Below, piece after piece: positions 1 through 39,617 of a stretch of 39,617 bases of DNA. The DNA is from Synechococcus sp. UW140 (GTDB lineage Bacteria; Cyanobacteriota; Cyanobacteriia; PCC-6307; Cyanobiaceae). The notes beneath the pieces are model-generated. The model had not been told where the DNA came from. It was given only the letters and a program-made list of their open reading frames with translations, and made no database searches. The DNA is taken from positions 1-39,617 of the forward strand of contig CAMBZX010000007.1 of NCBI GenBank assembly GCA_945872185.1. The letters run 5' to 3'. The stretch's first letter is position 1; each line of letters starts with the position of its first letter. The position numbers and the translations under genes were made by a program.

Positions 1-100
1 CTGTCTGCTGATGACCGTTCAGGATTGACTTCAGCCAGGGCGACACGCTTTTGGCCCAGCCAGTTGTAGTTTCACTTTCAGTTCGGCACCCCCCAGTTCC

Positions 101-574
101 ATGCCCTTTGAGATCCCCGAGGCGCTGGCCTTCAACCTCAACTTTCTCCATCCCCTGCTGATGTGGGCGGTGCTGGGGTTGTCTCTCTATTCGATGGTGC
201 TGGGTATCAAGGCCAAGAAGACCCGGGCTGGCACTCCCGAGCAGCGCAAGGAGCTGGTGAAGGGGCAGTTCGGCAAACGCCACTTCCAGATCGCCAGCCT
301 GGTGCTGGCCCTGATGGTGCTGGGCACCTTCGGCGGCATGGCTGTCACCTACCTCAACAATGGCAAGTTGTTCGTCGGTCCCCACCTGCTGGTGGGCATC
401 GCCATGACCAGCCTGCTGGCGGTGGCGGCCGCGCTCTCGCCCCACATGCAGGCCGGCAACCTGCTCGCCCGCAAGGTCCATGTGGGCCTGAACATGTCGG
501 TGGTGACCCTGTTCCTGTGGCAAGCCCTCACCGGCATGCAGATCGTGCAGAAACTGCTGACGCCGGCGGCCTGA
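101..574 (+). CDS. DUF4079 family membrane protein
   Basis: This 157-residue protein matches my recollection of the cyanobacterial/plastid DUF4079 family. Hydrophobic stretches at about residues 15-36, 64-85, 94-112 and 127-150 suggest four membrane helices. Conserved-looking histidines occur near helix ends (FLHP, KRH, GPH, SPH, KVH), a pattern seen in some haem- or quinone-binding membrane proteins, but cofactor binding is only a guess. The function of the family is unknown to me. The ATG at 101 precedes the first hydrophobic segment, and the length is normal. It is transcribed convergently with the DUF1997 gene, whose stop lies 54 bases away. Confidence 0.8.
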   Translation: MPFEIPEALAFNLNFLHPLLMWAVLGLSLYSMVLGIKAKKTRAGTPEQRKELVKGQFGKRHFQIASLVLALMVLGTFGGMAVTYLNNGKLFVGPHLLVGIAMTSLLAVAAALSPHMQAGNLLARKVHVGLNMSVVTLFLWQALTGMQIVQKLLTPAA

Positions 575-628
575 AGCTGCCGGGTCTGGCCTGCCGCACG
601 GCGCCTCGGGCCGCCAGCGCCGCGTTGC

Positions 629-1429
629 TCAGAACTGAGCCCGGCGCCGTGGCGGGCAGGGAATGCCGTGGCTGCCATGGAAGTCTTCCTGCACCTTCCA
701 GGTGAGCCGCCGCGAGATCTGGCGCACGATCTGGCGCAGCAGGTGGTCACCGCTGCTCTGCACCAGGTTGTCCGGCAACAGATTCACCATGCCCGGCAGC
801 CGGATCCACACCGACAGCTCCAGCTGCCAGCGCACCAGGGTGTGCAGCATCAGCCGATCCACCTCCTCGTGGGAGACCTCCTCCGGCCCGGTGCTCTCAT
901 CGAGCCGCAGCGAGGCGTTGAAATCGACGTCGTAGAGGGCCTGTAAGGCTGGATCGGCATCCGGCACCGCCTCGGTGATGATCCGGTAGATGCCTTCGTC
1001 CTGGGGGAGCAGCTCGAGGCCGATGGTGGGCTCCACCTCAAAGCCGAAGTTGCCGAAGCGCCCCAGGGTGAGCACGTAGCCGTTGATCCCCAGGGGGGTC
1101 ACCGCCATCGGCGCCGCACAGCGGCGGAACCAGCCCTCATGGCAATCCAGGTAGGCGGCCACCACCGAGGCCGGTGCCCGCATCTCCATGAGATCGGCAA
1201 AGGCACTGGCGTAGCGATGGACCCGTGGATCCTCGCTGGCACGCAGCAAGGTGGGTTCGGAAAGGGGTTCTGCCGTCACGCTGGTGCCGGAAGGTCGGGT
1301 GGTTGCGGCGGTCTGCGGAGTCGGGGAGGTCGTGGGGGGCGTGGGGTGAGGGGTGCTGGGGATCCGGGGGGGTGAAACCTGACTCGAGGACGCGACCGGC
1401 TGGGACAGGGGATGGCGGTCGTGGCTCAT
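629..1429 (-). CDS. DUF1997 family protein
   Basis: This 266-residue soluble protein belongs to the DUF1997 family found in cyanobacteria and plants. The family core runs from about residue 68 to 240 and includes the segment GRFGNFGFEVEPTIGLEL and a Trp/Leu-rich C-terminal part ending in an RRLTWKVQEDFH stretch. It looks like a START/SRPBCC-type lipid-like fold, but that is inference. The first 62 residues are Ser/Pro/Thr-rich low-complexity sequence unlikely to be part of the fold, so the real start could be further in. I kept the ATG at 1429 because there is no good internal start before the domain. The gene lies downstream of ispH on the same strand, 93 bases away, so co-transcription is possible. 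Confidence 0.75.
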   Translation of the reverse strand: MSHDRHPLSQPVASSSQVSPPRIPSTPHPTPPTTSPTPQTAATTRPSGTSVTAEPLSEPTLLRASEDPRVHRYASAFADLMEMRAPASVVAAYLDCHEGWFRRCAAPMAVTPLGINGYVLTLGRFGNFGFEVEPTIGLELLPQDEGIYRIITEAVPDADPALQALYDVDFNASLRLDESTGPEEVSHEEVDRLMLHTLVRWQLELSVWIRLPGMVNLLPDNLVQSSGDHLLRQIVRQISRRLTWKVQEDFHGSHGIPCPPRRRAQF

Positions 1430-1522
1430 CAGTGCAGGGAGCCCCGAACAGAGGTGCAGAGGGGAATGTAAAGCCCCGCAGCCAGTGCAGTGTCGCCACC
1501 GTGACAGCGGCGCGGCCCTGGT

Positions 1523-2746
1523 TCAGCTCTCGGTGAGCTCCACCAGCCGCCGGATCACGTCTTCCACCACCCGATCCGGGGTGGAGGCGCCGGAGGTGAT
1601 GCCCACCCGGATCGCTCCCTCGGGCAGGAACGGTTCGAGGGTTTCCAGCTCTCCGCCCAGGGGTTTGTGTTCGATCCGGTTGCCGGGACCGATCCGCTCG
1701 GGGGTGTCGATGTGGAAGGAATGGATGCCACGGGAGATGGCGATCTCCTGCAGGTGGGTGGTGTTGGAGGAGTTGTAGCCGCCGATCACCACCATCAGGT
1801 CGAGCGGTTCATCCACCAGGGCGAAGATCGCGTCCTGGCGCTCCTGGGTGGCATCGCAGATGGTGTTGAAGGCCAGGAAGTGGTCGTTGAGCCGGGCCGG
1901 GCCGTAGCGCTGCAGCATGGTGCGCTCGAACAGACGGCCGATGTCCTCGGTTTCGCTCTTGAGCATCGTCGTCTGGTTGGCCACCCCGACGCGGATCAGA
2001 TCGCGATCCGGATCGAAGCCCGGCGAACAGGCGTGCTGGAAGCGGGTCATGAAGGCCTGCCGGTCTGCGGCACTGCGCTGATCGTCGTGGTCGGCGCCGG
2101 CGAGGATGTAGTCGCTCACCATCTGGGCTTCGGCTAGATCGAGCACCACCAGATAGGTGCCGGCAAACGAGCTGGTGGCCAGGGTTTCCTCATGTTTCAC
2201 CTTGCCGTGAATGATCGAGGTGAAGGCGTGCTTCTTGTGTTTCTCCACCGTGTTCCACACCTTGGACACCCAGGGGCAGGTGGTGTCGACGATGTGGCAG
2301 CCCCGCTCATTGAGCAGCTGCATTTCCTGCACGGTGGCGCCGAAGGCCGGCAGGATCACCACATCGCCGGTGCCCACCTCTGAAAAGTCCTTGCAGCCAT
2401 CCTTCACATCGATGAACTGCACGTTCATCTCACGCAGGTGATCGTTGACCGAGGGGTTGTGGATGATCTCGTTGGTGATCCAGATCCGCTCACTCGGGTA
2501 ATGGCGGCGCGTTTCATAGGCCATCGCCACGGCCCGCTCCACACCCCAGCAGAAGCCGAAGGCCTCGGCCAGTCGCACCGTCAGCCGGCCTTCGCGCAGC
2601 TCGTGGCCGTCGGTGCGCAGGCTGGCCACCAGGTCACTCTGGTAGGCGGTTTTGAGGCTGCCGGCCACCTCCTCGCCGAGGCCGAAACCGCGGCGGTTGT
2701 AACGCTCCGAATGGTGCAGGGAACGCTTGAAAGCTCGGGTATCCAC
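1523..2746 (-). CDS. ispH: 4-hydroxy-3-methylbut-2-enyl diphosphate reductase (IspH)
   Basis: IspH is the last enzyme of the MEP pathway. It reduces HMBPP to IPP and DMAPP with a [4Fe-4S] cluster, probably fed by ferredoxin in cyanobacteria. The 407-residue length is typical of the long cyanobacterial/plant form. The three cluster cysteines are visible as C66 ([11 protein letters not shown]), C157 ([11 protein letters not shown]) and C297 ([11 protein letters not shown]). The N-terminal stretch with [17 protein letters not shown] is characteristic of the cyanobacterial proteins and supports the ATG at 2746. It supplies precursors for carotenoids, phytol and the plastoquinone tail. The sfsA stop lies 72 bases upstream on the same strand, so the two may form one unit with the DUF1997 gene. 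Confidence 0.96.
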
Positions 2747-2818
2747 GGCTGCTGCTGCTCAGGCACCCGGGAACTCTATGGGGCTCTCCCATGCCGCGGC
2801 CGGAGCCGGCGGCGTGGC

Positions 2819-3622
2819 TCAGCCCTGATGCTCCTGCACCGTCGCCAAGCCGAGCCAGTCGATCGTGTCACCGCTGAAGTGGTAGCGGCAGGGCAGCACC
2901 TCCACCCCGGCGGCCAGGGCCTGGCGGAACAGCTCGCCGTAGCGGGGATCGGCCGCATCGCCCGGCGCGAAACGGTCCACATCGTGGCGGCTCAGGCAGG
3001 GCACCAGCACGGCCCGCGCCTGCGGCAGCAACGCCATCAGCTCCACCAGGTGTTTCTGTCCCCGTTCGGTCACCGTGTCGGGGAACAGGGCGAGGCGGCC
3101 GTCGCTCCAGGTGGTGTTCTTCACCTCCAGCCAGATCGGCCGCGGATCGGCGGCCCCTTCGCTCGGGCTCAGCAGCAGGTCGATGCGACTGCGGCGCCCT
3201 TCGCCGTAGGGCACTTCGGCCCGGATCGCGCCGATCGGGCCGAGCCAGGGCTCAAGGCAGCCGGCCTCGATCGTGGCGCGCACCAGTCGGTTCGGCAGGG
3301 CGGTGTTGATGCCCACCCAGATCGCGCTGCCGTCGGCGCCGGTCACCTCGGCCTGCTCCCAGGTCCAGGCCAGCTTGCGGCTGGGCGAGGGATCGTGGCG
3401 CAGGCGCACCCGTCCGCCCGGATGCAGCACCCCTGTCATCGGGCCGGTGTTGGCGCAGTGGGCGGTGACCTGTTCGCCGCTGTCGAGGGCCACATCGGCC
3501 AGAAAGCGCTTGTAGCGCTTGAGCAGCACGCCTTCCACCAGCGGGCCGGTGGTCAGCACGGTCACCGGCGAGGTTGCGGCCGTGGCAGCCGGCGGGCTGG
3601 AGGGGTGGGCGGCCCTGGGCAT
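2819..3622 (-). CDS. sfsA: SfsA family DNA/RNA nuclease-like protein
   Basis: SfsA was named for stimulating sugar fermentation in E. coli and is annotated as a DNA-binding nuclease-fold protein. Diagnostic segments are LLKRYKRFLADV, HCANTGPMTGVL, the catalytic-type IWLEVKNTTW (Glu-Val-Lys of a PD-(D/E)xK-like core) and FPDTVTERGQKHL. I place the start at the ATG at 3622 (MPRAAH), giving 267 residues. The frame is open further upstream, but that extension would run into the divergent murJ gene and has no family similarity. The first roughly 20 residues are Ala/Pro-rich and probably non-essential. Only 70 bases separate this start from murJ, so both promoters must share that spacer. Confidence 0.9.
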   Translation of the reverse strand: MPRAAHPSSPPAATAATSPVTVLTTGPLVEGVLLKRYKRFLADVALDSGEQVTAHCANTGPMTGVLHPGGRVRLRHDPSPSRKLAWTWEQAEVTGADGSAIWVGINTALPNRLVRATIEAGCLEPWLGPIGAIRAEVPYGEGRRSRIDLLLSPSEGAADPRPIWLEVKNTTWSDGRLALFPDTVTERGQKHLVELMALLPQARAVLVPCLSRHDVDRFAPGDAADPRYGELFRQALAAGVEVLPCRYHFSGDTIDWLGLATVQEHQG

Positions 3623-3692
3623 CGGGTCTGGCTCAGGCCGGAACGCCCGCCATACTGCCCTGTCTCCGTTTGAGCTTCGAGCCCAGGCCCCG

Positions 3693-5300
3693 ATGGCGAG
3701 ATCGCTCAAAAGGATTGCGTTGATCGTGGCCCTGGCCACGGCGCTCAGCAAGGTGGCCGGCCTGGTGCGCCAGCAGGTGATCGCCGCTGCCTTCGGCGTC
3801 GGTGCCGCCTACGACGCCTACAACTATGCCTATGTGTTGCCGGGCTTCCTGCTGATTCTGCTGGGCGGCATCAACGGGCCCTTCCACAGCGCCATGGTGA
3901 GCGTGCTGGCGCGCCGGCCGCGGCAGGAGGGGGCCCATGTGCTGGCCGCCATCAACACCCTGGTGGGGGCGGCCTTGATCGGGGTGACGCTGCTGTTGAT
4001 CGTGGCGGCCGATCCCCTGGTCACCCTGGTGGGACCCGGCCTCGATGGCACCCGCCATGAGCTGGCGGTGCTGCAGTTGCGCTGGATGGCGCCGATGGCG
4101 CTGTTCGCCGGCCTGATCGGCCTTGGGTTCGGCGCCCTCAATGCCGCCGATGTCTTCTGGCTGCCGTCGGTGAGCCCGCTGCTCTCGAGCGTGGCCGTGA
4201 TCGGCGGTATCGCCATCCTCTGGTGGCAGCTGGGGTCGGCGATCGTGCTGCCGCAATGGGCCGTGATCGGCGGTGTGGTGCTGGCGGCCAGCACCACCGT
4301 GGGGGCGGTGCTGCAGTGGTTGATCCAGCTGCCGGCCCTGGCGAAGGAGGGTCTGAGCAAATTTCAGCTGGTCTGGGATTGGCAGAATCCCGGCGTGCGC
4401 GAGGTGCTGCAGGTGATGGCTCCGGCCACCCTCTCCTCGGGGATGTTGCAGATCAACGTGTTCGTCGATCTGTTCTTCGCCTCCGGCATCGTCGGCGCGG
4501 CGGCGGGCCTGGGTTACGCCAATCTGCTGGTGCAGACGCCCCTCGGCCTGCTCTCCAATGCCCTGCTGGTGCCGCTGCTGCCGGTGTACGCCCGGCTCAC
4601 GGCCCGGGCTGATCGCCCCGAGCTGATCGGCCGGATCCGCCAGGGGTTGATGATGTCCAACGCCAGCATGTTGCCCCTGGGGGCGGTGATGGTGGCCCTG
4701 GCCGGTCCGATCGTGTCGCTGGTGTACGAGCGGGGCGCCTTCGATCAGCAGGCCGCCGCTCTGGTGGGGGGGCTGTTGATGGCCTATGGCATCGGCATGC
4801 CTGCCTACCTGGCCCGCGATGTGCTGGTGCGCGTCTTCTATGCCCTGGGCGATGGGGTCACGCCCTTCCGCTGGTCGATGGCCGGTATTGGCCTCAATGC
4901 GGGCTTTGACTGGCTGCTGGTGGGGGCTCCGACGCCCTGGGGCCAGCAGCTGCCGGCACTCAACTTCGGCGCTCCTGGCCTGGTGCTGGCCACGGTTTCG
5001 GTGAATGTGATCACCTGTCTGGGGCTGCTGCTGGCGCTGCAGGCCAGGCTTGGCCAGCTGCCGCTGCAGGTGTGGTTGCGCGATACCGGTCTGCTGGCCG
5101 TGGCTGCCCTGGTCGGGGCGCTGTTCGGCTGGCTGCTGGCCCACGGGGTGACCTGGCCGGCTGGTCTGTTCGGGCTGTTGCTGCAGAACGCCCTCAGTGC
5201 GGGCCTGGCCCTGGGGCTCTATGGGCTGCTGGCCACCCTCTTCCGGGTGCCGGAGGCCGCCCAGCTGCTGCAGCTGCTGCAGCGCCGCAAGGCGGTCTGA
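3693..5300 (+). CDS. murJ: Lipid II flippase MurJ (MviN family)
   Basis: MurJ flips the peptidoglycan precursor lipid II across the cytoplasmic membrane. The 535-residue product has about 14 hydrophobic segments and family signatures such as LSKVAGLVRQQVIAAAFG at the N-terminus, GRIRQGLMMSNASMLPLGA and YERGAFD in the middle, and YLARDVLVRVFYALGDG near residue 370. I chose the ATG at 3693 (MARSLKRIALIV) because the basic start followed by the first helix is typical of the family. The open frame upstream to 3519 encodes Gly/Ala-rich sequence overlapping sfsA. It should act with a WecA/MraY-type enzyme in envelope building; the MraY-superfamily gene at 7803 is nearby but not in the same operon. 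Confidence 0.94.
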   Translation: MARSLKRIALIVALATALSKVAGLVRQQVIAAAFGVGAAYDAYNYAYVLPGFLLILLGGINGPFHSAMVSVLARRPRQEGAHVLAAINTLVGAALIGVTLLLIVAADPLVTLVGPGLDGTRHELAVLQLRWMAPMALFAGLIGLGFGALNAADVFWLPSVSPLLSSVAVIGGIAILWWQLGSAIVLPQWAVIGGVVLAASTTVGAVLQWLIQLPALAKEGLSKFQLVWDWQNPGVREVLQVMAPATLSSGMLQINVFVDLFFASGIVGAAAGLGYANLLVQTPLGLLSNALLVPLLPVYARLTARADRPELIGRIRQGLMMSNASMLPLGAVMVALAGPIVSLVYERGAFDQQAAALVGGLLMAYGIGMPAYLARDVLVRVFYALGDGVTPFRWSMAGIGLNAGFDWLLVGAPTPWGQQLPALNFGAPGLVLATVSVNVITCLGLLLALQARLGQLPLQVWLRDTGLLAVAALVGALFGWLLAHGVTWPAGLFGLLLQNALSAGLALGLYGLLATLFRVPEAAQLLQLLQRRKAV

Positions 5301-5332
5301 GGGGCGTCGGCCCAGTCCGGCTCAGGTCCGGC

Positions 5333-5590
5333 TCAGGATTGCTTGACCTGGCGTTCTTCGCGCACCTGCACCGGGATCTCCAGATGGGAGCGGCCCAGCA
5401 TCTGGGGGCCGTCGACGGAGTAGATGCGGGCTTCGATGCCGAAATCGCGGAAGGCCGATTCCAGTTCCTGCATCAACGCCTTCTCCACCTGGGCTTCGGC
5501 GTCCACCACCTTGCCGATCAGCCGCCCACCCAGGCGTCCGATCCGCTGGCGCACCACTTCCCGGGCATTGGTGACCTCAATGATCAGCAC
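5333..5590 (-). CDS. Small conserved cyanobacterial protein, unknown function
   Basis: This 85-residue protein starts with GTG at 5590. It reads as a compact soluble alpha/beta protein: a hydrophobic strand (LIIEV), a helix with charged residues (VVRQRIGRLGGRLIGKVVDAE), a second amphipathic helix and two further strands. I recall similar short proteins in picocyanobacteria but know no function. It is the last gene of a probable three-gene reverse operon (2TM protein, DUF3181 protein, this gene), 24 bases after the DUF3181 stop. The real protein-like composition and operon position support it as a gene. It faces murJ tail to tail, 32 bases apart. Confidence 0.65.
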   Translation of the reverse strand: MLIIEVTNAREVVRQRIGRLGGRLIGKVVDAEAQVEKALMQELESAFRDFGIEARIYSVDGPQMLGRSHLEIPVQVREERQVKQS

Positions 5591-5614
5591 GGCCCGATCG
5601 CGGGAACTGTCACC

Positions 5615-5905
5615 CTATTCGCAGAAAGGCTCGAGCAGTTCTTCCAGATCGCGCAGCTGGCCTGGCGGCACCAGGCGCGCCAGGGGCAGCCGGGTGGCAC
5701 CACCGCCGATCGGCACCTGCACGGCCTCAAGCGACTGGCGGGCGCAGATCTCTGCCCCTTGGCTGAGACGGCCGGCGCATTCGATCGCCAGGGTTTCGGC
5801 CAGGCCCGCATCCCCCAGATAGAGGTGCCAGCCGGCAATCTGCACATAGAGGCGATCCGCGATCGCACGGCTCAGTTCATCGAGGGATCGGGCGTCGATC
5901 GTCAT
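5615..5905 (-). CDS. DUF3181 family protein
   Basis: This 96-residue protein resembles the cyanobacterial DUF3181 family, with an N-terminal segment DELSRAIADRLYVQIAGWHLYL followed by helix-rich sequence and a C-terminal LRDLEELLEPF. No catalytic motif is visible and no function is known to me. The ATG at 5905 lies inside the end of the preceding 2TM gene, in an ATGA start/stop overlap (5902-5905). That overlap fixes the start and suggests translational coupling. It is the middle gene of the reverse operon running from 6153 down to 5333. Confidence 0.75.
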   Translation of the reverse strand: MTIDARSLDELSRAIADRLYVQIAGWHLYLGDAGLAETLAIECAGRLSQGAEICARQSLEAVQVPIGGGATRLPLARLVPPGQLRDLEELLEPFCE

Positions 5906-6153
5906 CGGGAGGGTTCGCTGGCGGCTTTGGGACGCAGGGCCACCACCACGCTGCCATGGACCAGCAGCGCCGCACCCCAGCCCAGGGTCAGCCAGTTGAG
6001 GTGGGGCCAGGGATGGCGCAGCTCCTGCACGAACCAGAGGCCGCTGTTGAGGGCGGCGAAGGCCGCGGCATGGAGGGTGAAATTGACGATGCGCTCGAAA
6101 TGCCGGTAGGTGGGGTCGGCGGGATCGGCGGGGCCGTACCAACGGATCGGCAT
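5902..6153 (-). CDS. Small 2TM-domain-like membrane protein
   Basis: This 83-residue protein has two hydrophobic segments (about residues 25-44 and 53-72) joined by the Trp/His/Pro-rich loop FVQELRHPWPHLNW. The N-terminus RWYGPADPADPTYRHFERIVNF and the overall plan match the small 2TM-domain proteins. No enzymatic motif is present, so it may be a membrane anchor or partner of another protein. It is the first gene of the reverse operon and overlaps the DUF3181 start by four bases. Its promoter must lie in the 106 bases between it and the tRNA-Arg gene, which is transcribed the other way. Confidence 0.72.
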   Translation of the reverse strand: MPIRWYGPADPADPTYRHFERIVNFTLHAAAFAALNSGLWFVQELRHPWPHLNWLTLGWGAALLVHGSVVVALRPKAASEPSR

Positions 6154-6218
6154 GGGGTTACGGGGGGGTGAGATCGGGATGGGGCTGGGCAGGGGTGCGC
6201 CGCCGCGAACCAGCCTGG

Positions 6219-6249
6219 TTGACGGATGGGCACCCTATGCGGTGAAAAT
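6219..6249 (+). promoter_or_regulatory. Candidate sigma-70 promoter for tRNA-Arg
   Basis: TTGACG at 6219-6224 matches five of six bases of a -35 box. GAAAAT at 6244-6249 is a weak -10 box, four of six, with a long 19-base spacer. Transcription would begin a few bases before the mature tRNA 5' end at 6260, which is plausible for a tRNA gene. The spacer is longer than ideal, so this is a tentative call. Confidence 0.35.
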
Positions 6250-6259
6250 GAACGGGTAG

Positions 6260-6333
6260 GCGCTTGTAGCTCAGCGGATTAGAGCATCTGACTACGGATC
6301 AGAGGGTCGGGAGTTCGAATCTCTCCAGGCGCG
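6260..6333 (+). tRNA. tRNA-Arg (anticodon ACG)
   Basis: The 74-base segment folds into a standard cloverleaf. The acceptor stem GCGCTTG pairs with CAGGCGC (one G-U). The D-loop segment reads AGCTCAGCGGATTAGAGC. The anticodon stem TCTGA/TCAGA encloses the loop CTACGGA, giving anticodon ACG (read as ICG, codons CGU/CGC/CGA). The T arm contains TTCGAAT. The discriminator base is G at 6333 and no CCA is encoded. It is the only tRNA I could find in the window. It lies head to head with the 2TM gene and upstream of glyA, with a terminator between. Confidence 0.96.
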
Positions 6334-6344
6334 TCCTTTCATCA

Positions 6345-6370
6345 GCCGTCCTCCGGGGCGGCTTTTTTTT
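6345..6370 (+). terminator. Rho-independent terminator after tRNA-Arg
   Basis: A 7-bp stem GCCGTCC/GGGCGGC (one G-U pair) with loop TCCG is followed directly by eight T residues at 6363-6370. It lies 11 bases after the tRNA and insulates it from glyA. It is the clearest intrinsic terminator in the window. Confidence 0.9.
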
Positions 6371-6466
6371 GCTCTGGCTTCGTTCCGGCTCCGTCCGGGC
6401 CGGCACACGGCCCTCGGGCGGTGGCGGCCCCGTGCCTACGATCCGATCACTATCCGTGCGGCTCCC

Positions 6467-7744
6467 ATGGCGGACCAGATCGACACCCCCCTCAGCAGTG
6501 CCGATCCGGCCATTGCCGCCCTGATCGCCAAGGAGCTGGAACGTCAGCAGACCCATCTGGAGTTGATCGCCAGCGAGAACTTCGCCTCCCAGGCCGTGAT
6601 GGAGGCCCAGGGATCGGTGCTCACCAACAAGTACGCCGAGGGCCTGCCCCATAAGCGCTACTACGGCGGCTGTGAGCACGTCGATGCCATTGAGGAGCTG
6701 GCGATCAAGCGGGCCAGGCAGTTGTTCGGTGCCGCCTGGGCGAATGTGCAGCCCCACAGCGGCGCCCAGGCCAACTTCGCCGTGTTCCTGGCCCTGCTGG
6801 TGCCCGGGGACACGATTCTGGGCATGGATCTCTCCCATGGCGGTCACCTCAGCCATGGTTCGCCGGTGAATGTGTCGGGCAAGTGGTTCAAGCCTGTGCA
6901 CTACGGCGTTGATCCCCAGACCCAGACCCTCAACTACGCGCTGATCCGCGAGCTGGCCCTGGAGCATCGCCCCAAGCTGATCATCTGCGGCGGTTCCGCC
7001 TACCCCCGCACGATCGATTTCGCCGCCTTCCGCGCCATCGCCGATGAGGTGGGCGCCTATCTGCTGGCCGACATGGCCCACATCGCCGGCCTGGTGGCGG
7101 CCGAGGTGCATCCCAGCCCTCTGCCCCATTGCCATGTGGTCACCACCACCACCCACAAGACCCTGCGCGGCCCCCGCGGTGGCCTGATCCTCTGCAATGA
7201 CGCCGACTTCGGCAAGCAGTTCGACAAGGCGGTCTTCCCCGGCACCCAGGGCGGCCCCCTGGAACATGTGATCGCCGCCAAGGCGGTGGCCTTCGGTGAG
7301 GCCCTGCAGCCCGCTTTCCGCAGTTACAGCGAGCAGGTGGTGCTCAACGCCCGGGCTCTCGCCACCAGGCTGCAGGAGCGGGGCATCACGGTGGTGTCCG
7401 GCGGCACCGACAACCACATCGTGTTATTGGATCTGCGGTCGATCGGCCTCACCGGCAAGGTGGCCGATCTGCTGGTCAGTGAGGTCCACATCACCGCCAA
7501 CAAGAACACGGTGCCGTTCGATCCCGAATCGCCCTTCGTGACCAGCGGCCTGCGCCTGGGCAGCGCCGCCCTCACCACCCGCGGTTTCGATGCGGCGGCC
7601 TTCCTCGAGGTGGCCGATGTGATCGCCGATCGACTGATCCAGCGGGAGGATGCCGCCGTGGAGCAGCGCTGCCGCGAGCGCGTGGCTGATCTCTGTCAGC
7701 GTTTTCCTCTCTACGCGCAACAACGTCAGCTTCAGAACGCCTGA
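6467..7744 (+). CDS. glyA: Serine hydroxymethyltransferase
   Basis: GlyA interconverts serine and glycine with tetrahydrofolate, feeding one-carbon units to thymidylate, purine and methionine synthesis, and is linked to photorespiratory glycine metabolism in cyanobacteria. The 425-residue protein has normal length. Visible signatures are [37 protein letters not shown], the [18 protein letters not shown] segment with PLP-contacting Asp/His, and the PLP lysine K231 in [14 protein letters not shown]. The ATG at 6467 begins MADQIDTPL, typical of picocyanobacterial GlyA. No obvious Shine-Dalgarno sequence precedes it, as often in cyanobacteria. A glycosyl-phosphate transferase gene follows 58 bases downstream. 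Confidence 0.97.
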
Positions 7745-7802
7745 GCTCTGGCGACGCCCGTAAGGTGGCCCCCATCGGCCTGCTGCTTCCCGTCCCTGTC
7801 CT

Positions 7803-8885
7803 GTGACGCTCGCTTACAGCCCCATTGCGGCGGCCTTGCTCACCCTTGCCGTTGCGGCCTTGCTCACGGCGCTGGTGGTCCCGCTGGTGCGGCAGCTTGG
7901 TCTGCGCTGGGATCTGGTCGATGCTCCGGATCCGCGCAAGCAACACTCAGCGCCGATGGTGCGCCTCGGCGGTGTCGGCATCGTGGGGGGATTCAGCCTC
8001 GCCCTCGCCCTCACCTGGTTGTTGGGGGGCTTCGCCAACCTGCCCCCGGACAAGGACCAGTTGATCTGGACCACCCTGGCCGGTGCCCTGTGCTTTTTTC
8101 TCATCGGCCTGGCTGATGACCTCTTCGCTCTGCCGCCTTTGCCGCGGTTGGCTGGCCAGCTGGCGGTGGCGATGGCGGTCTGGAGTCAGGGGGTGCGCAT
8201 CGGCAACATTGAGTTTCCCTTTCCCCTGTTCGGCCACAGTCCGAACCTGGAGCTGTCGCCGCCCCTGAGCCTGCTGGCCACCGTGATCTGGCTGGTGGGC
8301 ATCACCAATGCGATCAACTGGCTTGATGGCCTTGATGGCCTCGCGGCCGGTGTCAGCGGCATTGCCGCGGTGGGTCTGCTCTCGGTCAGCTACAGCCTGC
8401 ATCAACCGGCCGCTGGCCTGCTGGCGGCGGCTCTGGCCGGGGCCTGCCTCGGCTTCCTGCGCCACAACTTCAACCCCGCCCGCATTTTCATGGGGGATGG
8501 CGGCTCCTATTTCCTTGGTTTCGCCCTGGCGGCGATCAGCATCGTCGGGCCGGCCAAGGGGCTCACCGGGGTGAGCCTGTTGCTGCCGCTGCTGATCCTG
8601 TCCCTGCCCCTGGCCGACATGTCGGCGGTGATCATGGGGCGCCTCAGCGAGGGGCGCTCCCCTTTCTATCCTGATCGGCGCCATCTGCACCATCGCCTGC
8701 TGCGAGCTGGTTTCAGCCATCGCCGCACCGTCGTGCTGATCTATGCCTTCACCCAGTGGCTGGCGGCCCTGGCCCTGGTGGTGGCCGATGCCGAGCTGCG
8801 CTTTCTCTGGCTGGGCCTGGCCACGGCGGTGTTGATCGCCGTGGTGGTGGTGTTCCGCCGCCAGATGCAGCAGGAGGCAGGGTGA
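7803..8885 (+). CDS. MraY/WecA-family glycosyl-1-phosphate transferase
   Basis: This polytopic membrane enzyme should transfer a sugar-1-phosphate (typically GlcNAc-1-P) from a UDP-sugar to undecaprenyl phosphate, the first step of an envelope polysaccharide. The 360-residue product has about ten hydrophobic segments. The family motifs are [20 protein letters not shown] near the start, LADDL, the catalytic Asp cluster in [31 protein letters not shown], and [11 protein letters not shown] with the His-rich UDP-sugar loop characteristic of the WecA/TagO branch rather than MraY. The start is GTG at 7803. Its stop overlaps the GTG start of cinA by four bases (GTGA), so the two are translationally coupled. 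Donor and lipid specificity cannot be read from sequence. Confidence 0.9.
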
Positions 8886-10156
8886 GCGCGCCGCACCTCC
8901 CCGAGCGCACAGGCGCCGAGATTCTCTGCGTCGGCAGCGAGCTGCTGCTGGGCAGCATCGTCAACAGCAACGCCCGCTGGCTGGCCGATCAGCTGGCCGC
9001 CCTCGGCATCCCCCACTTTCGCCAGCAGGTGGTGGGGGATCACCGGGGCCGGCTGATCGCCGCCCTGCAATCGGCCTCGCGGCGCTGCCGGCTGTTGATC
9101 ACCACCGGCGGCCTGGGTCCCACCCCCGACGACCTCACCACCGAAGCGATCGCCGCCGCTTTCGACACCCCTCTCGAGGAACGGCCGGAGGTGTGGGCCG
9201 ACATCCAGACCAAGCTGGTGCGCCGCGGCGGCATCCCCTCAGCCGCCTTGCGCCGCCAGGCCCTGCTGCCGGTGGGTGCCACCTTGCTGCCCAATCCCAC
9301 CGGCACCGCTGCGGGGATGATCTGGACGCCGCTGCCGGGCTTCACCCTGCTCACCTTCCCGGGGGTGCCCAGCGAGATGCAGGCGATGTGGAACGCCACC
9401 GCAGCCCCCTGGCTGCGGCAGAGCGGCCTGGCCCAGGGGGTGTTCGCCAGTCGCATCCTGCGCTTCTGGGGCGTGGGTGAATCCACCCTGGCGGGCCAGG
9501 TGGAAGACCTGCTGGCCTGCCCCAATCCCACCGTGGCGCCCTATGCCGGTGCCGGTGAGGTGACCCTGCGGCTCACGGCCGCGGCGGCGGATCGGGCCGC
9601 TGCTGCAGCCCTGCTGGATCCGCTCGAGGCCGAGGTGCGGGCCCGCACGGCGGCGACCTGCTTCGGTGCTGACGACGACAGCCTGGCCTCGGTGGTGCTG
9701 GCGGCGCTGCGCCAGCGGGGCCAGAGCCTGGCGGTGGCTGAATCCTGCACCGGTGGCGGCCTGGGGGCCGCCCTGGCGGCGGTGCCGGGGGCCTCGGATG
9801 TGTTCCTCGGTGGAGTGATCGCCTACGCCAATGCGGTCAAGCAGCAGCTGCTGGCTGTGCCGGCCGAGCTGCTGCAGGAGCATGGCGCCGTCAGTGATCC
9901 GGTGGCCCGGGCCATGGCCGAAGGCGTTCAGCGCCAGACGGGCAGCACCTGGGCCCTGGCGGTGAGCGGTGTCGCCGGCCCGGGCGGTGGCACTGCTGAT
10001 AAGCCAGTGGGCCTGGTGCACCTGGCCCTGGCCGGCCCCCAGGGATGCACGAGCGAGGGGGTGCAGTTCGGCGCCAGCCGCGGCCGCGGCTGGATCCAGA
10101 CCCTCAGCATCGGCGAGGCCTTGAATCGCCTGCGCCTGCGCCTGGCCCTGGGCTGA
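8882..10156 (+). CDS. cinA: CinA family protein / nicotinamide-nucleotide amidase
   Basis: The 424-residue protein has both CinA domains. The N-terminal MoCF/COG1058 domain (about 1-170) shows [19 protein letters not shown] and [13 protein letters not shown]. The C-terminal PncC-type amidase domain (about 265-420) shows [32 protein letters not shown] and [14 protein letters not shown]. The C-terminal domain recycles NMN to nicotinic acid mononucleotide; the N-terminal domain is an ADP-ribose-type pyrophosphatase in some bacteria. The GTG at 8882 is inside a four-base overlap with the upstream transferase and begins just before the domain; the open frame further upstream only covers the end of that gene. 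A 625-base gap follows. Confidence 0.93.
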
Positions 10157-10781
10157 GGGCGCCGCTGAGGACGGACGGCCTGGACGCCAGCCTCAGGACA
10201 GGCGCGAACCGAGCAGGGCCGTTGTCAGCTGATCCGGACTGATCCGAGGGCCGCGGAGCCTCGGCGCGAACGCTGATCCGGCGGCTGGATCCGTCGCCGG
10301 CCGCCACGGCAAGGCCCCAACGGCTGCATGCGCCGCCCGCTGGCTTGGCCACCACAGGCTTGAGCCCAGGGTTGGCGCTAGGCGCCAGGATGTCGCACCG
10401 CTGCGCCACCCTTGGCCGGTTGCCGGCGGTGATCGGCATCGCTGCGGCCTGGCGGCTGGATCGATCACCAATGCTGACGGGTCAAGTTTTCCGCTCTGCC
10501 TCCGAGGTTTTCAACAGAGCACCCTGAGTTTTCCCCCATTTATCGCCTGGCCAGGCCTTGGTACGACAAGACTTCAAAGTTTTTCTGTGGAAAACTGCCT
10601 CTCCCCTTGACCGCGGCGATTGCGGCCGGCCCGTCGGCGTTCAGCGTCCGTAGCGCTGGCCTGAGGGCCTGGCCTGGCTGAGGTCCAGCCGCGGGTCCGA
10701 TGGGACGGGTGCGGCGGGGGGCGCTTTGACGGGATGGGGCACGCCGTGAGGTGATGGGGACGACTTCGCGAAGGACGCCGC
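10157..10781. other. 625-base intergenic region, no gene seen
   Basis: I see no credible protein or RNA gene here on either strand; the short open frames are Arg/Pro/Gly-rich shadow translations. The first 320 bases are as GC-rich as the neighbours. The stretch from about 10480 to 10600 is clearly more AT-rich and holds several TTTTC-type motifs, listed separately. The last 180 bases are GC-rich again and must contain the promoter of the DUF2811 gene, though no clear -35/-10 pair stands out. Confidence 0.6.
10483..10596. other. AT-rich island with DnaA-box-like motifs
   Basis: TGTGGAAAA at 10586-10594 is the exact reverse complement of TTTTCCACA, which I recall as the DnaA-box consensus of Synechococcus elongatus. 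TTTTCAACA at 10508-10516 differs by one base. Weaker TTTTCC-starting copies occur at 10487 and 10530. The exact box sits inside a short inverted repeat, AGTTTT (10578-10583) and AAAACT (10591-10596). Function as an initiator-binding cluster is inference, because no dnaA or dnaN gene is in the window. Confidence 0.3.
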
Positions 10782-11024
10782 TTGAGCCAAATCCCCGACC
10801 ATTCCCCCCAGTTCGTCAGCATCGAGAACCAGATGCCCCAGGACCTGTTTGAAGCTATGGCGGAGTTCATTCGCGTCCACCCCCAGTGGGATCAGTACCG
10901 GCTGATGCAGGCGGCGCTGGCCGGCTTCCTGTTCCAGCAGGGCTGCCAGGACCGCTCCGTGGCTCGCCACTACCTGGACGGCCTGTTCCGGCGCGAACCC
11001 TCTCCCTCCTCGTTTTCGTCCTGA
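10782..11024 (+). CDS. DUF2811 family small protein
   Basis: This 80-residue protein starts with TTG at 10782 and matches the cyanobacterial DUF2811 family. The signature is VSIENQMPQDLFEAMAEF, then HPQWDQYRLMQAALAGFL and GCQDRSVARHYLDGLF, all helical. The fold resembles a small ribbon-helix-helix-like or helical-bundle protein, but the function is unknown. The Ser/Pro-rich tail follows the conserved block directly. It ends 12 bases before the next gene, so it is probably co-transcribed with the dehydrogenase at 11037. Confidence 0.82.
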   Translation: MSQIPDHSPQFVSIENQMPQDLFEAMAEFIRVHPQWDQYRLMQAALAGFLFQQGCQDRSVARHYLDGLFRREPSPSSFSS

Positions 11025-11036
11025 GTCCCGCCGCCG

Positions 11037-11999
11037 ATGGCGTCCCTCTCCCCGCGACCGCAGCTGGTGGTGCTCGATGGCTACACCAGCAATCCCGGCG
11101 ATCTCGACTGGGAACCTCTGGAGCGGCTCGGCGAGCTGACGATTCACCCGCGCACGGCCCCCGAGCAGGTGGCGGCCTGCATCGCCAAGGCCGATGTGGT
11201 GCTCACCAACAAGACCCAGCTCGATGCCGCCTCCCTGGCCGCGGCCCCCGGCTTGCGAGGCGTGGCGGTGCTGGCCACCGGTTTTGATGTGGTGGATGGG
11301 CTGGCGGCCCGCCGGCTCGGCCTGCCGGTCTGCAACGTGCCGGAATACGGAACTATGTCCGTCGCCCAGGCCGTCTTCGCTCTGCTGCTGGAACTCACCA
11401 ATCACACCGGCGCCCTGGCGGCCTCGGTGCGTCAGGGGCGCTGGTCGGCGGGGCCCGACTTCTGCTATTGGGATCAGCCCTTGGTGGAGTTAGCCGGCCA
11501 GACCCTCGGGGTGGTGGGCATGGGGCGCATCGGGACTGCCGTCGCCCGCATCGGCGAAGCCTTCGGCATGCGGGTGCTGAGTCATCGCCGCCGCCCCGAT
11601 CCGGCCTCGGTGCCCCTCGAACAGCTGCTGCAGGAGAGCGATGTGGTGAGCCTGCACTGTCCGCTCACCCCAGCCACCCGGGGCCTGATCGATACCGCCC
11701 ATCTGCGGTGCATGAAGCCCGGTGCCCTGTTGATCAACACCGGCCGCGGCGCCCTGATCAACGAGGTCGATCTGGCGGCGGCCCTGGCCAGCGGCCAGCT
11801 CGGCGGCGCTGGCCTCGATGTGCTCAGCCTCGAACCGCCCCGGGCCGACCATCCGCTGCTGACCGCTCCCAACTGTCTGATCACACCCCATGTGGCCTGG
11901 GCCACGCGCCAGGCTCGGCAGCGGCTGATTGCCGTCAGTGCCCGCAACGTGGCGGCGATCCTGGCCGGCCGGCCGATCCATGTGGTCAACCCTGCCTGA
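11037..11999 (+). CDS. D-2-hydroxyacid dehydrogenase, likely glycerate dehydrogenase / hydroxypyruvate reductase
   Basis: This 320-residue enzyme belongs to the D-isomer-specific 2-hydroxyacid dehydrogenases. Its N-terminal segment LVVLDGYTSNPGDLDW and CNVPEYGTMSVAQ are typical of the HprA branch, which reduces hydroxypyruvate to D-glycerate in the photorespiratory glycerate pathway. The nucleotide-binding motif is GVVGMGRIGTAV. The stretch after the second beta strand reads SHRRRPDP, basic where NADH enzymes carry an acidic residue, so NADPH preference is likely (inference). The catalytic triad is visible as Arg in NTGRGALINE, Glu in SLEPPRADHPL and His in ITPHVAWAT. It lies just downstream of the DUF2811 gene and 102 bases upstream of leuC. 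Confidence 0.85.
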   Translation: MASLSPRPQLVVLDGYTSNPGDLDWEPLERLGELTIHPRTAPEQVAACIAKADVVLTNKTQLDAASLAAAPGLRGVAVLATGFDVVDGLAARRLGLPVCNVPEYGTMSVAQAVFALLLELTNHTGALAASVRQGRWSAGPDFCYWDQPLVELAGQTLGVVGMGRIGTAVARIGEAFGMRVLSHRRRPDPASVPLEQLLQESDVVSLHCPLTPATRGLIDTAHLRCMKPGALLINTGRGALINEVDLAAALASGQLGGAGLDVLSLEPPRADHPLLTAPNCLITPHVAWATRQARQRLIAVSARNVAAILAGRPIHVVNPA

Positions 12000-12101
12000 G
12001 ACGGTGTCTGCAGGGGGGATAGCCGATCTCCAGGCTGAGCTTCGCCCTGGGGGTTGCCTCCCGCCCGGTTTTAGGGTGCTGTATTCCCTCGCAGAGTCGC
12101 G

Positions 12102-13559
12102 GTGAGTTCCGGCACCCTCTACGACAAGGTCTGGGACCTGCACCGGGTTGCCGAGCTGCCCGGTGGTGCCACCCAGCTGTTCATCGGCCTGCATCTCATT
12201 CATGAGGTGACCAGCCCCCAGGCGTTCTCGGCCCTGCGGGATCTGGGCCTGGGTGTGCGCCATCCCGAGCGCACCGTGGCCACGGTGGATCACATCGTGC
12301 CCACCACCTCCCAGGCGCGGCCGTTTGCCGATCCGCTGGCCGAGGAGATGCTCGCCACCCTGGAGCGCAATTGCGCCGAGCACGGCATCACCCTGCATGG
12401 TCTGGGCAGCGGTCGCCAGGGCATCGTGCACGTGATCGCTCCGGAGCTCGGGCTCACCCAGCCGGGCATGACCGTGGCCTGCGGCGATTCGCACACCTCC
12501 ACCCATGGCGCCTTCGGTGCCATCGCCTTCGGCATCGGCACCAGCCAGGTGCGCGATGTGCTCGCCAGCCAGAGCCTGGCGATGAACAAGCTCAAGGTGC
12601 GTCGCATCCGGGTGGATGGCGTTCTGCAGAGCGGTGTTGCCGCCAAGGATCTGATCCTGCACATCATCCGCATGCTGGGGGTCAAAGGCGGTGTGGGCTA
12701 CGCCTATGAGTTCGCCGGCGAGGCGATTGAGGCGCTCTCGATGGAGGAGCGCATGACCCTGTGCAACATGGCGATCGAGGGCGGTGCCCGCTGTGGCTAC
12801 GTCAACCCCGACGCCACCACCTTCGCCTACCTGCAGGGCCGGCCCCAGGCGCCGGTGGGAGAGGCCTGGGCCCGGGCGGTGGACTGGTGGCGCTCCCTGG
12901 CCAGTGGCCCCGAGGCCGTCTTCGACGATGAAGTGAGCTTCGATGCCAGCCTGATTGCGCCCACTGTCACCTGGGGCATCACCCCGGCCCAGGGAATCGG
13001 GGTCAACGAAACGGTACCCACCGCCGCGCAGCTGGAGCCCGACGAGCGACCGATCGCCGAGGAGGCCTATCGCTACATGGACCTGGTGCCGGGCGCCCCG
13101 ATCGCCGGGACTCCGGTGGATGTCTGCTTCATCGGCAGCTGCACCAACGGCCGCCTCAGCGATCTGCGCGCCGCCGCTGCCGTGGCCCAGGGGCGTCAGG
13201 TGGCGGCGGGGATCAAGGCCTTCGTGGTGCCGGGATCGGAGCAGGTGGCGGCCGCCGCCGAGGCCGAGGGCCTCGATGCGGTATTCCGCGCCGCCGGCTT
13301 CGAATGGCGCGAACCGGGCTGCTCGATGTGCCTGGCGATGAATCCCGATCGGCTCGAGGGCCGGCAGATCAGTGCCAGCTCCTCCAATCGCAACTTCAAG
13401 GGTCGCCAGGGCTCCGCCAGTGGCCGCACCCTGCTGATGAGTCCCGCCATGGTGGCCGCCGCCGCCGTGGCCGGCCATGTAGTCGATGTCCGCGAGCTGC
13501 TGGCTGCGCCCGGCGCTGCTGGCGCCAGTCGCCCGGCTGGCGTGGGCACGCCTGGCTGA
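12102..13559 (+). CDS. leuC: 3-isopropylmalate dehydratase large subunit
   Basis: LeuC with LeuD isomerises 2-isopropylmalate to 3-isopropylmalate in leucine synthesis. The protein has 485 residues and starts with GTG at 12102 ([13 protein letters not shown]). The aconitase-fold signatures are [28 protein letters not shown] and the [4Fe-4S] cysteines C347 ([13 protein letters not shown]), C407 and C410 ([11 protein letters not shown]). The active-site end [11 protein letters not shown] is intact. The last 15 or so residues are an Ala/Gly/Pro tail beyond the usual end. leuD follows after 64 bases on the same strand. No upstream attenuator is evident. Confidence 0.97.
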
Positions 13560-13623
13560 TTCGCTGTCCCCTCGAGCTGGGTGTCAGCCCTGCTCCGCCG
13601 CGCCCTTCCCCCTCCCCAATCCG

Positions 13624-14298
13624 ATGCGCTCCGCTTCGAGCCCCGCCGCCAGCCCCGTCCCGTTCCCCATCGGTGCGATCCGTCTCTGCCGTGGTCAGGC
13701 GGTGGCCGTGGTCGGCGACGACATCGACACCGACCGGATCATCCCGGCTCGCTTCCTTAAGTGCGTCAGTTTTGAAGGGCTGGCCGTCGGTGCCTTCGCC
13801 GATGATCGCGCCGAGCTGGGCGGCGATCATCCCTTTGATCACCCCGAACATCAGAGCGCTTCGATTCTGGTGGTCAATCGCAACTTCGGCTGTGGCTCCA
13901 GTCGCGAACACGCCCCCCAGGCGCTGATGCGCTGGGGAATCCGGGCCGTGATCGGCGAGAGCTATTCGGAGATCTTCTTCGGCAATTGTCTGGCGATGGG
14001 CATCCCCTGCCTCACCGCGGGCCACGACGATGTGCTGGCCCTGCAGCAGGCGATCACGGCCGATCGCGCCGCTGAGCTGGTGCTCGATCTTGAGGCGCTT
14101 CAGGTGCGTCTGCTGGGTAGCCCGGCGGCGGCGGCGGAGCGCAGCTGGCCGTTCAGCCTGGCCCAGGGCCCCCATCGGATGTTGGTGAGTGGCCAGTGGG
14201 ATGGCACCAGCCAGCTGGTGGCCCACGACGAAGCCCTCCGGCTCACGGCCACCAGGCTTCCCTACCTGAGGGCCTTTGAGGACGACTCAATCTCCTGA
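13624..14298 (+). CDS. leuD: 3-isopropylmalate dehydratase small subunit
   Basis: LeuD is the small subunit of isopropylmalate isomerase and works with LeuC encoded just upstream. The 224-residue product shows VVGDDIDTDRIIPARFLK, the substrate-binding loop VNRNFGCGSSREHAPQALM, and GESYSEIFFGNCLAMGIPC. I chose the ATG at 13624; an open frame continues upstream into the end of leuC, but it adds only Cys/Pro/Ala-rich sequence not typical of the family. The first 20 residues before the domain are Ser/Ala/Pro-rich. The gene ends 67 bases before the convergent DUF3769 gene. That spacer contains CTCCTGATC-like short direct repeats but no poly-T terminator. Confidence 0.96.
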   Translation: MRSASSPAASPVPFPIGAIRLCRGQAVAVVGDDIDTDRIIPARFLKCVSFEGLAVGAFADDRAELGGDHPFDHPEHQSASILVVNRNFGCGSSREHAPQALMRWGIRAVIGESYSEIFFGNCLAMGIPCLTAGHDDVLALQQAITADRAAELVLDLEALQVRLLGSPAAAAERSWPFSLAQGPHRMLVSGQWDGTSQLVAHDEALRLTATRLPYLRAFEDDSIS

Positions 14299-14365
14299 TC
14301 TTCTGATCTCCTGATCGGGCCGCGATTGATCGCCAGTGCGACGCCCCCAGCCTGGTGGGCACCGA

Positions 14366-17300
14366 TCAGAACGGCCGGTTCAGGATCGTCTGGCTGGGGT
14401 TGTAGGTGTAGGGGACGAAGGGGCGGCCGGTGCCCTTGAAGTTGAAGTCGTTGAGCTTGATCCGCAGGCCGCCGAGGCCGTCGTAGGGGCTGTAGAAGAG
14501 GCCGATCTCATAGGCGCGTCGCTGCCAGCGCAGCTCGATGTAGGAGCCGGTGACGTCGCCGTAATTGGTTGAATTGGGATCGACGTTCAGGCCGATGCCG
14601 CCACTGAAGACCAGGGGGCCCACCAGTTGCTGGGTGAGGCCGATGCCGAGCGTGTTGAGGTCCACGGCCCGGTCGAAGCTCAGCGGGCTGATGCCCTGTT
14701 TGAGCGTGCCGCCGCCGGTGATGGTGAGCTGGGTGAAGTCGAGGAAGGGGCGCACGAAGTGGCCCAGGGTGAGCGTGGGCCCCCCCGAAATGCCGATGGT
14801 GTTCTGGTTGGTGCCATCGCCGTAATAGGCCAGCGTGCCCAGCACATTGGCGTTGAGGCTCAAGCCGGGCACCACCGGTTGGGCTGTATTGAGAAAGGCT
14901 TTGTCGATCGTGGGGGCTGCCGGTTTGCCGGTCCAGATGTTGTAGCTGAGGTTGAGGGAGCCGATCGCATTGGCCCGCCAGAGATCGCTGAGATTGGTGC
15001 TCTGATACGGATTGCTCTGATAGTTGCCGATGCCGGTTCGCCAGTAGTAGTTGCTGCTCAGCCGGCCCCAGGTGGGCAGCGTGCCGGTGTCGTCGAAGGA
15101 AAGGCCGTAGGCGGTGTAGACGTCCTGCTCTCCGAGGGTGCCGTTCCAGGTGCGGAAGCGATAGGCCCCGAACAGTCGAGCGGTGGCATCCCCCAAGAGG
15201 GGCAAGCTGATGTTGCGCGCCATTTCAGCCCAGCTACGCGTGCCATCCGGGATGTTCTCCGGATTGAAGGTGGAGAGTTCCACCCTGGCGCTGCTGTTGA
15301 AGCCCAGCAGTTGTCCGCTCAGCTTGGCGTCAAGGCCGAACAGGTCGCTGCTGGTGGCCGGTTGATACACCCCGGCGGATTGCACCGGCTGGCCGGGCAG
15401 GGGATATACCTCGGTGCTGCCGTTGATCGCCCGCTGGGCCAGGAACTGGGGTTCCAGGGTCAAGGTGGTGGTGCCCTTGGCGCCGAAAGCGATTGGAATC
15501 TTGTAGCCCAGGTAATACCCGTCGCGGTCTTCCTGGTCGTAGCTGAACACCAGGCGGTTATCGACCTCCTCCTGCTTTTGGATCGTGGTGCTGCGGGTCA
15601 CCGAGATCGGCAGCCGATCCTCCAGCCGCAGGCGATTGCGGGAGGCCTTGATCACGGTGTCGCCATTGGGTTGGAGGGTGGCCACCACGTTTTCCGAATC
15701 CAGCCACGACTGGGCGGGGGTGAAGGGGTCGTTGCTGAAGCCGACGCGATCGCCGCTGAGGGTGGTGGGCGTGATGCGCAGGCGGCGGGCCTGGAAGCGC
15801 CAGCGGCTGATGGTGCCGCGCACCAGCTGCTTGTTGCTGGCGGTGGACAGGCTGCTCAGCTGGCTGGGCCGGATCCCGCCGTAGTTGTTGGCGGTGTCGG
15901 TGGACAGGGAGTAGTTGGGGAAGCCCCGGCGGCGCTCGGCCACCAGGCTTTGCTGGAACTGCACGTCCGTGACGCGCTGATCAAGGGCGGCGATCGCCGC
16001 CTGGCGTTGCCGCTCCTGTTGCCGGGCTGCGGCCCAGACGCCCTGACGGGTGGTGGGCCGCTGGCTGGCGGCCGGGGGGGGGCTGGCCGTGGTGCCCGGG
16101 CTGGAGACTGGCGCCGCGGCTGTTGGTGCAGCCGGTGTGGCTTGGGCCAGGCGCTTGGGGCCCATCGTCACCACCTGCAGTTGTTCCGCCAGGCTCTCCG
16201 GCTTCTCCTGGCCGGGTTCCGGGGCTCCCGGGCAACCCTGGGCCGGGGGCAGTTCCAGGGGCGGCACGAGCGGTTTGGCCTGGCCCCAGCGATAGCGCAG
16301 GCCCAGCAGATATGCATTGCTGCCTTCACTCACCCCGCTATACACCCCGTAGGCGCCGGAGCGATGGTGGATGCGGCCGACGGCCGATAATTGCGGGGTC
16401 ACCAGCGCTTCAACCTCGAAGGCGAGGTAGTTGAGGAAGGTGCTGTAGTTCTGGCGGAACGTCTTTTCGTAATTACTTGGCTGGCTGAGCAGGCTGACGC
16501 CTTCCACGAAATAAAGGTTCAGCCAGGGTTGCAGCCACAGCCGCGCGCCGAGGCCCACGGTCGCTTCGGCGAAGGTCTGGGCGGGGGTATCGGCGTAGGG
16601 CACCGCCTGGTTGTAAGGGCCACCGGGCTGCTGGGCAGCCCGGTGGCCGAGCAGGTTGGTGTCCAGCTCCAGAGCCAGGGGGCCGGCATCGATCAGGCGG
16701 CGCTGCAGACCCAGCCCGGTCAGATATTCCGGCCGTAGCCGGCCTTTGAAGATGAAGGTGTCGCCAAAGTTGGCCGCGAACATCTGGCCCGCCCAGGCGG
16801 TGACGGCCCAGGGGTAGGGGTGCCACTGGGGTGGGGCCGGAATCGTCGGTGGGCAGGCCAGGGGCTCCGCCGGTACCAGCGGCACCGAGGGCATGGCGGC
16901 CAGATCAAAGTCGGTCTGGCTGCCGTCGAGATCGAGCACGCCGTAGACGTCTTCCAGTTCCCCCATGCCCTCCAGCAGGCTGTAGCGCAGGCGGCTGGCC
17001 TGCATGTACTGCATGCCCCGCTGCAGGCGCACGCTGCCGTAGGCGTAGAGCGTGCGTGATTCGGTGTCGATCTCAATCCGATCGGCCAGCAGCCGGGCGC
17101 CAGCCAGCCGGGCTGAAACATTGCCGCTGCTGACGAAACGCCGCATCTGGGCGTCGTAGCCCTGGCGATTGGCCTGCAGCTCCAGCTCCAACGGCACTGC
17201 CGCTGGCAGGAGGGGGGAGGGCGGCGTGGCAGGGGGTTTGGGGTTGGCGCTGCCCCCGCCTGACGGTGTTGCCTCCGGCGCCCCAGGGGTGGGCGCCGCG

Positions 17301-17557
17301 GCGAAGGGATTCAGATCTGCCGGCAGCCTGGTGGTGGCGGCAGCAGGGATGTCCTGGTCCGCACCGGCAGGTGCCTGGGCGAGCGGAAGGGGACCTGCCA
17401 GCGGTGGTGGTGGCGCAACCGGATAGGAGGCCGAGGGCTGGGGCCGCTCGATCAGGTCCTGAGCCGGGGCCGGCTGGGCCCCCAGGAGCAGGGCTCCAGC
17501 CAGTCCAAGACCGGCAACGGTCGTGGCCCTGCGGACTGTCCGGGCGGGAGGCAGCAC
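14366..17557 (-). CDS. DUF3769 protein, LptD/OstA-like outer-membrane beta-barrel
   Basis: This 1063-residue protein is of the cyanobacterial DUF3769 type, related to the LPS-assembly protein LptD. A signal peptide (about 1-33, basic start, GLGLAGALLLGAQPAPA, cleavage near PAPA-Q) precedes a Pro/Ala-rich stretch to about 125. An OstA/LptA-like jellyroll follows at about 127-215 (SSGNVSARLAGARLLADRIE, YAYGSVRLQRGMQY). A second Pro/Ala/Gln-rich linker lies at about 475-540. The rest to the end has beta-barrel character with alternating aromatic and polar residues. It ends in Phe, the usual outer-membrane C-terminal signal. Likely role: delivering LPS to the outer leaflet (inferred from homology). 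psbI lies upstream on the same strand. Confidence 0.85.
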   Translation of the reverse strand: MLPPARTVRRATTVAGLGLAGALLLGAQPAPAQDLIERPQPSASYPVAPPPPLAGPLPLAQAPAGADQDIPAAATTRLPADLNPFAAAPTPGAPEATPSGGGSANPKPPATPPSPLLPAAVPLELELQANRQGYDAQMRRFVSSGNVSARLAGARLLADRIEIDTESRTLYAYGSVRLQRGMQYMQASRLRYSLLEGMGELEDVYGVLDLDGSQTDFDLAAMPSVPLVPAEPLACPPTIPAPPQWHPYPWAVTAWAGQMFAANFGDTFIFKGRLRPEYLTGLGLQRRLIDAGPLALELDTNLLGHRAAQQPGGPYNQAVPYADTPAQTFAEATVGLGARLWLQPWLNLYFVEGVSLLSQPSNYEKTFRQNYSTFLNYLAFEVEALVTPQLSAVGRIHHRSGAYGVYSGVSEGSNAYLLGLRYRWGQAKPLVPPLELPPAQGCPGAPEPGQEKPESLAEQLQVVTMGPKRLAQATPAAPTAAAPVSSPGTTASPPPAASQRPTTRQGVWAAARQQERQRQAAIAALDQRVTDVQFQQSLVAERRRGFPNYSLSTDTANNYGGIRPSQLSSLSTASNKQLVRGTISRWRFQARRLRITPTTLSGDRVGFSNDPFTPAQSWLDSENVVATLQPNGDTVIKASRNRLRLEDRLPISVTRSTTIQKQEEVDNRLVFSYDQEDRDGYYLGYKIPIAFGAKGTTTLTLEPQFLAQRAINGSTEVYPLPGQPVQSAGVYQPATSSDLFGLDAKLSGQLLGFNSSARVELSTFNPENIPDGTRSWAEMARNISLPLLGDATARLFGAYRFRTWNGTLGEQDVYTAYGLSFDDTGTLPTWGRLSSNYYWRTGIGNYQSNPYQSTNLSDLWRANAIGSLNLSYNIWTGKPAAPTIDKAFLNTAQPVVPGLSLNANVLGTLAYYGDGTNQNTIGISGGPTLTLGHFVRPFLDFTQLTITGGGTLKQGISPLSFDRAVDLNTLGIGLTQQLVGPLVFSGGIGLNVDPNSTNYGDVTGSYIELRWQRRAYEIGLFYSPYDGLGGLRIKLNDFNFKGTGRPFVPYTYNPSQTILNRPF

Positions 17558-17684
17558 AGGAAGCCGGGAATCGTGGGTCAGGTCGCCGGCGATCCTGCCA
17601 CGTGGGTCAACAGGGCAGCGGTCGGCTCAGACCGGTTGTCGTGATGGGTGTCTTCCGGACCAGCCGGGATCGAGCTGCTGGGTT

Positions 17685-17804
17685 TCAGTCTTCGAGATCC
17701 TTGCGGCTCGGGGTGCGGCTGGGATCGCTGGCCAGGAAGCCGAACACGAAGATCCCGATAAAGAAGAAAACGACCGAGTAGACCGAGATCTTGAGGGCGA
17801 GCAT
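17685..17804 (-). CDS. psbI: Photosystem II reaction centre protein I
   Basis: PsbI is a single-helix low-molecular-weight subunit next to D1 in photosystem II, important for early assembly and dimer stability. The 39-residue protein reads [20 protein letters not shown], then [19 protein letters not shown], nearly identical to known cyanobacterial PsbI. The open frame extends upstream to 17876, but the family length fixes the start at the ATG at 17804. DUF3769 starts 127 bases downstream on the same strand. The promoter is probably in the 75-base spacer to the divergent alpha-mannosidase gene or overlaps its start. Confidence 0.97.
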
Positions 17805-17874
17805 GGCTGTCCGGCGGGTGACAGGGAGTGACAGGCGCCGGGTGGGGTCTGGTGGACCCAACGGCAGCCGCGTC

Positions 17875-17902
17875 ATCCTATGGGGCTTGAATGGCCATCC
17901 AA
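17875..17902 (-). promoter_or_regulatory. Candidate sigma-70 promoter of psbI
   Basis: On the reverse strand TTGGAT (17897-17902) and TAGGAT (17875-17880) are spaced by 16 bases; each matches four of six consensus bases. Transcripts would start near 17868, giving psbI a leader of about 65 bases. The promoter overlaps the first codons of the divergent mannosidase gene, so the two may interfere. The match quality is moderate. Confidence 0.35.
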
Positions 17903-20900
17903 GATGGCAGGGGGCCTGGAGCAGCGTCTTCCTGCCTGGATTGAAACGTTTCAGTCACGTTTGCCCTTGGACCCGACTCTTGATCTTCAGTCCTTCTGGC
18001 TCGCGCAGCGAGGGGCAGAGGGCCCACGGCCGGCCCTGGAAGATCCCTGGGGGCGGGCCCATCGACCCGACTGGGCGGCCCGGGGGCTGATCATCTGGCC
18101 CCGGGGCGGCCAGGTGCGGCAGCTGCGGTTGACCCTGGTCTGCCCGGAGCCCTGGCGTTGTCTCGGGCCTGAACGGGCGGTGGCGCGCCTTTGTCTGTGC
18201 TGGTGGGCCGATGCGATGGAGCTGCTGGTCGACGCGCAGCCCGTGCATGGCGGTGATCTGTTCGATACCGCCTGTCGTTGGCCCCTACCGGAACGCTGGT
18301 GGGCTGGTGAACCGCTGGAGCTGGAGCTGCGCCTGCGCAGTCCCTGCCATGACGACGGCGCCCTGATCCACAGCCGGCTGGAACTCGAACCGCTTGATCC
18401 GGCTGATCCCGACGGCCTGCTGGCCCCCACCCTGGCGGCCCTGGCGGCCCTGCGGCGGCAACGGGGCCAGCCTGAGGCCGCCCCCAGCGGCTCGGTGCAG
18501 GTGCTCGGTCATGCCCACCTCGATCTCGCCTGGCTCTGGCCGGTGGCCGACACCTGGCGGGCGGCCGAGCGCACCTTCAGCTCCGCGCTGGATCTGATGG
18601 AGCGCTTCCCGCAGCTCCATTTCGGCCATTCGACTCCGGCGCTCTACGCCTGGCTGGAGCTGCAGCGGCCAGCCTTGTTCGCCCGCATCCGCTCGGCGAT
18701 GCGGGCCGGCCGTTGGGAGCCGCTGAATGGCCCCTGGGTCGAGAGCGACTGCGTGCTGCTCGACACCGCCTCCTTGCTGCGGCAGTTCCAGGAGGGGCAG
18801 CACTACAGCCAGCGCGCTTTCCCGGAGTGGGACCACAACCTGGCCTGGTTGCCTGACAGCTTCGGTTTTGCCGCCGGCCTGCCGGCCGTGGCGGCCGCCA
18901 CCGGGGTGCGCTGGTTCTGCACCCACAAGCTGGCCTGGAACGCCACCAACCCCTTCCCCCATCGCTTGTTCCGCTGGCGCAGCCGCTGTGGCAGCGAGGT
19001 GCTGGCCCTGATGACGGCGCCGATCGGCACCGCCGGCGATCCGCTGGCGATCGAGAGCTATCGCCTGGATTGGCAGCAGGCCACCGGCATCGGCGACGCC
19101 CTCTGGCTGCCGGGGGTCGGCGATCACGGGGGTGGCCCCACCGCCGAGATGCTGGAGCAGCTGGCGCTCTGGCAGCAGCAACCGGCCGCCGTACCCCAGC
19201 GCCACGGCACCCTGCGCGCCTATCTCGAGCGGCTGGCGCCCCTGGCGCCCCAGTTGCCGGTGTGGCGGGATGAGCTCTACCTGGAGCTGCACCGAGGCTG
19301 TGCCACCAGTCGGCCCGATCAGAAGCGCCACAACCGCACCCTGGAGCGGCTGTTGCGCGAGGCGGAGCTGGCCCGGGCCCTGCTCCTGGCCGTGGTGGTT
19401 GCGGTTGACCAGCCGGGGGCGGCGGCCGCTGGTGAGCTGGCTCCTGCGGGCCAGCCCGCGGCCGCGGCCGGTGCCAAGGGGCAGACGGCGCTTGACTGGC
19501 GACCGCTGTTGTTCCAGCAGTTTCACGACATCCTGCCGGGCACCTCGATTCCGGAGGTGTTCGAGCAGGCTGAGTCCCAATGGCGGGCGGCCCGCCGTTG
19601 CAGCCGCGCCCAGCGCGATCGGGACCTGCAGACGCTGCTGGCCGGGCTGGAGCCCGTTGTGACCGCCCGGGATGCTGGCCTGGCCCTGTCTGCCGTCCCA
19701 CCGACAGCCCCAGTCCTGCCAGGTCCGCCACCTCCAGACCTGCCACTTCCAGACCTGCCACTGCCGGTCCTGCCACTGCCAGGCCCGGCAACGCTGGACA
19801 TGCCACTGCCGGATCCGTTGTTGGTGGCGACAGCGCCACCGCCCGCCGGGTTGTGGCCAGGCCGGCCGGCGGTTCATTGGTGGACCGATATTCCCCCGGC
19901 GACCACCTCGCTCAAGTGTCAGCCGGCTGGTGGCGGCGCGGTCAGCGCTCAGGCCCGCGACCAGCTCTGGTGGCTGGCCCAGCTGCAGACCCTGCCGGCC
20001 ATGGACCGCACGCTGCGGCTGCCCCCCGGCGCCTGGAGCCTGATCCAGGCTGATGGCCAGGAGTGGGCCCTGCCCGCCCAGGCCGCCGCCGAGGGGGGCG
20101 TCTGGATTCAGCTGCCTGTTCCCGCCGGCGTGGCGGTGCTGGCTCTGCGGCGTCGATGGGTCAGCGCTGCCTCGGCCCCTGCCGGGGGTCGTGCGGCATC
20201 GCCATCGGGCTCCCCGGGGCCAGGGCGGCCGTCATCCGAGCCCCTGCAGCAGTCGCCACCGGCCCTGCCTTTCGCTTCCGCAGGGCAGCCCCTTGCGGCT
20301 CCGCCGCCAGCGCCAACGGCAGGAATGCTGCTGTCACCAGAGCCGCGGCTGCCGCAGGAGCCGTTGCTCCAAACGCAGGAGCCGCCATCGCTGCAGCCGC
20401 TGCCAGCACGGAATCCGCCTATGCCGCCGCCGCCCTCCCAGGCGCCACAACCCCTGCCGTCAGCCTTGCCGCCATCCCCATTGCTGCCAGCTCCTGCACC
20501 TGCACCAGCATCGGCATCGGCATCGCTGCAGTCACCACAGAAGCCACCAACGCCAACGCTCCAGCCTCACCCCCAGTCCCAGTCTCAGCCAGCATCCGCG
20601 CGGCCGCAGCCATCGCCACCACGTCCAAGCCTGCAGCCGGTGCAGCCGGTTCATTGCGTTCCGGCTCCTGAGCTCGGGCCCGACCACTGGCGCCTCGGCA
20701 ATGGCCTGATCGAGGCGGTGATCGGGCCGGCGGGTGTGGAACAGCTGGGGGCAGGCTCGGCCGCTGGGCTGGGTGAATCCCTACTGGCGGCTCCCTTGCG
20801 TTGGCAGCGCTGGGCTGATCGGGGGGAGTTCTGGGATGCCTGGGATCTCGCCGCCGATCACCGCCAGCACCCCCTGCCCTGGGAGTGGCACGGCCCGGCC

Positions 20901-21929
20901 GCGCTGATCAGCGCTGGTCCCCTCGCCGTCCAGCTCCGCTGGCGCGGCCGGGTGGGGGCGAGCCCGGTGCGGCTGGAGCTGCGCTTGCTGGCCGGCAGTC
21001 CCTGGCTGGAGTTGGTGCTGTGCCAGCACTGGCGCCAGCGGCATGAGCTGCTGCAACTGGAGATTCCCCTGGCCCGCCGGGCGGAGCGCTGGGCGGCCGA
21101 CACCACGGCCGGCGTGATCGAGCGACCGGCGGTGGCGCACACGCCGCGGGAGCAGGCCCGCTGGGAGGTGCCGGCGATCAGCTGGATTGCCGCGGCTGGA
21201 TTGGCGGTGCTGTTGGATGGCCCCCAGGGGGTCTCGGCGGCGGCCGATCGCCTCAGTGTCTCGTTGCTGCGGGCCCCCACCTGGCCCGATCCCGGCGCCG
21301 ACAACGGCTGGCAACGCCAGCGCCTGGGTCTGATGGCGGCGCCGGCGGGCTGGCGCCCGGCGCGGGTGCCGCAGCAGGCACGCCGACTGCGCGAACCGCT
21401 GTGGCTGCGCCCCCGCCCGCCGGTTGAATCCAGTCCAGCTGGAGCCGCTCAGGCAGAGAATCCCCTCTTCGCAGGCCACGGCTGGCCGGCCTTGCCGCCC
21501 CTGGACGAGGACCTGCGGCTGGTGGGACTGCGCCCCTCCACTCCCGCTGCCACTCCCGCTGCCACTCCCGCTGCCATTGCAGTTCCCACTTCCACTGCTC
21601 CTGCAGCCAAGCCTGGGTCTGAGCTTGGCTCTGCATCGGTTTCTTCAGTTTCTTCAGTCGCGCCAAGACATCGTGCCGGTGTGTCCGGCGCCGCCGCTGA
21701 CAGGGTTGGCCAGCCCTTGGCGGCCCAACCCTGGGGCGCTGAGCTGGTGCTGAGCGTTCAGAACGAGGGCCCCTGCCGGCGCCGGCTGGAGCTGGGAGCT
21801 GGCTGGCAGGTGCTGGAACGGCTCGACGGTCTCGATCGCCCTTGGGCGGGTACGGGCGACAGCCTGCTGCTGAGGCCCTGGCAGCTGGCGTTCTGGCGTA
21901 TCCGCTGGCAGCCACCAGCCCCGGGCTGA
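17880..21929 (+). CDS. Alpha-mannosidase, glycoside hydrolase family 38, with proline-rich inserts
   Basis: This 1349-residue protein is a GH38 alpha-mannosidase, a zinc enzyme cleaving alpha-mannosides. The catalytic domain (about 205-500) shows [17 protein letters not shown] with metal ligands H213 and D215, the nucleophile region NGPWVESD with D290, [13 protein letters not shown], and [10 protein letters not shown] with H416. The helical mid-domain contains [18 protein letters not shown]. The C-terminal beta-sandwich starts again at about 928 ([21 protein letters not shown]). No signal peptide is visible, so it is probably cytoplasmic. The protein is longer than the roughly 1000-1050 residues I expect because of low-complexity inserts at about 605-650, 764-925 and 1219-1280. 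The start is the ATG at 17880; M9 at 17904 is an alternative. Confidence 0.9.
19734..19808 (+). repeat. 15-bp tandem repeat, five units, inside the GH38 gene
   Basis: Five consecutive 15-base units begin at 19734, 19749, 19764, 19779 and 19794. The first two are CCAGACCTGCCACT followed by T or G; the later three are diverged. They encode [20 protein letters not shown] and LDMPL, so the repeat is in frame and extends a proline-rich linker without disrupting the enzyme. Confidence 0.85.
20169..20654 (+). repeat. Low-complexity proline/serine/glutamine insert in the GH38 gene
   Basis: About 162 codons (residues 764-925) are almost only Pro, Ser, Ala, Gln and Leu, sitting between two conserved blocks of the mannosidase. 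The coding strand is very rich in C and poor in T, and other frames are also open here, as expected of such biased DNA. Small internal repeats (CATCGG near 20512-20525, CCAGTCC and CAGTCTC near 20570-20590) suggest growth by slippage. Confidence 0.75.
21539..21574 (+). repeat. 12-bp perfect tandem repeat, three units, in the GH38 gene
   Basis: CACTCCCGCTGC occurs three times without a mismatch, encoding Thr-Pro-Ala-Ala repeats, followed by a degenerate fourth unit. It opens the third low-complexity insert of the mannosidase (about residues 1219-1280), which ends in a Ser/Val-rich stretch. Confidence 0.85.
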
Positions 21930-21987
21930 ATGTTCCGGTCGTGAGGGGCCCGGTTGCTGCCGCCGCGGGCCCAGGCCTGGCCTGGGT

Positions 21988-22134
21988 TCAGTCCTCGTGG
22001 TCGTCGAAGGGGTCGGTCAGCTGCTTGGAGGGAGGACCAAAGGCGGTGTAGACGCCGAAGCCGGTGAGCGCCAGCAGCACCGCCAGCACGGCGATCGCAA
22101 CGGAGAGGGCGGGAGAGCTGCTGGAGGGATCCAT
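21988..22134 (-). CDS. psbN: PsbN, photosystem II assembly protein
   Basis: PsbN is a small membrane protein needed for photosystem II assembly and repair rather than a stable subunit. The 48-residue product begins MDPSSSSPALSVAIAVLAVL and ends LTGFGVYTAFGPPSKQLTDP then FDDHED, the characteristic PsbN C-terminus. The open frame continues upstream, but the family length sets the start at the ATG at 22134. As in other cyanobacteria and chloroplasts it is encoded opposite and next to psbH. It is convergent with the alpha-mannosidase gene, 58 bases away. Confidence 0.96.
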   Translation of the reverse strand: MDPSSSSPALSVAIAVLAVLLALTGFGVYTAFGPPSKQLTDPFDDHED

Positions 22135-22292
22135 GGGGAGGGGAGGGGAGCGGGGGGGCGAGCGGGCTGGGGTTTGCGGGGCCGTGCGGCGAGGTGGCCG
22201 TGCATCACAACTCCCGACAGCCCAACGCAATGAGGCCTGCAAGGCCCTTACAGTAACCAGAACGATCTTCTGCTTGAGAGCACCGATCTGCC

Positions 22293-22493
22293 ATGGCTCA
22301 ACGCACCCGCCTGGGAGACATCCTGCGTCCGCTGAATTCTGAATACGGCAAGGTGGTTCCCGGCTGGGGCACCACGCCGGTGATGGGCATTTTCATGGCC
22401 CTGTTCCTGGTCTTCCTGCTGGTGATCCTGCAGCTGTACAACAAGTCCCTGCTGCTTGAGGGCATCACCGTCAACTGGAACGGCGTCGGCTGA
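22293..22493 (+). CDS. psbH: Photosystem II phosphoprotein-type subunit H
   Basis: PsbH is a one-helix photosystem II subunit near CP47, involved in QA/QB function and bicarbonate binding. The 66-residue protein has the typical N-terminal stretch [20 protein letters not shown] and GWGTTPVMG, then the helix [20 protein letters not shown]. The ATG at 22293 gives standard length. It heads a probable operon with tatA (30 bases later) and pth. A TACAGT -10-like element lies at 22249-22254, but I could not pair it with a good -35 box. Confidence 0.97.
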
Positions 22494-22523
22494 CCTCATC
22501 GGCGATTTCCGCCCCCAGCATCC

Positions 22524-22862
22524 ATGAACATTTTCGGTATCGGGCTGCCAGAGATGGCGGTGATCGCCGCCATCGGCCTGCTGGTGTTCGGCCCCAAGCG
22601 GCTGCCGGAACTGGGCAAGACCCTGGGGCGCACCCTCAGGGGTTTCCAGTCGGCTTCGCAGGAATTTGAACAGGAGTTTCGCAGTGCCATCGCCCCAGGC
22701 GAGGCCTCCACTCCCTTGGGTGCCTCGGCCTTCGGTGCCGCGCCTGAGGTTTCGGGCATGCCAGTTGCGGCTGAACCTGCCCTTGCGGTCGAGGTCTGTG
22801 CCACGCCCGAAGCCAGCAGCCCGGTTGCGTCCAGCTCCCAGCCTGTAGAAACGGTCGGCTGA
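22524..22862 (+). CDS. tatA: Twin-arginine translocase TatA/E-type subunit
   Basis: TatA-type proteins form the pore of the Tat system, which exports folded proteins across thylakoid and plasma membranes. The 112-residue product shows the classic plan: a short N-terminal helix (MNIFGIGLPEMAVIAAIGLL), the hinge VFGPKRLPELGKTLGR and an amphipathic helix RTLRGFQSASQEFEQEF. The rest is an Ala/Ser/Pro/Val-rich tail. The Glu in position 10 (LPEM) is the conserved polar residue of TatA/TatB proteins. It lies between psbH and pth, an arrangement I recall from other picocyanobacteria. Confidence 0.93.
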   Translation: MNIFGIGLPEMAVIAAIGLLVFGPKRLPELGKTLGRTLRGFQSASQEFEQEFRSAIAPGEASTPLGASAFGAAPEVSGMPVAAEPALAVEVCATPEASSPVASSSQPVETVG

Positions 22863-22881
22863 AGGGCTCGCTCAACATCCT

Positions 22882-23499
22882 GTGGATTTGCAACTGCTGG
22901 TCGGTCTTGGCAATCCAGGCGATCGCTATGCCGACACCCGCCACAACGTTGGCTTCATGGTGCTGGAACGGTTGGCTGCCGCCGCGGCTGCCCCATTCCG
23001 CCCGCAGGCCCGGCTGCAGGGCAAGCTGGCCGAAATCGGCAACGGTGAGCAGCGCCTGCGTTTGTTGATGCCGCAGACGTTCATGAATGAGAGCGGCCGG
23101 GCCATCCGCGCTGCCCTCGACTGGTATCGGCTTAACCCTGGGCAGCTGCTGGTGCTGGTCGATGACATGGATCTGCCCCTCGGCCGGCTGCGGCTGCGGG
23201 CCTCGGGCAGCGCCGGCGGCCACAACGGCCTGCGCAGCACCATCCAGCATCTCGGTACCCAGGATTTTCCCCGTCTGCGCATCGGCATCGGTGCCCCCGC
23301 CGACAATCCGCAGGAGCGCCGGGAGCGCACCGTGTCCCACGTGCTGGGCCGGTTTTCAGCCGCGGAGCGGCCGTTGCTGGAGGCCGTGCTGGCGGAGGTG
23401 ATCGCCGGGATCGAGCTGATCCGGCGTTCGGGCCTGGAGCGGGCCGGTAACCGGCTGAACAGTTTTCGGGCCGGCGCAGCGGCATCCTCAGAAGCATGA
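22882..23499 (+). CDS. pth: Peptidyl-tRNA hydrolase
   Basis: Pth releases tRNA from prematurely dropped peptidyl-tRNA. The 205-residue protein begins with GTG at 22882 and shows all family motifs: LLVGLGNPGDRYADTRHNVG with the catalytic His, PQTFMNESGRA, LVLVDDMDLPLG, and GSAGGHNGLRSTIQHLGTQ. The length is normal. The start lies 19 bases after tatA. Its stop overlaps the ATG of the DUF3146 gene by four bases (ATGA at 23496-23499), implying translational coupling. Confidence 0.97.
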   Translation: MDLQLLVGLGNPGDRYADTRHNVGFMVLERLAAAAAAPFRPQARLQGKLAEIGNGEQRLRLLMPQTFMNESGRAIRAALDWYRLNPGQLLVLVDDMDLPLGRLRLRASGSAGGHNGLRSTIQHLGTQDFPRLRIGIGAPADNPQERRERTVSHVLGRFSAAERPLLEAVLAEVIAGIELIRRSGLERAGNRLNSFRAGAAASSEA

Positions 23500-23753
23500 G
23501 CCGTCTTCCGACCACCACGGCCAGGCTGCGAGTGTTGCGCCAGAGCTTCAGCCCCTGCCTGTTGGAGGGGGAGGTGAGTGCCGGTGGCTTCCAGTGGAGC
23601 TTTTGCTGGGCCTTTGATCGCGGCGAGCTGAGTGTGGAGCCCTCCCTGGGTCGGGCCCTGATTCAGGACGCGTTGCTGCGTTTTCTGCTCCAGGCGGATT
23701 ATCAGCTCGAACCCGGCGGCGACTACGCCTTCACGGTGCGCGCCAGCTTCTGA
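23496..23753 (+). CDS. DUF3146 family small protein
   Basis: This 85-residue protein resembles the cyanobacterial DUF3146 family: RLRVLRQSFSPCLLEGEVSA, then an aromatic-rich beta region (FQWSFCWAFDRGELSVEPSL) and RALIQDALLRFLLQADYQL. It looks like a small alpha/beta domain. I know no function. Its start is coupled to the pth stop. Its last 31 bases overlap, tail to tail, the end of the RuvX-like gene on the other strand. Confidence 0.8.
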   Translation: MSRLPTTTARLRVLRQSFSPCLLEGEVSAGGFQWSFCWAFDRGELSVEPSLGRALIQDALLRFLLQADYQLEPGGDYAFTVRASF

Positions 23754-24202
23754 GGCACGGCCAGGGTCTGCGACCGCAGCAGGGGACGGCTCAGCCAGCG
23801 TTCCAGCAGCAGCTGGGCCACCACATCGTCCCAGTCCCGGGGTGGCTGGCGCAGGCCCGGCGGCAGCAGGCGCTGCCAGAGCCGGGGTGGGTGCAGCTGC
23901 CAGTAGCGCTCCCGGGCGGCCAGGGTGCTGCCCCGTTCCTCCACCGGCAGCACCAACAAGCCACCCGCTGCCAGCCGTTGCTGCCAGAGGCTCGAGCCGG
24001 TGCCGTTGCCCAGGACCACCGCCGCCAGGCCGCTGCCGTGTTGCCAGTGGCTCAGCAGCGCCAAAGCGTCCTGGGGAGGCAGCACAGCGGCGGCGACGAT
24101 CTGCTGACGCTCGGCGTCGGTGAGCACCAGGCCACATTTGCTGCGGCCTGGATCGAGGCCGGCGAGGGGGCCCGGGCCGGGGCGGCTGGCGGCGGCGCTC
24201 AT
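23723..24202 (-). CDS. RuvX/YqgF-like RNase H-fold nuclease, cyanobacterial type
   Basis: This 159-residue protein opens with LAGLDPGRSKCGLVLTD, the first strand of the RNase H-like fold with its catalytic Asp, as in RuvC/YqgF resolvases. VVLGNGTGSSLWQQRL and VEERGSTLAARERYW (a candidate second acidic position) follow the same plan, and DDVVAQLLLERWL could carry the C-terminal acidic residue. It is therefore a candidate Holliday-junction resolvase-like or 16S rRNA-processing nuclease, but which one cannot be told. Its start overlaps the stop of the DUF3084 gene by four bases, so it is the second gene of that reverse operon. The 3' end overlaps the DUF3146 gene by 31 bases. Confidence 0.72.
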   Translation of the reverse strand: MSAAASRPGPGPLAGLDPGRSKCGLVLTDAERQQIVAAAVLPPQDALALLSHWQHGSGLAAVVLGNGTGSSLWQQRLAAGGLLVLPVEERGSTLAARERYWQLHPPRLWQRLLPPGLRQPPRDWDDVVAQLLLERWLSRPLLRSQTLAVPQKLARTVKA

Positions 24203-25455
24203 GACTGCCGTTCGCGCCGACGATCGCTGGCCGGGCCTGGATTCAGCCAGTGCAGCTCGACGACGATCGGGTCGGGGGTATCGGCGTTGCTGCGGACCGT
24301 GGCCTCGAGGGTGGCCTCCTGGCCGACAGGGCGATCGGCTAGAGCCCGGCCCAGCTCGTTGAAGTCGTTGACGTCGAACTGCAGGCCATCCACCAGGGTG
24401 CCCTGGCGCTGGGCGCGGGCGAAGGCGGCGGCCAGCAGCAGATTCAGGCGGCTGCGCACCAGCTCGGCTCCCCGTTCGTCGCCATCCAGGGTGGTGCGAG
24501 AGAGCACCTCACCTTTGCGCACCACCTGGCGATTGGGTCGCAGATCGGGAAAGGCCAGCACCCGTTGTTCGCCCCGCAGCACGTTGGCGGCCGAGCGGAT
24601 GCTCACCACCCAGGTGCCCCGCTTGGCCAGCATGGTTTTGAGCCGGGCGATGTCATTGCGGGGCACCAGCAGGATCTGGCGGTCGGGTTTCTGCTCGGGC
24701 AGCAGGCGCTGGAAGGCCGTCAGATTGGCCTGCTGCAGCAGGGCCTCAATCACGCTCTGGGCCTGGCTCGATTGGTCCAGCTTCACCTTGGCCGTGGCCA
24801 GGGGCTGGCCGCTGGCGATCACCACATCGCCGCGGCGCAGGGCGATCACATTGCTTTCCAGGCCCTTGAGTTCTTTCTCGCCCGCGGCGATCCGCTGGCG
24901 CACGCTGGTCAGTTCGCCTTCGGTGCGGCGGATCTCAGCATCCCGGCCCTTGACCTCGCGACTGAGCCGCTGGCGCTCCGCCTCCAGCCGGGTCCGTTCC
25001 CGTTGCAGCGGTTGCAGTTCCTGCCGCAGGGAGGCGATCCGGGTCTGGGCGGCGTGGAGCTGGCCCTCGGCCTTGTGCTGGCTATCCAGGGCTCGCTGGC
25101 GGCCGGCGATCGCCTGGGTGCGGCCCAGTTCGGCCCGGCTGAGTTCGCCGCGGCTGCGATCCAGGTTGGCCTGGCTCTGGCGCAGGGCGCTGCGGCTGTC
25201 TCGCAGGCGGGCCTGGATCTGATCGAGCTCAAACAGGCCCATCCGCAGCTGCTCGCTCACCAGCAGCATCAGGCCCAGGGAGAGCGCACTGATCAGGGCG
25301 CCGGTGAGGGCGGTGATCACCACGGCCGTGTTCTTCGGCCTGAGCCCGAACAGGCTGAGCCGTGCCTTGCCCACCCGGGTGCCCAGTCGATCGCCGAGGG
25401 TGGAGAGCACGCCCCCGAGCAGCAGCAAGGTCAGGATCAGCAGCCAGCCCGACAC
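24199..25455 (-). CDS. DUF3084 membrane-anchored coiled-coil protein
   Basis: This 418-residue protein belongs to the cyanobacterial DUF3084 family. Two membrane segments lie at about 3-22 and 46-68, joined by RLGTRVGKARLSLFGLRPKN. A long coiled coil rich in Arg, Gln, Glu and Leu runs from about 72 to 205. A globular C-terminal domain with VASGQPLATAKVKLDQ, PRNDIARLKTMLAKRGTWVV and DFNELGRALADRPVG follows. The topology suggests a structural or scaffold role at the membrane; the function is not known to me. It is the first gene of an operon with the RuvX-like gene. Its start is 77 bases from the ntcA stop, which is on the same strand. Confidence 0.85.
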   Translation of the reverse strand: MSGWLLILTLLLLGGVLSTLGDRLGTRVGKARLSLFGLRPKNTAVVITALTGALISALSLGLMLLVSEQLRMGLFELDQIQARLRDSRSALRQSQANLDRSRGELSRAELGRTQAIAGRQRALDSQHKAEGQLHAAQTRIASLRQELQPLQRERTRLEAERQRLSREVKGRDAEIRRTEGELTSVRQRIAAGEKELKGLESNVIALRRGDVVIASGQPLATAKVKLDQSSQAQSVIEALLQQANLTAFQRLLPEQKPDRQILLVPRNDIARLKTMLAKRGTWVVSIRSAANVLRGEQRVLAFPDLRPNRQVVRKGEVLSRTTLDGDERGAELVRSRLNLLLAAAFARAQRQGTLVDGLQFDVNDFNELGRALADRPVGQEATLEATVRSNADTPDPIVVELHWLNPGPASDRRRERQS

Positions 25456-25532
25456 GCCTTGCTCCCAGAACTGCTCAGTATCGCCGTGACCAGGCCGTTG
25501 GGAGGGCCTTGATGGGGCTCTGGACGCTGAAC

Positions 25533-26273
25533 TCAGCTGAAGCGCTTGGCCAGGGCGATGGGATCGAAAACCGTGATTTTCTTGCGGTCGATCTGCACCA
25601 GGCCATCGTTGCGCAGATCACCCAGCAGGCGGGTGATGGTGACGCGGGTGGAGCCGATCGCCTCGGCGATCGCCTGGTGCGAGAGGCGCAGATCGATTGT
25701 GATCCCCTCGCTGCTGGGCACGCCGAAATCGCGGCACAGCACCAGCAGGAAGCTCACCAGCCGTGACGACATGTCGCGGTGGGTGAGGGTTTCAATCATG
25801 GTTTCCGTCTGCAGGATGCGGGAGGAGAGCCCCTGCAGCAGCAGCAGCCCGACGCTGGCGTCCTGCTCGATCGCCCGCCGCACCGAGGTGGCCGGCGCCG
25901 TCACCATCTCCACCCGGGTGAAGGCGATGGCGTGATAAAAGCGGTCTGAGCGCTGGCCGGTGAGCAGGGAGAGCACGCCGAACAGGCTGTTCTCGCGCAG
26001 CAGGGCCACCGTGATCTCTTCGCCCGATTCGTAGACCCGCGACAGCCGCACGGCGCCGCGGCGCAGCAGATAGACCCGTTCGGCGGGATCGCCGGGGAAG
26101 AAGATGGTTTTTCCCCGTTCGATCGATTCGACATTGCTGCCGGAGAGGCCGCGAATCACCTCCATCAGGGTGGGACCGGCCGTGGCAGCGGTGCCGATGG
26201 CAGCGACGGCTCCGGGGGCCCCGGTGGATGGGGTGCTGGCGTAACGGCTGAAACCGCGTGTGGCGCCGACCAT
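25533..26273 (-). CDS. ntcA: Global nitrogen regulator NtcA
   Basis: NtcA is the CRP-family regulator of nitrogen assimilation in cyanobacteria; it binds 2-oxoglutarate and PipX and activates promoters with GTA-N8-TAC sites. The 246-residue product has the effector domain ([55 protein letters not shown]) and the helix-turn-helix [20 protein letters not shown]. The segment [17 protein letters not shown] is typical. I use the ATG at 26273 ([13 protein letters not shown]), which matches the extended N-terminus I recall from marine Synechococcus; about 20 residues are extra relative to Anabaena. A probable NtcA-type promoter lies directly upstream. Confidence 0.96.
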
Positions 26274-26296
26274 GACGGGCTGCCGAGTTGGCTTGG

Positions 26297-26338
26297 AAGC
26301 TAAGGAGCGGTTGGGCCCTGCCTTGTAGCAATCCACAC
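26297..26338 (-). promoter_or_regulatory. Probable NtcA-activated promoter of ntcA
   Basis: On the reverse strand GTG-TGGATTGC-TAC (26325-26338) matches the NtcA consensus GTA-N8-TAC except for one base. It is followed, exactly 22 bases later, by TAGCTT (26297-26302), a TAN3T-type -10 box. This is the classical class II layout, where the NtcA site replaces the -35 box, and suggests autoregulation. The predicted start lies about 15 bases before the ntcA start codon. Confidence 0.6.
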
Positions 26339-26364
26339 TGTTTACCATGGCACAATTCGGCACC

Positions 26365-27198
26365 TCAGGCGCTGGCTCCCCCCAGCGGCCCTGTCAGCAT
26401 CGCCAGCGGTGAGTCCGCGGGAGCGACCTCCAGGGCCTGGCGCTGGGCTTGCTGGAGGCTGTGGATGCCGCCATCGGCCAGGTCCAGCAGGGTGTTCAAC
26501 TGGCTGCGGCTGAACGGAGCGCCTTCGGCGGTGCCCTGGATTTCCAGCAGCCGCAGTTGATCGTCCAGCACCACATTCAAGTCCACCTCGGCCCGGCTGT
26601 CTTCGCTGTAGTCGAGATCGAGCAGGGGGGCTCCCTCCACCAGCCCCACCGAGATCGCCGCCACCTGGTGCTTGAGCGGGGAGCTGGTCAGCAGCTGCTG
26701 GCGCTGCAGCCGTGCGACCGCCGCCGCCACGGCCACCCAGGCACCGGTGATCGAGGCCGTCCGGGTGCCGGCATCGGCCTGCAGTACGTCGCAATCCACC
26801 AGCAGGGTGCGTTCTCCCAGGGCCTTGAGGTCGAGGGCGGCCCGCAGGCTGCGGCCGATCAGCCGCTGGATTTCCTGGGTGCGGCCGGAGAGCTTCATCA
26901 GTTCCCTCGATTGGCGGCTGGGGGTGGAGGCCGGCAGCAGGCGGTATTCGGCACTGAGCCAGCCGCTGCCGCTGCCCCGTCGCCAGCGGGGCACCTCCTC
27001 CTGCAGGCAGACGCTGCAGAGCACCCGGGTCTCTCCGGTCGCGATCAGCACCGAACTGAGGGCGAAGCCAAGGGGATCCCATAGGAATTGGACGGGGCGT
27101 TGCTGCGTGGCCGTACGGCCATCGCGCCGCAGGCTGGGATCGGGGCTGGGGGTCACGGCTGCAGGGCAGAGGCGGGCAATAGGGGCGGCCGGCGGCAC
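26365..27198 (-). CDS. rph: Ribonuclease PH
   Basis: RNase PH is a phosphate-dependent exoribonuclease trimming tRNA 3' ends. The 277-residue protein shows [54 protein letters not shown], the [20 protein letters not shown] core motif, [20 protein letters not shown] and [20 protein letters not shown]. The first 20 residues are a Pro/Ala-rich extension, so the GTG at 27156, just before the RRDGR motif, is an alternative start. ntcA lies 91 bases downstream on the same strand with its own promoter. The CobO-like gene is divergent, 146 bases away. Confidence 0.95.
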
Positions 27199-27344
27199 GC
27201 CACCAGGAGGCTAGGCCCCGGCAGTGGTACGTCTGTTTGCACCAGGGGTGGTGTGCGCGGCTTGTCGATGCCGCTACATTCGCCATCGGGAGCCTCGGCA
27301 GGCCCGCCCCGCCATTTCGCCCCAGGCCTGTGAACAGGATCGCC

Positions 27345-28055
27345 ATGACCACCAGCCTCGCCAGCCATCGCCAGAGCCCAAGGCCTGCCGGCGGCGGTCG
27401 GTTGGAGTCCCCCAGCCATGGAGCGCCGGCCCACCCGGCGCCGATGCCGGCGCCCGGGCCCGCCCTGCGCCTGGTGCCCCAGCCCGAAGGGTTGCTGCAG
27501 ATCCACACGGCGCCCTTCCGGGGCAGTTTTGCGGCGGTGTTCAGCCAGGCCCTGCGCACGGCCGGCCTGGGCAGCCGGGTGCTGGTGACGCAGTTCCTCA
27601 AGGGCGGTGTGGATCAGGGGGTGGCCGGCAGCCTGTGGCTGTGCGGCCGGCTGGAGTGGCTGCGGCCCGCCACCCTGCAGTGCATCGAGACCCCTCTGGT
27701 TCCCGCGCCGGTTCAGCTCGCAGCCGCTGGGAGTGGGAGTGCCGCCGCGCCCCATGCCGCTGAGGCGGTCGACGCTGGGCTGGCGGCCTCAGCCCAGACC
27801 CAGACCCAGACCCGGGAGGCGGTGGCCGAGGTCTGGGCCTATAGCCGCACCTGTCTGCTGGAGGGTTCGGTGGATCTGATGGTGCTCGACGAACTGGGTC
27901 TGGCGATTGAACTGGGCTATCTGGCGGCGGATGAGGTCACCGCCACCCTGGAGCAAAGGCCCGCCCAGCTGGATGTCATCCTGACGGGTCCTTCCATGCC
28001 GGCGGCGCTGATGGCGATGGCCGATCAGGTCACCCAGCTGCGTCGCGCTCCTTAG
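27345..28055 (+). CDS. CobO/BtuR-like ATPase-fold protein without Walker A motif
   Basis: The 236-residue protein aligns by eye with corrinoid adenosyltransferases of the CobO/BtuR family: SQALRTAGLGSRVLVTQFLKGG corresponds to their conserved early block, VDLMVLDELGLAIELGYL to Walker B, and QLDVILTGPSMPAALMAMAD to the late block. The ATP-binding loop, normally GxGKGK[ST], is replaced by HTAPFRGSFAAVF, with no Lys or Thr/Ser pair. A low-complexity Ala/Gln/Thr stretch at 119-158 replaces the middle. Cobalamin adenosylation is therefore doubtful; it may be a derived P-loop-family protein. I use the ATG at 27345; the GTG at 27330 is also possible. dcd follows after 32 bases. Confidence 0.72.
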   Translation: MTTSLASHRQSPRPAGGGRLESPSHGAPAHPAPMPAPGPALRLVPQPEGLLQIHTAPFRGSFAAVFSQALRTAGLGSRVLVTQFLKGGVDQGVAGSLWLCGRLEWLRPATLQCIETPLVPAPVQLAAAGSGSAAAPHAAEAVDAGLAASAQTQTQTREAVAEVWAYSRTCLLEGSVDLMVLDELGLAIELGYLAADEVTATLEQRPAQLDVILTGPSMPAALMAMADQVTQLRRAP

Positions 28056-28087
28056 GCGATGGCGCCGGCCGCTTTTTCTCCAAGCCG

Positions 28088-28681
28088 ATGCTCAAGAACG
28101 ACCGCTGGATCAACGAGCAGGCCGCCACCGGCATGCTCGAGCCCTTCCAGTCCACCCTGGTGCGCCATCTCGATCCTGAGGCCCGCAGCGGGCCGGTGCT
28201 GAGTTTTGGCTGTTCCTCTTATGGCTACGACCTGCGGCTTTCGAACAAGGAATTTCTGATTTTCCGCCATGTGCCTGGCACGGTGATGAATCCGAAGCGG
28301 TTCAACCCGGCGAATCTGGAGCCGGCGTTGCTGCACAGCGATGGCGATGGCGAGTACTTCATCCTGCCGGCCCATTCCTATGGCCTTGGCGTTGCCTTGG
28401 AGCGCATGAAGGTGCCGGCCAATATCACCGTGATCTGCCTGGGCAAGAGCACCTATGCCCGACTGGGCATAATCGTCAACACCACCCCGGCCGAGGCCAG
28501 CTGGGAGGGGCATCTCACCTTGGAGTTCAGCAATTCTTCTGGCGCCGATTGCCGCATCTATGCCAATGAGGGCATCTGCCAGCTGTTGTTCTTTGAAGGG
28601 GATCCCTGTGAAACCACCTATCAGGATCGGGCCGGCAAATATCAGCATCAGCCCGAACGGGTGACCCTGGCGAAGATGTGA
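28088..28681 (+). CDS. dcd: dCTP deaminase
   Basis: Dcd converts dCTP to dUTP, the route to dUMP for thymidylate synthesis, so it is functionally linked to thyX at 33924. The 197-residue protein has the family blocks MLKNDRWINEQAATGMLEPF, SYGYDLRLSNKEFLIF, VICLGKSTYARLGIIVNTTP and the active-site region ASWEGHLTLEFSNSSG with the catalytic Glu, then EGICQLLFFEG. The length and start are standard. In related genomes I recall dcd close to thyX; here a LuxR gene and a cellulase gene lie between them. It is convergent with the LuxR gene. Confidence 0.96.
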   Translation: MLKNDRWINEQAATGMLEPFQSTLVRHLDPEARSGPVLSFGCSSYGYDLRLSNKEFLIFRHVPGTVMNPKRFNPANLEPALLHSDGDGEYFILPAHSYGLGVALERMKVPANITVICLGKSTYARLGIIVNTTPAEASWEGHLTLEFSNSSGADCRIYANEGICQLLFFEGDPCETTYQDRAGKYQHQPERVTLAKM

Positions 28682-28709
28682 TTTGACTACCGGCCACGCT
28701 ACTTGTTCC

Positions 28710-29462
28710 TCAGCGGACGCTGGTGAGGCCATAGCGCAGGCCGAGAATGAGGGCATGGAGCCGATTCTTGGCGCTCAGATTGCCGATCAGGCGCTTGGTG
28801 TAGGTCTTGGCTGTTTGCTCGCTGATTTGGAGTGCTTCGGAGATGTCGCGATTGCTCATGCCATCGGCCAGACAATGGAGAACGTCATAGTCCCTGTCTT
28901 TGAGGTCGTAAGTTGATGCTTTTTCGGAGATGTCGCGAATGCGCTGGCTGCGGTAGCGTCTGCCACCACTGGCGGCCAGAATCGAGGCTCCCAGAACTCC
29001 CCGGGCTTCGATGAGCTCCTGGTAACAGAAGATGCCATCGATTTCGTCGGCGGCAAAGGCGCGCTGATCAATCTGATGGCCTGTGCACATCAGTAGGGTC
29101 TTGGTGGTTGGGCTCACAGTTTTGATGCTTTGGCAGAGCTGGAAGCCATCGCCCTCCTCCAATACATCAGTGCAGATCAAGACACCAATCGGCTTGTTGC
29201 GGGCCGTTTCCAGGCAGCTGGCGGCATCGGTTCCCACGTAGCGGATAAGCTTGGGATTCCTGATCGCCAACATCAGGGGAAGCATCTGCTCTTCCCGGTT
29301 CATGGCGATGGCTAAAGAAGGCTCAATCCCGGTTCTGGCTATGGCCTCAAGGATGAACTTACGGCTTTGGATGAGTGCCGAGATTTTGTATGTTAAATCC
29401 ACTAGCGTGGCCCTCAGATCGCCAGATTCTAGCAACATTAAATGAAATGTGAACGAGCGCAT
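28710..29462 (-). CDS. LuxR-type transcriptional regulator with atypical receiver-like domain
   Basis: The 250-residue protein ends in a GerE/LuxR helix-turn-helix (about 187-242): YDLKDRDYDVLHCLADGMSN, ISEQTAKTYTKRLIGNLSA. The middle (about 70-165) looks like a response-regulator receiver: D99 in VLICTDVLEEGDGFQLCQSI is in the phosphoacceptor position and TKTLLMCTG resembles strand 4. The N-terminal acidic pair and the usual Lys of strand 5 are not recognisable, so phosphorylation is uncertain. Starts at 29462 or 29438 are possible. The gene is divergent from the GH9 cellulase, 156 bases apart, and is the obvious candidate regulator. Its codon and base use is less GC-rich than its core neighbours. 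Confidence 0.82.
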   Translation of the reverse strand: MRSFTFHLMLLESGDLRATLVDLTYKISALIQSRKFILEAIARTGIEPSLAIAMNREEQMLPLMLAIRNPKLIRYVGTDAASCLETARNKPIGVLICTDVLEEGDGFQLCQSIKTVSPTTKTLLMCTGHQIDQRAFAADEIDGIFCYQELIEARGVLGASILAASGGRRYRSQRIRDISEKASTYDLKDRDYDVLHCLADGMSNRDISEALQISEQTAKTYTKRLIGNLSAKNRLHALILGLRYGLTSVR

Positions 29463-29478
29463 GCCGAGTCCGCTGCCG

Positions 29479-29513
29479 GTTGCGCCTGGGATCGGTCAGA
29501 TCCGTTGCGCTGG
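29479..29513. promoter_or_regulatory. Candidate operator between LuxR gene and GH9 gene
   Basis: A perfect interrupted palindrome GGATC-GGTCA-GATCC (29489-29503) is flanked by the direct repeats GTTGCGCCTGG (29479-29489) and GTTGCGCTGG (29504-29513). The symmetry fits a dimeric regulator site close to the LuxR start. No strong -10/-35 boxes are visible for either gene, so the site call rests on symmetry only. Confidence 0.3.
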
Positions 29514-29618
29514 TTCGCCCTGTGGATGGAGTTGCTGAGAGGTGGGGTGAGTGTCCCCTTTGGGGGATCGCCAGCTGCCGGCCCGGGGTCTTGACTCAAG
29601 AGGTAGCTAAAGATTCTG

Positions 29619-32600
29619 ATGGCCACACAAATCAGCAGCACTGGGGATAAGTCCCTCAATCTGCTCCTTGATGGAACCCTCTGGGATGGCGGATTGACGG
29701 CTCAGTTGACGATCACGAATACGGGGGCGTCTGCGTTGGCAGATTGGAGCCTTTCCTTTGAAAGCGATGTGCTGATCAGCGGCACTCCCTGGGGAATGAG
29801 GTTTGCCGTCACCACCTTGCCTGATGGCCATTACTCCTACACGCTCACAGGATTGGACTGGGGTTCGGCCTTGGCGGTCGGTGGCTCGGTCACGGTCGGG
29901 TTCACGGCCAGCCGGCCGCCTGGCGCGGCCAGTGGCGCCCTGCAGGCTGCAGATCTGTTCGTGACCCAGCCGGTGCTGAGTGCTGTGTCATCCCCGATCC
30001 CGACGCCAGTACCCACGCCTAGCCCCACGCCCACGCCCACGCCCACGCCAACGCCAACGCCCACACCGTCACCGTCACCAACGGGCGAGGTGAACCCCAG
30101 TTCCTTTGCGGTGAAGGGCGGTGGCACGAATTATGCCGAGGCTCTGCAGAAGTCGTTTTTGTTTTATGAGGCCCAGCGTTCCGGCAATCTCGATGAGGCC
30201 AGCAATCGCATCGACTGGCGCGGGGATTCCGGCCTCCACGATGGTTTGGATGGTCTTTATTTTGGCAACAACACCAGTGCCAATCTTCAGGCAGGCCTGA
30301 AGCTTGATCTCACCGGTGGCTATCACGATGCCGGTGATTACGGAAAATTCGGCCTGCCTCTGGCTTCCAGCCTCACCAACCTCGCCTGGGGCGGTTTGCA
30401 ATTCGCTCAGGGCTATGCCGCCTCAGGCCAGGGCGATGAGCTGCTGGCTGCCGTGAAATGGGGCACCGACTACCTGCTCAAGTGCCATGTGCTGGATGCT
30501 TCCGGCAAGACCTCCTTTTTCGTTGCCCAGGTGGGTGATGCTGACGCCGACCACAAGCTCTGGCAACCGGCTGAAACCGAAACCATCCTCAGACCGGCGA
30601 TGGCGGTGACGGCCAGCAAGCCAGGCTCCGATGTGGCCGGTGGCAGTGCTGCGGCGATGGCTGCCGCTTCCATTCTGTTTCGCCGCCATGGTGAGGTGGC
30701 CTATGCCGATAAGCTGCTGAGCAGTGCCATCACGCTCTATCAGTTCGCCGATACCTATCGGGGTAAGTATTCGGATTCGATTCCAGTGGTGCAGGGATTC
30801 TATAATTCTTATAGTGGCTATTATGACGAGCTGGCCAATGGTGGCGTGTGGTTGGCCCAGGCCGTGAAGGCCCAGGGCGGCGATGGATCCGCCTATTTGA
30901 ATAAGGCGCTCAATCTTTATAATTCTAATGTTGGTGGCATCAGCAAGGGCTGGACGGGAAATTGGGATGACAGCTCCTATGCCACGGCTGTGTTGCTGGC
31001 CCAGCAGAGTGGCTCGGCGGCCATCAAGCAGCAGGTGGAGGGCTGGTTGAACAACTGGGTGACCGGTGGCAACGGCGTGCAGATCACGGCGGGCGGCCTG
31101 CGTTGGATCAGCCAATGGGGCTCCCTGCGCTATGCCGCCAATACGGCGTTCCTGGCCGATGTCTATGCCAGCAGTGTCAACGATCCGAACGGGGTCTATA
31201 CCGCGCTGGCACGGCAGACCGTGGATTATATCCTTGGCGCCAACCCCCGCAACTCAAGTTACCTGGTGGGCTATGGCAATAACTTCCCCCAGCAGCCCCA
31301 TAGCCGCGAGGCCTCGGGAGTGGGCTGGGATGGTTTCCGCAATGGCCTGCCCAATGTCCACATTAATTTCGGTGCCCTGGTGGGTGGTCCCACGCAGGCG
31401 AATGACACCTCCTATGTCGATCTGCGCAGTGATTACGTCTCCAATGAGGTGGCACTGGATTACAACGCTGGTCTCGCGGGTGCCTTTGCTCGCAGTGTCG
31501 AACTCAAGGGTGGCATCGCTCTGACGGATCAGGAGCTCAATGCCCTGCCCGGCGTCACCATTCAGACGCTGACCCCAGGTCCCACCTCAACCCCATCCCC
31601 TGCACCCGTGAACCAGGGGCGGGCCAGTTTCGTCATCACCGGTACGGCGGCCGTCGGCCAGACCCTCACGGCGCTTCAGAGCGCCAATGATCCGGAAGGC
31701 CATGGCAGTGGTGGCTTCAGCTACCAGTGGCAGGCCTCTGCGGATGCGGGCCAGAGCTGGGCCGCCATCGGTACGAATGCCGCTGCTCTGCTGGTGAGCC
31801 ACGCGGAGGAGGGCAAGGCGGTTCGGCTCAAGGTTAGCTATCTCGATGCTGCCCAATTCAGCGAGACAGCCTTCAGTTCGTCAGTGGCGGTGGCCTATGT
31901 CAATGATGGTCAGGCGCGCTTTGCTCTGAGCGGCAGCGGCGCTGTGGGGCTGGCGCTCACGGCCAGTGAGACCCAGGCTGATCCCGATGGCAATGGCCCC
32001 TTCGTCTACCAATGGCAGGCTCAGGCCAACAGCACCGGCCCCTGGCAGGCGATCAGCGGTGCCAGCGGTGCCAGTTTTGTGCCGGCTGCGGCCCAGCAGG
32101 GCCAGACGCTGCGGTTGCAGCTCAGTTATCAGGATCGCCAGGGATTCGGCGAAACTGTTTACAGCAGCAGCGTCGCCATCCCCGCGGCAGTGCCCCCCTC
32201 GCTTGATCAGCCGATCTTCGATCCCGGCGGCGCGATCAAGCCGGCGATACCCACCCCCAGTTCGCCCTTCCTGAAGGTGAGCGTCGCCGGCTCCGTCTGG
32301 TACCGCGGGCTCACGGCCCAGATCACGGTCACCAACACCGGACCCTCAGCCCTGGGCAGCTGGAGCCTCACGTTTGACACCACCCATGTGCTCAGTGGCA
32401 CTCCCTGGGGGGCAAGCCTCAGCCAGGTGAAGCTGCCTGGCGGCCTCTATCGCTCCACCTTGAGCGGCAAAGACTGGGGAGCGAGCCTCGCCGCCGGTGC
32501 CTCGGTGAGCGTCGGCTTCAATGCCAACCAGGGTTTGAGCCTGGGTGATAGCGGCATGCTCACGGGGCCCGCCTTGTGGGCCACCAGCGCCGCCCAGCTG

Positions 32601-33050
32601 GCCGCCAGCAGCGGCAACCCCGCTTATCAGAGCGGAGATGCCGCCGCGAATCTGCTCAAGGCCGGCCCTGGCGCTGATCTGCTCACGGGCTCGGCGGGCA
32701 ACGATGTGTTCCGGGTGACCAGCCTGGGCCAGTCGCTGCTGGGGGCCCTGGATCGCATCACCGACTTCAGCATCGGCAGCGACAGCCTCGATGGCCCGAC
32801 CGCCCTGGCTGCCGCCCAGGTGGCCAAGCTGGGTTCCGTGGCGGCCCTCAGCGAGCTGGGCGTGGCCAGCCTGTTGACGGCGATCACGTTCCAGGCCCAT
32901 CAGGCGGCCAGCTTCAGCTTCGGCTCCGGGCCGACAACCCGCACCTTTGTAGCCTTCAACGATGCCGTGGCCGGCTTCCAGCCCGCCAGCGATGGGGTGT
33001 TGGAGATCACGGGCTACAGCGGCGATCTGCGGGGGCTGGCGGTGATCTGA
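29619..33050 (+). CDS. Multimodular GH9 cellulase with CBM2, Ig-like and RTX/bluetail-like modules
   Basis: This 1143-residue protein is a putative secreted endoglucanase. An N-terminal CBM2-like module (about 12-100) has GLTAQLTITNTGASALADWS and SGTPWG. A Pro-Thr linker (128-155) leads to the GH9 catalytic domain (about 162-630). That domain has the nucleophile region GGYHDAGDYGKFGLPLA (D237, D240), PQQPHSREASG (H561) and RSDYVSNEVALDYNAGLAGA (catalytic E610). Two Ig-like repeats follow (about 667-758, 765-853), then a second CBM2-like module (about 884-972). The C-terminus (1015-1143) has GPGADLLTGSAGNDVF, an RTX-like nonapeptide, and DRITDFSIGSDSLDGP, matching the cyanobacterial bluetail type. 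There is no Sec signal, so type I secretion is likely (inference). Confidence 0.9.
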   Translation: MATQISSTGDKSLNLLLDGTLWDGGLTAQLTITNTGASALADWSLSFESDVLISGTPWGMRFAVTTLPDGHYSYTLTGLDWGSALAVGGSVTVGFTASRPPGAASGALQAADLFVTQPVLSAVSSPIPTPVPTPSPTPTPTPTPTPTPTPSPSPTGEVNPSSFAVKGGGTNYAEALQKSFLFYEAQRSGNLDEASNRIDWRGDSGLHDGLDGLYFGNNTSANLQAGLKLDLTGGYHDAGDYGKFGLPLASSLTNLAWGGLQFAQGYAASGQGDELLAAVKWGTDYLLKCHVLDASGKTSFFVAQVGDADADHKLWQPAETETILRPAMAVTASKPGSDVAGGSAAAMAAASILFRRHGEVAYADKLLSSAITLYQFADTYRGKYSDSIPVVQGFYNSYSGYYDELANGGVWLAQAVKAQGGDGSAYLNKALNLYNSNVGGISKGWTGNWDDSSYATAVLLAQQSGSAAIKQQVEGWLNNWVTGGNGVQITAGGLRWISQWGSLRYAANTAFLADVYASSVNDPNGVYTALARQTVDYILGANPRNSSYLVGYGNNFPQQPHSREASGVGWDGFRNGLPNVHINFGALVGGPTQANDTSYVDLRSDYVSNEVALDYNAGLAGAFARSVELKGGIALTDQELNALPGVTIQTLTPGPTSTPSPAPVNQGRASFVITGTAAVGQTLTALQSANDPEGHGSGGFSYQWQASADAGQSWAAIGTNAAALLVSHAEEGKAVRLKVSYLDAAQFSETAFSSSVAVAYVNDGQARFALSGSGAVGLALTASETQADPDGNGPFVYQWQAQANSTGPWQAISGASGASFVPAAAQQGQTLRLQLSYQDRQGFGETVYSSSVAIPAAVPPSLDQPIFDPGGAIKPAIPTPSSPFLKVSVAGSVWYRGLTAQITVTNTGPSALGSWSLTFDTTHVLSGTPWGASLSQVKLPGGLYRSTLSGKDWGASLAAGASVSVGFNANQGLSLGDSGMLTGPALWATSAAQLAASSGNPAYQSGDAAANLLKAGPGADLLTGSAGNDVFRVTSLGQSLLGALDRITDFSIGSDSLDGPTALAAAQVAKLGSVAALSELGVASLLTAITFQAHQAASFSFGSGPTTRTFVAFNDAVAGFQPASDGVLEITGYSGDLRGLAVI
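30000..30083 (+). repeat. Pro-Thr linker repeat in the GH9 gene
   Basis: A run of CCCACG and CCAACG hexamers encodes alternating Pro-Thr and Pro-Ser, residues 128-155, joining the first CBM2-like module to the catalytic domain. Such linkers are common in secreted cellulases. The repeat is likely to vary in length by slippage. Confidence 0.9.
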
Positions 33051-33186
33051 AGCGGCGCTGGGTTGGGTGGCGCCGGCCCCGGCGGACCACAGGCCAGGGC
33101 TCCAGGCTCAGAGCGGAACTCAGCTGAACGGCTGGCGGGCGATCAGAGCTGGGAATCAAAGCTGGCAACCCAGGCTGGCTACCCGC

Positions 33187-33927
33187 TCACGGTGGGCCCA
33201 GCCTGGCCTCTCCGCCGGCTTCAGCCTGGCCCGCCAGCACCGCCGCGGCGAAGGGATTGCGGGCGATCAGGGCCGTGAGGCCCAGCTGCTGGCGCCAGTC
33301 GGCCAGGGGCCGCTCCCAGCCCTGCTCCCAGCGCTGGGCCAGCAGCGGGGCGCTGGTGCTGGCCCCCAGCTCCAGTCCGTAGGCGATCGCCCGCCCGACA
33401 TCGACCCCGGTGGGCCCATGCGGATCGAGGTCGTCGTGGACGCGATGGATCAGATCGGCGGCGAGCAACAGGGCGCAGCCGGGCCAGCGCAGCTGCTCGG
33501 TGGTGAGGCCGTTCATGGCTGCCTCGCCGGCCAGGCTGGTGGGGCAGCCGGCGATCGCATGCCAGACGTCATGGCAGTGGCGGATGCGCAGCTGCAGGTA
33601 GGTGGTGTCGCCATCGGCTCCCGGCGGTAGCACCGGCGGTGGTAGGGGCTCCAGGCCCTGGTCCAGCAGCAGATGGCCATAGGCGTGGCCGAGGCTGTCG
33701 GCCGGCAGGGCCGCCAGGGCCGCCAGCTCGGGCCAGTTGCCCCAGTAGCGCTCCTGGATCAGGGTTGCGATCGCCGGGTCGGCCTTGAGCCGGGCACGGG
33801 CAGCTTCGGCGGCCGGCGTGGCGTAGCTGGCGGCCAGCAGATCGAGGGCGTGGGGCAGGTCGCCGGGATCGGCGCAGAGCACCGCCATATCGGCAGCCAG
33901 GCGCTCCAGCTGGGGGGCGGGCTTCAT
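33187..33927 (-). CDS. Coq4 family protein
   Basis: Coq4 proteins act in ubiquinone synthesis in eukaryotes and proteobacteria, where they have been linked to C1 decarboxylation/hydroxylation. The 246-residue product carries the family metal motif HDxxH-x11-E exactly: H119, D120, H123 and E135 within RIRHCHDVWHAIAGCPTSLA and GEAAM. Other Coq4-like parts are SLGHAYGHLLLDQGL and LIHRVHDDLDPHG. The organism should make plastoquinone, not ubiquinone, so the substrate is open. The ATG at 33927 overlaps the thyX stop (ATGA), which decides the start and implies coupled translation. The gene ends 136 bases from the GH9 stop, convergent with it. Confidence 0.85.
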   Translation of the reverse strand: MKPAPQLERLAADMAVLCADPGDLPHALDLLAASYATPAAEAARARLKADPAIATLIQERYWGNWPELAALAALPADSLGHAYGHLLLDQGLEPLPPPVLPPGADGDTTYLQLRIRHCHDVWHAIAGCPTSLAGEAAMNGLTTEQLRWPGCALLLAADLIHRVHDDLDPHGPTGVDVGRAIAYGLELGASTSAPLLAQRWEQGWERPLADWRQQLGLTALIARNPFAAAVLAGQAEAGGEARLGPP

Positions 33928-34649
33928 GGGGCCAGCCGGGCTCTGTGCAGGCGGCTTTTTTCGTACCACTCGGCGAACTCGGGGACCCAGGTCTGCAGAT
34001 GGGGCCACATCAGCTCACACAGCTCGCGGATTTCCTGCTGGGCATCGAGCTTGGCGCGCAGATCGAGGAAGTGCAGAAAGGCCCGCAGCGTGAAGCTCAC
34101 CACGAAGTGCTGGCGATAGTCGAAAGGCAGGATGCCGCGGGCGTGCTCCTCGGCGAAGCCGGCCGCCAGCAGGTCGCGGTAGCGGTTGGCGGCGGCGCGG
34201 CAGAGCTCCAGGTCGATCGCCCGTTGGTCGTCGCCGTAGTGATACTTCTTGCCCTGGCGATCGCTGTAGTCGCCCACCGGCCGCAGATAGAACACCTCCT
34301 CCAGCTCCAGTTCACCTTCGGCCGCCTTGCGGATGCGATCGCCGGTGTAGCGCATTGATTGCACATCGAAGCTCACCCCCACCCGGTGGGTGCGGGCCTG
34401 CTGCATCACTGAGTGGGGAAACCAGCCCACATTGAGCACGATCTGGGCGTGCTCCAGCGGACCGTAATGGCCGCGCTCACCGGATAGCAGGCGCTTGACG
34501 CAGATTGCGCCGGCCCGGCTTTCCTCGGGCCAATCGGCCTGATCGGCCACCACAAAGCCCTCGCTGTAGTCCTGGTGCATGCCCGCATAGACACATTGCT
34601 GGGGATTGGGCGTGGCGGCGATCAGGGCGACCCGGAAGCGGGGATCCAT
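33924..34649 (-). CDS. thyX: Flavin-dependent thymidylate synthase
   Basis: ThyX makes dTMP from dUMP using methylene-THF and FADH2/NADPH, replacing ThyA. The 241-residue protein has the ThyX signature RTHRVGVSFDVQSMRYTG (the RHRxxSxxxxSxR motif in its cyanobacterial form), GHYGPLEHAQIVLN, and a C-terminal LRAFLHFLDLRAKLDAQQEI. I use the ATG at 34649 (MDPRFRVALIA); the open frame extends 23 codons further but only with Pro/Asn-rich sequence. Its partner dcd, 5 kb away, supplies dUTP for dUMP. The downstream Coq4 gene is translationally coupled. The upstream region is repeat-rich and gene-free. Confidence 0.95.
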   Translation of the reverse strand: MDPRFRVALIAATPNPQQCVYAGMHQDYSEGFVVADQADWPEESRAGAICVKRLLSGERGHYGPLEHAQIVLNVGWFPHSVMQQARTHRVGVSFDVQSMRYTGDRIRKAAEGELELEEVFYLRPVGDYSDRQGKKYHYGDDQRAIDLELCRAAANRYRDLLAAGFAEEHARGILPFDYRQHFVVSFTLRAFLHFLDLRAKLDAQQEIRELCELMWPHLQTWVPEFAEWYEKSRLHRARLAP

Positions 34650-34743
34650 GGCGGCGGGGGCGACGGGGGGAGGTGGGCTGGAGAAGCGGTTCGGCGTTGG
34701 CTGGTTCAGCGTCGGCAATTTCAGCTTCAGCGTCGGGCAATTC

Positions 34744-34816
34744 AGGGTTCAGTCAGGTCAGGGTTCAGTCAGGTCTCCGTTCGCCAGGTCAGTGTTGAAC
34801 CGGTCAGTGTTGAACC
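34744..34816. repeat. Paired short tandem repeats upstream of thyX
   Basis: AGGGTTCAGTCAGGTC occurs twice in tandem (34744-34759, 34760-34775). GGTCAGTGTTGAACC occurs twice in tandem without mismatch (34787-34801, 34802-34816). Just before them TTCAGCGTCGG is also duplicated (from 34705 and 34726). All share a GTTCAG/GTCAG core, suggesting slippage from one ancestral unit. Confidence 0.85.
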
Positions 34817-34911
34817 GTTCAATCTTGAAGGTCCCAGCTTGGGCATTTCAGTCTGGCCAAGGAGCGCCGAGCTGCGACCTGGAGCTTGGCAGTGAACGCT
34901 TCAGGCGCCCG

Positions 34912-35115
34912 CTGAACAACCGCTCGGCAGACCGAACTGACGTGCTGCCGGCCCCTTTAGAAACCCTATGACCACTGGGTTGCCGGCTGAAGCTGGGGCG
35001 CTCTGCCATGGCCTCAGCAGACCGGAGCAACATTCTGTGGGCCGTGCAGAAAGCCTCTGAGCATGGGGTTGTCGGCTGGCGAAGCGATCACCTAGGGCCG
35101 AGACAGGTTGTTCAG
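34912..35115. repeat. Inverted-repeat-bounded element with two internal copies
   Basis: CTGAACAACC (34912-34921) is matched perfectly in inverse by GGTTGTTCAG (35106-35115); with a two-base gap the match extends into CTCGGC/GCCGAG. Inside are two imperfect direct copies about 90 bases apart (34922-34990 and 35011-35078). They share blocks such as CAGCAGACCG or CGGCAGACCG, AGAAA.CC, TGA and GGGTTG.CGGCTG, at roughly 65-70% identity by eye. It could be a MITE-like relic or a structured RNA; there is no open frame for a transposase. Confidence 0.55.
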
Positions 35116-35221
35116 TGGTCTCTTCGGGGTGGCGCTTCGCCACGCAGCCTGGCACTGGGACTTCGTCGTGGCGCCTGGGGATGCGCTGCAGGTGACGAGC
35201 TCCTGGCCGGATCCGGGGCTC

Positions 35222-35800
35222 TTAGCCGTGGCTGCGGGGGTTGGCCATGGCTGGGGCTGCGCCCTGGTCGTCCTCGCTGTCGAGGCGGCTGGTGGCTCCC
35301 ACCCCGGCCAGTTGGGGCAGGGTGGTGTCGCTGAGCAGGGCCCCCACCAGGCTTTCCAGTTCGCCGCCGCTGCGGGCGCCGATCGAGCGACCCACCGCCT
35401 GGCCCGCCGCATCGAACAGCTCCAGCTGGGGAATGCCATTGACCGCGTAGCGCTCCATTTCCCCCTGCCAGCGGGGGTTGTCAACGTTGAGCATCACCAC
35501 ATCAAGGCTGCCGCGATGCTGTTGTTCCAGCCGCACCATCGCCGGCGCCATGGTGCGGCAGGCCTCGCACCAGTCGGCATAGAACTCCACCAGGGTGGGG
35601 CGGCCATCGGCCAGGGCCACCGGCAGCTCCGGCGATTGGCGCGCCAGCTGCTCCAGCTGGCCCGCTGGGTTGAGGCCACCCCGCATCCACAGCAGCACCA
35701 GGGCCAGGATGGCGGCCACGGCGGCCAGCAGCATCCGTTCACGCCGGCCCAGGGCGCTGGCCGCGGGGAGGGGGGCCGGATCCGGCAGGTTGGCAGGCAT
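35222..35800 (-). CDS. txlA: Membrane-anchored thioredoxin-like protein, TxlA/HCF164 type
   Basis: The 192-residue protein has one membrane helix (about 23-40, MLLAAVAAILALVLLWM) and a thioredoxin domain with the active site ADWCEACRTMAP (C78, C81) and the cis-Pro region VNGIPQLELFD. This is the plan of cyanobacterial TxlA and plant HCF164, which pass reductant across the thylakoid membrane for cytochrome b6f haem assembly. The tail after about 165 is low in conservation. I chose the ATG at 35800, which puts a short leader before the helix. The frame stays open upstream to a TTG at 36049, discussed separately. It is divergent from the NIL-ferredoxin gene. Confidence 0.88.
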   Translation of the reverse strand: MPANLPDPAPLPAASALGRRERMLLAAVAAILALVLLWMRGGLNPAGQLEQLARQSPELPVALADGRPTLVEFYADWCEACRTMAPAMVRLEQQHRGSLDVVMLNVDNPRWQGEMERYAVNGIPQLELFDAAGQAVGRSIGARSGGELESLVGALLSDTTLPQLAGVGATSRLDSEDDQGAAPAMANPRSHG

Positions 35801-36113
35801 GGCGAGGGCCAAGGGCAGACCGCAGGCACTCTGGCAGTTGTTGCGGCACCCCTCAGCAGACGGCTGCCCCCTCCGAAGGGGCCCTGCCTTGGGGCTGTGG
35901 GCGGGTCTCGCCCCTGGGGCCGGCTGGCTTCGGGCTGCCGCTCGTGGGGGCTGGGCTGCTGCCGTTGCTGCCTGGAGCCAGCGGCCCAGGCGCTTTCCGT
36001 TCAGGTCCAGCAGGTTCATCAGCCGCCAGCCCTGGGCAATCCAGACCAAGGCAATGCTGGCGACGGTAGGTTGGGATTGAGCTTGCTAGTTTCAACGTCC
36101 AGGGCACGGATGC
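35801..36113. other. 313-base spacer with a possible orphan coding segment
   Basis: Between txlA and the NIL-ferredoxin gene I see no established gene. On the reverse strand, in frame with txlA, 35985-36049 encodes WIAQGWRLMNLLDLNGKRLG, whose composition is unlike shadow translations here. It then runs into Ala/Pro/Arg-rich sequence without a stop. A GC-rich hairpin (CCCCT/AGGGG around CCGA, 35868-35881) lies midway, with no T tract. Confidence 0.4.
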
Positions 36114-36527
36114 GTGAAGCGGCGCCTCACACTCCATTTCCCGCGCGAGGCGGTGCATCAGCCGATCACCTATCGGTTGGCCGTTGATTTCGACATTGCC
36201 GCCAAGATCCTGCGCGCCCAGATCGCGCCGAATCAGAGCGGCACCATGGTGGTGGAGCTTTCGGGCGACATCGACGAGCTCGATGCGGCCGAACTCTGGC
36301 TGGAACGCCAGGGGCTGGGCCTGAACCGCGTCCCGGGCGAGATCCGCGTCGATCCACTGCTCTGTGTCGACTGCGGCATCTGCTCCAGTGTCTGCCCCAG
36401 CGGTGCCCTGCGCTTTGATGGTGCGACCGCACGGCTCAGCTTTCAGGCCCCCCACTGTCTGGTCTGTGAACAGTGCATTCCCAGTTGCCCGCTGGAGGCC
36501 ATCGCTCTGGTCCTGGAGACACGATGA
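36114..36527 (+). CDS. NIL domain plus 2[4Fe-4S] ferredoxin
   Basis: The 137-residue protein combines an N-terminal NIL domain (about 1-76: RRLTLHFPREAVHQPITYRL, GTMVVELSGD) with a bacterial-type ferredoxin domain. The two cluster motifs are C84, C87, C90, C94 (CVDCGICSSVCPSGAL) and C115, C118, C121, C125 (CLVCEQCIPSCPLEA). NIL domains occur in methionine ABC ATPases and stand-alone Fe-S proteins; the NIL-Fd combination has been connected with sulfur/methionine metabolism elsewhere, but no target is evident here. The start is GTG at 36114. Its stop overlaps the ATG of the following membrane protein by four bases, so the two probably work or are made together. Confidence 0.88.
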   Translation: MKRRLTLHFPREAVHQPITYRLAVDFDIAAKILRAQIAPNQSGTMVVELSGDIDELDAAELWLERQGLGLNRVPGEIRVDPLLCVDCGICSSVCPSGALRFDGATARLSFQAPHCLVCEQCIPSCPLEAIALVLETR

Positions 36528-37231
36528 AATCCATCCTGCGCCTGATGCTGCTGCCTGTGCAGGCTCCGATGCTGCTGCTGCTGTTTGCGGTCAGCACCTA
36601 TCTCGGCATGCACTGGAGCCGGCCGATCACCGTGGAGGCCAGCGAGCTGGCCTCCCTGGGCACTCTGGTCTGGTCGGCGGAATGTCTGCAGGCCCTGGTG
36701 GTGGTGGTGGTCTGCACCATGCCCGACCTGCTGCTGCGTCAGATTTCAAGCCTGATGGCCGCCAGCCGGGTAGTGAGCCTGGTGGTCACCTTGCTGCTGG
36801 TGATCACCGGCGGGCTCTATCTGCTGCACCTGGATGTGCTCTCCAATGTGCTGATCCTGGCCTCCACGGTGTTGCTGGCGCGGCTGGATCTGGTGCGCAT
36901 CCGGGTGTTGCCCCCTCCCCTGCTGATGGCTGCGCTGCTGAGTCTGCTGGTGCTGGGCGGGGCGGGTTTGGGCCGGGTACTGGAGGCTCGCTACGAACCG
37001 CTGCAGGCGCCACTGGCCCGCCGCACGCTGGCACCCCAGCCACGGCGCCAGCCTTCTCAGGCCGCACCTCTGGCGGCTTCACCGGCCTCAGGCAGGTTGT
37101 CTCCCCCATCCCCAAGCCCGAATCAGGCAAGCCCGAATCAGGCAAGCTCGAATCAGGCAAGTCCGAATCGGACAGTCCCGAATCGGGTCCTGCCCCGCGT
37201 CGGCCACCTCCGTACTCAGACGCCGCCCTGA
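36524..37231 (+). CDS. Membrane protein of unknown function
   Basis: The 235-residue product has about five hydrophobic segments (roughly 8-28, 48-66, 82-100, 103-121, 131-151) with short charged loops such as SRPITVEASELAS and ARLDLVRIRV. It continues into a Pro/Gln/Ser/Asn-rich tail of about 80 residues. I recognise no family. The ATG at 36524 is inside an ATGA overlap with the ferredoxin gene, which fixes the start and suggests a redox membrane partner (inference). The tail contains a 15-bp tandem repeat. The last 16 bases overlap the end of the lytic transglycosylase gene, which runs the other way. Confidence 0.72.
   Translation: MKSILRLMLLPVQAPMLLLLFAVSTYLGMHWSRPITVEASELASLGTLVWSAECLQALVVVVVCTMPDLLLRQISSLMAASRVVSLVVTLLLVITGGLYLLHLDVLSNVLILASTVLLARLDLVRIRVLPPPLLMAALLSLLVLGGAGLGRVLEARYEPLQAPLARRTLAPQPRRQPSQAAPLAASPASGRLSPPSPSPNQASPNQASSNQASPNRTVPNRVLPRVGHLRTQTPP
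37114..37188 (+). repeat. 15-bp tandem repeat, five units, near the end of the membrane-protein gene
   Basis: Five units begin at 37114, 37129, 37144, 37159 and 37174. The first two are identical (AAGCCCGAATCAGGC), the third differs by one base, and the last two are more diverged. In frame they encode an (S)PNQAS-type pentapeptide repeat at the cytosolic tail of the membrane protein. Confidence 0.92.
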
Positions 37232-39288
37232 CAGCTCGGTTCCGGCCCCCTGTTCTGCTGCTGCTGGTAGCTCCAGGCATTGCCGAGCACCTTTTTCACA
37301 TACAGGCGCGTTTCCGGATAGGGGATCGCCTCCACCCAGAGCTCGGGGGCGCGCTGGAGCTGGTCGGTTCGCCAGCCCTGCACGGCCCCTGGACCGGCGT
37401 TGTAGCTGGCCACGGCCAGCACAGGTTCGCCCTGCCATTGCCGGAACAGGCCGCTGAGGTAGCGGCTGCCGAGTTCCACATTGCGGGCGGGATCCTCCAA
37501 GTCCGCCGAACTCAGGGGCTGACCGGCCAGCTCGGCGGCGGTGGCCGGCATCAGCTGCATCAGGCCGACGGCTCCCACCGCAGAGCGCACGGCCGGCGTG
37601 AAGCGCGATTCCTGTTTGGCCAGCCCCTGCAGCAGGGCCATTGGCAGATTCTGAGCGCGGCTGGCGGTGCGGAACAGGTCCAGGAAGCGGGGGGGATGGA
37701 GGCTCCGCTCCAGCTGGGGCAGCAGCTGGCACTGGGCGGGCTTCAGGCGCAGGGCGGCCCGCTCCAGCTGGGCCAGGCCGGTCCAGTCGTCGCCGACGCC
37801 CTGGCGCAGCCGTCCCTCCAGCAGCAGCTCCTGGCTGTCGCTGGGGGGCACGTTGGCGCGCCGCTGGCGCCAGGTTTCCCAGGCTTCGGTGCGTTGATCC
37901 AGGCGCCAGAGCCGATCGAGGCCGGCCTCACCGCTGGCCAGGGGCTGCCAGCTGGTCTCCTGGCCAGCCGTTGTGCGATCGCCGCTGGCATCCAGCCGCA
38001 GCTGGCCTTCACCCAGGTGTAGTGCCGCGCGCCAGCCGTAGTAGCCGCCGGGGTTGCGCCGCCTCAGCTCCTGCCAGGTGGCCTGGGCCGCGGATGGCTG
38101 GCCGAGCTGGCGCTGGACGTAGCCCAGCCAGAAGCGTTGCCGGGCGGCCAAAGGCGGTGGCAACTGGGTGGCGGGGATGGCCTGCAGCAGGGTCTGCGCT
38201 GCGCCCCACTGGCCGCCCAGCAGCTGGCGGCGGCTGAGATCCCATTGCAGGTCCCAGCTGGCGGGATCATCCGGCCAGCGGCGCAGCACCTCCAGGGCCG
38301 GGCCACTGGTGCCGCCTGTCCTGGCCTCACGGCCGCCGGCCGCCGCCAGGGCCTGGTGGGCCGCTACTGGGGCACTGGCGCGCCAGCGAGCGGGCAACTG
38401 GCGCAGGGCCCCAGCACTGGCGGGCCCCTCCTGCTGGCTGAGCAGCCTGACGGCCTCCTCGGCCTCCGGGCTGTCTGGCGCCTGGCGCACCAGCGCCACC
38501 AGCAGGTTCAAGGCTCGCTCCGTGTCGGCTGCATCTCCCTGCAGCCAGGGTCGGGCCAGGGCCAGCTGGCCGCTTGGCGGCAGGCTGCTGAGCGCCAGGC
38601 TGCTGTCCTGGCCGAGACAGCGGAGGGCGGCCTGGGGGTCGCCCAGTTCGGCCAAGGCCGTTGCCAGTTGGCGGCGCTGGTTGGGGCTGAGCCCCCCGGG
38701 GCTGCCCGCCCGCCCGCCGGCCTTGCAGCTGTTCTCGATCTTCGTCTGGGCGCCGGGCCAGCGGGCGCCCCAGCGGGCCAGGTGCAGGGCTCCGGCCTGG
38801 GCCGCTGCCGCCGCCGGCCCCGCCTCCACGGCGGCGGCCAATGCGGCGGGATGGGCCGGGAAGCGCTGCAGCAGTTGCTGGCGCTGCAGCGGGTTCTGGC
38901 GGCCGAGGGCATAGAGGGCGTCGGCACTGGCGGCATTGGCCGGGAAGCGCCGTAGCTGCTGGCGCCAGAGGTTGGTGGCCCGGGCGGGCTGGCCAAGGGT
39001 CTCGGCGGCCAGGGCCTGGTGTTTGAGCACGACCGCCGCCAGGGGGTCAGGGCCCCAGCCCTGGCCGGCCAGCAGCTGCGCCTGCCGCTGGGGATCCGCC
39101 GCCGCTTCGGCCTGCCGCTCCAGCAGCAGGCTGGCCTCACGCCGTTGCCAGGGATCGGGCGACCAGCGCCTCAGGCGTTCCAGGGTCGGGGCCGGGGTGT
39201 CCGGGGTGAGCGGGGGCAGGCTCGCCAGCAGCGTCCGGCCTCCCACCAGGGCCACGCCGGTGCCCAGACAGGAGACGGCCAGCAACAT
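37216..39288 (-). CDS. Lytic transglycosylase, Slt-type
   Basis: The 690-residue protein has a long Ala/Leu/Gln/Arg-rich helical superhelix (about 40-530, TPR-like pairs such as RFPANAASADALYALGRQ) and a C-terminal Slt lysozyme-like domain. The domain shows the catalytic Glu at about residue 560 in LAKQESRFTPAVRSAVGAVG, LMQLMPATAAELAG, NVELGSRYLSGLF and VASYNAGPGAV, typical of soluble lytic murein transglycosylases. It cleaves peptidoglycan glycan strands with 1,6-anhydro product. The ATG at 39288 places a hydrophobic N-terminus (MLLAVSCLGTGVALVGG) first and leaves room for the divergent gene at 39359; the open frame continues to 39438. A lipobox is not clear. Confidence 0.9.
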   Translation of the reverse strand: MLLAVSCLGTGVALVGGRTLLASLPPLTPDTPAPTLERLRRWSPDPWQRREASLLLERQAEAAADPQRQAQLLAGQGWGPDPLAAVVLKHQALAAETLGQPARATNLWRQQLRRFPANAASADALYALGRQNPLQRQQLLQRFPAHPAALAAAVEAGPAAAAAQAGALHLARWGARWPGAQTKIENSCKAGGRAGSPGGLSPNQRRQLATALAELGDPQAALRCLGQDSSLALSSLPPSGQLALARPWLQGDAADTERALNLLVALVRQAPDSPEAEEAVRLLSQQEGPASAGALRQLPARWRASAPVAAHQALAAAGGREARTGGTSGPALEVLRRWPDDPASWDLQWDLSRRQLLGGQWGAAQTLLQAIPATQLPPPLAARQRFWLGYVQRQLGQPSAAQATWQELRRRNPGGYYGWRAALHLGEGQLRLDASGDRTTAGQETSWQPLASGEAGLDRLWRLDQRTEAWETWRQRRANVPPSDSQELLLEGRLRQGVGDDWTGLAQLERAALRLKPAQCQLLPQLERSLHPPRFLDLFRTASRAQNLPMALLQGLAKQESRFTPAVRSAVGAVGLMQLMPATAAELAGQPLSSADLEDPARNVELGSRYLSGLFRQWQGEPVLAVASYNAGPGAVQGWRTDQLQRAPELWVEAIPYPETRLYVKKVLGNAWSYQQQQNRGPEPSCQGGV

Positions 39289-39358
39289 CGAGAGGCGCGT
39301 CAAGGGCTCTGAACCAGACCATCGGGGAGCATTCTGGGCACTGCCCTGCTCCGCCTCG

Positions 39359-39617
39359 GTGTCTTTGCTGTCCCTGCCGCAGCGCCTGAGCCAGTGGGCG
39401 CAATCCTGGCTGCCGGCGGTGCCGCCGTTGTTGACCACCTTGCCGGGGGCTGGCCAGCGTCGCCGGGCCCTGGGAGCAGCGGCCCTGGCCGCCGTGGCGC
39501 TGCTGTTGCGGCCCTGGCCGCCGTTTCTGTGGCTGCCGGGCTGGTGTGTGGGCGGATTGCTGCTCTGGGCCCTGGTGGCGTCGCTGCGCTGTCTGTACTG
39601 GCCCAGGCGCTGGCGCT
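39359..39617 (+). CDS. N-terminal part of a membrane protein, cut by window end
   Basis: From the GTG at 39359 the frame stays open to the window end (86 codons). It encodes a basic start (SLLSLPQRLSQWAQSWLP), then two hydrophobic segments (ALGAAALAAVALLLRPWPP and LPGWCVGGLLLWALVASLR). The product is therefore a membrane protein of unknown type. It is divergent from the transglycosylase gene with a 70-base spacer. The rest of the gene is outside the window, so the family cannot be named, and the start could also be an upstream codon. Confidence 0.5.
   Translation, partial: MSLLSLPQRLSQWAQSWLPAVPPLLTTLPGAGQRRRALGAAALAAVALLLRPWPPFLWLPGWCVGGLLLWALVASLRCLYWPRRWR

Follow-up and report, generated by a model that had tools for sequence, protein, structure and literature searches.

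What fills the unusually long gap between thyX and a thioredoxin-domain gene in Synechococcus sp. UW140, and how did it get there? The window, i.e. the whole 39,617-nt stretch of DNA that was analysed, contains this gap between two genes on the minus strand, thyX (ORF as listed at 33924..34718; Thy1, PF02511, 149 bits; likely ATG start at 34649) and the thioredoxin-domain gene (ORF as listed at 35222..36049; domain match to PF00085). A sequence-only reading had noticed a 204-base segment here (34912-35115) with inverted ends and two internal copies, and offered three explanations: a miniature mobile element, a relic of a local duplication, or a structured non-coding RNA. We regard it as highly probable that the segment is an old, decayed and non-coding two-unit member of a non-autonomous, MITE-type family of ~130 bp that occurs in one cyanobacterial genus. 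Judging from sequence comparison, an IS5-type transposase is the most likely agent of this MITE family's past movement. Of the three explanations, the mobile element is the one that gained support, namely from copies dispersed over the genomes, the inverted ends that they share, sites that are empty in relatives, and an insertion sequence (IS) of the IS5 family with similar ends.

The element lies where the 204-base segment had been placed, but reaches 7 bp further on each side. With ends placed by family alignment, the composite element spans 34905-35122 on the plus strand (218 bp) and consists of two family units head to tail, as indicated by matches to a covariance model and by a one-unit orthologue in a sister species. 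The inverted arms described earlier, CCGCTGAACAACC at 34909-34921 and GGTTGTTCAGTGG at 35106-35118, were found in the window sequence, and the extent 34905-35122 was adopted because the termini align as family ends: the left terminal inverted repeat (34905..34921, plus strand, GCGCCCGCTGAACAACC; family consensus GAGACTGCTGAAMAACC) and the right one (35106..35122, read on the minus strand as GAGACCACTGAACAACC) match at 14/17 positions without gaps. Arms alone are within chance: when the letters of the 572-bp gap were shuffled 100 times, 13 shuffles contained a 17-base inverted match with at least 14 agreeing positions, and the feature was therefore judged real because of its homologous copies and not because of its arms. 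The relatedness of the two internal copies is beyond 1000 letter shuffles (60/85 identical positions; local score 37 versus a maximum of 26). Model R1, built from nine copies, none of them from the window and one being the sister-species orthologue of the window copy, has two matches in the window, one with 47 bits at 34905-35043 and one with 79 bits at 34995-35122; when cmsearch was run with R1 on the window alone, it listed a single strong match (71 bits, 35012-35109) and not the left unit. Unit 1 (34905..35011, plus strand; R1 match and unit alignment) comprises the left end and body and has lost its right end, and unit 2 (35012..35122, plus strand; R1/cmsearch match and unit alignment) comprises body and right end and has lost its left end, both boundaries being approximate. 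ORFs from the mechanical list run across the element. The flanking TCAG (34901..34904) and TTCG (35123..35126) agree in their outer T and G and are read, on family statistics, as a decayed 4-bp target duplication.

Chance similarity, to which the segment would have been reduced if no other copy or homologue existed, is contradicted by homologous copies at dozens of unrelated places. BLAST of 34900-35125 against the window's own genome, much as proposed earlier, matched four other places, and BLAST against 40 genomes taken as relatives matched seven, all of the same genus and including the window's own; one BLAST match in G018, in an apparent coding region, was not recovered with R1. Matches to R1 were found in 9/42 genus genomes: at least 28 in the window's own genome (G000; two of the 28 are the window's units), at least 38 in the sister species (G021), at least 23 in G017, at least 7 in G007, at least 4 in G011, at least 2 each in G022, G015 and G053, and at least 1 in G044, all counts being lower bounds from the best 80 candidates scored per genome under stricter filters. 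Among 300 genomes of the taxonomic family, at least five had matches at 1e-4, all within this one of 59 genera, in a scan that scored the best 11 candidates per genome and would miss weak copies. A search with the exact pattern of one end, in a collection that may lack the records of the window's own genome, retrieved three contigs of the uncultured cyanobacterium MAG Umea1_bin-0606 and one of Bhargavaea cecembensis (L255 942-964), which is not a cyanobacterium.

The 103 matches were reduced to 93 copies, in 60 site clusters, by dropping the row of the window itself, two partial matches (L099, L114) and seven duplicates on the opposite strand. Site statistics use one copy per cluster, and cut-offs of 60/50/40/30 bits give 31/43/53/56 sites. 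Most copies (74/93) measure 125-135 bp, with a range of 113-174, and the typical unit of ~130 bp is bounded by inverted ends of ~17 bp (GAGACTGCTGAAMAACC...GGTTKTTCAGCAGTCTC). To the eye, some longer copies (e.g. L056, L066, L112) have additional letter repeats within the GCCGGCTGGCGAAG part, and inner duplication therefore seems to recur. The copies are thus of the form expected for MITEs: many, dispersed, similar and short, with terminal inverted repeats and lacking a transposase gene (ORFs here come from the mechanical list only). By crude gene calls, 90/93 copies are not wholly within a predicted gene, and the 79 copies outside genes for which both neighbours were found lie between convergent (31), co-directional (39) or divergent (9) genes, orthologues included. 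Mean identity between unrelated copies is 72% (903 pairs, SD 4), and most copies are therefore considered old. Consistent with this age, 23 of the 26 other copies in G000 share their site cluster with a copy in G021, so that no recent movement is seen. Weak R1 matches include a possible second subfamily of 129-131 bp whose ends are nearer to those of IS5-type IS (candidates L201 1464-1592, L208 1538-1668, L212 1625-1754, L214 205-335 and L219 2979-3107).

The two-unit structure is the one trait to which a relic of local duplication could at most apply. If the segment were just a local duplication and its inverted ends a coincidence, it would be clear why two related units adjoin, and arms of this quality do arise by chance; such an origin is exceedingly improbable given same-ended homologues at dozens of unrelated places and given that the units, 71% identical to each other, differ as much as separate, unrelated family copies. 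The orthologue at the same place in G021 is one unit only, identical to unit 1 at 76/85 and to unit 2 at 67/89 positions, and it carries the right half of unit 2 including its three-base gap. This closeness to unit 1 combined with the right half of unit 2 suggests that the two-unit state is likely older than the split of G000 and G021 and that G021 lost a unit. A second copy might have inserted at or beside the first, followed by loss of the inner ends, and recombination between the units might later have removed one of them in the sister species.

Presence and absence at orthologous sites was observed. Four sites, that of L023 among them, were compared with relatives; two are clearly empty there, and a third (the L053 site) is empty in G022 (L151). 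At the L070/L082 site, occupied in G000 and G021, the flanks are joined in G053, G022, G017 and G007, with a joint at the ends of two apparent convergent genes that in these four empty relatives is a 4-bp gap reading TAAG or TCAG; G015 and G016 are best aligned as empty, less cleanly. In G011 the same site holds ~286 bp of other sequence (L161 ~450-740) starting with CTAG-GAGCCTGTTGCAC. The L054/L074 site is best aligned as empty in G053, G022, G015, G011 and G007, with messier edges. The window copy has no clean empty site among relatives because the gap around it is lineage-specific.

A unit would have inserted at a 4-bp YTAR-like target and duplicated it, and the flanks of the family retain a correlation of this kind. 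Across 43 sites, 85/172 letters of the 4-bp flanks agree versus 65.8 expected (p ~0.0007), mostly at the outer Y and R, position -1/+3 agreeing in 32/43 sites versus 19.5 expected. Among stretches two to seven bases long, placed up to ten bases from the ends, the 4 bp directly at the ends performed best (z 3.2); in a set of 63 copies that includes orthologues, no symmetric register exceeded 4 bp at offset 0 (z 2.9). Some asymmetric registers reached z 3.0 with the same 63 copies and were rejected as noise of 2304 tests. Exact 4/4 duplications are not in excess (1/43 versus 1.0 expected), and an exact-match scan of 77 copies placed the 4-bp register outside its 15 best. We read the correlated flanks as an old, decayed YTAR duplication. 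These flanks also bear on another kind of dispersed repeat. The ERIC elements of enterobacteria are imperfect palindromes, intergenic and of about the same length as the window family, and internal length variants add to the likeness; the two are alike by description only and the ERIC host belongs to a different phylum. It is very unlikely that the family is an ERIC- or REP-kind palindromic repeat that spreads otherwise than by IS5-type transposition, considering the YTAR-like 4-bp flanks, the empty sites in relatives and the ends in common with an IS5-family element.

This IS5-family IS is present in the genus (NCBIfam transpos_IS5_4, 154 bits, cut-off 140), and its ends, such as GAGTTTGCTGAAAAACC, equal the element consensus GAGACTGCTGAAMAACC at 14-15/17 positions. 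In the complete genome G020, itself without the element by model R1, the transposase, of which G020 has an intact 347-aa form, yielded eight matches; six cover the whole query, and five of these six places have both IS ends (1391-1392 bp). Identical flanks border four of the five (TTAA, TTAG, CTAA and CTAA; the fifth has CTAG/TTAA), and outside G020, an exact YTAR stands before 10/13 listed IS ends, while the other three have TAAA, TCAA and TCAG there. According to an excerpt of PMC10359306, YTAR is the target of IS5. It is because of these similar ends and clean YTAR duplications that we interpret the family as a MITE of IS5 type. Matches to DDE_Tnp_1 occur in 8/9 carrier genomes; an IS701-type parent was rejected, with DDE_5 (PF13546) in 0/9.

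The transposase would have been supplied in trans, either by the IS found or by a lost relative with GAGAC ends. Such transposases (E <=1e-20) occur in 25/42 genus genomes, the window's included, i.e. in 7/9 carriers and in 18/33 genomes without matches, and carriage of element and IS is therefore not tightly linked today; the carriers in which none was found at this threshold are G017 (element-rich, 64% complete) and G044. At 30 DDE_Tnp_1 loci, no IS with GAGAC ends was found, and the search for paired ends at these loci gave two pairs, one with GAGTT (L169, the IS described above) and a weak one with GAGGC (L167). Inspection by eye of 15 further loci with end-like matches showed no GAGAC pair. 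Among the matches listed between element interior and IS, none exceeds 15 bases or is better than E 0.016. With an interior that, in the matches listed, resembles the IS in nothing beyond short words, the element is not a simple deletion derivative of an IS5-family element. Two elements of G021 have an IS5-type end near their right edge, at a distance of 4 bp (L050 136) and ~100 bp (L040 1732), and resident elements may therefore attract further insertions.

Some observations fit a structured RNA. None of 200 shuffles folds as well as the window element, either as RNA (z -4.8) or as DNA (z -2.6), and 14/43 copies have z < -2 on each strand versus 3/43 left flanks. An inner 8-bp helix covaries, with 23 cells changed on both sides versus 10.2 in shuffles (0/500 reach this) and both-side changes in 7/8 pairs (17/500 shuffles reach this), a signal that subfamilies could cause in part and that, by the warning of the tool, related sequences can produce beyond all shuffles. 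The covariance analysis proposed by the sequence-only reading gave a positive result for the inner helix; the terminal pairing and two other local hairpins were not clearly above shuffles, and all-pairs covariation of 42 copies (alignment A4, 42 rows, with L056, one of 43, left out for its long insert) placed no nested Watson-Crick pairs at the top. By crude gene calls, 11/53 sites abut a stop codon versus 7/124 intergenic YTAR words (Fisher p 0.005). These features would suit a structured RNA or a bidirectional terminator under selection at gene ends, the hairpin of which ends or stabilises mRNAs, an explanation that we find quite unlikely. Between G000 and G021, identity is 0.845 in elements and 0.824 in near flanks, which include coding parts, and elements score higher in 11/22 pairs; elements no better conserved than their flanks speak against a present function, and 33/42 genus genomes have no matches at all. 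Rfam returned no family above cut-off for the element in the window (tRNA elsewhere only) or in L023, L040 and L041, its one sub-threshold match within 34651-35222 being to a microRNA family (24 bits versus a cut-off of 82), and a simple scan gave no terminator-like or promoter-like site.

We hold that folding, helix and siting at stop codons are marks of a hairpin-forming MITE that survives at harmless places, and not of a kept RNA gene. A more specific, though rather unlikely, version of MITE spread would be benign insertion: a master sequence, its inner stem under selection, would prefer stop codons, often those of convergent genes, with the YTAR duplication sparing both, and the stem would then aid transposase recognition or insulate transcription. 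If real, such a preference for stop codons would offer a testable example of how a transposon limits harm to its host.

Compared with known systems, the family resembles IS5-family MITEs in being short, in its inverted ends and 4-bp YTAR-like target, and in the presence of a similar-ended IS5-family IS in the same genus, but differs in that its ends match those of the IS at 14-15/17 only, the interior is unrelated and a same-ended parent was not found among the loci searched. An excerpt of PMC10969869 covers MITEs of cyanobacteria (Nezha, the ISSoc2-derived elements of Synechococcus, and those of Anabaena and Microcystis), beside which the window family is set by description only. The GAGAC-ended family is new, although its kind, the MITE, is already known; it is absent from the publication titles found by literature search, and an excerpt of PMC2246112 contains nothing on it. 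For this genus, an IS5-type MITE family is thereby defined whose sites lend themselves to comparison between species.

The long gap between thyX and the thioredoxin-domain gene is a lineage-specific expansion. Measured between two fixed pieces, the spacer (34650-35221 in the window) is 555 bp here; of nine relatives, six have 23-32 bp and the other three 105, 152 and 440 bp, nine of ten loci being measurable and the tenth (G021) breaking off. These lengths imply that the gap grew in the window's lineage and in some others, and the locus provides an example of MITEs growing into double units and helping to swell an intergenic gap. The 440 bp in G011 are a filling of its own. At the far edge of the gap, the stop codon of the thioredoxin-domain gene (35222-35224) sits within TTAG (35222-35225); G021 has ATAG at this place and then an IS5-type end, which lies ~100 bp rightward of its orthologous element. 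Upstream of thyX, 34688-34829 consists of degenerate tandem repeats with periods of 15-21 (TTCAGCGTCGGCAA, TCAGGGTTCAGTCAGG, GGTCAGTGTTGAACC), the copy number of which differs in the sister species G021. A further 15-bp tandem repeat of 4.8 copies lies at 37113-37184, inside long open frames of the mechanical list.
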